From: an uncultured SAR86 cluster bacterium
GTDB taxonomy: Bacteria; Pseudomonadota; Gammaproteobacteria; Magnimaribacterales; D2472
DNA length: 64,000 bases
NCBI GenBank assembly: GCA_902627055.1
Contig: CACOHS010000001.1
Location: forward strand, 186,001 to 250,000
Direction: 5' to 3'
Shown piece by piece: positions 1 to 64,000 of this stretch. A model generated the notes under the pieces. That model saw only the letters and a list, made by a program, of their open reading frames with translations, made no database searches and was not told where the DNA came from. The position numbers were made by a program, and so were the translations under genes. Within the stretch, counting starts at the first letter, position 1. Each line of letters starts with the position of its first letter.

Positions 1-227
1 TTAAAATTATCTTTTAAAAGTCCAGCTTCGATATTCGCGCAAACTTCCTCCCAGTTAAAAGGATTATCATCTTGTCCCTTTCCTCCAGATGCTCCTTGCA
101 CGTCTCTTACTTGAATGATTACTTGACCAGTTTTAGCTAAGCATCTTTTAAATAATTCTTGATGGCCATCATGCCAAGGTTGCCATCTTCCAAGCATTTG
201 AACAGTGGGCTTCTTCCAATCAAACAT
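1..227 (-). CDS. Nucleotidyltransferase (cytidylyl/adenylyltransferase-like), C-terminus truncated by window edge
   Basis: Reverse translation reads MFDWKKPTVQMLGRWQPWHDGHQELFKRCLAKTGQVIIQVRDVQGASGGKGQDDNPFNWEEV...; GRWQPWHDGH matches the (T/H)xGH nucleotidyltransferase motif; open to the left edge; not in ORF track. Confidence 0.7.
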   Translation of the reverse strand, partial: MFDWKKPTVQMLGRWQPWHDGHQELFKRCLAKTGQVIIQVRDVQGASGGKGQDDNPFNWEEVCANIEAGLLKDNF

Positions 228-630
228 TCTTTAATATCTCCTTGGCAATGTCATCATGATTGTGCTCATTCCACTCTGTTACATGAAAATCAACTCTTTC
301 AGGATCTTGAAAAAGCTTATTAGTGTCGTCGTATCTACCCTCTTTAATTGTGTCCATCCAAATTACAATATCGGCACTGAAATTTTCCCGAGTTTCTTTA
401 GTAGGGCAAACAAAATCGCACACAACATACCTTCCATGTGTCTTCTCAAAATCCGCAAAAGCTTTCATCCTCATAGATTGCCGTGCTCTTCCTGCATCAG
501 AAAAATCCCAATCATTTGCCATCTTCCTTACTTGATCGGCGTTGTACCAGGCAGCATTAAGCAAAGGCACTAATCTCTGAGTAAGGTAAGTTTTTCCACT
601 TCCCGGTAATCCCATGACTAAAATTTTCAT
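220..630 (-). CDS. P-loop kinase, adenylylsulfate-kinase-like
   Basis: N-terminal MKILVMGLPGSGKTYLTQRL Walker A; 3' end overlaps start of the nucleotidyltransferase. Confidence 0.65.
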   Translation of the reverse strand: MKILVMGLPGSGKTYLTQRLVPLLNAAWYNADQVRKMANDWDFSDAGRARQSMRMKAFADFEKTHGRYVVCDFVCPTKETRENFSADIVIWMDTIKEGRYDDTNKLFQDPERVDFHVTEWNEHNHDDIAKEILKNV

Positions 631-639
631 CTCGATAAA

Positions 640-1332
640 CTATCCTGTTTGTTGGCTTTGCTTTACAGACTTGTACAGACTAAAAAATAAATAAAACAGA
701 GGCATTAAAGTTGCATATTTAATTAATGTAGTAATAACCAAAAACCATAAACTTCCATCAGCAATAATAGTTCCACCTAAAAGTCCAAAAATTAACTGGA
801 TGCCCATAAATGTTGTTGTAAGGAGAAATAATTTAGTTGCAAATTCTTCGGTTAAACTCCAAGATTCGCCAAGAGAATCCATGGCTCCTTTTTCATCAAA
901 CATAATAAATAAAGGGAATAAACCCAAGCGGCCGTATAAATAAAAACCTGGCAAAATTAACATTAGAAAGCCCAGTCCATATGCAATGGAATGCATGATA
1001 TTTGCCCACAAGAGAGGAAAAAACTTTTTCAAGCCTGCAAAAAGTGCTTGATATGGCGTTATTGAATTTCCGTTTGATAATGAACGAAATGCAACCATAC
1101 AACCTCCACTCAATGCAACAGATAATATTATTGATGCAATTAAAAGAATAGAAAATTGAAAGGATATTTCGCCAATTGCTTCAAGAGCTGCGCTATCAGA
1201 ACTTGTTTGAATGTCTATGGAACCTATGAGACTAGCTAATGCAACCTCAAGTGTAATTACAGGCACACATAATATAAATAAATAACCTATATTACTTAGA
1301 CAAAAATTTATGGAGGAAAAAAATTGTTGCAT
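640..1332 (-). CDS. Multi-pass membrane protein of unknown function
   Basis: 230 aa ORF with several hydrophobic segments. Confidence 0.6.
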   Translation of the reverse strand: MQQFFSSINFCLSNIGYLFILCVPVITLEVALASLIGSIDIQTSSDSAALEAIGEISFQFSILLIASIILSVALSGGCMVAFRSLSNGNSITPYQALFAGLKKFFPLLWANIMHSIAYGLGFLMLILPGFYLYGRLGLFPLFIMFDEKGAMDSLGESWSLTEEFATKLFLLTTTFMGIQLIFGLLGGTIIADGSLWFLVITTLIKYATLMPLFYLFFSLYKSVKQSQQTG

Positions 1333-1367
1333 GATGTGTGTGTTTAGGATTAATTATATTATGAAAT

Positions 1368-2555
1368 TCAAAGGATAATTTTTTTAAATTTTCTTTTGCC
1401 CACTTGATAAACTGCTGAGGTACCAATAAAAACTTGATGAGTTTTATCAGTTATTTTTTGCTCATCGATTCTAACTGCTCCTTGCTGAATCATTCTCATT
1501 GCTTCAGAAGTACTTGAAGTCATGCCGCAATCTTTTAACAAATTAGCTAGTGGAATAGAGTCTCCTGAAATTTTATGCAATATTTCTTCAATATCATCTG
1601 GAATATTCTTTTTTTGGAATTGATCAATAAAGTTTATTTCTGCATCATTTGCTGATTTTTCATCATGGAAGCGAGCAATTAGCTCTTTGGCTAATTCAAT
1701 TTTTATGTCTCTTGGATTCTTCCCATTATCTTGCTCAGATTTTAAGACATTAATTTCATCAGAAGATTTAAAACTCAACAGATCAAACCATCTCCACATG
1801 AGTTCATCTGATATAGACATAATTTTTCCAAACATCTCATTTGGAGACTCATCAATTCCAACATAATTATCTAAAGATTTAGACATTTTATTTTTTCCAT
1901 CTAAACCCTCAAGAATTGGAACAGTGATAACAACTTGAGGTTCTTGACCAAATGCCCTTTGAAGATCCCTGCCTACCAAAAGATTAAACTTTTGATCGGT
2001 ACCACCGAGCTCTACATCCGCATGCAACTTTATTGAATCATTAGCTTGAATCAGAGGGTATAATAATTCATGCAAAGCGATGCTCTGATTTGACTTATAC
2101 CTTTTATTAAAATCATCGCGCTCAAGCATTCTGGCTAAATTATATTGAGATGCAAGTTTGATTACTCCCTCAGCACCAAGTTTTTTGCTCCATTCTGAAT
2201 TGAACCTTACATCTGTTAACTTAGAGTCTAAAATTTTAAAAATTTGCGTTTTATAAGATTTAGCATTCTTATCAATATCAGTTTTATCTAATGGCGGTCT
2301 AGTTTTATTTTTTCCAGAAGGATCTCCAATCATTCCAGTAAAATCACCAATTAAAAATATTATTTGATGTCCTAACTGTTGAAAATGTCTAAGTTTATTA
2401 ATCAAGACTGTATGGCCTAGGTGCAAATCTGGTGCAGTTGGATCAAAACCAGCCTTTACAATAAGCTGCTTCTTGGATTTGAGTTTTTTCAAAAGCTCAT
2501 CCTCGCCAATCAGCTCATCAATGCCTCGTTTGATTAAATTTAGATCTTCTTTCAT
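1368..2555 (-). CDS. tyrS: Tyrosyl-tRNA synthetase
   Basis: [18 protein letters not shown] (HIGH-type) and KMSKSLDN (KMSKS) motifs, S4-like C-terminus. Confidence 0.95.
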
Positions 2556-2680
2556 TTGTTATCATTTATTATAGTATTTAATCAAATAAATGTATGAAAT
2601 CATGTGGCTGGCCAATAGAAAAATTAATACAAATGATCATGGGCTGCCTGCCAAAGTGAATCAAATTATTTTTTAAAACT

Positions 2681-3937
2681 GTGAGTACTTATAAACCCAA
2701 CATAAGAATATTGCCGTTCGTCCTCATTGCAGTTTTTGCAATACTATTAATTTATGATGCTGGACTTGAGCAAGAAGAGCTAGTTCCTGAATTGATTTCG
2801 GAATCCTTATCTATAAATATTCAAAATGATCAAAATATTCAATCAAGAGATATCCATATTGTTGAACAGGGTGAAAATTTATCTTTAATATTTGAAAAAT
2901 ATAAAGTCTCATTAAATGATACTTACAAAATTTTTAGGGAAGATAAAACTGGTGAAGTAAAAAGTATAAGGCCTAAGGACAGATTAGAGTTTATATCTTC
3001 AGGTGATGAGTTAAGTAAAATTATTATCAATAAAGGGCCCCTTCTTTCATATCAAATTAGTATTTTTCCTGAAATTTCAATAAAAAAAATTCAGAAAAAA
3101 CCTGAGCTTATTAACTCCTTTAAAACTGGATTAATAGATTCTTCTTTCTATTTAGCTGGATTGAAGAGCGAAATTCCAGAAAGTGTAATTATGGATCTAG
3201 CATATATTTTTGGTTGGGATATTGATTTTGTTTTTGATATCAGGGCTGGTGATAGATTTAAAATTCTTTATGAAACAGCCTTTGTTGATGGCCAGCAAAT
3301 TGAAAATGGAAGCATTTTAATGGCTGAATTTTACAATCAGAATAATCTATATACAGCAATTAGATACAAAGGTAGGAACAAAAAATGGGAATATTTCAAT
3401 GATGATGGCAAGAGTTTAGAAAAAGCTTTTTTGAGAGCACCACTTGATTTTGCTTATGTCAGTTCCCATTTCAATCCAAACAGAAGACATCCTATTTTAA
3501 ATACTATAAGAGCTCACAATGGTGTTGATTATGCTGCAAAAAGAGGTACTCCCATTCGAGCAACCGGCGAAGGTGTTATTCAGTCGGTTGGATGGAAAAG
3601 TGGTTATGGAAGAACAATTGTAATTCGGCATGGGGGTGAAATAACAACTTTATATGCTCACTTAGAAAAATATCACTCGAGTATTTCCAGAGGAATGAAA
3701 GTTACTCAGGGGCAAACTATAGGTTATGTTGGTGACTCAGGTTTAGCTACAGCTCCCCATTTGCATTATGAGTTTAGGATTGGAGAGAAAAGGACTGATC
3801 CTTTAAAAGTCCCATTGCCTTCAGCATCTCCAATCAATAAATCTGAAATGAATCTATTTAAAGTACAAAGAAATAATTACATACAAATATCAGATCAGTT
3901 ATTATCTAAAGATCCTAATGAAAAGCTATTCCGGTAA
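2681..3937 (+). CDS. Murein DD-endopeptidase, M23 family (MepM-like)
   Basis: HNGVDYAAKRGTPIRATGEG...TLYAHL...GYVGDSGLATAPHLHYEFR M23 signature; LysM-like N-terminal region; GTG start. Confidence 0.88.
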   Translation: MSTYKPNIRILPFVLIAVFAILLIYDAGLEQEELVPELISESLSINIQNDQNIQSRDIHIVEQGENLSLIFEKYKVSLNDTYKIFREDKTGEVKSIRPKDRLEFISSGDELSKIIINKGPLLSYQISIFPEISIKKIQKKPELINSFKTGLIDSSFYLAGLKSEIPESVIMDLAYIFGWDIDFVFDIRAGDRFKILYETAFVDGQQIENGSILMAEFYNQNNLYTAIRYKGRNKKWEYFNDDGKSLEKAFLRAPLDFAYVSSHFNPNRRHPILNTIRAHNGVDYAAKRGTPIRATGEGVIQSVGWKSGYGRTIVIRHGGEITTLYAHLEKYHSSISRGMKVTQGQTIGYVGDSGLATAPHLHYEFRIGEKRTDPLKVPLPSASPINKSEMNLFKVQRNNYIQISDQLLSKDPNEKLFR

Positions 3938-5012
3938 AATTTTTATTGGCACAATGAGTGGTACCAGTCACGATGGAATTGATATTTGCTCAGTAAGCAT
4001 TACCAATAAAAAAATAGAATTATTAAATTTTGGTTCCTACAAATACCCAAATAGCTTAAGGAAAGATATTTCAGATGTAATCCAACATCAGAAATTAAGC
4101 CTAAATAAATATATTGAACTAGATAAAAAAATAGGCATTGCTTTTGGCAAATCTATAAATAAGTTTCTTGCAAAAAACAAAATAAATAAAAATCAAATTT
4201 TGGCAATAGGTTTGTCCGGACAGACATTGTTTCATGCACCTAAGCATAAATATCCATTTTCAATTCAGGCCGGTGACCCAAAAATAGTGTCTATGGAATG
4301 TTGTTTAGATGTTGTGAGTGATTTTAGAAATGATCATATAAATCTTGGTGGAGAAGGTGCTCCGCTTGTTCCAGAATTTCATCAAAAAATATTTGCGAGA
4401 AAAAATTCTTCGCTATTTATATTAAACATTGGCGGAATATCGAATTTTACCTTCCTTGATGGAAAAGAAAGTTTTTATGGATCTGACTGCGGACCTGGAA
4501 ACGCATTGATGGATGCTTACTGCCAAACTTCTCTTAATCTTCCCTTTGATAAAAATGGTAATCTTGCCAAAAATGGAAAAGTTCATCATCAAGCATTAAA
4601 AAAAATGCTGAGTCATCCCTTCTTCAAAAAAAGGCATCCAAAGTCTACTGGCAAAGAAGTATTTAATTTCAGATTTATTCCAAAAGAGTTATTAAAAAAA
4701 TCCCCTAATGATATTTTGGCTACATTAAATGAGTTAACTGCCATTAGCATAGCAAAATCTCTTCATGCACAGAATAAATTACCTGGGCAGATAATCATCT
4801 GTGGTGGTGGGATTAAAAATGGATTTTTAATTAATTCAATTAAAAGACTTACAAAAATTGATCTTGTGACTAGTAGCGAGTTTGGACTAGATCCTCAAGC
4901 AATTGAAGCTATGGCTTTTGGATGGATGGCTAGTCAACGAATTTACAAAAATTTACTTTGCGTAAAAGATAAAAAGGGACTGCTTGGAAAAATTACAAAA
5001 TCTATACAGTAA
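3918..5012 (+). CDS. anmK: Anhydro-N-acetylmuramic acid kinase
   Basis: [13 protein letters not shown]-terminus and [21 protein letters not shown]; adjacent to M23 peptidase. Confidence 0.92.
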
Positions 5013-5337
5013 ATGACTCGCCACATCCGCATGTAGTTTTCGCATTGGGATTAGTAATTAGAAATTTCGAACCAGAAAGGTCCTCTACATAATCTAAAGT
5101 TGCACCATAAAGATATGGATAAGAAAGCGAGTCTAATAAAATAGTGAAACCTTCAAAATCTAAAATATCGTCATCTCCTGCTGGATTATCATCAAACTTA
5201 AAGCCATACTGAAAACCAGAGCAGCCTCCTCCAGTTACATAAACCCTAAAAAAGTTTGATTGTTGTTCAGGCAAAAGCCCTTGAATTCGCTTAATTGCAT
5301 TAGAGCTAACAGTAATGGATGTTGATTCAATATTCAT
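5002..5337 (-). CDS. erpA: Iron-sulfur cluster insertion protein ErpA
   Basis: A-type carrier: [13 protein letters not shown] ... CGCGESF. Confidence 0.9.
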
Positions 5338-5415
5338 ATGGTATTTATTCTATAGGATTCATAATTATTTTTTCAAGATTAGTAGATAGAAGTTAAAATA
5401 TTTTAAATATTAATT

Positions 5416-5955
5416 ATGAAAAGAATACTTATTACATACTCAACTACTGATGGGCAAACAAAATTGATATGTGAAAAAATAAAAAGTGTCTTGGATGAAG
5501 CTTTTATGGTTGATTTGCAATCAATACAAAACATAAAGGAGAATTTTGAAGTTCTTAATAAAAGTTTTGAACATGTTATTGTTGGGGCAAGTATAAGATA
5601 TGGAAAACACTCCAAGGATGTGTATGATTTCATTAGAAATAATATTGATTTCTTGGAGAGTTCAAGTAATGCATTTTTTAGTGTCAACGTAGTAGCAAGA
5701 AAACCAGAAAAAAATACACCTGAAACAAATCCTTACATAAAAAAATTTTTAACACTTTCAAATTGGACTCCAAATAAATTAGCAGTCTTTGCAGGCAAGG
5801 TAGATTATCCAAAATATCGATTTATCGATAAAAATATGATTAGACTTATCATGTGGATTACGAATGGGCCTACAGACATTTCTAAAACTTATGAATTTAC
5901 AGATTGGGATAAAGTTGAAGAATTTGCACATGAAATAAGAAAAATCTCTCAATAA
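5416..5955 (+). CDS. hemG: Flavodoxin-type protoporphyrinogen oxidase HemG
   Basis: MKRILITYSTTDGQT FMN-binding N-terminus; C-terminal MWITNGPTD typical of HemG; next to hemL. Confidence 0.82.
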   Translation: MKRILITYSTTDGQTKLICEKIKSVLDEAFMVDLQSIQNIKENFEVLNKSFEHVIVGASIRYGKHSKDVYDFIRNNIDFLESSSNAFFSVNVVARKPEKNTPETNPYIKKFLTLSNWTPNKLAVFAGKVDYPKYRFIDKNMIRLIMWITNGPTDISKTYEFTDWDKVEEFAHEIRKISQ

Positions 5956-6030
5956 ATTTGATATCATTCACGCGCACATTATTAATAAAAAATAAATGAT
6001 TAAGTAGTAATTAGTTTTATAAAAAAACCT

Positions 6031-7314
6031 TTGAAAAGAAATAAATCAGAATCTCTCTTTGAGCAAGCTCAGACACTAATGCCAGGTGGTGTAAATTCAC
6101 CTGTGAGAGCATTTAAAAACGTTGACGGCAAGCCTGTTTTTTTTAAGTCTGCTAAAGGTCCAACTTTAATTGATGAGGATGATAATCAATACATAGATTT
6201 CATTGGATCCTGGGGTCCTATGATACTTGGACACTCAAATCCAGTTGTCTTAAATGCAATAAAAGCTCAGCTTGAGCTTGGAACAAGCTACGGGGCTCCA
6301 ACAAGTCTTGAGAGTGAGCTTGCAAAAATAATTAAGAGCCAAGTCCCTTCTATGGAAAAAATAAGAATGGTTAATTCTGGAACTGAAGCAACAATGAGCT
6401 GCATTAGATTGGCTAGAGGATTCACTGGTAAAAATAAGATTATTAAATTTACTGGTTGCTATCATGGACACGTTGATTCTTTACTTGTGAAAGCTGGTTC
6501 TGGCGTTTCTACTTTTGGTTTACCAGATTCTCCTGGGATACCCAAAGAATTAGCAGCGCTAACATACAGTTGTCATTACAATGACATAGAGTCTGTAATA
6601 GAAATTGCAAATGAAATTGGTGATGATTTAGCTGCAATTATTGTCGAGCCTGTTGCTGGAAATATGGGCTTCATTCCTGGAGAGCAAGAATTTCTTTCAA
6701 CTTTACGAAAATTATGCAATGAATTTGATTCTCTCCTTATTTTTGATGAAGTAATGTCTGGATTCAGAGTAGCCCTTGGAGGCGCTCAATCTCTATATAA
6801 AATTGAGCCTGATCTAACAGCTCTAGGCAAAGTAATAGGTGGTGGGCTGCCTGTTGGATCTTTTGGAGGAAAAGAAAATATCATGGATCAACTCGCTCCA
6901 ATAGGGCCTATATATCAAGCAGGAACATTATCTGGAAATCCATTGGCAATGAGTGCTGGGATAGCATTACTTAATGCGTTAATCAAAGAAAATCCTTTTG
7001 ATGCATTAGAACTTGCTTCATCAGAAATAATGTTGCACACAAAAAATCTAATGAATGATAAAGGAATACCATTTTCAACTTCTTCTATAGGTGGCATGTT
7101 TGGTTTTTTCTTGAGTGAAAATTTCCCAAAAAATTTTCAAGATGTTTTAGAAACTGATGATGCAATGTTCAAAAAGTTTTTCAACGCATCATTAAATCAG
7201 GGAATATACTTTGCTCCATCTAAATTTGAAGCCGGTTTTATATCCTCAACTCACGATCAGGCTATAATTGATCAAACTAAAAGTAAGATTGAAAAAGCAA
7301 TTAAGGAACTTTAA
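6031..7314 (+). CDS. hemL: Glutamate-1-semialdehyde 2,1-aminomutase
   Basis: QTLMPGGVNSPVRAF, LIFDEVMSGFRV, ALGKVIGGGLPVGSFGG; TTG start. Confidence 0.95.
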   Translation: MKRNKSESLFEQAQTLMPGGVNSPVRAFKNVDGKPVFFKSAKGPTLIDEDDNQYIDFIGSWGPMILGHSNPVVLNAIKAQLELGTSYGAPTSLESELAKIIKSQVPSMEKIRMVNSGTEATMSCIRLARGFTGKNKIIKFTGCYHGHVDSLLVKAGSGVSTFGLPDSPGIPKELAALTYSCHYNDIESVIEIANEIGDDLAAIIVEPVAGNMGFIPGEQEFLSTLRKLCNEFDSLLIFDEVMSGFRVALGGAQSLYKIEPDLTALGKVIGGGLPVGSFGGKENIMDQLAPIGPIYQAGTLSGNPLAMSAGIALLNALIKENPFDALELASSEIMLHTKNLMNDKGIPFSTSSIGGMFGFFLSENFPKNFQDVLETDDAMFKKFFNASLNQGIYFAPSKFEAGFISSTHDQAIIDQTKSKIEKAIKEL

Positions 7315-7316
7315 AA

Positions 7317-8321
7317 ATGAAAAATGATATTAGTGCTATAGGAAACGCTCTTGTTGATACTGTGTTTAAAGTAGAACATAGTCTTATCTCTGAGCTAGGC
7401 TTAGAAATAGATCAAATGACTCTTTCCAGCGCTGAAGAACACGCACCAATAATAGATAGACTGATTGCTTCAGGTGCAGAAACAGTATCTGACTGTGGAG
7501 GATCAGCAACCAATAGTCTTGTTGCTGCATCAAGCTTTGGTGCAAAATGTTTTCACACCTGCAAAGTTGCAGATGACCAAGACGGCATAAGATATCTTGA
7601 AAGTATCAAAGAAGCTGGAATTGGCCATAAGGGCAACATGTCATCTGCAAGCTCTATTCCCTCCGGAAAATGCCTGATTCTTGTAACGCCAGATGCCAAA
7701 AGGACAATGACCACTGCATTAAATGTGAGTTCCTTAATGGACGAGAATGATCTTGATTTAGAGCAGATTGCAAATTCAAAAATCTTTTACATCGAAGGAT
7801 ACATGGTAACAAGTGAAGACAACTATAAAGTAACCCTAACGGCGCTTGATCACCTAAAAGACTTTCCTGATGTAAAAATAGCATTGTCATTATCTGATCC
7901 TGGAATTGTCATGGGTTTTAAAGATAAATTTAGAGAATTAGAGTCATATGGCTTAGACTACATTTTTGGAAATGACGATGAAGCTAAGGCTTTTGTAGAA
8001 GAAGAAGATATCGATAAAACATTTTCAAAACTGCAAGATAAACCTTATACCTCAATAATTACTTTGGGTGAAAAAGGTAGTGTTGTAATTACAAAAGAGG
8101 AGGTTATAAATTCTCCGCAATTTAAAATTACTCCTGTCGATACCAATGGTGCAGGAGACATGTTTGCGGGTAGCTTCTTATATGCATTACTTCAAGATCA
8201 AGACTTGAAGTCTTGTGCTGAGTTTGCAAATTATGGTGCTTCAAAGGTTGTAGAAACTTTTGGGCCTAGGCTCAGTCAGGAATCTTATCAAGAAGTATTA
8301 AATAATTATAAAAAAAGCTAG
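7317..8321 (+). CDS. PfkB-family carbohydrate kinase (adenosine-kinase-like)
   Basis: N-terminal GNALVDTVF, C-terminal DTNGAGDMFAGSFLYAL (PfkB signature 2). Confidence 0.85.
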   Translation: MKNDISAIGNALVDTVFKVEHSLISELGLEIDQMTLSSAEEHAPIIDRLIASGAETVSDCGGSATNSLVAASSFGAKCFHTCKVADDQDGIRYLESIKEAGIGHKGNMSSASSIPSGKCLILVTPDAKRTMTTALNVSSLMDENDLDLEQIANSKIFYIEGYMVTSEDNYKVTLTALDHLKDFPDVKIALSLSDPGIVMGFKDKFRELESYGLDYIFGNDDEAKAFVEEEDIDKTFSKLQDKPYTSIITLGEKGSVVITKEEVINSPQFKITPVDTNGAGDMFAGSFLYALLQDQDLKSCAEFANYGASKVVETFGPRLSQESYQEVLNNYKKS

Positions 8322-8377
8322 CTTATTGGCCCGCTTTCTGATAATTTCTTGCGCCTAAAAAATTTATTTATATAAAT

Positions 8378-8980
8378 ATGCCTAAAAAAGCGGATACAAA
8401 AAAAACTACTGCTAAGAAAACAACCTCTAAGAAAACTTCATTAAAAAAGTCTTCTACTAAAAAAACTTCTGTTAAGAAAGCTCAAGTTAAGAAATCATCA
8501 GCGAAGAAGTTGCCATCGAAGAGAACTGCTACTAAAAAAACTACGGTAAAGAAATCTACAGCTAGAAAAAGAACCTCTCCAATCTCTTCTTACAAAGGTC
8601 GCAAAGGCGAAAAGTACATGAGTGCTGCTATGAAAAAACACTTTAATGCCGTTTTAATTGATTGGCGCGAGCATTTAAAAGAAGAAATGCAAAAAACTTT
8701 TGATCATCTCAAAAATAAAGGTGAATCGTATGCAGATCCCATCGACCGAGCATCACAAGAGGAAGAGTTTGCTTTTGAGCTTCGAACAAGAGATAGGGAA
8801 AGAAAGCTTATTAACAAAATTGCAGCATCTCTTGAACAAATCAAACAAGATGACTATGGATACTGTTATGCTTGTGGAATAGAAATAGGAGTGAAAAGGC
8901 TTGAAGCTCGTCCAACCGCCACTCATTGTATCGACTGCAAAACGCTTGATGAAATTAAAGAAAAGCAACTTGGTGGTTAA
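8378..8980 (+). CDS. dksA: RNA polymerase-binding transcription factor DksA with Lys-rich H1-like N-terminal extension
   Basis: C-terminal DksA zinc finger CYACGIEIGVKRLEARPTATHCIDC; first ~65 aa K/T/S repeats; followed by pcnB as in other gammaproteobacteria. Confidence 0.88.
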   Translation: MPKKADTKKTTAKKTTSKKTSLKKSSTKKTSVKKAQVKKSSAKKLPSKRTATKKTTVKKSTARKRTSPISSYKGRKGEKYMSAAMKKHFNAVLIDWREHLKEEMQKTFDHLKNKGESYADPIDRASQEEEFAFELRTRDRERKLINKIAASLEQIKQDDYGYCYACGIEIGVKRLEARPTATHCIDCKTLDEIKEKQLGG

Positions 8981-9012
8981 AATAACTTCTCAAAAGATAC
9001 TTTTTTAAGCTT

Positions 9013-10293
9013 TTGAATAAAATAAATAAGCAATCTAAGACAAAAACCCCAAAGGTCTTAAGGGAAAGTAAATTTAGCCCTCTTTCAATTGAAATCATAA
9101 AGAAATTAAACAAATCTGGATTTCAAGCCTATCTAGTAGGAGGTTGTGTAAGAGATTTATTAGCAGGAATTAAACCAAAAGACTTTGATGTTTCAACTAA
9201 TGCTACTCCCGAGGAAGTTAGAAAAATTTTTAGATCATCAAGAATAATTGGTAAAAGATTTCGCCTGGTGCATGTGTTTAGTAGAAATGAATTAATTGAG
9301 GTTTCTACATTCAGAGCAAATATCTCTAGAGATGAAAATACCTCTGAGGTTTTAAAGGACTCAGAGGGAAAAATTTTAAGAGATAATGTTTGGGGAACCT
9401 TGGAGGAAGATTGTATAAGAAGAGACTTTTCCATTAATGCGCTTTATTTTGATCCTCTGCAAAATCTTTTATATGATTTTCATAATGGACTCCATCATAT
9501 ACAAAAAAAATTACTTGTCTCCATAGGCGATCCACAGCTAAGGTTTGAAGAAGATCCAGTAAGGAGTTTGCGTGCAATCCGATTTAGCTCAAAATTAAAT
9601 TTTAAAATTTCAAATGATGTTAAAAAGGCAATATACGAAAAGGGGCATTTGCTTGGAAATATCTCAAATGCAAGAATGTTTGACGAGTTTTGTAAAATTT
9701 TTCTTACAAAACATGCAATTGATAACTTTAAAAAACTTAACTCATTCGGGGTAATAAAATATTTAATTAATTCGGAAACATATAACGAACATTCATTTGG
9801 CCTAAAATTGCAGCATGCCGCATTAATAAATACCGACAATAGATTAAAGGCATCAAAGTCTGTCACTCCCGGTTTTCTTATTGCTGCATTGCTCTGGCCA
9901 AGGCTGATAGATGTGTCAAAGGAAAATGGAGGCCTCAACCTAAGAAAATTTTTTCGGAGCATGGATAGAACTATTCGTGAACAACAAGTACTTACTGCTG
10001 TACCTAGAAAATTTCATGGCTACATTAAAGATATTTGGTCACTGCAATTAAAGCTTGAGACTCGTCTGGGTCATCAGCCCTACAAGATTCTTAATCATCC
10101 TCGTTTTAGAGCTGCATATGACTTTCTGCTTTTAAGAGAAGAAGCATCAGAAGATACTCAAGGAATAGGAAATTGGTGGACTCACTTTCAAAAGGTTAAT
10201 CGACCAGCAAAAATTGAATTACTCAAGAAATTGAGGGAATCAAGAAACGGCCCGGTTGAGAAAAAGTTTGGTTTCTTGAAAGAGTTAAGCTAA
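9013..10293 (+). CDS. pcnB: Poly(A) polymerase I
   Basis: YLVGGCVRDLLAGIKPKDFDVSTNATPEEV; RRDFSINALYFDP; TTG start. Confidence 0.92.
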   Translation: MNKINKQSKTKTPKVLRESKFSPLSIEIIKKLNKSGFQAYLVGGCVRDLLAGIKPKDFDVSTNATPEEVRKIFRSSRIIGKRFRLVHVFSRNELIEVSTFRANISRDENTSEVLKDSEGKILRDNVWGTLEEDCIRRDFSINALYFDPLQNLLYDFHNGLHHIQKKLLVSIGDPQLRFEEDPVRSLRAIRFSSKLNFKISNDVKKAIYEKGHLLGNISNARMFDEFCKIFLTKHAIDNFKKLNSFGVIKYLINSETYNEHSFGLKLQHAALINTDNRLKASKSVTPGFLIAALLWPRLIDVSKENGGLNLRKFFRSMDRTIREQQVLTAVPRKFHGYIKDIWSLQLKLETRLGHQPYKILNHPRFRAAYDFLLLREEASEDTQGIGNWWTHFQKVNRPAKIELLKKLRESRNGPVEKKFGFLKELS

Positions 10294-10319
10294 TCTTTAC
10301 TTAAGAAAATTAAAACCTT

Positions 10320-10985
10320 ATGGAACCAGCTTTACAGGAAGCACTGCTTCCAAAATACATCGCAATTGAGGGGCCAATTGGTGTTGGGAAGACTACACTT
10401 GCCCACAAAATTGCAGAGACTTTTAATTATGATGTATTTTTAGAACAACCTGCAGAAAATCCTTTTCTAAAAAGCTTTTACAGAAATCCAAAGCAATCTG
10501 CTCTTGCAACTCAATTATTTTTTTTATTTCAACGTATGCAGCAAATTGAGGATTTAAAGCAAAGATCATTATTTGAACCTGTGCGTGTTGCTGATTTTTT
10601 AATTCAAAAAGATAGATTATTTGCAGAGGTTACACTTTCTGAAGAGGAAATGAATCTTTATGACAAAGTCTATGAACATTTGACGATAGATGCACCGTCA
10701 CCGGATTTAGTAATTTATCTTCAAGCTCCTGTAGAAGTTTTGTTAGAGAGAATTAATAAACGCGGCAATCCAGACGAAAAATTCCTTACGGTTGATTATT
10801 TGGAAAGATTAAATGATGCTTATTCAAAATTCTTTCTATACTTTGAAAATGCTCCCCTGTTAATTATAAATGCGTCAGAAATTGATCTTGAGGATGGTGG
10901 CTCAGACTACGATATGCTAATTAATAAAATTATGTCGGATCCTAGAGGTAAAAATTTTATTAATCCTCAACCATCTATATTTTAA
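10320..10985 (+). CDS. Deoxynucleoside kinase (dGK/dAK family)
   Basis: YIAIEGPIGVGKTTLAHKIA; EPVRVADFLIQKDRLFA; LVIYLQAPVEVLLERINKRG. Confidence 0.85.
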   Translation: MEPALQEALLPKYIAIEGPIGVGKTTLAHKIAETFNYDVFLEQPAENPFLKSFYRNPKQSALATQLFFLFQRMQQIEDLKQRSLFEPVRVADFLIQKDRLFAEVTLSEEEMNLYDKVYEHLTIDAPSPDLVIYLQAPVEVLLERINKRGNPDEKFLTVDYLERLNDAYSKFFLYFENAPLLIINASEIDLEDGGSDYDMLINKIMSDPRGKNFINPQPSIF

Positions 10986-11000
10986 AAGCTAGGCATTCTT

Positions 11001-12941
11001 GTGGCTCAAAAGAAATATCTACCTCCTAAAAATCTTGTAAATCCTTTCATAAAAGATCTTGAGGAATATAACGTAATGTATCAAGAATCCATTGAAAATC
11101 CCCAAGCATTCTTTCACAACCAGGCTTTAGATAACTTAGATTGGATAGAGCCTTTTAAGAGCGTCCATAATGAGAAGTTTATTGATTCAAAGTGGTTCGA
11201 AGATGGCAAGATAAACGTTGCTCATAATTGTATTGATAGACATTTAGAGGTTCATGCAAATAAAACTGCACTGATTTGGGAGGGTGATGATCCTAATGAA
11301 TCACAAGAAATTAGTTATCAAGAGTTACATGAAAATGTATCGAAATTTGGGAATATTTTAAAAAATTTAGGGGCTTCAAAAGGATCAAGAATTTGCATAT
11401 ATATGCCAATGATTCCAGAGGCTGCCTATGCGATGCTCGCTTGTGCAAGGATTGGTGCAATCCACTCTGTTGTATTTGGTGGTTTTTCCCCAGAATCATT
11501 GAAGGACAGAATTCTAGATGCAGATTGCAGAATAGTTGTCACCTCAGATGAAGCCATAAGAGGTGGAAAAAAAATACCTCTCAAGATGAACGTTGATACT
11601 GCGTTATTAGATTGCCCAGATGTTACGAATTGTCTAGTTATAAAGCGAACAAAAGGTGATGTCGGTTGGGTTGAAGGCAGAGACAAAGATTATGATGAAA
11701 TGTTTGCTGAAGCATCAAATGAGTGTCCTTGTGAACCTATGTCTTCTGAAGATCCTTTGTTTATATTGTATACCTCCGGCTCAACAGGAAAACCAAAAGG
11801 TGTCATGCACACAACTGGAGGATACTTGCTAGGAGCACATTTAAGTTTTAAATATCTTTTTGGATACAAAGGAGATGATAAATATTGGTGTACTGCAGAT
11901 GTAGGATGGATTACTGGTCATACATATATTATCTATGGACCTTTATCTAATGGCGCCATGAGTTTAATGTTCGAGGGGATTCCAACATATCCTAGTCCCT
12001 CAAGACTTTGGGAGATTTGCGATAAACATCAAATATCTATTTTTTATACAGCTCCAACAGCTCTAAGAGCATTAATGGCTCAAGGAGATGACCATGTGTT
12101 AAAAACAAATAGAGAAAGCTTACGTATTCTAGGAACTGTTGGTGAGCCAATCAATCCAGAGGCATGGGAGTGGTATTTTAAAGTGGTTGGCAATGAAGAT
12201 TGTCATATCATTGACACCTGGTGGCAGACAGAAACTGGCTCAGTACTAATTTCTCCAATAGCAGGCATTACTCCAGTCAAACCAGGATCAGCAACTTTAC
12301 CATTCTTTGGAGTTAGGCCTGAGCTTGTCGATGAAAATGGAAATATTTTAGAAGGAGCTCAATCAGGAAATCTTATTATTACTCAATCATGGCCCAGCCA
12401 AATAAGAAGTGTGTATGGAGATCATCAAAGAATGATTGATACATATTTTTCTACTTATGATGGGGCCTATTTCACAGGTGATGGCGCAAGAAGAGATGAG
12501 GATGGATATTTTTGGATTACTGGTCGAGTTGATGATGTATTAAATGTCTCTGGACACAGGTTAGGAACAGCAGAAATAGAGAGCGCTTTAGTTTTGCATG
12601 AAAAAGTTGCTGAAGCAGCAATAGTTGGCTTTGAGCATCCCATAAAGGGTCAGGGAATATATGCGTATGTAACACTCATGGTTGGAGAGGAAGAGAATGA
12701 AAATCTAATAAGTGAGTTGCAAAACTTTGTTGCTAAAGAAATTAGTCCAATTGCGAAGCCTGATCTTATTCAATGGGCACCAGGGCTTCCAAAAACAAGA
12801 TCAGGAAAAATTATGAGAAGAATTTTACGCAAAGTTGCTACCGGAGACTTTAATAATCTTGGTGATACATCCACCCTAGCTGATCCTAGTGTGGTAGAAG
12901 ACTTAATTAAAAATAAGCGCGATTTAAAAATAACTAACTAA
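11001..12941 (+). CDS. acs: Acetyl-CoA synthetase
   Basis: [59 protein letters not shown] start. Confidence 0.95.
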
Positions 12942-13290
12942 CTAATAAACAAATTAAGCCAATCACCGAAGATATTATTACTAAGTAGTTATAAAGAGTG
13001 GTTTCATCCATCAATTGCATCTCATCTTTTGATTGGTAAAAAAAGTCAGGCATAAACAAAAGAGTCATTGAGTTAAGTGCGTGCATAAAAAATATAATAA
13101 AAATAAACCAATGAGCTGTTTCAATGATTGACGCAAAACTAATGAGTAAAAAAGGGACATCAAAAATTAACAGAAAGTTTTTATTATTTTGATTATAAAT
13201 AAATCCTAAGATGTTAAATTTCTCTTTTATTAAAAATAGAATGATCAAAGCAGAAATTAAATATAAACAACCTAAGATAAAAGCAAACAT
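12934..13290 (-). CDS. Hypothetical membrane protein
   Basis: 118 aa hydrophobic ORF in compact arrangement. Confidence 0.55.
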
Positions 13291-13291
13291 G

Positions 13292-14110
13292 TTATTGAAT
13301 TAGAGACCAAGTTTTTTGGCCTTTATCTAAATCAATCACTTTATCTTCAAGAAGTTTATATAAGTGAGCTTCAAGACTCCAAACTGCAATAGGATGAAGT
13401 TTAGGGTCAACATCATCATAGACGCTTGTTACTAACTCCTCTGATGTAACAGATGAAAAAGTCTTTAACTTAGAGATAACTTTTTTTTCTCTTTGAAGCC
13501 TATGATCTATGATCCAGTCAACCACGGCCATTGGATCCATTAGGGAATCTCCGTGACCAGGCCAAATTTTATCAAAATTATATTTTCTTAATAATTCTAA
13601 GGATTTTAAATAATCTTTCATAGATCCATCGGGATGAGCAATGACAACGGTAGAGCCATTCATAATATGATCTCCTGTTAGCATGACTCTTTCTTCTTTA
13701 ATTAAAAAGCATAGATGATTAGAAGCATGGCCTGGAGTATGTATGGCCTCTATGACGCACTCTTGAGTTTCAATTAAGTCTCCATGCCCTAGAACACGAT
13801 CAGGCTTAAATGTTTTGTCTTGCAGTGAATCATCTTTTTCAACCAATCTACCCATTAAAGGAACATTTAAAATTTCTCCAATTACTTTAGCCGCAGGTGA
13901 ATGATCGCGATGAGTATGTGTAACTAGGATACGTTTGATTTTACCTTCGCCAAACTTTATTAATTTTTCAATGTGTTCATCAATTACTGGGCCTGGATCT
14001 ACTAGAGTTATATCCTCTAAACCAATAAGATAACTGTTTGTTCCAGAGCCGGTAAATACACTCCCATTTGGGGCTGTAACTCGCTGAATGAATTCTTTAG
14101 ACATCATCAT
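13292..14110 (-). CDS. MBL-fold metallo-hydrolase (LACTB2-like)
   Basis: THTHRDHSPAA, TPGHASNHLCF, WPGHGDSL. Confidence 0.88.
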   Translation of the reverse strand: MMMSKEFIQRVTAPNGSVFTGSGTNSYLIGLEDITLVDPGPVIDEHIEKLIKFGEGKIKRILVTHTHRDHSPAAKVIGEILNVPLMGRLVEKDDSLQDKTFKPDRVLGHGDLIETQECVIEAIHTPGHASNHLCFLIKEERVMLTGDHIMNGSTVVIAHPDGSMKDYLKSLELLRKYNFDKIWPGHGDSLMDPMAVVDWIIDHRLQREKKVISKLKTFSSVTSEELVTSVYDDVDPKLHPIAVWSLEAHLYKLLEDKVIDLDKGQKTWSLIQ

Positions 14111-14876
14111 ATCCTTTTTCCCCTGGAAGAAAACCGACCCATTTGCCGTCTTGTTTTATAAATTTTGGGAGTATTGGTTGAATTGCGTTATTGCCTAAAC
14201 TCTCATAATGATTGAAGGCTTCATCACTGGTGGAAAATTCAGCCAACTGTTCAATATTACTTATCGTTGGAAGAATCATATTCATCTTCCCATCTTTTAA
14301 TTTTACCAAGGCATCTTTAGGTTTGATCCAAAAGCTCTCAGTTAACTCAAAACCATCATGACAGGCAAGTTGTCTTGCATTTACCTTGGCAAGAAAAAAT
14401 CTTGTGTCAAATCTTTTTGGCTCAACTGTAGGAGTAATCCAATGCGCGCATGGAACAATGTTTTTAGTCCTTAATCTTAATGACTCAGATACACATATAT
14501 CTTTAAAAGAAATTTCCTTGTCGTTTAATTGTTTTCTTAAACTGCTCAATTTATCGTTGTCTTGAATTAATGAGTCGTCTGGGTTTGTAAGTAATACTCC
14601 TGCCTCTTCAAAACACTCTCTGATGCAGGCAATCCAATAAGAAAGGCCATCATTTTGAATACCAAGTCTTGCTGAAGCCTCCTCATCATCCATACCTTCG
14701 CAGTATGAATATAGGCCTCTTTCGGCGTCCTCAGGATCTAATTTGCCTCCAGGGAACACATACAAACTCCCAAATGAAGATCTACTACTTCTCTTGACCA
14801 TAAATATTTCAAAACCACTTTCATCTGCTTCACGCATTAAAATAACTGTTGCTGCTGGTTTAATGAGTGTGGTCAT
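14097..14876 (-). CDS. NUDIX hydrolase
   Basis: YVFPGGKLDPED ... RECFEEAGVLL Nudix box variant. Confidence 0.85.
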   Translation of the reverse strand: MTTLIKPAATVILMREADESGFEIFMVKRSSRSSFGSLYVFPGGKLDPEDAERGLYSYCEGMDDEEASARLGIQNDGLSYWIACIRECFEEAGVLLTNPDDSLIQDNDKLSSLRKQLNDKEISFKDICVSESLRLRTKNIVPCAHWITPTVEPKRFDTRFFLAKVNARQLACHDGFELTESFWIKPKDALVKLKDGKMNMILPTISNIEQLAEFSTSDEAFNHYESLGNNAIQPILPKFIKQDGKWVGFLPGEKGYDDV

Positions 14877-14891
14877 TATTTTTTCAATAGT

Positions 14892-15827
14892 ATGGTGATT
14901 TATTATCCTTTAGAATACGCCTTAATGGAAATCACAGATTCACTTGCAGCAGATATTAAAAATGCTCCTAAATGGTTCCATGAAGCTATATCGAATAAAC
15001 CAAAAATTAAAAGTCTTTCGCACCAACTTGGAAACATAACTTATCAGGAATGGGATAGAAAAAAGAGAGATATAATAGTTCTCATTCATGGAACTGGCGC
15101 CCATAAAAAATGGTGGGATCCAATAGCGCCATTAATTTCTGAGAAATATTCTATTATTGCTCCAGATCTTCCAGGAATGGGAGAGTCCGATCATAGAAAA
15201 GAATATAATTTTAAGGAATTTAGCGAGGCATTAATTGCAATCTTGCATCAAGAAAATGTGGCAAATGCTCAAAAAATCTATTTAATTGGTCATTCACTTG
15301 GCGGACATGTTGCTGGCTATATGGCTAGTGAATTTCCTGATTTATTTGACGGCATCGTGATGATTGATTCTCCAATCCGTCCTCCAACATACGACTATGA
15401 CAAACATAAGAGCACAGGCCCGTTGAGAAAAATTAAACTTTATCCAGATAAAATGTCGATTATTGAAAGGTTTAGACTTATGCCACCACAAGACTGTGAA
15501 AATGATTGGTATCTAAGATATATTGCGGAGTACTCTATTCTTAATATTGATAAGGGCTGGAGATGGCGATTCGATGATAAGATGTTTGCAACCCTTCAAC
15601 GTCTTCACAACTATGAATTTAAATTTCAATGCCCTGCACTTTTCATTGCAGGTGGCAAAAGCTTATTATTAGAATCAAAAATTATGAAATATATAAGAGA
15701 AGCTTTCAAAGAATCTATGACGGTAGAGGTGATTGAAGATGCGGCTCATCATGTCCCGCTTGATTCTCCCCTTGAACTTGTAAATCTTCTAAATAATTAT
15801 TTAGACAAATGGGAAAATAAAATATGA
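14892..15827 (+). CDS. Alpha/beta hydrolase
   Basis: LIHGTGAHKKWWDP, LIGHSLGGHVAGY nucleophile elbow, DAAHHVPLDSP; true start may be the internal ATG (MEITDSL). Confidence 0.85.
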   Translation: MVIYYPLEYALMEITDSLAADIKNAPKWFHEAISNKPKIKSLSHQLGNITYQEWDRKKRDIIVLIHGTGAHKKWWDPIAPLISEKYSIIAPDLPGMGESDHRKEYNFKEFSEALIAILHQENVANAQKIYLIGHSLGGHVAGYMASEFPDLFDGIVMIDSPIRPPTYDYDKHKSTGPLRKIKLYPDKMSIIERFRLMPPQDCENDWYLRYIAEYSILNIDKGWRWRFDDKMFATLQRLHNYEFKFQCPALFIAGGKSLLLESKIMKYIREAFKESMTVEVIEDAAHHVPLDSPLELVNLLNNYLDKWENKI

Positions 15828-16906
15828 AAAAAACATTGATAACTACCTCGGGACTTTTAGTTATATGTTTCATGATATTTTTATGGCTCGGAAACAAAGA
15901 TCCAATGCAGCCTCTTGAAGGTTGTGAAAATAATGCTGAATTGAGCGTTTACTGTGATTTTATGAATCCTGAAGATTTAGCTCTTACCCCAGATGAAAAA
16001 TTTTTGATTGTTGCTGAATTTGGTGGAATGGCTCCATTAGTTGAAATGACGCCAGGTAAATTAAGTTTTTTTAATCTCAAAGAAAAAACTAAAATCAATG
16101 CAAATATTTCCTTTGGTAATAACGAATGGGGGTCTAAAGATTGTTCTAGAAGTTCAGATGTTCCCTTTGGCCCTCATGGAATCGATTTAATTCAAAGAGA
16201 TGATGGAAGATTTCAACTGGCAGTGGTCAGTCACCACCCTAAAGAAAGCATAGAGATGTTCGAATTGAAAGAAAAAAATGGCTGGATGCTTGAATGGAAG
16301 GGCTGTATCGATGTTGATGGTCTATATTATTTTAATGATGTATCTCTAGATACCGCTGGAAATTTCTATGCTACTCATATGTTTGACTCTGATTTTTCGT
16401 TAATACGAGGTTTATGGAATGTGTTTGCCAAATCAGATACTGGCTTTGTTGTGAAGTGGAATACTGATGATTCTTTTGAGAACCTTGCTTTTACTGCAGG
16501 CTCTTTCCCGAATGGGATTGCATTGGACCAAAAAAATAGCAATCTCATAGTAAATTACAACTTAGGAGATAAGAGCATATTATTTAATCTTGCTACCGAA
16601 GAACCCTTAGGAGTGTTTGAGTACAATTCTCCTGACAATGTAATCATTAAAGACGGCTATGCATGGGTCGCTAATCATGATCATACGGTTGCTGAGTCTT
16701 TAGGATGCGGTGAAATGACTACATGTCCTCTACCTTTTTCAATTAATAAGTTGTCTTTGTTAGATTTTTCATTGATAAACTCTTATAAATTTGAAAGTAA
16801 AAATATGGGAATTGGAACGGTTGGCTTGCCCCATGATGGATCTTTGTGGATTGGATCATACAAGTCAGACAGATTAGCTGAAGCTAGCCTCTCCATAAGT
16901 GAATAG
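15824..16906 (+). CDS. SMP-30/paraoxonase-like beta-propeller protein, membrane/secreted
   Basis: N-terminal hydrophobic anchor; GPHGIDLIQ, FPNGIALDQKNSNLIVNYN beta-propeller-type repeats. Confidence 0.65.
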   Translation: MKKTLITTSGLLVICFMIFLWLGNKDPMQPLEGCENNAELSVYCDFMNPEDLALTPDEKFLIVAEFGGMAPLVEMTPGKLSFFNLKEKTKINANISFGNNEWGSKDCSRSSDVPFGPHGIDLIQRDDGRFQLAVVSHHPKESIEMFELKEKNGWMLEWKGCIDVDGLYYFNDVSLDTAGNFYATHMFDSDFSLIRGLWNVFAKSDTGFVVKWNTDDSFENLAFTAGSFPNGIALDQKNSNLIVNYNLGDKSILFNLATEEPLGVFEYNSPDNVIIKDGYAWVANHDHTVAESLGCGEMTTCPLPFSINKLSLLDFSLINSYKFESKNMGIGTVGLPHDGSLWIGSYKSDRLAEASLSISE

Positions 16907-18368
16907 TATTTACACTGCTGAGCAAGTCAAAGCTTTCGAGAAAAGTTCATTCGTTAATAAGGGAGACGATCTGCTTGCAATGATGGAAGCAGCAGATCGC
17001 TCTGTTGATGAATTAGTTAAAACCTATCCAAAATCTGAATTTTTAATTTTATGTGGACCAGGAAATAATGGTGGCGATGGTTATTTCATTGGTATTGGTT
17101 TATCTAAATTAAATAAAGAGGTTAAATTTTTAAATGTGCTAGATAATTCAAAGAAATCTCAGCTGTGTGAGCATGCATTTAAAAAGGCTAAAAATTTAAC
17201 ATTTATCAATTCTAATGAGCTGAAAAATATCTCAATTGATACAGTCATAATAGATGCAATATTTGGTATAGGAGGAAGAATTGAATTAAGCAAACAACTT
17301 GAAGAAATTCTATCTGTTTGCAATAAATTTAAATCAAAAGTTGCCATTGATATCCCAACTGGACTAGATTCTAATACTGGAGAAATCTCGAAAGCATGCT
17401 TTAATGCAGATAAAACAATTACTTTTATTGCATATAAGTTAGGGCAACGAATAAATAAAGGTAAGAATTTTTCAGGCAAACTTATCTTAAAAGATCTGGG
17501 ACTTGGTATGACAAAGAAAGTAACTCCGTTGATTAAAGAATTTTCTTTTAAAGATATAAAAGGAAGTATCCCAAAAAGAAAAAATAACGCTCACAAAGGC
17601 GATCATGGCAAGCTTTTGGTAATTGCAGGCGATGAGGGATTTGGAGGCGCAGGCATTATGTCTGCAGAATCTGGGCTTAAAACTGGCGCAGGATTGGTAA
17701 GACTTCTGACTCGAAAATTACATATTTCAGCAAGTCTAGCTAGGAATCCTGAAATTATGGTTTCTGGTGCTGATAATGCGCAAGACCTTGAAGAAAATTT
17801 AAGTTGGCCAAATGCAATTGTTGCAGGTCCAGGAATGTTTGAAAACTTTTGGTCAGAACAAATACTCTACAAGCTGCTTGTCACGATTGCTGATAAAAAG
17901 ATCCCTACTCTTCTTGATGCTGGAGCTCTAAGGTTAATCACCAATAAAGCTTTCTCTAAAATGAAACTTCATGATCAAATGGTCTTAACCCCCCATCCAG
18001 GTGAGGCTGCTGATATGCTAGAAGTTTCAACGCAAGAAATCCAAAAAGATAGAATAGAATCTGCTAAAAAACTTCAAAAAAAATATAACTGCATAATCGT
18101 TCTTAAAGGACAAGGAACAATTATTTGCAATAAAAAAGAAATGTATCTTTGTGCCTCTGGTGGTCCAGAATTAGCTGTGGCAGGAACTGGGGATATCCTC
18201 TCAGGAGTTATCGGCTCATTAATTGCTCAAGGATTGGCCCCAATAGATGCAGCCATTACAGGTGTTGGTCTACATGCTCAAGCTGGCGAAAATTTTGCTA
18301 CCGATGTTGGCAGAATTGGATTAGCCGCAAGCGAACTAATACCGCAAATAAGAAAATTACTGAATTAG
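16899..18368 (+). CDS. nnr: Bifunctional NAD(P)H-hydrate epimerase / ADP-dependent NAD(P)H-hydrate dehydratase
   Basis: LCGPGNNGGDGYFIG; AIDIPTGLDSNTG; VLTPHPGEAADML; AGTGDILSGVIGSLIAQG; GTG start. Confidence 0.93.
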   Translation: MNSIYTAEQVKAFEKSSFVNKGDDLLAMMEAADRSVDELVKTYPKSEFLILCGPGNNGGDGYFIGIGLSKLNKEVKFLNVLDNSKKSQLCEHAFKKAKNLTFINSNELKNISIDTVIIDAIFGIGGRIELSKQLEEILSVCNKFKSKVAIDIPTGLDSNTGEISKACFNADKTITFIAYKLGQRINKGKNFSGKLILKDLGLGMTKKVTPLIKEFSFKDIKGSIPKRKNNAHKGDHGKLLVIAGDEGFGGAGIMSAESGLKTGAGLVRLLTRKLHISASLARNPEIMVSGADNAQDLEENLSWPNAIVAGPGMFENFWSEQILYKLLVTIADKKIPTLLDAGALRLITNKAFSKMKLHDQMVLTPHPGEAADMLEVSTQEIQKDRIESAKKLQKKYNCIIVLKGQGTIICNKKEMYLCASGGPELAVAGTGDILSGVIGSLIAQGLAPIDAAITGVGLHAQAGENFATDVGRIGLAASELIPQIRKLLN

Positions 18369-18375
18369 ACAGCTG

Positions 18376-18846
18376 ATGCTTAAACTCAATTTGAAGGATG
18401 AATCAAGCACTTTGCTTTTAGGTGCAGCTATTGGCAAAACCATTAATAGCTTAGATCAAAAAGTTTTTGAAATTCATTTAAATGGTAATTTAGGTGCCGG
18501 AAAAACTACCTTGGTAAGAGGAACACTTGAATATTTAGGCTGGAAAGACGTTGTAACAAGTCCCACCTATACTTTATGCGAAGAGTATGAAATAGATAAT
18601 AAATTATTATTGCATGTTGATTTGTACAGGATTGAAAGCCAGGAAGACGTGGAGGTATTAAATCTTGACAGAGAAACATTTAATCAAAAAATTGTTTTTA
18701 TTGAGTGGCCAGAAAATCTTCAGACAGATAGACAAGAGGACGTTATAATCAATTTAGAGCATGACAAGCAGGCAAGATGTGTCTCACTAAAATGCAAGGA
18801 CAATAATATTGAATCTAGTATTAAGACCTATTATGAAAATAACTAG
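18376..18846 (+). CDS. tsaE: tRNA threonylcarbamoyladenosine biosynthesis ATPase TsaE
   Basis: HLNGNLGAGKTTLVRG; SPTYTLCEEY; HVDLYRIES. Confidence 0.93.
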   Translation: MLKLNLKDESSTLLLGAAIGKTINSLDQKVFEIHLNGNLGAGKTTLVRGTLEYLGWKDVVTSPTYTLCEEYEIDNKLLLHVDLYRIESQEDVEVLNLDRETFNQKIVFIEWPENLQTDRQEDVIINLEHDKQARCVSLKCKDNNIESSIKTYYENN

Positions 18847-20110
18847 ATCAAGATTTCTGCTAGGAATCCTATGTATTTATGCTCTCAACTTAGAGGCAGT
18901 CAATAAGGTTTCTTTCCAAAATATTTCTGAGCTTGAGTCTGGAAACTTAAGAATAGTATTTAACTTAGATAAAATTGCTTTGATTAACTCATATGCCTTA
19001 GATGATCCTTCCAGGATAGTCATTGATTTAAAAAATACTGAAATTGGTGAGCCTATTCAATCTGAATCATTTTCACCAGTTAAATTAGTCAGAGCCACTG
19101 AAGTTGGAGGCACTACTCGAATTGTGATCGATTTGAGAGGATCTGTGTATTGGAAAAAACCTTGGCAGGTAAAACATAAAGATCGTATTGATTTGATTTT
19201 AGAGATTAAAAGAGACAAAAAGATTTCTCAAAATTTACGCGATATTGTTGTAGCTATAGATGCTGGTCATGGCGGCAGAGATCCAGGAGCTGTTGGAAAG
19301 AGCATCTTAGAAAAAGATATAACACTCTTGATCGCAAAAGAATTAGAGCGAACCTTAGAAAATACATATGGGTATAAACCTGAAATGATAAGGCCTGATG
19401 ATAGATTCGTAGACTTAGATGATAGATATCAAAATGCTAGAAAGCTTGGGGCTGACTTGTTCGTTTCTATTCATGCTGATGCTTTTAGGCTTTCATCTGT
19501 AAAGGGTGCATCTGTTTATGTTTGGGCAGAGGAAGCCTCTTCAATTACAGCAGCAACCTTATCAAAAGATAAATTAGCTTCCAGTCCGGAAGTACAATCA
19601 AAAATCGGTAAATTAGATGTAAGAGATTTTGATGAAGATGCAGCTCGAACTATCTATCAAATAGCTTATGAAGCCAAGATAGACAGTAGTATTATTTTGG
19701 CAGAAAAAATATTAGAACAACTGAAAAAAGATCCTTACACAAAGATGCATAAGCCGAACGTAGAATTTGCAGATTTCAGAGTTTTAAAATCAATAGATAT
19801 TCCATCCGTTCTTGTGGAATCTGGTTTCATTTCTAATCCAGATGATGCTAAAAGATTGGCAGGCAAAGCTGGAAGAAGGATGATTGCAAGAAGTATATTT
19901 TTAGGTATTCATAATTATTTTAAAATCAAACCTAAGCCTAATACTTTCATGGCATCTCTTCCAAAATATGTTGAATACGAAATTCAAAAAGGAGATGTAA
20001 TTTCAGAAATTGCAATACGTTTTGGTGTTACTATTGATGATATTATTAATTTAAATAACTTAAAAAATAAAAGTATTTATCCTGGGCAAATAATTCAAAT
20101 TTCAATCTAA
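18833..20110 (+). CDS. amiC: N-acetylmuramoyl-L-alanine amidase with AMIN and LysM domains
   Basis: VAIDAGHGGRDPGAVG Amidase_3; C-terminal EIQKGDVISEIAIRFGVTIDDIINLNNL LysM; ATG at 18833 (MKITRSRF) preferred over the track start at 18809. Confidence 0.9.
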   Translation: MKITRSRFLLGILCIYALNLEAVNKVSFQNISELESGNLRIVFNLDKIALINSYALDDPSRIVIDLKNTEIGEPIQSESFSPVKLVRATEVGGTTRIVIDLRGSVYWKKPWQVKHKDRIDLILEIKRDKKISQNLRDIVVAIDAGHGGRDPGAVGKSILEKDITLLIAKELERTLENTYGYKPEMIRPDDRFVDLDDRYQNARKLGADLFVSIHADAFRLSSVKGASVYVWAEEASSITAATLSKDKLASSPEVQSKIGKLDVRDFDEDAARTIYQIAYEAKIDSSIILAEKILEQLKKDPYTKMHKPNVEFADFRVLKSIDIPSVLVESGFISNPDDAKRLAGKAGRRMIARSIFLGIHNYFKIKPKPNTFMASLPKYVEYEIQKGDVISEIAIRFGVTIDDIINLNNLKNKSIYPGQIIQISI

Positions 20111-20973
20111 TGTGGGATCTTAAAAATAAAACAGTTGTCATTTCGGGAGCCACCAATGGTATTGGAAAAGCTGCAGCTATTGAGCTCTCAAAAGAATATC
20201 CGAAACTAATTTTTACCTATCGAAATGAAAGTCTTGCTAAGGGTCTTCTTGGTGAGATTAAAGATTCATCACCAGATACTCAAGTTCACTCAGTTTATTG
20301 TGACTTTTCAAATCAGGACTCTATAAAAAAATGTACTGAAGAAATCAATGGTCTTTGCGAAAGCATTGATGTCCTTGTTAATAATGCTGGTGTTGTAAAT
20401 ACTTCATATCACGAAACAAGTGACGGAATTGAAAATACATTTGCAGTCAATCATCTTGGATATTTTCTTTTTACTAACCTACTTTTGCATAAATTAAAAG
20501 GAGAGAATGAGACAAGAATTATAAATGTCTCTTCTGCTGCTCATTCATTTGTTAAAGAAATGCAATGGGGGGATATAAATTTTAAAAATAATTTTAAGCA
20601 AGGTTTAAGATGTTATGGGCAATCTAAGCTTGCTAACTTACTTTTTACAAGATACCTAGCAATTAAATTATCCACAGAAAATATTACAGTTAATGCAATT
20701 CATCCGGGGGGTGTAAACACCTCACTTGGAAGTCAAAATAAAGTTTGGTATAGCAAACCTTTAAGATTAATTTTAAGGCCCTTTTTTAGATCGCCATTGA
20801 AAGGTGCAGAGAGCATTATCTATCTTGCTACCAAGCAAGACGATGGAGTAACAGGAGAATACTTTGTTGATTCAAAAATACATAAGTCGTCCTCTTATTC
20901 AAAAAATCTTGAAGAAGCCCACAAGCTTTGGAGTCTTTCTGAAGAAATGGTTGGGCAAACATTTGATCTTTAG
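20110..20973 (+). CDS. Short-chain dehydrogenase/reductase (retinol dehydrogenase-like)
   Basis: VVISGATNGIGKAAA, NNAGV, YGQSKLANLLF. Confidence 0.85.
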   Translation: MWDLKNKTVVISGATNGIGKAAAIELSKEYPKLIFTYRNESLAKGLLGEIKDSSPDTQVHSVYCDFSNQDSIKKCTEEINGLCESIDVLVNNAGVVNTSYHETSDGIENTFAVNHLGYFLFTNLLLHKLKGENETRIINVSSAAHSFVKEMQWGDINFKNNFKQGLRCYGQSKLANLLFTRYLAIKLSTENITVNAIHPGGVNTSLGSQNKVWYSKPLRLILRPFFRSPLKGAESIIYLATKQDDGVTGEYFVDSKIHKSSSYSKNLEEAHKLWSLSEEMVGQTFDL

Positions 20974-22946
20974 AACTCTGTAGGGTCGATATTAATACTC
21001 CATCGAACTTTTTTGAAAATTTTATTTTTGTCTGCTGTCAATGAGTTTGCTAGATCAGCTAAAAGCTTATTTAAACCCGTCCTAGTATTTGCCTGAATAA
21101 CCAAGTGATGATGATATGAGCCTCTTACTTTGGATTGCATGGCTGGAATAGGCCCAATGACAATGCAATTAGTGGCGTCAATGAATTTCTTTGTTTGAAT
21201 TAACATGTCTAGGTTTGTTTGAGCATTTGGAGATACTGCCTTAATGGTTGCTTCAAATGAATAAGGTGGCTGATTCATTAATTGACGCTGCTTCATGAGT
21301 GATTTAGTAAAATTTAAATAATTTCCACTTCTAAGCTGCAATAAGTTCTGATCATTTGTGTACCTAGATTGAACCAGAACTGTTGCATTACCATCCAAAC
21401 GTCCTGCCCTACCAGCTACCTGGATTAATTGTTGTCCCATTTCTTCTAAAGCAGATGAATTTAGACTTGTGATGCCTTGGTCCACATTTACTGCTACAAC
21501 TAACTCTAAATTTGGAAAATCATGTCCCTTAATAAGCATTTGAGTGCCTATAAGAATTCCTGTATCAGAATTATTGATTTCTGAGAGTATTGTTTCTAAG
21601 GAGCCAACTTTTGTTGTTGAGTCCCGATCCAGCCTATAAATAGGTGAATTAGGAAAAATTTCTTTTAAGGTTTTCTCTAGTTGTTCTGTGCCTGTTCCAT
21701 GAAAGGATAGCTGTGCTTTTGAACAGCTTGGGCAATGAGTAGGAACTCCGAAGGCGGAATCACACCGATGACAAATTAATCGAGAGGCTTGATAATGAAA
21801 TACTAAGCTTGAATCACAACTATTACACATGGCTTTCCAATCACAATATGAGCATATGAATTGCGGCGCAAAGCCCCGCCGATTAATAAATATCATGGCT
21901 TGCTTATTTTGATTAAGGGTTCGATTTATAGCATCTATGGCCTGCGGAGCTAGGCCACTGACTAAGTTCACCTCATTAATATCAAGAATTGAAAATTTTG
22001 GGGGACTTTTTTGAGTCACTCTTTTGGTTAAACTAATAGATTGAAACTTTTTGTCATCAACCAGTTTTAGTGTTCTCAAGGATGGAGTTGCTGAACCAAG
22101 GATTATTGGAATTTTTATTGTTTGTGCTCGTTTAATTGCAATGTCTCTTGCAGAAAATTTAAAGCCTTCTTGTTGTTTATATGATGCATCATGCTCTTCA
22201 TCAACAATAATAAGTCCTAGTTTTGATGCTGGTAACATCACAGCAGAGCGTGTGCCAATAATAATTTTTATTTCACCGTTCTTAAACTTTTTCCAAACTT
22301 TGTAACGAGCAGTAGGCGTCATTTTAGAATGATAAATACCTACTAAATCTCCAAATTGATTTCTAACTCTGCTTTCCAGTTGAGGAGTTAAAGCAATTTC
22401 AGGAGCTAAAACCAAGACCGACTTATTATTTAATAATTTTTCATATATACATCTTATGTAAATCTCGGTTTTACCTGAACCGGTCACCCCATATAAAAGA
22501 GTGGGCATGAAACCTTGCAGTTTATTTATAAACTTTACAGCTTTAACCTGTTCTGAATTTAAGGTTGTTTCAAAATCTAGATTCTTTTCTATAATTTTCT
22601 TGTTGTCATCTAAGATGCTAACTTCATAAGTATTTTTTATTTGCCTGAGATGAGTAGGTAAAAATGAGATAACTACCTCTCCTATTGGATGTAAATAGTA
22701 ATTAGACGCCCATTTAAAAATTTTAAGTTCTGTTTTAGAAAATACTGGTCCGTCATCTAGCACCATGTGTATAGGTTTTGTTTGTATGTCTGAGTTAGAA
22801 ACGGTCTCAGTGACAACACCCAGTTTATTTGTTTTACCGAATTTTACGGCAACTCTGGTACCTGGAATAATCTCCTGATTAGAGTGATAGGTAAAGGTTT
22901 GCCTGAGTGGGACAGCTATAGCTACATTGTAAAAAAATTTATTCAT
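20970..22946 (-). CDS. priA: Primosomal protein N' (replication restart helicase)
   Basis: LLYGVTGSGKTEIYIRC, IIVDEEHDASYKQQ, zinc-binding CSYCDWKAMCNSCDSSL...CHRCDSAFGVPTHCPSC. Confidence 0.95.
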   Translation of the reverse strand: MNKFFYNVAIAVPLRQTFTYHSNQEIIPGTRVAVKFGKTNKLGVVTETVSNSDIQTKPIHMVLDDGPVFSKTELKIFKWASNYYLHPIGEVVISFLPTHLRQIKNTYEVSILDDNKKIIEKNLDFETTLNSEQVKAVKFINKLQGFMPTLLYGVTGSGKTEIYIRCIYEKLLNNKSVLVLAPEIALTPQLESRVRNQFGDLVGIYHSKMTPTARYKVWKKFKNGEIKIIIGTRSAVMLPASKLGLIIVDEEHDASYKQQEGFKFSARDIAIKRAQTIKIPIILGSATPSLRTLKLVDDKKFQSISLTKRVTQKSPPKFSILDINEVNLVSGLAPQAIDAINRTLNQNKQAMIFINRRGFAPQFICSYCDWKAMCNSCDSSLVFHYQASRLICHRCDSAFGVPTHCPSCSKAQLSFHGTGTEQLEKTLKEIFPNSPIYRLDRDSTTKVGSLETILSEINNSDTGILIGTQMLIKGHDFPNLELVVAVNVDQGITSLNSSALEEMGQQLIQVAGRAGRLDGNATVLVQSRYTNDQNLLQLRSGNYLNFTKSLMKQRQLMNQPPYSFEATIKAVSPNAQTNLDMLIQTKKFIDATNCIVIGPIPAMQSKVRGSYHHHLVIQANTRTGLNKLLADLANSLTADKNKIFKKVRWSINIDPTEF

Positions 22947-23003
22947 ATGTATTTGTAAACCTAGCTGTATTTGTTATAGTTCTCATCCAAAATTTATTTT
23001 AAT

Positions 23004-23480
23004 ATGAAAACAGGCATACATCCTCAAACCCGTGAAGTGCTATTCCATGATGTTGGTGTAGACAAATACTTCCTTATTCGTTCGACTGTAAGCACAACTC
23101 AGACAAAAAAATGGGAGGACGGTAATACATATCCATATTATGTTCTTGATGTCTCCTCTGCTTCTCATCCTTTCTACACTGGTAAGCAAAAAATGCTTGA
23201 TTCTGGTGGAAGAGTGAAGAAATTCCAAGATCGTTTTGGTGCATCGGGCGCTACAAAGCCTAAAGCTAAAAAAGCTGAAGCCAAAGCTGAGGAAGCCGCT
23301 ACAGAGGAAAAAGCAGAAGAAGCAGTAGAGGCTCCTGTCGAAGAGGTTGTTGAAGAAACTGCTAAGAAAGCTGAAGTTGAAGATGTTGTTGAGGAAACTC
23401 CTGCAAAAGAGGCCTCTGATGATAATGCTGAAGCAGAAACTGATACTGAATCAGATAACGAAAGCGAAGAGGACAAATAA
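23004..23480 (+). CDS. rpmE2: 50S ribosomal protein L31 type B with long acidic C-terminal extension
   Basis: [29 protein letters not shown]...[26 protein letters not shown]; no zinc Cys residues; divergent from priA; Glu/Ala/Lys-rich then Asp/Glu-rich tail. Confidence 0.9.
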
Positions 23481-23484
23481 GCTC

Positions 23485-23940
23485 TTAGTCAACTCCCGAA
23501 CTACCAAATCCTTTAGTCCCTCTATCTGTTTCTGAGAAACCCTTTACAACTCTTAATTTTGCCTGCTTGATTGGCACGAGAATCATTTGAGCAATCCTAT
23601 CACCGCTGCTGACTAAAAAGTCTTCTGTTGATCTATTCCAAAGCGGCACCTTAAGCTCTCCCTGATAGTCAGAATCAATCAAGCCAACTAAATTTCCCAT
23701 AACGATCCCATGTTTAGAGCCCAATCCAGATCTAGGTATCACTAAAGCGGAAAGAGTTGGGTCTTCTATATATATAGAAAAGCCCAACGGGATCAACTGA
23801 CACTCTTGAGGTTTTAAAACAAAACTTTCTTCAACACATGCTCTTAGATCCAAACCTGCCGAACCTTCTGTAGAGTATTCTGGCAATGGAATAGAATCGC
23901 CTATAAGTGGGTTGAGAATTTTAACTTTCAAATCAATCAT
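23485..23940 (-). CDS. dut: dUTP diphosphatase
   Basis: [57 protein letters not shown]. Confidence 0.95.
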
Positions 23941-24427
23941 GGTTGAGTTCCTTGGGAGTAATTAATGATTCGAGATTTAATATACCAGTATCTATATCCT
24001 TCCAATGATTAAAATTAGCAATTTTTGCAAAAGCACAGGTTGGAAACTTCACAATGGATTGATTGGTTAATTGTTCTGTAAGAATATGCAGACCTGGATT
24101 ATGCCCTATGATTAGTAAATTGTTTATTGCGTCATCTTGTTCCTTAATTAACTGAGTAAGGCTAAATGGTGATGCATGATATATAGATTCTTTTAAAGTA
24201 GTTGTTGGAAAATGATCAAGGGAACCCAATACAAGATCAAGGGTTGATTGTGTTCTTTCGCTTGGACTAGATAAAACCAGATCAAATGTAATGTTATGTT
24301 TTTGTATGTGTTTAGACAATAAAATTGCATTGGATATTCCTCTTTTAGATAAAGGGCGATCAAAATCTGCAAGCGCTGCATTGTCCCAACTGGATTTGGC
24401 ATGTCTAAGCAAAAATAAATTTTTCAT
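23933..24427 (-). CDS. Phosphohistidine phosphatase, SixA-like
   Basis: [16 protein letters not shown] motif; IIGHNPGLH. Confidence 0.85.
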
Positions 24428-24481
24428 TCTTATTCATTCTATCTTGCTAAGACTCTCTATGTCCTATAAAATCGCGTTTCT

Positions 24482-24718
24482 ATGAGTAAAGTATGTCAAG
24501 TCACTGGGAAAATGCCTCAAAGCGGTAATCACGTTTCGCATGCGAATAACCGTGTGAAAAGGAAGTTTCTTCCTAATCTTCATACGCACAAATTTTGGGT
24601 TGAGTCTGAAAATAGATTTGTAACTTTGAAGCTATCGACTAAAGGTATGCGCATCATAGACAAAAAAGGCATAGATGAGGTTCTCAAAGATATGAGGTCT
24701 CGCGGTGAAAAAGTCTAA
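24482..24718 (+). CDS. rpmB: 50S ribosomal protein L28
   Basis: [34 protein letters not shown]. Confidence 0.95.
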
Positions 24719-25600
24719 CTAATAAACTACTGCCTCCGAGAAATCTCTAGGACCTCCAAGACTTCCCCTATCACTCTTTGGAGTACAATCATCAATATCT
24801 TCAACTCCATATTGATTTCCAACTTCTGCAGCCAAAAGCGTTTTTCCAGATAACTTCATTAGGTTTGGATCATCGTATAACTCATTAATTACTAAGCCAG
24901 CATATTCTTGACTGGCGGCACCCTTCAAAAACTCTGCATATTGCTCTCCATGCATTTCGCTCACCTTCTGAGTCTTCTCATCTTTTACTATTCCTGACCA
25001 CAATGATAATGAGCATATATCATGGGGCTTTAGATCATAAGCCATATCAAAAGCCATTTTATCTATCCCAGCTTTTTGTGCGCCATAGATGGGCCCATGC
25101 ATGTAACACATGGCTCCATGAGAAGAGATTTGAACTATAAGCTTGCCTTTGCTTGCAATCATCAAAGGAGTTAGCGCATGAGACAACAAATAATTTGATT
25201 TAAGTCCAACATCCATCACAGACCAAAGATCAACAGATTTTTCCCAATAAGGTTTTGGCTGAACAAGATCATCATGAATCTGGCATGCTGAGTGAATTAA
25301 GAGATCTAACTCACCAAACTCTTTTTTTATAAAGTCAGAAAGATCCAAAATTTCTTTTGGATTATTCAAATCTATTGGATAAGCAACACCGCGTGCCCCT
25401 TTGGCATCAATTTTTTCAACTGTTTCATCGAGACTACTTTGAATCTCAAATCCGAATTGCTGAACTGTTGATCCCTTTTTTTGACTTCTTGCAGCGCAGA
25501 TAATCGTATCACCATTTCTAGCCATTCCTTCAGCAATACCTTTACCTACTCCCCTGCTAGCACCTGTAACTAAAATTACTCTTTTATTTTTATTAGTCAT
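24719..25600 (-). CDS. Short-chain dehydrogenase/reductase
   Basis: VILVTGASRGVGKGIAEG; YGAQKAGIDKMA. Confidence 0.85.
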   Translation of the reverse strand: MTNKNKRVILVTGASRGVGKGIAEGMARNGDTIICAARSQKKGSTVQQFGFEIQSSLDETVEKIDAKGARGVAYPIDLNNPKEILDLSDFIKKEFGELDLLIHSACQIHDDLVQPKPYWEKSVDLWSVMDVGLKSNYLLSHALTPLMIASKGKLIVQISSHGAMCYMHGPIYGAQKAGIDKMAFDMAYDLKPHDICSLSLWSGIVKDEKTQKVSEMHGEQYAEFLKGAASQEYAGLVINELYDDPNLMKLSGKTLLAAEVGNQYGVEDIDDCTPKSDRGSLGGPRDFSEAVVY

Positions 25601-25627
25601 ATTATTCTCCTGTTAAAATTGTAATGG

Positions 25628-26224
25628 ATGATCTATCTAGCCTCCAAATCACCTCGAAGAACTGAACTTCTGCAGCAAATTGGTGTTGAGCATCAAATCT
25701 TAGATATCGATGTTGATGAAAAAATTAATCGCTCTAATTCTCCTCAAGACAATGTCAGGGCTCTGTCAGTTTTAAAATGTCAGGAAGGGGTTCGCAAAAT
25801 TATTTCTGAGGGTAAATCTTCATATCCTGTTCTTGCCGCAGATACTATTGTTGTTTTAGGAGATAAAATTTTTGGTAAGCCTCGAGAAGAATCTGATGCG
25901 ATTAGCATATTACTTGAACTTTCTGGAAAAACTCATCTAGTAATGACTGCGGTGACCATTGGCATCATGACTGAAGAAGAAGCTAAATTCCACACAATTA
26001 GTGTTTCGTCGAAGGTTGAATTTGCAAAATTAACTGCGAGTGATTGCAAGGAATACTGCGATACTGGTGAGCCGTTTGATAAAGCAGGTGGCTATGGAAT
26101 TCAAGGATTTGGATCTGCTTTTATAAGAAAAATTAACGGCAGCTATTCAAATATTGTTGGTTTACCCATTCATGAAGTGGTCCAACTTCTAAAAGAGTTA
26201 GGGATTCCCTATTGGAGTAAATAA
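25628..26224 (+). CDS. Maf-family nucleoside triphosphate pyrophosphatase
   Basis: YLASKSPRRTELLQQIG; AADTIVVL; DKAGGYGIQGFGSAFI. Confidence 0.93.
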   Translation: MIYLASKSPRRTELLQQIGVEHQILDIDVDEKINRSNSPQDNVRALSVLKCQEGVRKIISEGKSSYPVLAADTIVVLGDKIFGKPREESDAISILLELSGKTHLVMTAVTIGIMTEEEAKFHTISVSSKVEFAKLTASDCKEYCDTGEPFDKAGGYGIQGFGSAFIRKINGSYSNIVGLPIHEVVQLLKELGIPYWSK

Positions 26225-26231
26225 TAGTTTT

Positions 26232-27380
26232 TTAAATTTTGTGCGTGCCTGATGCGTGCAAAATAAAATTTTTCTTTAAAAAACTTATATTATCAACCAT
26301 CTTTAATCCTACATTACGCCCCAACCTCAGATAAGGATTATCTTGCTGGAAGAGATTAAAAAGAAAATCGACTCCTCTTATCATTGATGCATTCAATGTT
26401 TTTCTTCTAAGTTCATATTTCTTCAAAAACGCTAGTTTACCAATCTCTTGATCTGCATTAATGGCTCTCTCAATTTCTTCGGCAAGAATCATCGCATCCG
26501 AAATACCCAAATTAATGCCCTGACCAGCCAATGGGTGAATAGAATGAGCAGCATCAGCAATGACGCAAACTCCATGATCACAGTACTCATTTAGATGATG
26601 AGCTGATAATGGAAATGACAATAATTCACTCCTCACTTTCATTCGGCAAGATATTTTTTTTTCAAATTTTTCTAAATGTTGTGAAATGTTATCTTGATTT
26701 AAATCAGTAGCAAGCTCTTTCGGCATTGACCAAACCACAGAAAATAGATTTGTATCCGAATCATTTTTATATGGCATCAATGCAAAAATTTCTTGCTCAT
26801 AAAACACTTGAATGGCTTCATCTTCTCTTATATTAGCTATTTCTACCAAGAAGGTTTTGGCTATTTGTTGATAATCCCGAGAAAAATTATCTGAGGCAAC
26901 AGACTTAGCCAAAGTAGAATTTCTCCCTTCAGCAATCACAAGAAGATCTGTATCAAGAATTGTTTCATTGCTTAATGAAACATGAACTTTTGAATCTATT
27001 AGCTGAAAAGAAGTTACTTCATCGCCAATGGATGTAAAAGATTCAACCTCAGTAGCTAATGCTTCTCTTAAATCGTTGAAGCCAAATACTTTCGCTAAAT
27101 ATCCTATATTTGCCTCTTTTGAGTTAAAAGATAATTTTCCAGATCCAGACCCATCAAAAATATTCATTTCTTGAATTACAGATGAGGAACTTGTAATACC
27201 TAATTGATCCAGTCTTTCGCAGGCACTTAAATTTAGTGTCAATGACCTTATGTGATCATCTTTAGAAGCAATGTAAGGATTTTTTTCAATAATTTGAAAA
27301 GGTATGTTCCGAGCAGCTAGCTCTAGACCCAAAAAGGATCCAACAATTCCGCCTCCAGAAATTAATACAGATTGGGTCAT
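26232..27380 (-). CDS. UbiH/UbiF-family FAD-dependent ubiquinone biosynthesis hydroxylase
   Basis: GGGIVGSFLGLELA FAD-binding; GVCVIADAAHSIHPLAGQGINLGISDA. Confidence 0.88.
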   Translation of the reverse strand: MTQSVLISGGGIVGSFLGLELAARNIPFQIIEKNPYIASKDDHIRSLTLNLSACERLDQLGITSSSSVIQEMNIFDGSGSGKLSFNSKEANIGYLAKVFGFNDLREALATEVESFTSIGDEVTSFQLIDSKVHVSLSNETILDTDLLVIAEGRNSTLAKSVASDNFSRDYQQIAKTFLVEIANIREDEAIQVFYEQEIFALMPYKNDSDTNLFSVVWSMPKELATDLNQDNISQHLEKFEKKISCRMKVRSELLSFPLSAHHLNEYCDHGVCVIADAAHSIHPLAGQGINLGISDAMILAEEIERAINADQEIGKLAFLKKYELRRKTLNASMIRGVDFLFNLFQQDNPYLRLGRNVGLKMVDNISFLKKNFILHASGTHKI

Positions 27381-27387
27381 ATCAAGT

Positions 27388-28683
27388 CTAGGCCATTAAT
27401 GCTTCTATTTCTTTGGGATTGGATGGAACAAAGTCAGTAAGATTTTGATTGCCTTTAGCAGTCACTAAAATATTATCTTCTATTCTAATGCCTATTCCTT
27501 TCCATTGATCTTTTACATTGGCAGTTGAGGAAATATAAATGCCAGGCTCAACCGTTGTTACCATTCCAGGTTTAAACTTCATATATTCACCATCTTCTAT
27601 GTAATCTCCTGCATCATGAACATCTATTCCCAGCCAATGACCAATTTTGTGCATATAAAAATCTTTAAAAGCTCCTGTTTCATGAAGTTCTTCCATTGAA
27701 CCATTTAATATTCCAAGATCAATTAATCCTTGTGTAATTACTTTTTCAGAAATTATTTGTGAATCCATGACATTGTTATTCACTGTTACTGCTTCTATGC
27801 TTTTTTGCTGTGCCTCCAAAACCACTTCATAAATAGCAAGTTGAGCAGCAGTGAATTTTCCATTTATTGGATAAGTTCTTGTAATATCAGATGCATATAA
27901 TTCAAATTCGCAACCTGCATCAACAAGAACCAAGTCTCCATCTTTAAGAGCTTTTGAGTTTTCTACGTAATGAAGAACACATGCATTTTCACCTCCAGCT
28001 ACAATAGGAGTATAGGCTGCAAAGCGCCCGCCTCTTTTTGAAAATTGATATTGATAAAATGCCTCTAGTTCTTGTTCATTCATGCCAGGTTTTACAAATT
28101 TCATAGCCTCAACATGAGCTTCAGCAGAAATTTGACATGCCTTTTTCATTATCTCTATCTCATCTTTGTCCTTAATCAATCTCTCATTACCAATTTTTGA
28201 TGACGCATCAGCAATATCAATGGGCGAACTATGTCTATCTTTTGATCTAGCAGTTTTAATCCAATCAATCACATCGGCATCTAATTTCTGGCTCTTACCA
28301 ACCGGATAAAAGACCTGATTGTATCCAGCCAATAGATCAGGCAATCTTTCGTCTATTTCTGTGTTATCAAAGGCAAGATCAAAACCATGATCCTTTACAG
28401 CTCCATTAGGTCCAGCCCTGTATCCATCCCATATTTCCTTTAATGCATCTTTTTTTGGAACAAAAGCTATTGATTGAACATCTTTGCTCTCATTGATTAA
28501 AAGAACTAATGTAGACTCTGGTTCATTAAAACCAGTTAAATACCAAAAATTACTATCTTGTCTAAATGCGTGAGACGAATCTGCATTTCTGTATTGAACT
28601 GCTGCACCAGCAATCACTACAGCAGAGTTCTTTGGTAACATTGCGCCAAGTTTACTCCTTCTGTCTGCATATCTATTTTTCAT
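27388..28683 (-). CDS. pepP: Xaa-Pro aminopeptidase P
   Basis: YRNADSSHAFRQDSNFWYLTGF, DAGCEFELYASDITRTYP, GHWLGIDVHD. Confidence 0.93.
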   Translation of the reverse strand: MKNRYADRRSKLGAMLPKNSAVVIAGAAVQYRNADSSHAFRQDSNFWYLTGFNEPESTLVLLINESKDVQSIAFVPKKDALKEIWDGYRAGPNGAVKDHGFDLAFDNTEIDERLPDLLAGYNQVFYPVGKSQKLDADVIDWIKTARSKDRHSSPIDIADASSKIGNERLIKDKDEIEIMKKACQISAEAHVEAMKFVKPGMNEQELEAFYQYQFSKRGGRFAAYTPIVAGGENACVLHYVENSKALKDGDLVLVDAGCEFELYASDITRTYPINGKFTAAQLAIYEVVLEAQQKSIEAVTVNNNVMDSQIISEKVITQGLIDLGILNGSMEELHETGAFKDFYMHKIGHWLGIDVHDAGDYIEDGEYMKFKPGMVTTVEPGIYISSTANVKDQWKGIGIRIEDNILVTAKGNQNLTDFVPSNPKEIEALMA

Positions 28684-28754
28684 GTGCTAATTCTACTCTT
28701 TTCTTTTTCAAACTTCCCTATTTACACACTAAGACTTAAACTAAATATATTGTT

Positions 28755-28967
28755 ATGAGTGAAAGTTCGAAAAGTTCTATCAATATTTTAATTAAAAGTA
28801 CTGAGAAGCTTTTAAAGAGATTTAATGAACAAAAAGGAATTATTGATGCTTATATAAAGAAAGAGAGGGAATGGAAAAAGCATAAGCTTTTTCAAGCAAA
28901 TGAAATTAAAAAGCTCGAAAAAGCGAATACCAAGTTAGCTAAAGTTATTAAATCACATGAGCAATAA
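28755..28967 (+). CDS. Small coiled-coil protein preceding ZapA (TIGR02449-like)
   Basis: 70 aa Lys/Glu-rich coiled coil immediately upstream of zapA, overlapping its start. Confidence 0.6.
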   Translation: MSESSKSSINILIKSTEKLLKRFNEQKGIIDAYIKKEREWKKHKLFQANEIKKLEKANTKLAKVIKSHEQ

Positions 28968-29226
28968 AGAAGTTTTAGAATTAATGATTATGGGCAAAAA
29001 GATCACAATTGCTTGCCCGCCAAAAGATAAAGAAGGCCTCATTAAAGCAGCAGAAATATTAAATGAGCAAATAGATTCTATCCCTGATAAATCTAATGCC
29101 TTAATTTTGACCAGTCTGGACTTGGCTTTTAAAAGTCAACTCCCGCAAGAGGGAAGCTTACTCTCAAAAACGGAAGAAAAAAACATTAAAGATCTTGCTT
29201 CAAAAATTGAAAAATCTCTAAATTAG
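28957..29226 (+). CDS. zapA: Cell division protein ZapA
   Basis: LMIMGKKITIACPPKDKEGLIKAAEILNEQIDSI; position before 6S RNA/fau. Confidence 0.85.
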   Translation: MSNKEVLELMIMGKKITIACPPKDKEGLIKAAEILNEQIDSIPDKSNALILTSLDLAFKSQLPQEGSLLSKTEEKNIKDLASKIEKSLN

Positions 29227-29256
29227 CAAAACTCTTTTTTTTAAAATCAACTAATC

Positions 29257-29262
29257 TATAAT
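29257..29262 (+). promoter_or_regulatory. -10 element (TATAAT) of 6S RNA promoter
   Basis: Exact TATAAT about 8 nt upstream of the 5' closing stem of the 6S RNA; no strong -35 seen. Confidence 0.6.
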
Positions 29263-29267
29263 GTAGT

Positions 29268-29440
29268 TGACTGGTTCATTCGCTAACTTATCGAGATTCT
29301 TTGAACCGATAATATATTTAAAGGTGATTTTCCACTGCTGTTGTTGTGCATTACCATCAAGGGAAGCCTGATGCAGTATGAGCTTCACCACCTGAGCTTT
29401 CGGTTCAGGTAACGATAAGTAGCGGTGAATTGGTTTTTTA
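29268..29440 (+). ncRNA. ssrS: 6S RNA
   Basis: zapA-[here]-fau synteny; nested pairing: ACTGGTTCATTCGCT(29270-29284)/AGCGGTGAATTGGT(29421-29434) with one bulge, CTTATCG(29287-29293)/CGATAAG(29413-29419), TGAACCGA(29302-29309)/TCGGTTCA(29400-29407), GGTGA/TCACC, central-region hairpin CATCAAGG/CCTGATG; no convincing ORF. Ends approximate. Confidence 0.87.
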
Positions 29441-29454
29441 GCTAACACGCAAAA

Positions 29455-30024
29455 GTGAAATCAAAATATAGACAATCTATCCTTAATATAAGGAATGCAT
29501 TAAGTTCATCCGAAGTATCAAGTCTCTCAAAAGAAATAGTAAAAAATGTTAATGCGGAATTTCGCCTAGACGAAGTTGGTATATTAGGCAGTTACTTCTC
29601 AGTAAATAATGAAGTTGATTTAACAGTCATCAATAAAAAAAGGTTTAATGAAAATCGCTTAACTACCTATCCTAAGATCGGACCTAATCATTCAATGAAT
29701 TTAATTGCACCTAAAAGCTTTGAACAATTAATTAAAAATAAATACGATATTTATGAGCCATCATATGGCGATGTAATAAATTCTATGGAGCATGAGATCA
29801 TCATCATTCCAACCGTTGGTGTTGATAAAAATGGATATAGGCTTGGATATGGTGGAGGTTACTATGATAGATATTTAGAATCGGTTCATAGAAATAGTAA
29901 TAGACCACTTCTTATTGGTTTAATTTATGACTTTCAGCTTATAGATGACTCAATCGATGAGATTCATGATATTAAACTAGATGTTGTATTCTCAGAAACT
30001 CAAATTAAAAACTTTGTAAGTTAA
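29455..30024 (+). CDS. fau: 5-formyltetrahydrofolate cyclo-ligase
   Basis: IIPTVGVDKNGYRLGYGGGYYDRYL; GTG start; downstream of 6S RNA. Confidence 0.92.
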   Translation: MKSKYRQSILNIRNALSSSEVSSLSKEIVKNVNAEFRLDEVGILGSYFSVNNEVDLTVINKKRFNENRLTTYPKIGPNHSMNLIAPKSFEQLIKNKYDIYEPSYGDVINSMEHEIIIIPTVGVDKNGYRLGYGGGYYDRYLESVHRNSNRPLLIGLIYDFQLIDDSIDEIHDIKLDVVFSETQIKNFVS

Positions 30025-31142
30025 ATTTCTAATTTTGCTACAAAACTAAAAATATCCTCTGCAAGAATTTTAGGACTCTCTAATGCAGCAAAATGCCCTC
30101 CTGGATATTGATTCCATTGAACTATATTATAGATTTTTTCTGCCCAAGCCCTGGGTGGTCTAGCAATTTCATTCTCAAAGATAGCTCCAGCCATTGGCTG
30201 AGAAACTGGATTAAATGTAAATCCTAAAGGTCCATTCTCATAATAGAATCTTGCAGACGAGGTGATAGATTCTGTATGCCAATACAAAGATACAATGGCA
30301 AGAACCTCATCCAAAGAAACGACAAGTTTGTCTGAGTTATCTTTTGTCCATCCATGAAATTTTTCAATAATCCATGCAGCTAAACCAACAGGAGAATCAT
30401 TTAAACCATACCCAATTGTCTGTGGTTTAGTGCTTTGAATCGCAAAATATCCATATCCAGTTGCTTGATATTTTTCTATATTCTTCATTCCCTCCAACTC
30501 TTCTTGAGTTACACCATTCATGGAATCCTCTCCATCTGGAGGGAATGCTATAACTAAATTTAGATGAATTCCCACACAATTTTCCGGGAAAAGTTCTGCG
30601 ATCCACTTTGTTATCATCGAACCCCAATCGCCACCCTGTGCAATGTATTTTTCATAGCCAAGAGCAAGCATCAATTCATTTTCAAGTTTTGCCACTTCCT
30701 CTGAATTTATGCCTAGTTCAAAAGGTTTATCAGAAAAACCATATCCTGGTATTGAGGGACAAACAACATCAAATTCAATTCCATCTTTGCCAGCTGACAA
30801 CTCAGGAATAATTTTTAAAAATTCCTGAACACTTCCTGGCCATCCATGGGTAAGTAGTAAAGGGATAGCATTCTTTGAATTAGCTTTTTTATGAAGGTAA
30901 TGAAGTTCCAAGCCAGATTTAGTTTTATATTTAAAACTTCCAGCTTCATTTAATTTTGCCTCATGCTTTCTCCAGTCAAAATTATTTCTCCAAGTATTAA
31001 CAGCATCCTTTAGATAAGCTTTCTTTGTTCCTAAGGTCCATCGATCGTCATTAATTTCATCAGGCCATCTGGTTAGATCTATTTTTTGATTAAGAAGTTC
31101 AATCTTCTCATCAGGAATGTATATCTCAAATTCTTTGATCAT
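30021..31142 (-). CDS. Epoxide hydrolase (EHN domain, alpha/beta hydrolase)
   Basis: EFEIYIPDEKIELLNQKIDLTRWPDE N-terminal EHN domain; LLTHGWPGSVQEFLKIIPEL; AQGGDWGSMITKW; PGGHFAALESP. Confidence 0.9.
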   Translation of the reverse strand: MIKEFEIYIPDEKIELLNQKIDLTRWPDEINDDRWTLGTKKAYLKDAVNTWRNNFDWRKHEAKLNEAGSFKYKTKSGLELHYLHKKANSKNAIPLLLTHGWPGSVQEFLKIIPELSAGKDGIEFDVVCPSIPGYGFSDKPFELGINSEEVAKLENELMLALGYEKYIAQGGDWGSMITKWIAELFPENCVGIHLNLVIAFPPDGEDSMNGVTQEELEGMKNIEKYQATGYGYFAIQSTKPQTIGYGLNDSPVGLAAWIIEKFHGWTKDNSDKLVVSLDEVLAIVSLYWHTESITSSARFYYENGPLGFTFNPVSQPMAGAIFENEIARPPRAWAEKIYNIVQWNQYPGGHFAALESPKILAEDIFSFVAKLEI

Positions 31143-32689
31143 TATCTCAAAAAATCTATGTAAGCCTTATTATCTGTTTCTTCAATAAAACTATAATCCA
31201 GTGATTTAAGATGCTTCTCTAGGGCGCTGGCAGATTTACTTTTATCCTCTATGCCAATTAAAACATTAGCAAAAGCTGCTCCTAGGTTTCTGTAATGAAA
31301 CAAAGAAATATTCCACTTAGAGCCAAAATTTTTAAGAAATCCCATCAAAGCTCCAGGCCTATCAGGAAATTGACATCTAAATAATCTCTCGGAATCTTTT
31401 TCTGAAATTATACTTTTATGACCTCCAACCATATGTCTAAGATGATCATTAGAAATTTGATTCCTCGTTAAATCAGAAAACTTAAAATTACTTTTTGTAA
31501 GCATAGTTTTAATTTTTTTAAATGCATTTTCATTTTCAGTTTTAATGCCTACAAGGACATTTGCATCTTCCTTACTTGAAAATCTGTAATTGAATTCTGT
31601 GATCTGTGCTCGACCAAAGACTTTACATAATTTTAAAAAACTTCCCGGTTGCTCTGGAATTTTAATACTGAAGAGTTTTTCCCTATTTTCACCAACCACA
31701 GACCTTTCTACAATATAGCTAAGCCTTTCAAAATTAACATTTGCGCCACTACTAACTGCTAGTAAGCGTTTATTTGAAATTTTTGATGCATATTTTTTCA
31801 GCCCTGCTAGTGCAAGGGCTCCTGCAGGCTCAGAGAGAACTCTTGTATCCTCAAAAATATCTTTTACTGCTGAGCACAGTTCATCGATGCTTACAGTAAT
31901 TACTCCATCCACGCATTCTTTAATTACATCAAAGTTATTTTTACCAACAAGTTCTACAGCAACACCATCGGCAAATAATCCGACTTCTCTGAGTCTTACT
32001 CTTTTATCGGCCTTAATTGCCTCAACCAAACAAGCTGAGTCATCTACCTCAACTCCATAAATCTTTATATCTTTTTTAGTTTGGGCTACCCATGCACTTA
32101 TACCTGCTAGAAGCCCCCCTCCACCTACAGGAACAAAAATAGCATCAAGGTTATTCTGTTCATCCAAAATTTCTTTCCCAATTGTCCCTTGCCCAGCAAT
32201 AGTAAGTGGATCATCAAATGCTTCAATGAATTCAAGCTTTTGCTCCTTTGCCATTTGTTTAGCTTTTTTGACCGCTTGATCGAAGCTATCTCCGTGTAAT
32301 AAAACTTTAGAACCAAATCTTTTCACAGACTTTACTTTAATCTCAGGAGCAGTTACTGGCATAACTATAAAGCAAGGAACTTTCAATTTCTTACACGCAT
32401 TAGCAACGCCTTGCGCATGATTTCCAGCAGATGCTGCAATAACTCCCCTTTGTTTTTGTTGAGTCGTTAAATTTACAATCTTGTTGTATGCCCCTCTAAT
32501 TTTAAATGAGAAGATTGGTTGCATATCCTCGCGCTTTAAAAAAATATCATTTTTTAATTTGCCAGATAGATTTGCGGCAAAGCTAATAGGAGTCTTTTCG
32601 GCAACATCATATACTCTAGATTTAGCAATTAAATCTAAATACTTTTTAGAAAATTTGTATGAGCCTGATTTTTTTATTTTAAGTCGCAT
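31142..32689 (-). CDS. ilvA: Threonine ammonia-lyase, biosynthetic
   Basis: FLKREDMQPIFSFKIRGAYNKI PLP motif; AASAGNHAQGVA; PVGGGGLLAG; two C-terminal ACT-like domains. Confidence 0.94.
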   Translation of the reverse strand: MRLKIKKSGSYKFSKKYLDLIAKSRVYDVAEKTPISFAANLSGKLKNDIFLKREDMQPIFSFKIRGAYNKIVNLTTQQKQRGVIAASAGNHAQGVANACKKLKVPCFIVMPVTAPEIKVKSVKRFGSKVLLHGDSFDQAVKKAKQMAKEQKLEFIEAFDDPLTIAGQGTIGKEILDEQNNLDAIFVPVGGGGLLAGISAWVAQTKKDIKIYGVEVDDSACLVEAIKADKRVRLREVGLFADGVAVELVGKNNFDVIKECVDGVITVSIDELCSAVKDIFEDTRVLSEPAGALALAGLKKYASKISNKRLLAVSSGANVNFERLSYIVERSVVGENREKLFSIKIPEQPGSFLKLCKVFGRAQITEFNYRFSSKEDANVLVGIKTENENAFKKIKTMLTKSNFKFSDLTRNQISNDHLRHMVGGHKSIISEKDSERLFRCQFPDRPGALMGFLKNFGSKWNISLFHYRNLGAAFANVLIGIEDKSKSASALEKHLKSLDYSFIEETDNKAYIDFLR

Positions 32690-32713
32690 AATAATTTAAG
32701 TATTATACCCATA

Positions 32714-33355
32714 ATGAGCAATTCAAAATTAAATGCTTCAATTGAAGCTATTAAATACATAAAACCAAAAATAGATTTTAATTCAATAATTGGAGTGGGG
32801 ACTGGCTCGACGGTGAACTTCTTCATTGAAGAACTTGCAAAGATAAAGCATCTTTTCAAAGGTGCTGTTTCTAGCTCAGAGGCCTCCACAAAACTCTTAG
32901 AAAATTCTGGAATAGAAGTATTTGAACTAAATGACGTTGATGAGGTTATTGTATATGTGGATGGTGCAGATGAAGTAGATCCTTCTCATAATCTTATAAA
33001 AGGTGGTGGTGGTGCTCATACAAGAGAAAAGATTGTTGCATCAGCTTCAAATGAGTTTGTTTGTATAGTGGACGAATCGAAATTAGTGGAGGTATTAGGA
33101 AATTTTCCTTTGCCAATAGAAGTAATGGTAAAAAGCAGAAGCTATGTTGCTCGAGAAATTGTTAAATTAGGAGGTGTGCCTGAATTAAGACAGAATTTCT
33201 TTACTGATCAGGACAATCAAATTCTAGATGTTACAAATTTGAAAATAGATGATCCATTAGCACTTGAAAAAAATATCAATCTTATACCAGGTGTTTTAGA
33301 CAACGGTGTATTTGCTCAATGCAAGCCGCAAAAAGTAATCGTTGGAAGAAATTAA
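32714..33355 (+). CDS. rpiA: Ribose-5-phosphate isomerase A
   Basis: IGVGTGSTVNFFIEEL; VDGADEVDPSHNLIKGGGGAHTREKIVA. Confidence 0.95.
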   Translation: MSNSKLNASIEAIKYIKPKIDFNSIIGVGTGSTVNFFIEELAKIKHLFKGAVSSSEASTKLLENSGIEVFELNDVDEVIVYVDGADEVDPSHNLIKGGGGAHTREKIVASASNEFVCIVDESKLVEVLGNFPLPIEVMVKSRSYVAREIVKLGGVPELRQNFFTDQDNQILDVTNLKIDDPLALEKNINLIPGVLDNGVFAQCKPQKVIVGRN

Positions 33356-33876
33356 AGAACTGCTTGAATAGCTGATACTAATCTTTCGGATTCAGGCGTT
33401 ACACTGGATTTGTAATGTTCGATAACTTGTCCATCTCTTCCGATAAGATATTTTGCAAAATTCCATTTAGGCTCTTTGCCAGACGCAGCAATTAGTTTTT
33501 TGTAGAATGGATGAGCTTTCTTTCCCGTAACTTTCGCGGTGGCAAACATTGGAAACTCAACTCCATACTCGGTGCTACAAAATTCAGCTACTTTCGATTC
33601 TGCAGAAAATTCTTGAAAAAAATCCCTTGATGGAATTCCGATTATCGTTAGACCATCATCTTTAAACTTAGTATAAAGTCTTTGGAGCCCAGCATATTGA
33701 GGAGTATAACCACATCTACTGGCAACATTTACCACTAAAATTACATTACCAGAGTATTCGCAAAGATTTTGCTCATCATCTGAATCTAAAACCCTTAACG
33801 AACTGTTAAGTATATCTGAACAGGCAAATGAAGATGTTGAGAATAAGATGATTGTAAGGATAAAAAGTTTTTTCAT
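33352..33876 (-). CDS. Glutathione peroxidase-family protein with signal peptide
   Basis: Signal peptide MKKLFILTIILFSTSSFA; NVASRCGYTPQYAGLQ; WNFAKYLIGRDGQVIEHY. Confidence 0.9.
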   Translation of the reverse strand: MKKLFILTIILFSTSSFACSDILNSSLRVLDSDDEQNLCEYSGNVILVVNVASRCGYTPQYAGLQRLYTKFKDDGLTIIGIPSRDFFQEFSAESKVAEFCSTEYGVEFPMFATAKVTGKKAHPFYKKLIAASGKEPKWNFAKYLIGRDGQVIEHYKSSVTPESERLVSAIQAVL

Positions 33877-33886
33877 CCTTGTGATA

Positions 33887-33976
33887 TTACACTACCGGCG
33901 AGATCGCGTAAACTGACGATATGAAGATACTTACCAGTGTAAGTAGCTCGAATCTTTCAATAATTTTTTCTTTCAT
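33887..33976 (-). CDS. Candidate small ORF (29 aa) in the leader of the glutathione peroxidase gene
   Basis: Reverse strand ATG AAA GAA ... GTG TAA = MKEKIIERFELLTLVSIFISSVYAISPVV; AAAGG SD-like sequence ~6 nt upstream; ends 10 nt before the gpx ATG; not in ORF track (too short). Confidence 0.4.
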   Translation of the reverse strand: MKEKIIERFELLTLVSIFISSVYAISPVV

Positions 33977-33993
33977 AACTAACCTTTAAAGAG

Positions 33994-34017
33994 ATGGAGG
34001 GTGTTTCAACCCTCCAT
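33994..34017. repeat. Perfect inverted repeat ATGGAGGG-TGTTTCAA-CCCTCCAT (strong hairpin)
   Basis: 8-bp perfect stem, 8-nt loop, directly upstream of the candidate sORF; no following T-tract in either direction. Confidence 0.8.
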
Positions 34018-34243
34018 AATTCCAGAGAAATATCCAACAAATCATAGGGGGGAGAGAAATGCTGGAAAAGATATTATACATATTTATAATTGTATATCAA
34101 CAAAAATGATACATAATTTTTGGTTATTTATACATATATATTTTATTAATATTTAGTGTAATTTGTTAAGTTAAAAGTTATTTTCAGACTATTTCATTAG
34201 AAATATATATATAATTTCTTTTTTAATTAATTTAGAGATAATT

Positions 34244-36403
34244 ATGACAAATGAATTGAAGGGCAAAGTAAATTACAGTGTTAATGGCAACATTGCTATA
34301 TTAGAAGTAGACAACCCGCCTGTGAATCCGCTAAGTAGTGGAGTAAGAGCGGGGCTAGCAGAGTATATAGAAAAGGCAAATTCTGATGAATCTATAAAGG
34401 GAATTATCCTTACCGGTGCTGGAAGATCTTTCATTGCAGGAGCTGATATTTCTGAATTTGGCAAGAGTTTCGATGGGCCTGACCTTAACTCAACCCTTAG
34501 AGATATAGAGTTTAGTAAAAAACCAGTTGTAGCTGCAATAAATGGAACCGCGCTTGGTGGAGGACTTGAGACTGCACTTGTTTGTAATTACAGAATGGGT
34601 ACTAATAAAGCTATTGTTGGGCTTCCCGAAGTAAATCTTGGGTTATTGCCTGGAGCTGGGGGCACACAAAGACTTCCAAGACTTGTAGGTCCATCTCAAG
34701 CATTAAAAATGATGCTTTCTGGCGCTCCATTATCTGCAGAAAAAGCTCTAACAGCTGGTATTTTAGATGCTATTTCTGAGAATTCTCTTATTGAAGATGC
34801 CATTGAATTCCTTCAAGATAAAATTGAGTTAAGTGAGCATCCCAAAGTAAGAGATAGAAATGAGAAAGTTCTCGAAGCAAGAGGATCTGAGAATGTCCTA
34901 GCAGAGGCAAAGGCTTTGGCGGCAAAAACTAGAAGGGGGCAATTTGCACCAGGTCAAATTATAGCTTGTGTTGAAGCTGCCATTAACGAAGATGATTTTG
35001 ATGCAGGGTTAAAGAGAGAATCTGAATATTTTCTAGAATGCCTAATGAATCCTCAACGGGAAGCTATGATTCATATATTCTTCGGTGAAAGAGCTGCTTC
35101 TAAAATATCAGACATACCAAAAGATACTCCCATGATGTCAATCAATTCTGCAGGAATTGTTGGTTCAGGAACAATGGGAGGAGGAATTGCTATGAATTTG
35201 GCGAATGCAGGAATTCCAGTATTAGTTCTTGATCAAGATGAAAAAAATCTTGAAAGGGGGATGGGTGTGATTGAAAAAAATTATCAAATGATGGTAGATC
35301 GCGGAAGAATGTCTGAAGATCAAAAAGAAAAAGTTTTTGGTTTGATTACCCCTACTCTATCTTACGAAGACTTAGCCAATGTTGATATTGTTGTGGAAGC
35401 AGTTTATGAAAATTTGGAATTAAAGCAAGAAATTTTTAAAACTTTAGATTCAGTAACCAATGACAATGCAATACTCGCCTCTAATACTTCTGGTCTAGAT
35501 ATTGATGCATTGGCATCAGTAACAAAAAGGCCTGGAAAAGTAGTTGGTACTCACTTTTTTAGCCCTGCTAATGTTATGAGACTGCTTGAAGTAGTAAGAG
35601 GAAAACACTCTTCTGATGAAACTATGGCAACTGTAATGTCGCTCGGAAAGAAAATAGGTAAAGCTGCTGTTGTCTCTCTTAACGCTCCAGGATTTATTGG
35701 AAATAGAATGCTGGCAGGTTATACATATCAGGCAAATATGCTGTTACTTGAGGGCGCATTACCCAGCCAGGTTGATAATGCATTGGAGTCATTTGGGATG
35801 AGTATGGGTCCATTTAGAATGCTAGATTTAGTTGGTTTAGATTTAGGTTGGAGAGCCAGGAAATTAGCAAATATAGAAACGCCTCTCGCAAATAAAATAT
35901 CTGATGAACTTTGTGAAAGAGATAGATTTGGTCAAAAAAATTCCAAAGGATTTTATAATTATTCGGAAGGATCAAGAGCACCAAATCCAGCACCAGAAAA
36001 TGAAGAAATTTATAAAGAAATATCTGAAAAAAATAATATAAAAAGGAGAGAGATATCTGATCAAGAAATTATTGATAGATGTATCTTAGCATTAGTAAAT
36101 GAAGGGGCCCGAATATTAGAAGAGGGTGTGGCTCAAAGATCTGGAGACATGGATATTGTATATATCAATGGGTATGGATTTCCAATCTGGAGAGGCGGCC
36201 CAATGTTCTATGCCAATCAGCTAGGTCTTGAAGAAGTTATAAAGAAAATGGCTGTCTTTTCTGAACTAGATAAAGAATTCTGGAAACCAGCGCCGTTGCT
36301 TCAGAAACTTTCTGATCAATCTGCTAGTTTTGGAGAGGCTCCACCAGTTGACGAGAGATCGGAGCTTTTGAGCTTTAAGCAAGCCAATATGGGTGGAGTT
36401 TAA
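34244..36403 (+). CDS. Bifunctional enoyl-CoA hydratase / 3-hydroxyacyl-CoA dehydrogenase (FadJ/FadB-like)
   Basis: N-terminal crotonase GLPEVNLGLLPGAGGTQRLPRLVG; GIVGSGTMGGGIAMNLANAGIPVLVLD NAD-binding; VGTHFFSPANVMRLLEVV. Confidence 0.93.
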   Translation: MTNELKGKVNYSVNGNIAILEVDNPPVNPLSSGVRAGLAEYIEKANSDESIKGIILTGAGRSFIAGADISEFGKSFDGPDLNSTLRDIEFSKKPVVAAINGTALGGGLETALVCNYRMGTNKAIVGLPEVNLGLLPGAGGTQRLPRLVGPSQALKMMLSGAPLSAEKALTAGILDAISENSLIEDAIEFLQDKIELSEHPKVRDRNEKVLEARGSENVLAEAKALAAKTRRGQFAPGQIIACVEAAINEDDFDAGLKRESEYFLECLMNPQREAMIHIFFGERAASKISDIPKDTPMMSINSAGIVGSGTMGGGIAMNLANAGIPVLVLDQDEKNLERGMGVIEKNYQMMVDRGRMSEDQKEKVFGLITPTLSYEDLANVDIVVEAVYENLELKQEIFKTLDSVTNDNAILASNTSGLDIDALASVTKRPGKVVGTHFFSPANVMRLLEVVRGKHSSDETMATVMSLGKKIGKAAVVSLNAPGFIGNRMLAGYTYQANMLLLEGALPSQVDNALESFGMSMGPFRMLDLVGLDLGWRARKLANIETPLANKISDELCERDRFGQKNSKGFYNYSEGSRAPNPAPENEEIYKEISEKNNIKRREISDQEIIDRCILALVNEGARILEEGVAQRSGDMDIVYINGYGFPIWRGGPMFYANQLGLEEVIKKMAVFSELDKEFWKPAPLLQKLSDQSASFGEAPPVDERSELLSFKQANMGGV

Positions 36404-36414
36404 ATTAAGAAAAG

Positions 36415-36948
36415 TCAGAGATAAATATTTACAGTTGTTTCTTCTGGAATAAGATCATAAAGCTCTAATACATCATGATTTAACATTCTAATGCATCCAT
36501 GAGAGGCTTTTTTCCCTATCAAACCCTCTTCATGAGTTCCATGAATGTAAATATATCTGCTAAAAGAATCAACATTTGTTCCTTTATTGAATCCCTCCTT
36601 AAGGCCATCTAACCACATAATTCTTGAAGTTATGAAATCATCCTCAGAATCTTCATTTTCATGGATAATTTTTGCCTTTTGAGGAATATGTTCCCTACTT
36701 ACGAAAAAATGATATTTTTCAACATTAGTCCCGATTTTAGATTTTATCATGTGCATGCCTAGAGGAGTTTTTAATGAGTTTTCAACCTGACCCTCTCCAT
36801 AAGCTGAACTTGAAACAGGATAACTTCTTATTAGTTTATTTTCTTCAAATAGATATAATCTTTGCTCAGAAATGCTTATTTCTATGGAATAACTTGCTAA
36901 GACAGAAAATGAGAGAAATGATAAAAAAATATATGCGAAATACTTCAT
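36415..36948 (-). CDS. L,D-transpeptidase (YkuD domain)
   Basis: YIHGTHEEGLIGKKASHGCIRM catalytic motif; signal peptide. Confidence 0.9.
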   Translation of the reverse strand: MKYFAYIFLSFLSFSVLASYSIEISISEQRLYLFEENKLIRSYPVSSSAYGEGQVENSLKTPLGMHMIKSKIGTNVEKYHFFVSREHIPQKAKIIHENEDSEDDFITSRIMWLDGLKEGFNKGTNVDSFSRYIYIHGTHEEGLIGKKASHGCIRMLNHDVLELYDLIPEETTVNIYL

Positions 36949-38423
36949 TATCTAGATCTTAATATAATTATTGTTATAAAAACAAATATTGATAAAAAAG
37001 GAATAATCAGATAGCCGATTTTATAAAAATATGATGGTTCATTTATTTTGTATACTGTACCTGACAAAGACCCTCTAATTCCTTTAGTTAATATTTCAAC
37101 AATTGTTCCTTTATTATCAACTATTGTTGATAAACCATCTGAAGTACCTCTTAATATCCATTTATTTGCTTCTAATGCTCTAGCCCTTACTATCTGAAGA
37201 TGCTGGAACGGACCATATGAACTTCCAAACCATGTATCGTTACTTACATTTATGATGAAATCCGCATTTTTGGTCTCTTCTATATAGCTAAGGGGAAAGG
37301 CGACATCAAAGCAAATCATTCCGAGAACTTTAAAACCTTCAATTTCAAACAGCGCCTGCTTTGGTCTGCCTGCAGTAGTCGAAGACATTGGCAAGTCAAA
37401 GAAATCAATCAAGCCCCTGATTATTCTCTCAAATGGTACATATTCTCCAAATGGCACAAGATGCCGCTTGAAGTAACTTTGATTAGTTCCTAATATTGTT
37501 AATGAATTAAACAATTCATTATTTTTGTATTCCCAAGCTCCTGAAAAAATTATCGGCGCATTGTTTAATTTTATTAATAATGATTTCATCTCTGGACTTG
37601 AATTTAGATATGGTAGTGGTGACTCAGGCCAGATTATTAATTCTGCATTCATATGTTCTTTTGATAAATCCAGTAAAGTTTGTTCAATATTTGCCATTTC
37701 TTCTTTCTGAAACTTTTCAAAGGGATCCAATGAGGGCTGAATAATTCCTATCTCTAAACTTTCACCGGAATATTCTTGCTGAATGTTTCCTTGGGGCAAA
37801 AAAATTAAAAGGCATAAAATTGCTGAAAAAAGATAAATACTTCTTTTGTAAATAAAAGATAAAGCAATAAATGCAGACAAAAAATAAATAAAGAATGAGA
37901 GGCCATAAACGCCAATAATTGGTATAAAAAATTGCCCAATAGTATCTAGAGTAATCAAACCAGGTAAGAGCCATGGAAAGCCGCCCAAGAGAACGAATCT
38001 AGACAATTCTAATATTGTTAGAAAGCTTGCAAACAAAATACTAGATGTGAAAATATCTTTATTAGGTTTAACTAATTTTATAAGTGAAATAGGGGCGATG
38101 AATACTATTGAAAGTAATATTCCCATAAGCAGAATTATTACTATAGATGTTATTAAATGAGTTTTTCCATAAAAGTAAATACTTACTATTAACCAACCTG
38201 TTCCACTTATCCAATAACCTAAACCCCATGCAAATGATCTTTTGAAGGCTTCAACAAAATTAGTTGCATTTACTACTGAATGAATAAGAATTATGAGGCT
38301 TAAAAGTATGCTCAGCTTTATATTAAACGGACTAAAAGACAGAGTGGAAAGTGCCCCAATTAATGCTAGAAATAAATAATTTATAAAAGGATATTTATGC
38401 GCTTGATTTAATGGTGATCCCAA
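36948..38423 (-). CDS. lnt: Apolipoprotein N-acyltransferase
   Basis: Membrane N-terminus plus carbon-nitrogen hydrolase domain (IIWPESPLPY, GMICFDVAFP, NVSNDTWFGSSYGPFQHLQIVRARALEANKWILRGTSDGLS); follows ybeX. Confidence 0.93.
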   Translation of the reverse strand: MGSPLNQAHKYPFINYLFLALIGALSTLSFSPFNIKLSILLSLIILIHSVVNATNFVEAFKRSFAWGLGYWISGTGWLIVSIYFYGKTHLITSIVIILLMGILLSIVFIAPISLIKLVKPNKDIFTSSILFASFLTILELSRFVLLGGFPWLLPGLITLDTIGQFFIPIIGVYGLSFFIYFLSAFIALSFIYKRSIYLFSAILCLLIFLPQGNIQQEYSGESLEIGIIQPSLDPFEKFQKEEMANIEQTLLDLSKEHMNAELIIWPESPLPYLNSSPEMKSLLIKLNNAPIIFSGAWEYKNNELFNSLTILGTNQSYFKRHLVPFGEYVPFERIIRGLIDFFDLPMSSTTAGRPKQALFEIEGFKVLGMICFDVAFPLSYIEETKNADFIINVSNDTWFGSSYGPFQHLQIVRARALEANKWILRGTSDGLSTIVDNKGTIVEILTKGIRGSLSGTVYKINEPSYFYKIGYLIIPFLSIFVFITIIILRSR

Positions 38424-39237
38424 TTTTCTTTATCTTTCGTTTATCAGCAGCCGTCACAGCTAAAATCATGTTATCTATTTCAATTTTATCCCCAACCTTT
38501 GGCAGGAATCCCAATTTGCTTATGAATAGCCCTGCTAAAGTTTCTGCATCCATGCCATTAAAACTCTTATTAAATTTTTGTTCAAACTCTGATAGCTCAA
38601 GAGTTGCATTTGCAATGTATTCATATTCGCTCACTTGAATAAGATCTTCATCCTCTGAGTCATGCTCATCTTCTATTTCACCCACAAGTTCCTCTAAAAT
38701 ATCTTCAATTGTTACTAGTCCAGAAATTGTTCCATATTCATCTATGACAATAGCCATGTGAGATCTATCTTTTTTAAACTCCTCAAGAAGTGAGTCAGCT
38801 TTTTTAGACTCTGGCACTACCTTGATATCTCTAATCAAAGAGAGGATATTGAAGTCTTTTAAATCTTTATTAATTATTGGAAGTAAATCCTTTGCGAGCA
38901 AGATGCCTTGAACTTCATTTTTTGCAGGTCCTAAAACAGGATATCTTGAATGACCAGAGTCAATAATTCGAGAAATCATATCCATAGGCTCTTCATCTGG
39001 AGCTAATATGACCATTTCAACTCTTGGTACCATTATTTCCTTGACTGTAGTATCCCCAAGCCTGATAGCTCTTTCAGCAATAAACTGAGCTTCTTTATCT
39101 ATCAGCCTAGCGCTTAAAGCGTCCTCAAGCAGAACAGAAACGTCATCTAAACTCGATGGCTTAATAGTAAAGAAACGCTTTATTTTATTTAAAAAACTCG
39201 ATGGAGGTTGATCTTGTTCAGTATCTTGATTAGTCAT
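38395..39237 (-). CDS. ybeX: CorC/YbeX family CBS-domain protein
   Basis: VKEIMVPRVEMVIL, DSGHSRYPVLG, HMAIVIDEYGTISGLVTIEDILEELVGEIEDEHD. Confidence 0.92.
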   Translation of the reverse strand: MTNQDTEQDQPPSSFLNKIKRFFTIKPSSLDDVSVLLEDALSARLIDKEAQFIAERAIRLGDTTVKEIMVPRVEMVILAPDEEPMDMISRIIDSGHSRYPVLGPAKNEVQGILLAKDLLPIINKDLKDFNILSLIRDIKVVPESKKADSLLEEFKKDRSHMAIVIDEYGTISGLVTIEDILEELVGEIEDEHDSEDEDLIQVSEYEYIANATLELSEFEQKFNKSFNGMDAETLAGLFISKLGFLPKVGDKIEIDNMILAVTAADKRKIKKIGITIKSSA

Positions 39238-39686
39238 AATTTATATGGATTAGCAATTTCAAAATTTTCCAAATATTTAATTTCTTGAGCCTCCATAGTA
39301 TTGGCTTCTTTATTTTGGTTATGATCAAAACCTAATAAATGAAGAATTCCGTGAGCTAATAGATGCATCATATGATCCTCTAGGTCTCTATTCAAGTTCT
39401 GTGACTCAGTTTTTATATATGGAATACTCATAGCAATATCTCCAAGCTCACCAGAAATTTCCTGTATTTCCTTACTTGCTGGAAAGGATAAAACATTTGT
39501 ATCCAGACTTTTATTCCTGAAGTTCTTATTAAGTTTTATCATTTCAGAGCTAGAAACAAACTTTAGGTTTATATCTAAATTATGTTTTCTTTGATCAGAT
39601 AAAACATGTTCAGCCATTAGACTTAATTTTTTCTCAAAATCAGCAGAAAAGTCATTAAATTCAGGATTAAAAATATTTAATCTCAA
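39234..39686 (-). CDS. ybeY: Endoribonuclease YbeY
   Basis: HLLAHGILHLLGFDH metal motif; between ybeZ and ybeX. Confidence 0.94.
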   Translation of the reverse strand: MRLNIFNPEFNDFSADFEKKLSLMAEHVLSDQRKHNLDINLKFVSSSEMIKLNKNFRNKSLDTNVLSFPASKEIQEISGELGDIAMSIPYIKTESQNLNRDLEDHMMHLLAHGILHLLGFDHNQNKEANTMEAQEIKYLENFEIANPYKL

Positions 39687-40657
39687 TTTTTTTGTTGGTC
39701 AAATTTATGATACGCATCGACGATCTTTCTAACTAATGGATGTCTAACAACATCTTGTGAATTAAAAGTTGTAAATCCGATATCGTCTAATCCATCTAAA
39801 ACTTTTAAAACGTGAGAAAGCCCAGACTCAATATTTTTTGGCAAATCAATCTGGGTCATATCACCATTAATTACTGCATAGGATCCAAATCCCATTCTTG
39901 TTAGAAACATTTTCATCTGATCAACAGACGTATTTTGGCTCTCATCCATAATTATGAATGCGTTATTTAATGTTCTACCTCTAAGATATGCAAGTGGAGC
40001 AACCTCAAGAATCTCTTTTTCAAGCAGTCTAACAACCTGCTCAAAACCAAGCATTTCATATAAAGCGTCATATAGAGGCCTTAAATAAGGATCTACTTTT
40101 TGAGAAAGATCTCCGGGTAAAAATCCAAGCTTTTCACCAGCTTCAACGGCAGGGCGGATGAGTATAATTTTTTTAACATCTTCATTAACAAGCATCTCAA
40201 CTGCCTTTGCGACTGCTAAGTATGTTTTTCCAGTGCCCGCAGGGCCAACCCCAAAGTTGACTTCATATTTAACCATATTAGATATGTAATGATTTTGGTT
40301 ATTTCCCCTTGGTTTAATAATTTTTTTTGGTGTTTTAATGATTTGATCTTTCAGGTCTTCAGATATTGCATCAGGATTTAGATCTATGTTTTTATTAATC
40401 ACCATCTGTATTTGCTCCTTTGAGAGCTCACTTCCATTCGATGTTGATGCATATAGATCTTTGATTGCATTCGAAGCTCTTTTAGTATTTTCCTCATCTC
40501 CTGAAATACTTATCCTATTGCCATTTTGAAATATTTTAACCTTAAAAGTTTTTTCAACTATTCTAAGATTTTCATTTAGTTTTCCAACAAATCTGATTAA
40601 GACATCGGCATCATTTGGATTAAGCTCTAGGCTAGCAGAAGTAAGATCTTTTGACAT
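39683..40657 (-). CDS. ybeZ: PhoH-like protein YbeZ
   Basis: FGVGPAGTGKTYLAVAKAVE; IIMDESQNTSVDQMKMFLTRMGFGSYAVINGDMTQIDLP. Confidence 0.94.
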   Translation of the reverse strand: MSKDLTSASLELNPNDADVLIRFVGKLNENLRIVEKTFKVKIFQNGNRISISGDEENTKRASNAIKDLYASTSNGSELSKEQIQMVINKNIDLNPDAISEDLKDQIIKTPKKIIKPRGNNQNHYISNMVKYEVNFGVGPAGTGKTYLAVAKAVEMLVNEDVKKIILIRPAVEAGEKLGFLPGDLSQKVDPYLRPLYDALYEMLGFEQVVRLLEKEILEVAPLAYLRGRTLNNAFIIMDESQNTSVDQMKMFLTRMGFGSYAVINGDMTQIDLPKNIESGLSHVLKVLDGLDDIGFTTFNSQDVVRHPLVRKIVDAYHKFDQQKN

Positions 40658-41982
40658 TAATGTGCGAGACTACCTCTAAGACTATTAGTTAAAGCTTCTT
40701 GAATTTGAATATTTGCAAAGTGACCCACCAAATCTAGTTGATTTGATTGGAAATTTACAATTCTATTACAAATAGTTCTTCCCTGAAGTTGTCCAGGATC
40801 TCTCCTAGATTGGCCATAAATTAAACATCTTTGAGAGGTGCCTACTTTTTTACGACTATAACCAAAGGATAATTGATTAAGCCTTGATTGCAATATATTT
40901 AAACGTTCCTTTTTTTCTTCGGGCGATACATCATCTGGCATCTCAGATGCTGTTGTATTAGGCCTAGGACTATAAATAAAACTATATGACTCATCAAATT
41001 TTACTTCATTAATAACATTAATTGTTTGCTGGAAATCTTCATTGGTTTCACCTGGAAATCCTACGATAAAATCAGAGGAAAAACTCATATCTGGTCTTAT
41101 AATTCTGATTTTTTCTATAAGTGCTAAGTACTTTTCTGCATTATATCGTCGTCTCATTAATTTTAAGATTTTATCCGAGCCGCTTTGAACAGGTAAATGA
41201 ACATGGCTAACTAACTCAGGCACTCTGTCATAGACTTCAACGAGGTCATCTTTAAATTCATGTGGGTGACTTGTGGTGAAACGAATTCTTTCAATATTAT
41301 CAATTTTTGATGCTAATTCGATTAAAACAGCTAAAGATGACTTTTCCCCTTTGAAAGTTCCTTTAAAGTTATTAACATTTTGTCCCAAAAAATTAATTTC
41401 TCTAGTTCCTTTATCAGCCAAAATAGACACTTCATTTAAAATATCCTCAATGGTTCTTGATACTTCATGGCCTCTAGTTTTTGGAACTACACAAAATGAA
41501 CAATACTTATTACAACCCTCTGCAATGGAAACGAAAGCTGATGGTTCTCCTTTGCCTTTAACTGGCAAATGATTGAATTTTTCTAATTTCGGAAAGGAAA
41601 TGTCTATCTGGTTAATATTTGTTTTTTTCTTATTGTTATATAACTCGGGAAGTTTATGCAAAGTCTGTGGGCCAAATACTATATCTACTGCTGGTGCTCT
41701 ATTAATTATTTCTTTTCCCTCTTGAGAAGCAACACAACCACCAATAGCAATTTTTAAATCAGGCTTTTCTTCCTTTATCTTTCTCCATCTTCCAATCTGA
41801 TGAAAGACTTTTTCTTGAGCTTTTTCCCTAATAGAACATGTATTTAATATTAATAAATCAGCTTCATCTTCATTTTTAGCTAACTCAAAACCCTCTTTTT
41901 CTTTAAGAAGATCAGCCATTTTTGCAGAATCATATTCATTCATCTGACAACCATGAGTTTTTATATATAATTTTTTTTTCAT
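40657..41982 (-). CDS. miaB: tRNA-2-methylthio-N6-dimethylallyladenosine synthase MiaB
   Basis: [36 protein letters not shown] radical SAM Cys motif; C-terminal TRAM-like domain. Confidence 0.95.
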
Positions 41983-42039
41983 TATTAAATTATTTATTAA
42001 AATCTTTAATTATCAAATTTTATTCCCATATAATTAATC

Positions 42040-42360
42040 ATGGCCAAAAAGAAGACATACAAAATAATTTTCATGCAACTCGGTGAGATATATGAAATCT
42101 TTGCTAAACAAATATATCAAAGTGACATGTATGGCTTCATTGAGGTTGAAGAGTATATATTCAAACAAAATAAACAGCTAGTAGTTGATCCAACATCTGA
42201 AAAATTAGAAAAAGAATTCAAGTTGGTTGAAAGATCTTACATTCCGATTAATTCTGTCATAAGAATAGATGAAGTGGTTGAGTCTGGAGAGGCTAAAATC
42301 AAACAACCCAAAAGTCAGGTTGCTCCAACTCCCATAAACATCCATCCTGCAAATAAGTAA
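42040..42360 (+). CDS. DUF1820 family protein
   Basis: YKIIFMQLGEIYEIFAKQIYQSDMYGFIEVEEYIF; conserved small gammaproteobacterial protein. Confidence 0.7.
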   Translation: MAKKKTYKIIFMQLGEIYEIFAKQIYQSDMYGFIEVEEYIFKQNKQLVVDPTSEKLEKEFKLVERSYIPINSVIRIDEVVESGEAKIKQPKSQVAPTPINIHPANK

Positions 42361-42424
42361 CGCTAGCATTCATATTCCATCATTTTGTTTCTCAATTTTT
42401 GCATAGAGTTGCTAAAATCCTTTC

Positions 42425-44020
42425 ATGAAGAGAAGGCAAGCTATAAAAATATCATCTCTTGGTGCCATTGGGTTCAGTGCATCAATTAATACTGGATGTA
42501 CAAGTAATGCTTTTTCATTTGATCATGGTGTAGCCAGTGGGGATCCTACAGATGAAAGAGTTATTCTTTGGACAAGAGTAACTCCTAAGAGAGTAGGAAC
42601 GGTTCGAGTAGTTATTGAAATATCTGAAAGTGAAAACTTTTCCGAGATAGTTTTCAAAAAGGAGCTGCATACCTCATCATTAATTGACTATACGATTAAA
42701 TATGATTTTGAAGCTAGCAAGTATTGCAAAAGTCATCAAGGTTTTTTTTATAGGTTTAAAGCTGGAAATGTTTTATCCGAAGTAGGAAAATCAAGAACAT
42801 TTTCAGCCGATGCTGAATCAGTAAAAATTGGTATTTTTAGCTGTAGTAATTATCCTGCAGGATATTTTAATGCTTATGCTGCTGCAGCTAAAGATAAGCT
42901 TGATCTATGGTTACATCTTGGAGATTATCTTTATGAATATCCAATGGGTGGATATGCAACCAATATTGCCGAAAAACTTGGAAGGTCTCCCGTCCCTCCC
43001 CATGAGATGATCAGACTTGCTGATTATAGACAAAGACATGCCCAGTACAAACTAGATACTGGCTCTAAAGAGCTTCATAAAAATACCCCACTTATAGCAG
43101 TGTGGGACGATCATGAATTTACAAATGATACTTGGAAAAGAGGCGCTGAAAATCATTCGATGGATGGTTCTGAAGGAGATTTCTTCGCAAGAAGGTCTGC
43201 AGCAATTAAAGCTTATTTTGAATGGATGCCAATCAGAGAACAAGAAAGTAAGAGAAAAATATTTAGAGAATTTAAAATAGGTAATATATTGCATTTGTTA
43301 ATGCTTGACACACGTCAGTATGGCCGAGATAAACAAATTCAACCTTTAGAATACTTAACTAATTCAGGCTTTAATCAGGCTAAATTTTATAATGATTTAA
43401 ATGATAGTAATCGAAACTTATTAGGACCCAGTCAGATTTCCTGGATAGAGGATACGGTAGCAAAGACAAAAGCAGAATGGACCATATTTGGTCAACAGGT
43501 TCTCATGACCAAGTTAAAGTTTCCTGATATTTCGAATGCATTTAAAGATATACCTGATGAACTTAAGCCTTATATTCAACTGATAAAGTTAGGCCTCCCA
43601 TCAAACCTTGATGCTTGGGATGGATATCCAAAGGATAGAGAAAGGCTATACAAAATTATGAAAAAATCAAATAAAAAATTTATCAGTTTAGCCGGAGATA
43701 CTCACAATGCGTGGCTTTCAGAATTATTTGACGAAACAGGCAGTAAAGTTGGCATAGAAATTGGAACTCCCTCAGTAACATCGCCCGGCCTTACTGATTA
43801 TATTCCCATTGATGTTGGAGTTTTTGAAGATTCTGTTGTGAAGAAAAATAACGAGCTGTTTTGGATGGATGCTTCAAATAGAGGATTTACCTCTATAGAA
43901 ATAAGTAAAAAAGAAATAGTTGCTAAATATAATTTTATAAAAACTATCTATGAAAAAAACTCTTCGATTAAGGAGTATAGAGAATTTAAAATTGCAAAAA
44001 ATTACGAAATAGAAGCTTGA
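42425..44020 (+). CDS. PhoD-like alkaline phosphatase/phosphodiesterase, Tat-type signal with lipobox-like Cys
   Basis: FDHGVASGDPTDERVILWTRVTP; WDDHEFTNDTW; N-terminus MKRRQAIKISSLGAIGFSASINTGC. Confidence 0.9.
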   Translation: MKRRQAIKISSLGAIGFSASINTGCTSNAFSFDHGVASGDPTDERVILWTRVTPKRVGTVRVVIEISESENFSEIVFKKELHTSSLIDYTIKYDFEASKYCKSHQGFFYRFKAGNVLSEVGKSRTFSADAESVKIGIFSCSNYPAGYFNAYAAAAKDKLDLWLHLGDYLYEYPMGGYATNIAEKLGRSPVPPHEMIRLADYRQRHAQYKLDTGSKELHKNTPLIAVWDDHEFTNDTWKRGAENHSMDGSEGDFFARRSAAIKAYFEWMPIREQESKRKIFREFKIGNILHLLMLDTRQYGRDKQIQPLEYLTNSGFNQAKFYNDLNDSNRNLLGPSQISWIEDTVAKTKAEWTIFGQQVLMTKLKFPDISNAFKDIPDELKPYIQLIKLGLPSNLDAWDGYPKDRERLYKIMKKSNKKFISLAGDTHNAWLSELFDETGSKVGIEIGTPSVTSPGLTDYIPIDVGVFEDSVVKKNNELFWMDASNRGFTSIEISKKEIVAKYNFIKTIYEKNSSIKEYREFKIAKNYEIEA

Positions 44021-44025
44021 TTAAT

Positions 44026-44571
44026 CTAATCAAAAAGCATCTGTTTATAAAGCTTTAGTTCATTTATTGATTCTTTGATGTCATCTTTTGCTCTATGAGA
44101 GCCTTTTTTTTCATATGTTTGGGCATCATTCATCCATCTTGAAATAAGTTCTTTAACCGAGGAAACATCCACGTGCCTATAATGAAAGTAAGATTCTAAA
44201 TCCGGCATGTACTTAGCTAAAAATCTTCTGTCATGTGAAACAGTATTTCCACACATTGGAGATTTCTTATTACCCACATACTTCGAAATAAATTCCAAAG
44301 TCTCTATCTCTGCTGCTTGCTCAGTAATACTGCTCTCCAAAACAGATTTAATTAATCCAGAATTTCCATGTTGCTTGGTATTCCATTCATCCATGTTATC
44401 CATAAGTTCTTTTGGCTGATTGATAACGAGATTAGGGCCTTCAGCGACAATGGTAAGATTACTATCGGTAATGATGGTGGCAATTTCTATGATCCTTTCG
44501 TTTTCAGGATCCAATCCTGTCATCTCTAGATCGATCCAGACTAGGTTTTGGTTTGATTTTTGAGTAGACAT
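44026..44571 (-). CDS. orn: Oligoribonuclease
   Basis: LVWIDLEMTGLDPENERIIEIATIITD DEDD exonuclease; HRAKDDIKESI. Confidence 0.95.
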   Translation of the reverse strand: MSTQKSNQNLVWIDLEMTGLDPENERIIEIATIITDSNLTIVAEGPNLVINQPKELMDNMDEWNTKQHGNSGLIKSVLESSITEQAAEIETLEFISKYVGNKKSPMCGNTVSHDRRFLAKYMPDLESYFHYRHVDVSSVKELISRWMNDAQTYEKKGSHRAKDDIKESINELKLYKQMLFD

Positions 44572-44613
44572 AAATCTTGTTAAATTTTTACTATAGTGTA
44601 TTTTGAGCCCAAG

Positions 44614-45483
44614 ATGTTAAAAGTTCAAACCGGTCAAATAGTAGAGTTCTACTCAAACTCTTGTTTGGTGTTGGCAAATGGCAAAAATTTTAAATGCAAG
44701 ATACAAGGTAGAATCAATCTTGTTGTCGGAGATTTTGTTGAAATAGAACCATTAATGGGAGCCGATAATTTTCAAGCATTAGTAAAAAAGAGGCTAGCTA
44801 GGTCATCAATTCTTTACAAATCCAGAGAAAATAAAAAAAAACCCATTGCTTCAAATATTTCTCATATTGGAATCTTAGTAACTAAAAGTCCTAAGACAGG
44901 CCTGGACTTTATTGATAAATGGATAGCTATTTCCATTAACGCATCGATTAAGCCTTTCATCGTATTTAATAAAATAGATTCACTAGAAGAAAATGCATTC
45001 TCGAAAGAGAAGAATATCTATGAAAATATAGGAATAAAAGCGTTTGAAATTTCTGCAAAATTTTCAACACATTTAAACTACCTAGAAGAATTTCTTACAA
45101 AAAAAACTACCATATTTGTTGGTAATTCTGGCTCTGGGAAATCAACCCTTGCTTCAGCTATTACTGGAAAAGAAATTCTATCTAGAGATTTGTCTAACAA
45201 TCAAGGGGTTCACACAACCTCTGTTTCAACTCTATATAGTACTAATGATATGCAGCTTATTGACTCTCCCGGAGTAAGAGATGTAAGCCTGGATCATTTA
45301 GAGCCAAAGAAAATTATTCGAGGTTTTGCAGAAATATTTAATTTTTCAAAAAAGTGTGAATTTCCAAATTGTAATCATAAAAATGATCAAGGATGTGCAG
45401 TAATGGAGGCATTAAGAAATGGCGAAATTGAAGAAAGTAGATACAATAATTTTATAGTTTTAAGTCAAAAAAAAATTAAATGA
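44614..45483 (+). CDS. rsgA: Ribosome small subunit-dependent GTPase RsgA
   Basis: FVGNSGSGKSTLASAI, NNQGVHTT, LIDSPGVRDVSL, zinc CEFPNCNHKNDQGCAV; track ORF starts at GTG 44596. Confidence 0.92.
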   Translation: MLKVQTGQIVEFYSNSCLVLANGKNFKCKIQGRINLVVGDFVEIEPLMGADNFQALVKKRLARSSILYKSRENKKKPIASNISHIGILVTKSPKTGLDFIDKWIAISINASIKPFIVFNKIDSLEENAFSKEKNIYENIGIKAFEISAKFSTHLNYLEEFLTKKTTIFVGNSGSGKSTLASAITGKEILSRDLSNNQGVHTTSVSTLYSTNDMQLIDSPGVRDVSLDHLEPKKIIRGFAEIFNFSKKCEFPNCNHKNDQGCAVMEALRNGEIEESRYNNFIVLSQKKIK

Positions 45484-46214
45484 ATGATAAAACACATTTT
45501 GGCTTCCAAGAGGTTGAGATAAGCAAGAAAGCGGAGCATGTTGGCGATGTTTTTCATTCCGTTGCTGAAGAGTATGATTTGATGAATGATGTGATGTCAT
45601 TTGGTCTTCATAGGCTGTGGAAGAAAATCCTTATTGAGCTTGCTGAGCTAAATGGAAACTCTGTAGTGCTTGATATTGCAAGTGGAACTGCTGATATACC
45701 CAAACTTATCAGTGAAGAATTTAAATCTGCATCAATCCATGTAACTGATATCAATGCATCAATGCTTGTTAGGGGGAGGGAGAGATCTCTAAATGAGAAT
45801 TTTTTTCATAATTGTGCTTTTGTTTTAGCATCAGGTGAAGAGCTTCCTTATCAAGATAATTCTTTTGATTTAGTGACAGTTGGATTTGGGATTAGAAATT
45901 TCACCGATAAACTAAATGGATTGAAAGAGATGAGAAGAGTTTTGAGACCAAATGGTACTTTATTAATTTTAGAATTTTCAAAACCAACGAATTCTTTTTT
46001 TTCTAAAATATATGACTGGTATTCATTTAAAATAATCCCTAAATTAGGAAGTTTTTTTGCAAATGACTCTGAGAGTTACCAATATCTTGCTGAATCAATC
46101 AGGATGCATCCAGACCAAGAAGAATTGAGAAATATGATCTTAGATGCAGGATTTGAGAAATGTAAATTTTACAATCTACAAAATGGGATCGTAGCAATTC
46201 ATCAAGCAAAATAA
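45480..46214 (+). CDS. ubiE: Demethylmenaquinone/2-polyprenyl-6-methoxyphenol C-methyltransferase UbiE
   Basis: YDLMNDVMSFGLHRLWKK; LDIASGTADIPKL; FGIRNFTDKLNGLKEMRRVLRPNGTLLILEFSKP. Confidence 0.95.
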   Translation: MNDKTHFGFQEVEISKKAEHVGDVFHSVAEEYDLMNDVMSFGLHRLWKKILIELAELNGNSVVLDIASGTADIPKLISEEFKSASIHVTDINASMLVRGRERSLNENFFHNCAFVLASGEELPYQDNSFDLVTVGFGIRNFTDKLNGLKEMRRVLRPNGTLLILEFSKPTNSFFSKIYDWYSFKIIPKLGSFFANDSESYQYLAESIRMHPDQEELRNMILDAGFEKCKFYNLQNGIVAIHQAK

Positions 46215-46712
46215 ATGAGCATATCGCTGAATAAACTTTTCATGGAGATAAGCTCTGTATCTCCAGGCCTCTTGAAAAAGGTTGAGGGCTTATATCCTTT
46301 GAAATTTAATATTGAGATTTCTGCTTTGCCAGATGTTTCTTTGACCTTGAGTAGCGATGATCAAAAACTTAATTTTTTTAAACATCAAGATCCACAATTT
46401 TCGCTGAGATTAGATATTTTTGAAGCACTAAATGCCTTGAAAAACAAACAGGTCCCAACAAAATGTATTTCAGGTGACATTGAAACTGCTATTGTATTTT
46501 TTGGAGCAATTGCAAATTCCGACATTGATATTGAGTTTCTTGTTTATAAATATTTTGGAGATATTCCTACTATACTGTTAAAAAAAATGTTTGTTAAATC
46601 CTCAAAAAAAGAGTCCATAGAAGATAATGATCAAATAAATAAGCTTCTTAAGTCCTTAAGAGATATCTCGATAAGGCTTGACAGAATCGAACAAGAATTT
46701 TCTAATCAATGA
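46215..46712 (+). CDS. ubiJ: Ubiquinone biosynthesis accessory factor UbiJ (SCP2 domain)
   Basis: Position between ubiE and ubiB; SCP2-like N-terminus, coiled-coil C-terminus. Confidence 0.82.
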   Translation: MSISLNKLFMEISSVSPGLLKKVEGLYPLKFNIEISALPDVSLTLSSDDQKLNFFKHQDPQFSLRLDIFEALNALKNKQVPTKCISGDIETAIVFFGAIANSDIDIEFLVYKYFGDIPTILLKKMFVKSSKKESIEDNDQINKLLKSLRDISIRLDRIEQEFSNQ

Positions 46713-48277
46713 ATATTATTCTTTCAATATTAGACTGCCTAAAAATTGTTATCCAATCTCTAAGATTTAGCGTTATCAATATTCCAATTGAAAACAGCAA
46801 CTCTTTACTCATTCGAATTCTTGGATTTTTAAATCCTTTTTTTATTTTTAATCGCAATATTCCACAAGGACTTAGGATAAAAAATTTTTTAGAAAGCCTT
46901 GGTCCCATGTTTATAAAATTCGGTCAATTGTTATCAACAAGAACTGACGTTGTTCCTTTAAATATAACCTCACATTTAAAAGAACTCACAGATCAATGTA
47001 AGCCCTTTTCAACGACCGAAGCAAAAGAAATTATTGAAAAAAGTTTAAACATAAAAATTGACGAAATATTTGAAGATTTTGAAGAAATTCCATTGGCTGC
47101 AGCCTCTCTAGCTCAAGTCCACAAAGCAAAGCTCAAAACAACAAATGAAAAAGTAGTAATAAAAGTTTTAAGGCCTGGAATTCATAAGAAAGTTAAAAGA
47201 AATGTTAGGGTGATGAGAACTGCAGGTTTTTTAGTGAACTTTTTCTATCAAGACAGCAGTAGATTAAAACTAAATAATGTAATTGATGATTATGAAAAAA
47301 CAATTTTTAGAGAATTAGACTTAAAAGTTGAAGCAGCAAATACAACAGTTACCAAGAAAAACTTTACTGATTCTGATTTGCTTTTTATTCCAAAAGTTTT
47401 TTGGGACTATACAAGAGTAAATGTTTTAACACTTGAGGAAATTGATGGCATAGCTTGCACAGATATCGATTCAATGGATGAGCTTGGCATAGATAGAAAA
47501 GTTCTAGCAGAAAATGGAGTAAAAATTTTTCTGGATCAAGTTTTTAGGGATAATTTTTTTCATGCAGACATGCATCCTGGAAATATATTTGTCAGTAAGA
47601 AAAATATTGAGCAGCCAAGTTATATAGCTATTGATTGTGCAATAGTAGGCTCGCTTAGTAGAGAGGATCAATACAACCTAGCAAGGATGCTCCAAGCAAC
47701 TTTGAAACAAGACTACGAAAAGCTTTCCGAACTTTTTATAGGAGCAGGGTGGGTGTCTAGTCAAACAAATAAGGCAGAATTAGAGCAAGCATTAAGAGCT
47801 ACATGTGAGCCAATTTTTGAAAAGCCCCTTTCCGAAATAGAATTTGGAAGTCTATTGCTCTATTTATTTGATTCAACTCGACAGTTTGGCTTGTCAGTCC
47901 AGCCATCCTTGATTCTTCTGCAAAAAACACTTATTCACATTGAGGGTATGGGAAGAGAAATATATAAGGACCTTGATTTTTGGGGTTTAGCAGAACCTTA
48001 TTTGGATCAATGGATCAATAAACAATTTAGCCCAATCAAGTTAAAAGAATTTATAGAAAATAACCAATATGAAATTCTAGAAAAAGCATCCTCATTTCCA
48101 GGAGAAATTTTTGATCTTCTTGATAACATTAAATTCTTAGCTAATGATGGCAAAAAAAATGCTGAATTAGTAAAAATTCTTGAAACTGGACTTCAAAATC
48201 AGCGAAAATGGCAAAATCTAACTATACTTATTTTAATAGGCATTATTATGTATCTTCTTGGAACAATGTTGTCATGA
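46709..48277 (+). CDS. ubiB: Ubiquinone biosynthesis protein UbiB
   Basis: GPMFIKFGQLLSTRTDVVP; PLAAASLAQVHKAKL; FFHADMHPGNIFV; C-terminal TM segments. Confidence 0.95.
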   Translation: MNIILSILDCLKIVIQSLRFSVINIPIENSNSLLIRILGFLNPFFIFNRNIPQGLRIKNFLESLGPMFIKFGQLLSTRTDVVPLNITSHLKELTDQCKPFSTTEAKEIIEKSLNIKIDEIFEDFEEIPLAAASLAQVHKAKLKTTNEKVVIKVLRPGIHKKVKRNVRVMRTAGFLVNFFYQDSSRLKLNNVIDDYEKTIFRELDLKVEAANTTVTKKNFTDSDLLFIPKVFWDYTRVNVLTLEEIDGIACTDIDSMDELGIDRKVLAENGVKIFLDQVFRDNFFHADMHPGNIFVSKKNIEQPSYIAIDCAIVGSLSREDQYNLARMLQATLKQDYEKLSELFIGAGWVSSQTNKAELEQALRATCEPIFEKPLSEIEFGSLLLYLFDSTRQFGLSVQPSLILLQKTLIHIEGMGREIYKDLDFWGLAEPYLDQWINKQFSPIKLKEFIENNQYEILEKASSFPGEIFDLLDNIKFLANDGKKNAELVKILETGLQNQRKWQNLTILILIGIIMYLLGTMLS

Positions 48278-48293
48278 AGGATGGGAGAAAATT

Positions 48294-48479
48294 ATGGGAA
48301 TAGGCGGAATAAGTTTTTGGCAAATACTAATTATATTAGTTGTGATACTCGTTCTATTTGGTGGGAAGAAAATTAGAACTATGGGATCTGATTTAGGTGA
48401 GGGACTAAAGGGATTTAAGAAGGCCATAAAAGATGAAGATGCAGATAAAGAATCTGAATCTAAAAAAGACGATCAATAA
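48294..48479 (+). CDS. tatA: Sec-independent translocase TatA
   Basis: MGIGGISFWQILIILVVILVLFGGKKIRTMGSDLGEGLKGFKKAI; start ATG 48294 rather than track start 48258. Confidence 0.94.
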   Translation: MGIGGISFWQILIILVVILVLFGGKKIRTMGSDLGEGLKGFKKAIKDEDADKESESKKDDQ

Positions 48480-48482
48480 AAA

Positions 48483-48728
48483 TTGTTACAAATAGGATTC
48501 CTTGAGATATTGATTATCCTGCTTGTTGGGATAGTCCTAATTGGTCCAGAACAACTGCCTGGCTTCGTAAAATCTTTAATGAAAGCCCTTACTAGATTTC
48601 AAAACAAATTATTTGAATTTAGATCCTCTATAGAAAGAGATATTGGCGCTGAAGAACTTAAGCAAGATATTTTTAATGAGCTTAAAATGGAAGAATTTAA
48701 GAAGGAAGAAGATGAGCGATCCAAATGA
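48483..48728 (+). CDS. tatB: Sec-independent translocase TatB
   Basis: IGFLEILIILLVGIVLIGPEQLPGFVKSLMKAL; between tatA and tatC; TTG start. Confidence 0.88.
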   Translation: MLQIGFLEILIILLVGIVLIGPEQLPGFVKSLMKALTRFQNKLFEFRSSIERDIGAEELKQDIFNELKMEEFKKEEDERSK

Positions 48729-49428
48729 GATGTCCTATATTGAGCATTTAAAAGAATTACGCTCGAGAATAATCAGAATGTTTTTTTTCTCTGGCTTGAT
48801 CCTTTTATGTTGCCTTCCCTTTACTAATATTATTTATCTGTTCGTTTCTTCGCCAATGATTGACCTTCTGCCTTCCGGAAGCTCTATGATTGCTACTGAG
48901 GTAGCCTCACCCTTCATCGCTCCACTGAGAATAACTGTTTATACTGCGTTATTAATATCTGTTCCTTATTTTTTTATTGAGCTATGGGGTTTTATCTCTC
49001 CAGGATTGTATAAAAAAGAAAAAGCTTTTGTTATACCTCTTATCATCTCTTCGATCATTCTTTTTTATACTGGGATCGTATTTGCATACTTGGTTGTTAA
49101 TCCAATTATTTTAAGTTTCTTTATTTCAGCAGCCCCAGATTCTATTCAGGTGATGACAGATATTAATAAATACTTAGATTTTATTTTGAAATTATTCTTT
49201 GCTTTTGGTATTGCTTTTGAAATTCCAATAGCCACATTTCTTGTTATCAATACAGGGTTAATTTCTAAAGATCGAATAAAAAAATTGAGGCCATATTTAA
49301 TTATTAGTTTTTTTGTTGTGGGAATGTTTCTAACTCCTCCAGATATCTTTTCTCAGTTATTTCTAGCCATACCAATGTGGCTTCTTTTTGAGTTAGGGTT
49401 ACTAATATCTAGGGATCCAACAAATTAA
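48712..49428 (+). CDS. tatC: Sec-independent translocase TatC
   Basis: MSYIEHLKELRSRIIRMF; FGIAFEIPIATFLVINTGL; start ATG 48712 (MSDPNEM) rather than track start 48643. Confidence 0.94.
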   Translation: MSDPNEMSYIEHLKELRSRIIRMFFFSGLILLCCLPFTNIIYLFVSSPMIDLLPSGSSMIATEVASPFIAPLRITVYTALLISVPYFFIELWGFISPGLYKKEKAFVIPLIISSIILFYTGIVFAYLVVNPIILSFFISAAPDSIQVMTDINKYLDFILKLFFAFGIAFEIPIATFLVINTGLISKDRIKKLRPYLIISFFVVGMFLTPPDIFSQLFLAIPMWLLFELGLLISRDPTN

Positions 49429-50027
49429 TCTTTTGGAAAATCAACGTTTAGTCTTTCTATCCAGGTGTCCGATGAGGGCATTTTAGCTGACAAGATCATT
49501 TCTAAGAGATCTTTAGGATTTTTACTAACATGGATTTGTCTTTGATTTTCTTGAGATACAAACTCATCATCCACTGAACGTTGGAACCAATCTAAAAAAC
49601 CATTGTAGTAACCATTGGTATTCAATAAACCAACTGGTTTATTAATTCCTCCTAATTGATTGCTTACCATAACTTCAAGCAGCTCATCCATTGAGCCCAC
49701 TCCTCCGGGTAACACAATAAATGCATCGCTCATCTCTAAAAATTTTTCTTTTCTTTCAAATAGCGAATGAGTAATGATAATTTCATTTATGTTAGGGTTT
49801 GTTAATTCAAATTCATGCAGTGACTTTAGAGTGATTCCTGTAGCAGTTCCGCCATGCTTAATTGCTGTATCAGCAACGATCTTCATTAAACCAACATTAC
49901 CGCCACCAAAGATTACTTCAAGACCTTTTTCAGCAATCAACATACCGATTTGCTCTGCAGCAGTTTTGTAATTAGGGGATTTGCCGACATGTGCGCCACA
50001 GAAAACAGATATTTTTTTGATTGTCAT
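49425..50027 (-). CDS. LOG-family cytokinin riboside 5'-monophosphate phosphoribohydrolase-like protein
   Basis: VIFGGGNVGLMKIVAD; FIVLPGGVGSMDELLEV PGGxGTxxE-type motif. Confidence 0.9.
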   Translation of the reverse strand: MTIKKISVFCGAHVGKSPNYKTAAEQIGMLIAEKGLEVIFGGGNVGLMKIVADTAIKHGGTATGITLKSLHEFELTNPNINEIIITHSLFERKEKFLEMSDAFIVLPGGVGSMDELLEVMVSNQLGGINKPVGLLNTNGYYNGFLDWFQRSVDDEFVSQENQRQIHVSKNPKDLLEMILSAKMPSSDTWIERLNVDFPKD

Positions 50028-51196
50028 GAAGGTAAGCCTAGAATGTGTTTAGAAATTATATTGAGCTGAACCTCAGAACTTCCTCCGGCAATAGTGTAGG
50101 CCTTTGAATAAAAAAAAGATTTAGCTATTTCTTTTTTTATGCCGCTACTGTTTTCAACAGCTTCTAACCCTCCGGCGCCAAGACTTGCTACATTTAGCTC
50201 CCATCTTGCTTGAGTCTCCTCTGTACTAATGTACTTCAATGAGAGCGCAGCAGGTGAAAAACCATTCTTTGATTCAATCTGAGTTCTTGCCATAGTTAAA
50301 TCAATTAAATGATTGCGCATCTCGTGTTTTTTTATTTTTTTAAGCAAATTAAGTTGTCCTGGAGCATTTAAAGCATCGCTAGTTTTAAAGGTTTCAATGG
50401 GCTCGATATCGACTGCCCCTTCGCTACCCATATCTGCCATCATGGTTCTCTCAAATTCAAGCAATCTTTTTGCAACTTTCCATCCATCATTTTCATCAGC
50501 GATTCTGTGGGACTCGCTAGCTTTTACATCATCAAAAAAAACCTGACAAAAGGGTGATTGTCCACTTAGTAATTTGATTGGCTTAATGTCAATCTTGGGT
50601 TGTTTTAAATTTATTAAAATAAAAGATATGCCGGCTTGTTTCTTTTCTGTTTTTGCGGTTCTTACCAAACAATACATCCAATCTGCCTTATTCGCCTCTG
50701 ATGTCCAGATTTTAGATCCGTTAATAATATATTCACCATCTATTAATTTTGCGGTAGTTGAAAGATTAGCTAAATCTGAACCAGCGCCAGGCTCAGAAAA
50801 GCCTTGGCACCACCAAATTTCTCCTCTTGAAATTTTAGGCAAAAACTCTTTTTTTTGATCTTCGGTTCCAAACTCTAAGATCACTGGTCCAAGCATTGAG
50901 ATGCCAAAGTTAATTTGTGCTGGACGGCAGCCGAAAAATTTGAGGCGACTTTTTAAAATTTTTGATTCTTCAAATGATAACCCTCCACCGCCATATTCCA
51001 CTGGCCATTCAGGAGTACACCATCCTTTTGACACCATTGCATCAAACCATACCCTAGAATCATGAGAAGGAAATTCAATACTTGAGGAAGCCCACACTTG
51101 CTCGCTTACAGGCATTGGAGTTCTCATAGACTGAGGACAATTATCTTTTATCCATGCATCGACTTCTTTTGTAAAGCTAGTTAATTTTTTTTCCAT
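50024..51196 (-). CDS. Acyl-CoA dehydrogenase
   Basis: WWCQGFSEPGAGSDLANLST; YTIAGGSSEVQLNIISKHILGLP; probable start at 51196 (MEKKLTSF) as the longer ORF runs into dtd. Confidence 0.92.
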   Translation of the reverse strand: MEKKLTSFTKEVDAWIKDNCPQSMRTPMPVSEQVWASSSIEFPSHDSRVWFDAMVSKGWCTPEWPVEYGGGGLSFEESKILKSRLKFFGCRPAQINFGISMLGPVILEFGTEDQKKEFLPKISRGEIWWCQGFSEPGAGSDLANLSTTAKLIDGEYIINGSKIWTSEANKADWMYCLVRTAKTEKKQAGISFILINLKQPKIDIKPIKLLSGQSPFCQVFFDDVKASESHRIADENDGWKVAKRLLEFERTMMADMGSEGAVDIEPIETFKTSDALNAPGQLNLLKKIKKHEMRNHLIDLTMARTQIESKNGFSPAALSLKYISTEETQARWELNVASLGAGGLEAVENSSGIKKEIAKSFFYSKAYTIAGGSSEVQLNIISKHILGLPS

Positions 51197-51200
51197 AGTT

Positions 51201-51638
51201 TTATATTTCAAACAAGAATGTAACTGGACCCTCATTAATAGACTGAATATCCATATCTGCTCCAAAAACTCCTGATTGAAAACGTATAGGAGAATCTGAA
51301 AGCCGTTTTAATAATAAATTATAAAGGGAATTAGCATTCTTGGAATCCAATGCTCTATGAAAACTAGCTTTATTGCCTTTTTCTGTAACTGCCGCCAATG
51401 TAAATTGACTAATTATTAACAACTCGCCCTCAACATTTTTTAGATTTAACGACATCTCATCATTTTCTCCACGAAAAATTGAAAAGCTTCCAATCTTATG
51501 AATAAATTTATCGATAACCTCATCTTTATCGTCTATTTCAAAGCAGACGTAAGCTAAAATGCCTTTTTTTATTGAAGCATGAGTTTCATTATTAATAATA
51601 ACTTTTGCAGATGAAACTCTCTGAGCTATTACTTTCAA
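51201..51638 (-). CDS. dtd: D-aminoacyl-tRNA deacylase
   Basis: MKVIAQRVSSAKVII; LLIISQFTLAA; C-terminal NEGPVTFLFE variant of the conserved motif. Confidence 0.92.
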   Translation of the reverse strand: MKVIAQRVSSAKVIINNETHASIKKGILAYVCFEIDDKDEVIDKFIHKIGSFSIFRGENDEMSLNLKNVEGELLIISQFTLAAVTEKGNKASFHRALDSKNANSLYNLLLKRLSDSPIRFQSGVFGADMDIQSINEGPVTFLFEI

Positions 51639-51651
51639 CTATTTAATCAAA

Positions 51652-52662
51652 TTATTCTAAATCTAAGTTCCAAGCTCCATTTGCAGCAAGCTTATTCATC
51701 AAAGCTCTATGAGAAAGGGCTTCTTGAGCTTGAGGTACATTTTCCTCTTTTCCAAGCCATGCTTTTAGAGAAGGTTGCTGAAGAGCTCTTCCATAAGAAA
51801 AGCTTAGTTTCCAGGAAAATCCACCAATTTTATTCATGGCATCTAAATGAGCTGTAGCATTTACGTCAGATTGTCCCCCTGAAAGAAAAGTAATCCCGGG
51901 AAGATCTGATGGAACATTTTCCTTAAGGCATTGAACGGTCATTTCTGCCACCTCTTGAATTGATGCCTGAGGTTCAGCAATTGATCCAGAAGTTACCATG
52001 TTTGGTTTAAGAATTGTGCCTGCAATATTTACTCCTTGATCTTTTAAACATTTAAAAAGTGCACTCAATGATTTACTGGTTACCTCATAACACCTCTCAA
52101 TTGTGTGATTACCATCCATCAAAACTTCGGGCTCAACCATGGGCACCATATTATTATCTTGAACAATTTTTGCGTATCTAGCTAGAGCTTCCATGTTGGC
52201 TTGAATACATGCATCTGTTGGAATGTCATCAGATATTTTAATGACCGCTCTCCATTTAGTAAATTTTGCGCCAAGCATGAAATATTCTTTGCATCTCTCG
52301 TCTAGTCCATCAAGCCCTTGTGTTAAAGTTTCTTCTGGCGATGAGTCTAAAGGTGCAAGGCCTTTATCGACTTTTATGCCTGGCAAAGCTCCTTGATTCT
52401 CAATCAATTCAATAAGGGGGGTTCCATCTTTAGCACTCTGTCTTATCGTTTCATCAAATAAAATTACGCCCCCGATATTGTCTTTCATCCCACTCGATCT
52501 AAATAGCATCTCTCTATAATCACGCCTATTAGACTCAGTTGACTCGACTCCAATAGAATCAAATCGCTTCCCGCAGGTTGGATTACTCTCGTCTGCTGCC
52601 AAAATTCCTTTTCCATCTGAAACGATATATTCAGCTATTTCTTCTAATGTATTAAATGACAT
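51652..52662 (-). CDS. Fructose-bisphosphate aldolase class I
   Basis: GKGILAADESNPTCGKRF; VPMVEPEVLMDG; GTILKPNMVTSG; eukaryotic-type class I aldolase sequence. Confidence 0.93.
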   Translation of the reverse strand: MSFNTLEEIAEYIVSDGKGILAADESNPTCGKRFDSIGVESTESNRRDYREMLFRSSGMKDNIGGVILFDETIRQSAKDGTPLIELIENQGALPGIKVDKGLAPLDSSPEETLTQGLDGLDERCKEYFMLGAKFTKWRAVIKISDDIPTDACIQANMEALARYAKIVQDNNMVPMVEPEVLMDGNHTIERCYEVTSKSLSALFKCLKDQGVNIAGTILKPNMVTSGSIAEPQASIQEVAEMTVQCLKENVPSDLPGITFLSGGQSDVNATAHLDAMNKIGGFSWKLSFSYGRALQQPSLKAWLGKEENVPQAQEALSHRALMNKLAANGAWNLDLE

Positions 52663-52675
52663 AATTCACTCCCTT

Positions 52676-53812
52676 TTAAAATTTAAAGCCTAAAGCAGAT
52701 AAAGATGGTAGCTCTTTTCCTTCCATAAATTCAAGAAAAGCTCCCCCTCCAGTTGAGCAATAGGAAATATTATTTTTTTCAATGAACATCTTTATGGCTA
52801 AAAGAGTTTCTCCACCGCCAGCAAGACTAAATGCGTTTGATGATGCAATTGCCTCAGCCAGATCTTTAGTCCCCAATGAAAAAGGTTGGCGTTCGAATAC
52901 ACCAATAGGACCGTTCCAAATAATTTTTTTTGCTTGAGTTATTTTTTTTAACACACCAGGGCTAAGAATTTGATCAAGAATCATCTCATCATGTTGCACT
53001 GAATTAACTTTAGCTATTCTTGTAATATTTGATTCAATATCTTTGCTTACAATCACTTCATCAGGCAATAAAATTTTGCCACTCTCAAGTAATTCTTTTG
53101 CTTCATTCAACATTGATTCCTCATAAAGAGAAAGTCCAATATTATGCCCTTGAGCTTTCAAAATGGTGTTGGTGATACCGCCTCCTGTCATGACGTCATC
53201 AGAAATTTTTGACAAATTTTTAATTACTTCTAATTTAGAAGATACTTTTGATCCTCCAACGATTGAAAGCATGGGTGAACTTTTTGAACTAATGGCTTGT
53301 TGAAGTGCATTTGTCTCATTTTCTAAGAGCAATCCGGCGCATGATACTTCAGAGGCTTTGATGGCTCCATAAGTTGATGCATGAGCGCGATGAGACGTCC
53401 CAAAAGCATCAAATACATAAACATCTGATATGTTTGACAGTTTTTTTCCAAGCTCTGCGTCATTCTCAAGCTCTCCTGGCAAAAATCTTATATTTTCAAT
53501 TAATGAAATATCTGATGAGAAGTTAACATCCTCTATTGATGAGAATAATTTAACCTGCTTATTTAAAATCTCTTCCAGTCTTTTAGCTACTGGTAAAAGA
53601 GAAAATTTGGAATCGAATACTCCTGATTTTGGCCTTCCAAAATGAGAAATTAGAATTATTTTTGTATTTTGAGCTAATAAATATTCCAAAGTAGGAATAA
53701 TTGCAATAATCCTTGTATCATCAAGGACTTTATCATTTTCAACAGGAACATTTAGATCAACTCGGAGAGTAATTGTCTTATTCAAGACATTTGTCTCAGA
53801 CAATTTTCTCAT
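52676..53812 (-). CDS. pgk: Phosphoglycerate kinase
   Basis: LRVDLNVPVENDKVLDDTRI; ISHFGRPK; VGGSKVSSKLEVI; NGPIGVFE. Confidence 0.95.
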   Translation of the reverse strand: MRKLSETNVLNKTITLRVDLNVPVENDKVLDDTRIIAIIPTLEYLLAQNTKIILISHFGRPKSGVFDSKFSLLPVAKRLEEILNKQVKLFSSIEDVNFSSDISLIENIRFLPGELENDAELGKKLSNISDVYVFDAFGTSHRAHASTYGAIKASEVSCAGLLLENETNALQQAISSKSSPMLSIVGGSKVSSKLEVIKNLSKISDDVMTGGGITNTILKAQGHNIGLSLYEESMLNEAKELLESGKILLPDEVIVSKDIESNITRIAKVNSVQHDEMILDQILSPGVLKKITQAKKIIWNGPIGVFERQPFSLGTKDLAEAIASSNAFSLAGGGETLLAIKMFIEKNNISYCSTGGGAFLEFMEGKELPSLSALGFKF

Positions 53813-55800
53813 TTTGCAGTTAGCTTCTTGACTTGACTGACAATATTGTCGACTGTGAAGCCAAACTCATTCATTAACTCATTTCCTGGAGCACTTTCTC
53901 CAAATGTTTCCATGCCAATTACAATATCATTTAGATTTAATAGACAATACCAAGAATTAGGATGTAGAGCCTCAACTACGAGTTTTGGTATTTCAGGGTC
54001 GATAATACTGTCTCTATAGGCTTTATCTTGTGAGACAAATTTATCAAGGCAGGGCATAGAGACAACATTGGCTTTTAAGCCTTCTTTTGCAATTGTTTTA
54101 GCTGCCTCGATAATTAACTTAACCTCACTTCCTGAACTAATCAATGTAATATCAGCTTTATCATCAAAAGATAACAAATAACCTCCTTTCTCAATCAACT
54201 CTATTTGTTCTTTTGATCTCTCAATAAAAGGAAGGTTTTGTCTAGACAATATTAAACTATGAGGGGTTCTTTTAGAGCTAATTGCTTCTTTCCAACTTAC
54301 GGCAGTTTCTATAATGTCTGCAGGTCTCCAATTGTTTAAATTTGGAGTTGCTCTTAATGTAACAAGATGCTCTATAGGTTGGTGGGTTGGGCCATCTTCT
54401 CCTAGACCAATGGAGTCATGAGTATATACAAAGATATTTGGTATCTTCATAAGTGCTGCTAATCTAACAGCATTTCTAGCGTAATCCATGAAAACTAAAA
54501 ACGTTCCGCTGTATGGTTTTATTCCACCATGCAGGACCATTCCATTTGTCATTGCAGTCATGCCAAACTCCCTAACTCCGTAAAATATGTGATTTCCCTG
54601 TGGGCTCTCAGGAAGCATTTCAGTGCTGACAGAAGAAAATGTATTATTAGAGCCAGTTAAATCTGCAGATCCTCCAACAAGTTCTGGAAGTTTTTCACAA
54701 AAATAGTTTAAACATAGTTCAGATGCCTTTCGAGTAGCTATGTCTTTTTTATCACCTTCAGATAATTTATATATAAAATCTTTATAAGTATCTTCAAAGT
54801 TTATTGGTAGTTCATTGTTGATTACTCTTTTCAGTTCCTTAAAAGACTCAGGATGCTTTTCAGAATAATCTTTCATCAGCTTGTCCCAGGATGCATTTAG
54901 TTCAGCGCCTGCGACTTTACCATCCCACTCAGATTTAATTTCATCAGATATATGAAATGGTTCGTGATCCCATCCAAGCTCAACTCGAGTCTTTTTGACC
55001 TCATCTTCACCTAAAGCAGCGCCATGGACGCCAGATGTTCCTGATTTATTGGGCGAGCCGAAACCAATAATTGTTTTGCAGCAAATCAAAGTGGGACGCT
55101 CAACATCTTTCTTCGCTGTATGAATTGCCTCTAAGACTTTCTCAACATTATGTCCATCTACCTCCAATACTTGCCAGTTGTAACTTTCAAATCTTTGCCG
55201 AGTGTCATCAGTAAACCAATTGGTTATTTCTCCATCAATCGATATTCCATTTTGATCATAAAAACAAATTAATTTTCCTAAGCGGTGAGTTCCTGCAAAT
55301 GAACAAGCTTCATGCGAAACTCCCTCCATCAAGCAACCGTCACCTAAAAATGTGTAGGTAAAATGATCGATTGGTTTTAACTCGTCATCTTTGTTGAACC
55401 TGCTTGACAACATTTTTTCAGCTAGCGCCATTCCAACTGCATTTGCAATTCCCTGTCCCAATGGGCCAGTAGTTGTTTCTACACCAATCGACATATCAAG
55501 CTCTGGGTGACCAGGTGTTTTGGAGCCTAGTTGTCTAAATTTTTTTAAGTCTTCTATAGAAAGATCATAGCCAGTTAGGTAAAGCAAACTGTACAAGAGC
55601 ATTGATCCATGACCGTTTGAAAGTACAAACCTATCTCGATTGAACCAAGTTGGATTTTGAGGATTATGTTTTAAGTTATATTTCCATAAAGCCACTGCGA
55701 TGTCGGCCATGCCCATTGGCATTCCTGGATGACCGGATTTGGCTGTTTCAACGGCATCGATTGATAAAAACCTTATAGCGTTAGCAAGCTCTTTGTGCAT
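53809..55800 (-). CDS. tkt: Transketolase
   Basis: AIRFLSIDAVETAKSGHPGMPMGMADIA; FLGDGCLMEGVSHEA; GLGEDGPTHQPIEHL. Confidence 0.96.
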   Translation of the reverse strand: MHKELANAIRFLSIDAVETAKSGHPGMPMGMADIAVALWKYNLKHNPQNPTWFNRDRFVLSNGHGSMLLYSLLYLTGYDLSIEDLKKFRQLGSKTPGHPELDMSIGVETTTGPLGQGIANAVGMALAEKMLSSRFNKDDELKPIDHFTYTFLGDGCLMEGVSHEACSFAGTHRLGKLICFYDQNGISIDGEITNWFTDDTRQRFESYNWQVLEVDGHNVEKVLEAIHTAKKDVERPTLICCKTIIGFGSPNKSGTSGVHGAALGEDEVKKTRVELGWDHEPFHISDEIKSEWDGKVAGAELNASWDKLMKDYSEKHPESFKELKRVINNELPINFEDTYKDFIYKLSEGDKKDIATRKASELCLNYFCEKLPELVGGSADLTGSNNTFSSVSTEMLPESPQGNHIFYGVREFGMTAMTNGMVLHGGIKPYSGTFLVFMDYARNAVRLAALMKIPNIFVYTHDSIGLGEDGPTHQPIEHLVTLRATPNLNNWRPADIIETAVSWKEAISSKRTPHSLILSRQNLPFIERSKEQIELIEKGGYLLSFDDKADITLISSGSEVKLIIEAAKTIAKEGLKANVVSMPCLDKFVSQDKAYRDSIIDPEIPKLVVEALHPNSWYCLLNLNDIVIGMETFGESAPGNELMNEFGFTVDNIVSQVKKLTAK

Positions 55801-55905
55801 CTTTTTTGCAAATAATTTAGAACATATTAATCATAATATGTGGCTTGGATTTTTTATAGATAAATTTGTGTTTATTTAACAAAACTAATAAAATTTTTAC
55901 ATACA

Positions 55906-56027
55906 AAAGTGATTTGTTCCTGCTTGCATACTCAAACTGCTAAATAGGACGCCTTACTGAGGTGGAAAAATAAACAAAATATAAATTTTCCTCCATAAAA
56001 CTAAATTATTAACTGTAGAGGAAAATT
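55906..56027 (+). promoter_or_regulatory. metK 5' leader: candidate SAM-responsive (SAM-II/SAM-V-like) element with SD-sequestering hairpin
   Basis: GTGATTTGTTCCTGCTTGCA ... GCTAAATAGGA resembles the SAM-II/V core with TCCT/AGGA possible pseudoknot; AATTTTCCTC (55984-55993) perfectly complementary to GAGGAAAATT (56018-56027) covering the SD; GGTGGAAAA (55961-55969) can compete for TTTTCCTCC. P1 stem of the aptamer is weak (AGT/ACT only). Confidence 0.45.
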
Positions 56028-57179
56028 ATGAGTTATATATTTACATCCGAATCTGTTTCAGGAGGACATCCTGATAAAGTGTGTGATCAAATATCCGATG
56101 CTGTTTTGGATGCTTACTTATCGGAAGATCCAAATAGCAGAGTGGCTTGCGAGACTATGATAAAAAATAACATGGTGTATATAGCAGGCGAAATAACTTC
56201 CCTAGGAAGTCCTGATCTAGAACCTGTTGTAAGAAAAACAATTAATGATATTGGCTACAACTCGGATGAATATGGATTTAATGGAGATACGTGTGAATTC
56301 ACAAATCTAGTTTTTGAACAATCACCTGACATCTCTCAAGGTGTTACCGAGGGTGAAGGAGAAAACCTTGAACAAGGAGCTGGAGATCAGGGACTGATGT
56401 TTGGATATGCATGCAAAGAGACAGAATCATTAATGCCACTTCCAATAGATCTTTCTCACAGATTGGTAAAAAAACAAGCAGATGTAATGAAGAGTGGAGA
56501 AATAAAATGGTTACGACCTGATGCTAAGAGTCAAGTCAGTGTAATTTACTCCGATGATGGAAAAACAATTGAAGGCTTGTCTGCGGTCGTCCTCTCAACA
56601 CAACACGATGAAGACGTTAGCCAGGAAGAAATAAAAAGTGAGGTAATGGACAAAATTATCAAGCCAATAGTTCCAGAGGAATGGTTGCTTGATTCTACAA
56701 ATATATTTATTAATCCAACTGGAAAATTTGTTATTGGTGGACCTGTTGGTGATTGTGGTCTCACTGGAAGAAAAATTATTGTAGATACCTATGGAGGCAT
56801 GGCCAGACACGGGGGCGGAGCTTTTTCTGGAAAAGATCCATCCAAAGTAGACAGATCTGCAGCATATGCATCAAGATATGTTGCTAAAAATATAGTTGCA
56901 GCTGGACTTGCAGACTACTGCGAAATTCAAGTTTCATATGCAATTGGTGTAGCCAAGCCTACATCAATACATGTAGAAACCTTTAATAGTGAAAAAATTT
57001 CTAAAAAAGCGATTGTTAAAATTGTTGAGGATGAATTTGATCTCAGGCCAAAAAGTCTAATTAATATGCTGGACTTAAAAAGACCTATATATCTTCCAAC
57101 TGCAGCGTATGGTCACTTTGGAAGATCAGATATAGAGCTTTCTTGGGAAAAAACAGATAAAGCAGCTGATATTTCATAA
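56028..57179 (+). CDS. metK: S-adenosylmethionine synthetase
   Basis: [57 protein letters not shown]. Confidence 0.97.
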
Positions 57180-57262
57180 TAATGATAGATATAGCTGCTT
57201 AAAGGGTGCACTTGCATCTTTATTTTATGTAGAATGCCCACTTAAATTTATTGGAGTAAATA

Positions 57263-58657
57263 ATGGAAAACGATTATAAAGTCGCAGATATGAGTCTTGC
57301 TGAATTCGGTAGACGAGAGATTTCTCTTGCTGAAAATGAAATGCCTGCATTAATGGCCTTAAGAACAAAATATAAAGATGCTCAGCCTCTTGCAGGTGCA
57401 AAAGTTATGGGTTGCATTCATATGACTATTCAAACAGCTGTACTTATCGAGACGTTGGTAGATCTTGGTGCGGAAGTGCGTTGGTCTGGTTGCAATATCT
57501 TCTCCACTCAAGATCATGCTGCTGCAGCTATTGCAGCCGCAGGTATTCCTGTTTTTGCTTGGAAAGGTCAAACAGACGAAGAGTTTGACTGGTGTATTGA
57601 ACAAACAATAGTTAAAGATGGAAGTCCTTGGGATGCAAACATGATTTTAGATGATGGTGGCGATCTAACTCATATGGTTCATTCTAAATTTCCTGAAATG
57701 CTTGAAAGCATTCATGGAATTTCTGAGGAAACTACTACTGGTGTTCACAGATTAAAGGCAATGCTTGAAAAAAATGAGCTTAAAGTGCCAGCAATAAATG
57801 TGAATGACTCAGTTACTAAATCAAAAAATGATAATAAATATGGATGCAGACATAGTCTAAATGATGCAATTAAAAGAGGTACAGATATGTTTCTTTCATC
57901 CAAGAAAGCATTAGTAATTGGATATGGAGACGTTGGAAAAGGTTCCGCTTTAAGTCTCGCACAAGAAGGAATGATTGTAAGAGTCGTCGAATCTGATCCC
58001 ATATGTGCTATGCAAGCCTGCATGGACGGTTTTGAAGTGGTGTCTACATACAATAACGGAGTCGTAACTAGAGACGTGAAAGATATAAATATGGCAGTTC
58101 TTGAAGATACTGACCTAATAGTTACAACCACTGGAAATGTGAATGTTTGTGATGAGGCAATGTTGCGCTCAGTAAAAAATACCGCTGTCATATGTAATAT
58201 TGGTCACTTCGATAATGAAATTGATACTCAATTCATGCGAGACAAGTGGTACTGGGAAGAGATTAAGCCTCAAGTGCATAGAGTGTTTAGAGATACTTCT
58301 CCATCGGACACGCCAGACTTACAAAGTAAGAATTACATCATTCTTTTAGCTGAAGGCAGGCTAGTCAATCTAGGAAATGCAACAGGCCATCCCAGCAGAA
58401 TAATGGATGGATCATTTGCTAATCAAGTTTTAGCTCAGATGCACTTGTATAAACAAGGTTTTGCAAACGTCAATGATGCTGATAAGCAAAATGAAATGAT
58501 AACTGTTGAAGTTCTTCCAAAAAAATTGGATGAGGAAGTTGCAGAGCTTATGGTTCAAGGCTTTGGTGGAACAATAACCAAACTAACTGGTGAGCAAGCT
58601 GATTATATTAATGTTCCTGTTGATGGCCCATTTAAAGAAGAAGAGTATAAATACTGA
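57263..58657 (+). CDS. ahcY: Adenosylhomocysteinase
   Basis: [77 protein letters not shown]. Confidence 0.97.
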
Positions 58658-58698
58658 TCCAATTAGTTTTTTTGAAATAAATTAATCATAATAGGTGT

Positions 58699-58800
58699 AT
58701 GCAAATACGCCTGTTACTTTTTTTAATGCTTGTTTCTTTTATGATTGCGGGATGCGGGATGAAAGCGCCTATCCCCTCAGAGATAATTTTTTTAACTTAA
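58699..58800 (+). CDS. lptM: LptM (YifL)-like small lipoprotein
   Basis: Translated from sequence: MQIRLLLFLMLVSFMIAGCGMKAPIPSEIIFLT*; lipobox IAGC followed by G-KAP; lptM-lysA-dapF synteny; not listed in ORF track. Confidence 0.82.
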   Translation: MQIRLLLFLMLVSFMIAGCGMKAPIPSEIIFLT

Positions 58801-58808
58801 ATTCCTTC

Positions 58809-60050
58809 ATGGACCATTTTGATTACAAAAAAGGTAAGCTTTTTGCAGAAGAAGTCTCTGTAGAGGAAATTGCAAATAAATTTGGTACGCCTTCTTATAT
58901 ATATAGCAAAGCCACGCTTGAAAGCCATGCAAAAGCATATATAGATTCGTTTCAATCAATGAATGGTCTTATTTGTTTTTCAGTCAAAGCTTTATCAAAC
59001 ATTTCCATTTTAAAAATACTAAAAAAAGCAGGATGTGGATTTGATATTGTTTCAGGTGGAGAGCTACATCGAGTAATTTTAGCTGGAGCAGATCCAAAAA
59101 AGATTATTTTCTCAGGTGTTGGAAAATCAAAAGCTGAAATGGAAGCTGGGATCAATCATAATATTCTTTCGTTCAATATAGAATCTGAACCAGAACTTGA
59201 TCGGCTTAGCAGCGTTGCTAGTGAAATGAATAAAATTGCGCCAGTTGCTATTAGATTTAATCCAAATGTGGATGCTGGAGTACATGAATTTACTAAAACA
59301 GGTAGAAAATCAGATAAATTTGGCGTCAGCATCAAGGCTGCGAAAACTCTTATAAAAAAATGCAATGATTCGTCTAGACTTAACCTTGTAGGCTTAACAT
59401 GCCACATTGGATCACAAATAACTGAGTTAGATAGTTTTGAAAAAGCCGCAAAGCAAGCTTTAGACCTATTAATTGAACTAGATAAGCTAAATATAAAAAT
59501 AGATTTTATAGATATGGGCGGAGGCTTAGGAGTTAACTATATAGGGGAAAAGACTCCTCAGCCATTAGAGCTAATTCAAAGCTATGAGAGTATTTTTAAA
59601 GGCAGAAATGAAACATTAATACTAGAGCCTGGTCGATCAATCTCAGCTAATGCTGGCATCATGCTGGCTAAAGTTGAATACAAAAAGGATAATTTCATTA
59701 TTACAAATGCTGCAATGAATGACCTACTTCGTCCTGCTCTTTATGATGCACATCATGATATTTGGCCTGTCTTCAAAAATGATAATCCAGCATCTCATGT
59801 TAATGTGGTAGGTCCAATTTGTGAAACTGGTGATTTTCTTGCAAAAGATATTAACATTCACGCTTCTGAAAACGATCTATTAGCAGTTAGAACGGTTGGT
59901 GCATATGGTTCTGTTATGAGCTCAAACTATAATTCTAGACCAAGAGCTGCTGAAGTTCTGGTTGATAAAAAGAATTTTTATCTAATAAGAAAAAGAGAGG
60001 ATAACTCGAGTCTAACTTCTCTTGAAGAGGGATTAGATGATCAGATTTAA
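58809..60050 (+). CDS. lysA: Diaminopimelate decarboxylase
   Basis: CFSVKALSNISILKIL; VGLTCHIGSQI; LEPGRSISANAGIML; start ATG 58809 (MDHFDYKK) chosen because the longer ORF overlaps lptM in another frame. Confidence 0.94.
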   Translation: MDHFDYKKGKLFAEEVSVEEIANKFGTPSYIYSKATLESHAKAYIDSFQSMNGLICFSVKALSNISILKILKKAGCGFDIVSGGELHRVILAGADPKKIIFSGVGKSKAEMEAGINHNILSFNIESEPELDRLSSVASEMNKIAPVAIRFNPNVDAGVHEFTKTGRKSDKFGVSIKAAKTLIKKCNDSSRLNLVGLTCHIGSQITELDSFEKAAKQALDLLIELDKLNIKIDFIDMGGGLGVNYIGEKTPQPLELIQSYESIFKGRNETLILEPGRSISANAGIMLAKVEYKKDNFIITNAAMNDLLRPALYDAHHDIWPVFKNDNPASHVNVVGPICETGDFLAKDINIHASENDLLAVRTVGAYGSVMSSNYNSRPRAAEVLVDKKNFYLIRKREDNSSLTSLEEGLDDQI

Positions 60051-60822
60051 AAAAATGCATGGGAATGGGAATGACTTTATCGTCATTGAGAATTTAACTA
60101 AGGCCAATTTATTATCAAAATCCCAAATAGTAAAAATTGGAGATAGAAAAAAGGGTCTGGGGTTTGATCAACTTATTACCATTAACCCACCAAAGAAATC
60201 GAATCATGATTTTTATGTAAAGTTTTTTAACTCAGATGGATCTGAGGCAGATATGTGTATGAATGGTGTAAGATCTGTTGGAACTTTTCTTTGGACTGCT
60301 AAACTTGCTCCAAGAAAACCTCTTTTATTAGGTACTAAATCAAAGCCAATTTTAATCAAACCAACAAATACTAAAAAGGTAAAAGTTATCTTTGATTGTC
60401 CCACACAAGAAATCATTCCAAAATCAGAAACTGAATTTTTAAATAAATGTGGTTTAAAAAAATATGACTTTATAAATGCTGGGAATCTTCATCTAATAAT
60501 AAAGACTAATAAAGTATTTTCTTTTGACTTAGATGAGCTTTCATCAAAGTTAAGAAAGCGTACCTTTTTTAAAAATGTAAACATTTCTCTGTATAAACAA
60601 ACCTTAAAAGGGCTGATTTTGAGAACCAATGAAGCTGGTGCCGGCGAAACCCTGTCTTGTGGTTCAGCTTCTGCTGCAAGTGCGAGCTTCAATATTAAAG
60701 ATAAGTCTGTTTTAAAAATTATCTCTGCTGGAGGCGAGCTGAGCATTAGAAAAATAAATGGTAAGCTTGAAATGGTCGGACCAGCTGAATTTATTTGTGA
60801 GGGTGTATGGCTAAAAAAATAG
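60037..60822 (+). CDS. dapF: Diaminopimelate epimerase
   Basis: KMHGNGNDFIVIEN; FNSDGSEADMCMNGVRSVG; ETLSCGSASAA. Confidence 0.95.
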   Translation: MIRFKKMHGNGNDFIVIENLTKANLLSKSQIVKIGDRKKGLGFDQLITINPPKKSNHDFYVKFFNSDGSEADMCMNGVRSVGTFLWTAKLAPRKPLLLGTKSKPILIKPTNTKKVKVIFDCPTQEIIPKSETEFLNKCGLKKYDFINAGNLHLIIKTNKVFSFDLDELSSKLRKRTFFKNVNISLYKQTLKGLILRTNEAGAGETLSCGSASAASASFNIKDKSVLKIISAGGELSIRKINGKLEMVGPAEFICEGVWLKK

Positions 60823-61436
60823 ATGTCAAAGAAATTGAGCTCTATCTTTTGGAAAATACTGATTTCTTTCTTACAAGAGAGTCTCTTGTGAGCGAATTAA
60901 GCTTTAAACATGATAGTGAAGGTGCTACATCATTGTTAGAAATGCAAATTCGAAAACTAAGAGATGAACAATCTAGACTAATAGAAATGCTTTCAGGTTT
61001 TGTTTCTACTGGAAAAGAGAATGAAAAACTTTTCTTTAAATCTAAAGATCTTACATTGTCGCTTATAACTGCTCGGGATTTTACTGCTGTAAAAAAAATA
61101 GTTGAAAAATTTTTCATGAACAACTTTAAGGTTGACTCCTGCATCCTGGAAATACTTTCCGATGATCAATTGCAAATTCTTGAAGATGAAACAAACATGG
61201 ATATGAGCAAAAATGCTATTCATATGGGACCTTTATCAAAAGAAAAAATGGCCGCTTTTTTTAAGACTAATAAAATTCAATCTGCAGTAATCAGCGTCAT
61301 GAAGCTTGAAGATAACTTTGGCCTCCTAAAGATTGGATCAAATGATCCAACCAAGTATCTTGGTGATGGAGATACAACTTTTATAGAGTATATTCGAGAT
61401 ATTATTGTTAAGGTTATTGAATCAAAAGAGGCATGA
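60807..61436 (+). CDS. DUF484 family protein
   Basis: FFLTRESLVSELSFKHDSEGATSLLEMQIRKLRDEQ; between dapF and xerC. Confidence 0.85.
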   Translation: MAKKIDVKEIELYLLENTDFFLTRESLVSELSFKHDSEGATSLLEMQIRKLRDEQSRLIEMLSGFVSTGKENEKLFFKSKDLTLSLITARDFTAVKKIVEKFFMNNFKVDSCILEILSDDQLQILEDETNMDMSKNAIHMGPLSKEKMAAFFKTNKIQSAVISVMKLEDNFGLLKIGSNDPTKYLGDGDTTFIEYIRDIIVKVIESKEA

Positions 61437-62341
61437 GCGCAAAACAATATTTTTTTAATGCCTTAATTTTTGATTACTTAGATTTTTTAAAGAATATAAA
61501 AGGTCTGAGTGAAAATACTGCAAAAGCATATCAAAGAGATTTAAGTAAATTTTCAAAATTTTTAGAGGCCCTTGCAATAGATTACTTGGAACATATTACA
61601 GAAGAAATTTGCTCAGCTTGGGTTGCAGATCTTTTTCAAAATAACGTTAGCGCAAGGAGCATTCAAAGGCACATATCCTCAGCAAAAGGTTTCTTTGGTT
61701 ACATAAAAAAAATCGGTTTAGTTCAAACCTCTCCATTTGAATTAATTAACTCGCCTAAATCTCCAAGCCGTCTTCCAAATGTTTTGTCGCCTGAAGAGGT
61801 ATCTCAGTTGCTAAATTTCAAGCCTAAAAATATTCAAGATAAAAGAGATCTAGCAATTATTGAGCTGATTTATTCCAGCGGCCTAAGGGTATCCGAAGCT
61901 GTAAATTCAAATTTATCTGATTTCGAAGACAATAATAATTTTTTAAGAGTAATTGGCAAGGGCTCAAAGACTAGACTGGTTCCAGTTGGTCGATTTGCAC
62001 AAAATGCAATTAAGATTTGGATCAAGGAAAGAGAGAAGATTTTAACAATTGATGATGCCTTATTTGTAAATCTCAGAGGCGGAAGAATTTCTGCAAGAAG
62101 TATTCAAGAGAGATTAAAGAGCATTGCTTTGATGCAAGGATTGCCTCCTGTAAATCCACATATGCTCAGACATAGTTTTGCTACCCATTTACTTGAATCC
62201 AGCGGAGATCTTCGAAGTATTCAAGAATTACTCGGTCATAGCTCTTTGTCAACTACACAAATTTATACAAGGCTTGATTATCAACACCTAATAAAAGTGT
62301 ATGAAAATTCACATCCTAGGGCTCATAAGAAAAATGTCTGA
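61433..62341 (+). CDS. xerC: Site-specific tyrosine recombinase XerC
   Basis: LSENTAKAYQRDLSKF; IELIYSSGLRVSEAVN; NPHMLRHSFATHLLESSGDLRSIQELLGHSSLSTTQIYTRL. Confidence 0.95.
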   Translation: MSAKQYFFNALIFDYLDFLKNIKGLSENTAKAYQRDLSKFSKFLEALAIDYLEHITEEICSAWVADLFQNNVSARSIQRHISSAKGFFGYIKKIGLVQTSPFELINSPKSPSRLPNVLSPEEVSQLLNFKPKNIQDKRDLAIIELIYSSGLRVSEAVNSNLSDFEDNNNFLRVIGKGSKTRLVPVGRFAQNAIKIWIKEREKILTIDDALFVNLRGGRISARSIQERLKSIALMQGLPPVNPHMLRHSFATHLLESSGDLRSIQELLGHSSLSTTQIYTRLDYQHLIKVYENSHPRAHKKNV

Positions 62342-63041
62342 AATAAAACTTATTACCTTTGATCTAGACGACACTTTTTGGGATATTAAAAACACTATTA
62401 TAAGTGCAGAAATAAATTCTAGAAAATGGATTGAGGATAGAATTAAAAAAAAAATAGAGTGGGGAACTTTTGACGATTTTTTAGAAATTAGAAATGAGCT
62501 GATTAAAGAAAATCCGTCCTTGGATTATGATCTTGGATTATTAAGGAAAAAGATGATTTCTTATCACACACAAAAATATTTTAAGAATCAAAAAGACCTA
62601 GACGAATTTATTGAAGAAGCCTATATATTTTTTTTAGAAGAGAGGCACAAAGTAGAGTTCTTCGATGGTGTAATTCCAGTTTTAGAAAAATTATCCTCAA
62701 ATTATAAGCTTGGTGTTCTAACGAATGGTAATGCCGATATAAAAAAATTAGGGATCGATCACATGTTTGATTTTTCAGTATCTTCGGCGGATGTAAAGAG
62801 TAATAAACCGGACCAGGGTCACTTCGTAAAAGCTAAAGAGCTCTCAAAAATTAATTTTCATAATACTCTTCATGTTGGAGACCATCCAGTAAATGATATT
62901 AGTGGAGCTAGAAAGCTGGGAATAAATGTTATGTGGTTTAATCTAAATAATTTAGTTTGGGATATTGATGAGAATCCTCCAATTCAATTTAAAAAGTGGA
63001 GTGAATTCGTAAACTTACTGGAGGAAAATTATGGCAACTAA
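62334..63041 (+). CDS. HAD-family hydrolase (YigB-like)
   Basis: ITFDLDDTFWDIKNTI; LGVLTNGNADI; HVGDHPVNDISGARKLGINVMWFN; follows xerC. Confidence 0.9.
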   Translation: MSEIKLITFDLDDTFWDIKNTIISAEINSRKWIEDRIKKKIEWGTFDDFLEIRNELIKENPSLDYDLGLLRKKMISYHTQKYFKNQKDLDEFIEEAYIFFLEERHKVEFFDGVIPVLEKLSSNYKLGVLTNGNADIKKLGIDHMFDFSVSSADVKSNKPDQGHFVKAKELSKINFHNTLHVGDHPVNDISGARKLGINVMWFNLNNLVWDIDENPPIQFKKWSEFVNLLEENYGN

Positions 63042-63270
63042 AGATTCTTTTGATGCCTTTTTAAGCATTATCAGGGACAAAATAGGTGAGTTTTCCGAGC
63101 ATGCTGATCAATCACACATACAAGTTTTCCAGGATGAACTGAGAGCTAAATTTGATGATCTAGCTAAATCTCAAGGATATGTCTCCGGCGAAGAATACGA
63201 GGCTCTTAAGATTTTAGCAGCTAGGCTGGAGGAGAGAATAGCGAGGCTAGAAGAGTTAACAAAGATGTAA
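63031..63270 (+). CDS. UbiK/BMFP-like coiled-coil small protein
   Basis: C-terminal YVSGEEYEALKILAARLEERIARLEEL coiled coil; tentative family. Confidence 0.45.
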   Translation: MATKDSFDAFLSIIRDKIGEFSEHADQSHIQVFQDELRAKFDDLAKSQGYVSGEEYEALKILAARLEERIARLEELTKM

Positions 63271-63287
63271 AAAATTATTTTTATTTT

Positions 63288-63881
63288 TTAAAGCTGAGCC
63301 AAATACTCATCTAATCTATCAGAATTAAGCATAAATGAAGCCTTTTTGTCTGCTGCAGAAGCCTTTATATCATCCAAATTGATTGCCTCGCCAACCTGAA
63401 TTACCCCAACCATAGCCATCATTACATGGGGATCACATTGATAGACGTATACACCCTCTGTATCCATGACAACGCTAATATCTTGGCTAAGTGCACCAGC
63501 CCATGAATTAGCTCCATCAGGAACCATGCCATCTATTGAAGCTGAATTATGCGCAGCATCTGTAGCTTTAAAATGAATGGTATCTCCCAAAGAAACTTTC
63601 AAAACTGCTGGTTCAAATATCATCTGTCCGCCTGCGCCACTGTTAAGCATTTTTACAGTATGTTCAGATCCTTCTGACAACTGAACCTTTGCAGCTGAAT
63701 TTGCTGCTGCACTTGGTGAAGAAGATGCAGAGGTCGCAGCTCCACATGGTTCACCCTCAAGGCAAATTGCAACGTTAGAAGCAAGCCTTTGTGTGACTAA
63801 CTCATCATATTTTTTTCCATTAAAAAGTATTATGAAAGTAAGTAAAATTGTAAAAAAAGGTAAAAAATTTTTTATTTTCAT
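63288..63881 (-). CDS. Plastocyanin/pseudoazurin-like cupredoxin with N-terminal anchor and Ala/Ser linker
   Basis: FEPAVLKVSLGDTIHFKATDAAHNSAS ... YVYQCDPHVMMAMVGVIQVG copper site (His, Cys, His, Met). Confidence 0.9.
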   Translation of the reverse strand: MKIKNFLPFFTILLTFIILFNGKKYDELVTQRLASNVAICLEGEPCGAATSASSSPSAAANSAAKVQLSEGSEHTVKMLNSGAGGQMIFEPAVLKVSLGDTIHFKATDAAHNSASIDGMVPDGANSWAGALSQDISVVMDTEGVYVYQCDPHVMMAMVGVIQVGEAINLDDIKASAADKKASFMLNSDRLDEYLAQL

Positions 63882-64000
63882 TGTAAAGTTAATTGAATAA
63901 TTTGTAGTACTAATATTTAGTTAATAATAAAATATTTATATATTGTATTATAATTAAAAATTATAATTAATAAAGCTTTTAAGAGATTGGTTTTTGAAGC

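Follow-up and report, generated by a model that had tools for sequence, protein, structure and literature searches.

A predicted SAM-II-type riboswitch ahead of metK in a SAR86 bacterium, apparently inherited from a metF–metK operon

The metK leader of a SAR86 cluster bacterium (genome G000) probably acts as a SAM-II-type riboswitch that lowers metK translation at high SAM; this confidence covers the front end, an aptamer followed by a hairpin (H), which is common to the two downstream routes discussed below. The leader lies in the window, the stretch of 64,000 nucleotides of this genome that was analyzed, where a 227-nt gap separates the start of the divergent tkt gene (55800) from the metK ATG (56028). 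The preliminary description of this DNA was exact in all its sequence statements: the gap, a perfect 10-bp inverted repeat (AATTTTCCTC, 55984–55993, and GAGGAAAATT, 56018–56027) whose 3′ end abuts the metK ATG, an alternative pairing of 8 bp with one T-T mismatch between GGTGGAAAA (55961–55969) and TTTTCCTCC (55986–55994), and a SAM-II/SAM-V-like core at 55909–55949 (GTGATTTGTTCCTGC...GCTAAATAGGA with TCCT/AGGA). Its proposal of a SAM-sensing metK leader is well supported, above its own rating. Two features had been missed, hairpin H (55950–55964) and a promoter-like sequence (55866–55894). The complete set is:

55866–55894, plus strand: promoter-like TTGTGT-17 nt-TAAAAT, proposed from comparison with related metK leaders.
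55908–55910, plus strand: P1 5′ strand AGU, pairing with ACU at 55930–55932; the closing pair 55910–55930 is paired in 35 of 37 cells.
55911–55915, plus strand: third strand GAUUU, which lines the SAM pocket in SAM-II and SAM-V; invariant in model A4 and equivalent to U8–U10 of SAM-V (PMC6061858).
55918–55922, plus strand: P2a 5′ strand UCCUG, pairing with UAGGA at 55945–55949 in the predicted minimum-energy fold.
55924–55928, plus strand: P2 5′ strand UUGCA, pairing with 55938–55943 (UGC-U-AA); equivalent to U19, U20, and G21 of SAM-V.
55930–55932, plus strand: P1 3′ strand ACU, covarying with the P1 5′ strand.
55938–55944, plus strand: P2 3′ strand UGCUAAA, with a bulged U equivalent to U47 of SAM-V and the A50 equivalent (correspondence from PMC6061858); TGCTAA is invariant.
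55945–55949, plus strand: P2a 3′ strand UAGGA, identified by covariation and the minimum-energy fold.
55950–55964, plus strand: hairpin H, CGCCUU-ACU-GAGGUG, abutting P2a; its 3′ arm GAGGUG (55959–55964) is the apparent former metF Shine-Dalgarno (SD).
55961–55969, plus strand: anti-sequestor 5′ arm GGUGGAAAA, overlapping the H 3′ arm and pairing with 55986–55994.
55984–55994, plus strand: sequestor 5′ arm AAUUUUCCUC together with anti-sequestor 3′ arm UUUUCCUCC; this stretch aligns with the metF 5′ end TATGAATTTTATCCTCCA and probably derives from metF codons that have decayed.
56018–56027, plus strand: metK SD, equal to the sequestor 3′ arm GAGGAAAAUU, pairing with 55984–55993.
56028–57179, plus strand: metK, S-adenosylmethionine synthetase, an open reading frame of 383 aa with orthologues in 54 of 61 relatives.

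The metK of relative G010 is 99% identical to that of the window. An adenosylhomocysteinase-like gene (57263–58657) starts 83 nt downstream of metK, possibly forming a SAM-cycle operon, and the window also holds a 6S RNA (29265–29440, 60.2 bits). The promoter-like layout recurs in the metK leaders of related genomes as TTG(T/A)GT-17-TAA(A/G)AT; it has only 8 of 12 consensus matches and falls below the reporting level of a simple promoter scan. If used, it would start the transcript about 6–10 nt upstream of the aptamer. Terminator-based control of metK was rejected, as no terminator was found within 55800–56030.

The preliminary description had proposed comparison with the SAM families of Rfam. 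Searching all families against 55700–56150 gave SAM_alpha (RF00521) as the best sensible match (22.1 bits, E = 0.0078, whole model aligned), below its gathering score of 36 and with three of the six SAM_alpha P1 pairs non-standard in the window (cmscan). The same aptamer was the best match in a single-family SAM_alpha search over its own genome (E = 0.0056). The second and third matches of that search (L002 and L003; E 0.037 and 0.59) fall within long reading frames and were taken as chance, as were the matches of KRAS_3UTR, MicC, and snoZ119 to the 55700–56150 stretch, which were below their cut-offs. The SAM-II long loop family (RF01726) scored 15.3 bits against a gathering score of 44. Within 55700–56150 neither SAM-V (RF01826) nor SAM/SAH (RF01727) gave a match at E ≤ 10; SAM/SAH was rejected on this ground, and SAM-V on this ground and on its different architecture.

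The architecture is that of an H-type pseudoknot, in which the L1 strand pairs with the 3′ segment. P2a (UCCUG/UAGGA) comprises 5 bp, and the link between P1 and P2 is only 5 nt (CAAAC), leaving no P3 stem-loop of the SAM-V kind. P1 has 3 bp versus 5–6 bp in the Rfam consensus, and the gathering scores of both RF00521 and RF01726 are unreached. Judged by these features, 55907–55950 is a predicted pseudoknot of the SAM-II/SAM-V type, and it is assigned to SAM-II by architecture because it lacks a P3 stem and has a P2a of five pairs. The aptamer identity, previously regarded as unsupported, is thus the strongest part of the reading, and the earlier alternatives of a divergent SAM-V or a new SAM-sensing class both give way to SAM-II.

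In the metK leaders of the genus, the string AGU-GAUUUG-UCCUG-C-UUGCA-U-ACU-NAAAC-UGCUAAA-UAGGA is kept nearly letter for letter. When 85,462 species genomes were scanned for the pattern, 35 loci emerged, for the most part from SAR86. Of 204 genomes of the order, 39 contain the element at E ≤ 0.01 according to core model R1, and in about 30 of these it scores 50–74 bits. The adjacent gene is metK, metF, or metY at most loci inspected. Across 39 distinct sequences, in an alignment that was fitted to the model and favors P2, 92.7% of cells are paired as the pseudoknotted structure requires. These sequences contain 33 two-sided changes (shuffle mean 10.1; 0 of 500 shuffles as high) and show a covariation of 0.238 versus 0.108 in shuffles; the signal is lost when partners are slid by one column. 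In an independent MAFFT alignment of 25 sequences, two pairs covaried, of which P1 and P2a each hold one. The closing pair 55910–55930 occurs as UA, UG, CG, and GC, and P2a shows compensatory changes at 55918–55949 (UA, CG, UG, AU, GC) and 55919–55948 (CG, AU, UA, GC). The core P2 pairs hardly vary, with UUGCA invariant in nearly all 39 sequences, and contribute conservation rather than covariation. The covariation in related leaders that had been suggested as a check is therefore present in P1 and the pseudoknot. P1, seen earlier as a weakness because it consists of AGT/ACT only, is indeed 3 bp long but covaries at its variable pair.

Beyond the order, model A4, built from SAR86 sequences only, recognized the SAM-II domain of Pelagibacter SAM-II/SAM-V tandems at 35–38 bits. 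This domain lies shortly upstream of an Rfam-confirmed SAM-V (68–70 bits), before homocysteine methyltransferase genes, and such a SAM-II domain by itself responds to SAM (PMC11508383). Reciprocal recognition applies to this Pelagibacter domain only; canonical alphaproteobacterial SAM-II was not reached by the narrow SAR86 model. Wider searches with the SAR86 model found, besides the window, one weak match in 369 genomes of the class (L151, with no SAM-II-like gene context by eye) and one weak match in 399 genomes of the phylum. No core was seen in the metK leaders of families f2–f4 (L041, L042, L044–L058), where gaps are short or upstream genes overlap.

Several variants were observed along the way. 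By eye, and in numbers too few to count, the metK leaders L026, L029, and L038 carry a core with an all-A-U P2a, and a downstream UUUCAC with the potential to pair with the third-strand GUGA. In another SAR86 family, L129 (G201:C1:80184-80226) and L131 (G194:C6:130847-130889) have SAM-II cores with P1 UGCC/GGCA and P2a UAAC/GUUA before metY. G009 carries a second SAM-II-like element, L124 (G009:C1:137292-137337), which likewise has an H hairpin; the ORF of ∼23 codons that follows it may be what is left of a different gene under such control. SAM-II-like cores that Rfam missed at E ≤ 1 occur in Planctomycetes (L059, L065, L088) and Opitutales (L067, L092); L059 and L088 precede genes resembling PLP-dependent sulfhydrylase/cystathionine synthase, and an ATG lies shortly downstream of the two Opitutales cores.

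The ligand pocket can be compared position by position with that of SAM-V, where U8–U10 form the third strand, U19:A49 and U20:A48 form triples beside the sulfonium, U47 pairs with the adenine of SAM, and A50 secures the amino-acid end; the SAM-II structure can be overlaid on it almost exactly (PMC6061858). The window equivalents are GAUUU 55911–55915, UU 55924–55925, U55941, A55942–A55943, and A55944, so that every SAM-contacting position (U8–U10, U19, U20, U47, A48, A49) is present, and an A also stands where SAM-V has A50. Among relatives the pocket does not vary at its U, UUG, and CUAA positions, and no pocket change occurs in the window. We infer that SAM is the ligand. A few pocket changes can switch the ligand of a riboswitch, as known for SAM-I variants that turned to spermidine (PMC10853860). 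A comparable drift of this aptamer to another ligand is very improbable: the pocket, in contrast to that of the SAM-I variants, is unaltered at every position, and the associated genes are metK, metF, and metY. At the A50 place a few relatives (L018, L031, L032, L039, L043) carry a G that faces C. Inosine at this place severely reduced SAM-V binding, and by analogy these copies may bind SAM more weakly.

Hairpin H, which directly follows P2a, was significant against shuffles (p < 0.05) in 23 of the 28 leaders examined, and its arms change in step (CACCU/AGGUG, CGCCAA/UUGGUG, UUGCC/GGCAA, GCGUC/GGCGC). It is better conserved than either of the switching stems described earlier and is the platform feature that is conserved SAR86-wide. 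In SAR86 the element precedes metF–metK or metK. The next gene in L016, L022, L030–L032, L037, L060, L061, L068, and L093 is metF (MKISYEFYPPK and similar), and in these leaders the 3′ arm of H serves as the SD of metF, only a few nt upstream of the ATG. Family f4 has the same kind of core before metY, followed by a CUCC...GGAG hairpin that hides the metY SD. The SD thus sits in the stem adjoining the aptamer in the metF relatives and in f4 metY, whereas in the window only the old SD does so and the metK SD lies in a separate stem. Since metF and f4 metY leaders share this layout, a SAM-II core with a stacked hairpin and a hidden SD was probably the ancestral device in the order.

MetF of this kind was detected in 14 of 108 family genomes. 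It was absent from every searched genome with a solo-metK leader, G000 included, an absence that rests on incomplete genomes (G000 is 88.65% complete) and holds in all solo-metK relatives searched; in G000 the Pfam MTHFR model found only one divergent 24-bit protein. Explaining the metF state on the metK tree takes five changes, of which well-supported branches force at least three, and the window subclade (L009, L010, L011, L014, L015, L033) has support of 98/94. Leader L043 is a near-perfect fusion in which metK stands directly behind H. In the window metK begins about 65 nt behind the old metF SD, because this genome lacks that metF. The spacer aligns with a metF start (ATATAAATTT--TCCTCCA against ATATGAATTTTATCCTCCA; 10 of 300 shuffles were as good), which is suggestive of a decayed metF fossil but not proof of one; sister-subclade spacers mostly gave no convincing alignment signal for such a fossil. 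By these comparisons, the window leader appears to be inherited from a metF–metK operon whose metF was lost.

Such an origin could also mean that the aptamer is a relic that lost its regulatory effect together with metF. The arm UUUUCCUCC does align with metF codons, and CCUCC-like codons pair with any SD, so that the 10-bp repeat could have arisen by chance from the metK SD and what remains of metF codons. We consider this improbable, since the core, P1, P2a, and H are kept with co-varying changes in matching solo-metK leaders of the genus, and the arms of the repeat are conserved while their flanks vary.

In the riboswitch model that we prefer, SAM would lock the P1/P2 pseudoknot (55908–55949). 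P2a (UCCUG/UAGGA) runs directly into H (55950–55964), and stacking would stabilize H; closed H would then hide the ribosome-binding GAGGUG in its 3′ arm. This platform would have been made for a metF–metK operon with the H arm as metF SD, and loss of metF in the window lineage would have left metK ∼65 nt behind the old SD. Computation yielded the core with its covariation, H, and the operon history; repression, stacking, and the choice of route we infer. Counting against the model are the low Rfam score, the short P1, the distance of the metK SD from H, and the absence of the SD-hiding stem from the sister subclade.

Two routes could carry the signal from H to metK. The first is a co-transcriptional relay, in which H would be a hinge closed by SAM: with H open, GGUGGAAAA would capture UUUUCCUCC and leave the metK SD free (ON), and with H closed, AAUUUUCCUC would capture the metK SD GAGGAAAAUU (OFF). 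We regard this platform as plausible, at somewhat below even chances. Downstream of H, the leader has a more stable fold than its dinucleotide shuffles (z = −3.6, p = 0.010), and the minimum-energy fold contains P2, P2a, H, and the sequestor. Folding gave the anti-sequestor a value of 0.85–0.88 in transcripts ending before the metK SD. In the window transcript ending at the ATG, sequestor and H reached 0.91–0.95 and the anti-sequestor 0.00. All 8 of 8 anti-sequestor pairs are kept in all five window-subclade species, and the five nearest species keep 10, 10, 10 (with wobble), 8, and 9 of the 10 sequestor pairs. Sequence conservation is higher in the arms (18 of 20 columns) than in the flanks (22 of 37 columns; Fisher p = 0.018).

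Against the relay, the anti-sequestor falls to 0.00–0.02 at full length in the window, L010, L011, and L015, and is substantial in L014 only (0.91 ending at the ATG, 0.45 at +30). Because of these near-zero values the relay could work only kinetically. Neither alternative dominates in L011, the sequestor is broken in L014, and the conservation stems from five closely related species with no compensatory change. The two mutually exclusive stems, previously described as a well-supported switching platform, therefore both exist but form a weaker part of the case than the aptamer, as the anti-sequestor is favored only before the SD is transcribed and both stems are confined to the window subclade. 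Conservation in related leaders likewise extends to the core but not to these stems: neither sequestor nor anti-sequestor was found in the sister subclade.

The second route is initiation at a distance, in which the old metF SD GAGGUG in H would recruit the 30S subunit for the metK AUG ∼65 nt downstream, and closure of H by SAM would block loading. This we hold to be possible, with rather more doubt than belief. A close precedent exists in S. meliloti metA, where translation from a start codon 74 nt further on needs the SD in the SAM-II riboswitch (PMC9373788). Both solo-metK subclades retain H though it no longer stands directly before a gene, and some sister leaders (L017, L020) have almost no proximal metK SD. 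This route would serve the sister subclade too. The window subclade, by contrast, has a good proximal SD, and with the relay ON the old SD would be base-paired. In a more far-reaching reading, which we rate as rather unlikely, the SAM-controlled SD hairpin orphaned by the loss of metF now governs metK ∼65 nt downstream, with decayed metF codons recruited as a switching strand; if true, a gene deletion turned an ordinary SAM-II switch into one acting at a distance.

SAM riboswitches of another class also occur in SAR86. A SAM-I/IV riboswitch in the window's genome (L173, G000:C3:29695-29789; 69.5 bits) stands just before a homocysteine S-methyltransferase-like gene, and because of it this genome probably uses two SAM riboswitch classes. 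In L125/L178 (G073:C2:9674-9851) and L126/L179 (G080:C14:1784-1961), a SAM-II core, an intrinsic terminator, and a SAM-I/IV riboswitch (62 and 61 bits, above the cut-off) are arranged in tandem before an OmpW-like gene, and a P2a strand of the SAM-II core can form an antiterminator. Two SAM classes stand here in series, one apparently transcriptional and one near the start codon. SAM-I/IV precedes OmpW-like outer-membrane genes in several SAR86 families (L174, L175, L178, L179, L180, L182), which suggests SAM control of an OmpW-like porin, an unexpected target.

No title or abstract in the open-licence literature that combines SAR86 and riboswitches describes the element. With it, an abundant uncultured ocean lineage gains a predicted SAM-feedback circuit on its SAM synthetase, and SAM-II, in a variant missed by Rfam thresholds, would reach metK and metF as targets within an order of Gammaproteobacteria. 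The natural series from the metF–metK operon through a near-perfect fusion (L043) to a long decayed spacer (window) suits the question of how a translational riboswitch keeps control after deletion of its regulated gene, and bears on whether the start-at-a-distance mode of S. meliloti metA is more general.

Among known systems, SAM-II (RF00521, RF01726) shares with the window element the H-type pseudoknot, the GAUUU third strand, the UUGCA/UGC-U-AA P2 with its SAM-contacting positions, a P2a of 4–5 bp, a P1–P2 loop without a stem, and methionine/SAM genes downstream. The window element differs in its P1 of 3 bp, its short P1–P2 loop, and scores below both gathering scores, and the SAR86 element in its control of metK and metF in a gammaproteobacterial order and in an SD that sits in a hairpin of its own, stacked on P2a. 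Among about 200 proteobacterial genomes surveyed, only Rhizobiales and Rhodobacterales had SAM_alpha, mainly before metY (PMC4239095); an older statement places SAM-II in Alpha-, Beta-, and Gammaproteobacteria (PMC2704228). SAM-V (RF01826) has the same ligand-binding core, occurs in marine bacteria, controls translation, and also has a short P1, but the window has no P3 between P1 and P2, a P2a longer than 2 bp, and no Rfam match to this family. SAM/SAH (RF01727) of Rhodobacterales likewise controls metK but does not match the window. The SAM-II domain of the Pelagibacter bhmT tandem has core letters nearly identical to those of SAR86, but a SAM-V aptamer follows it and the gene is another one. 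In S. meliloti metA, the SD is also controlled by the SAM-II pseudoknot region and the start lies far downstream (74 nt; about 65 nt in the window), but there AUG1 and a terminator lie between, whereas the spacer of the window is probably decayed metF.
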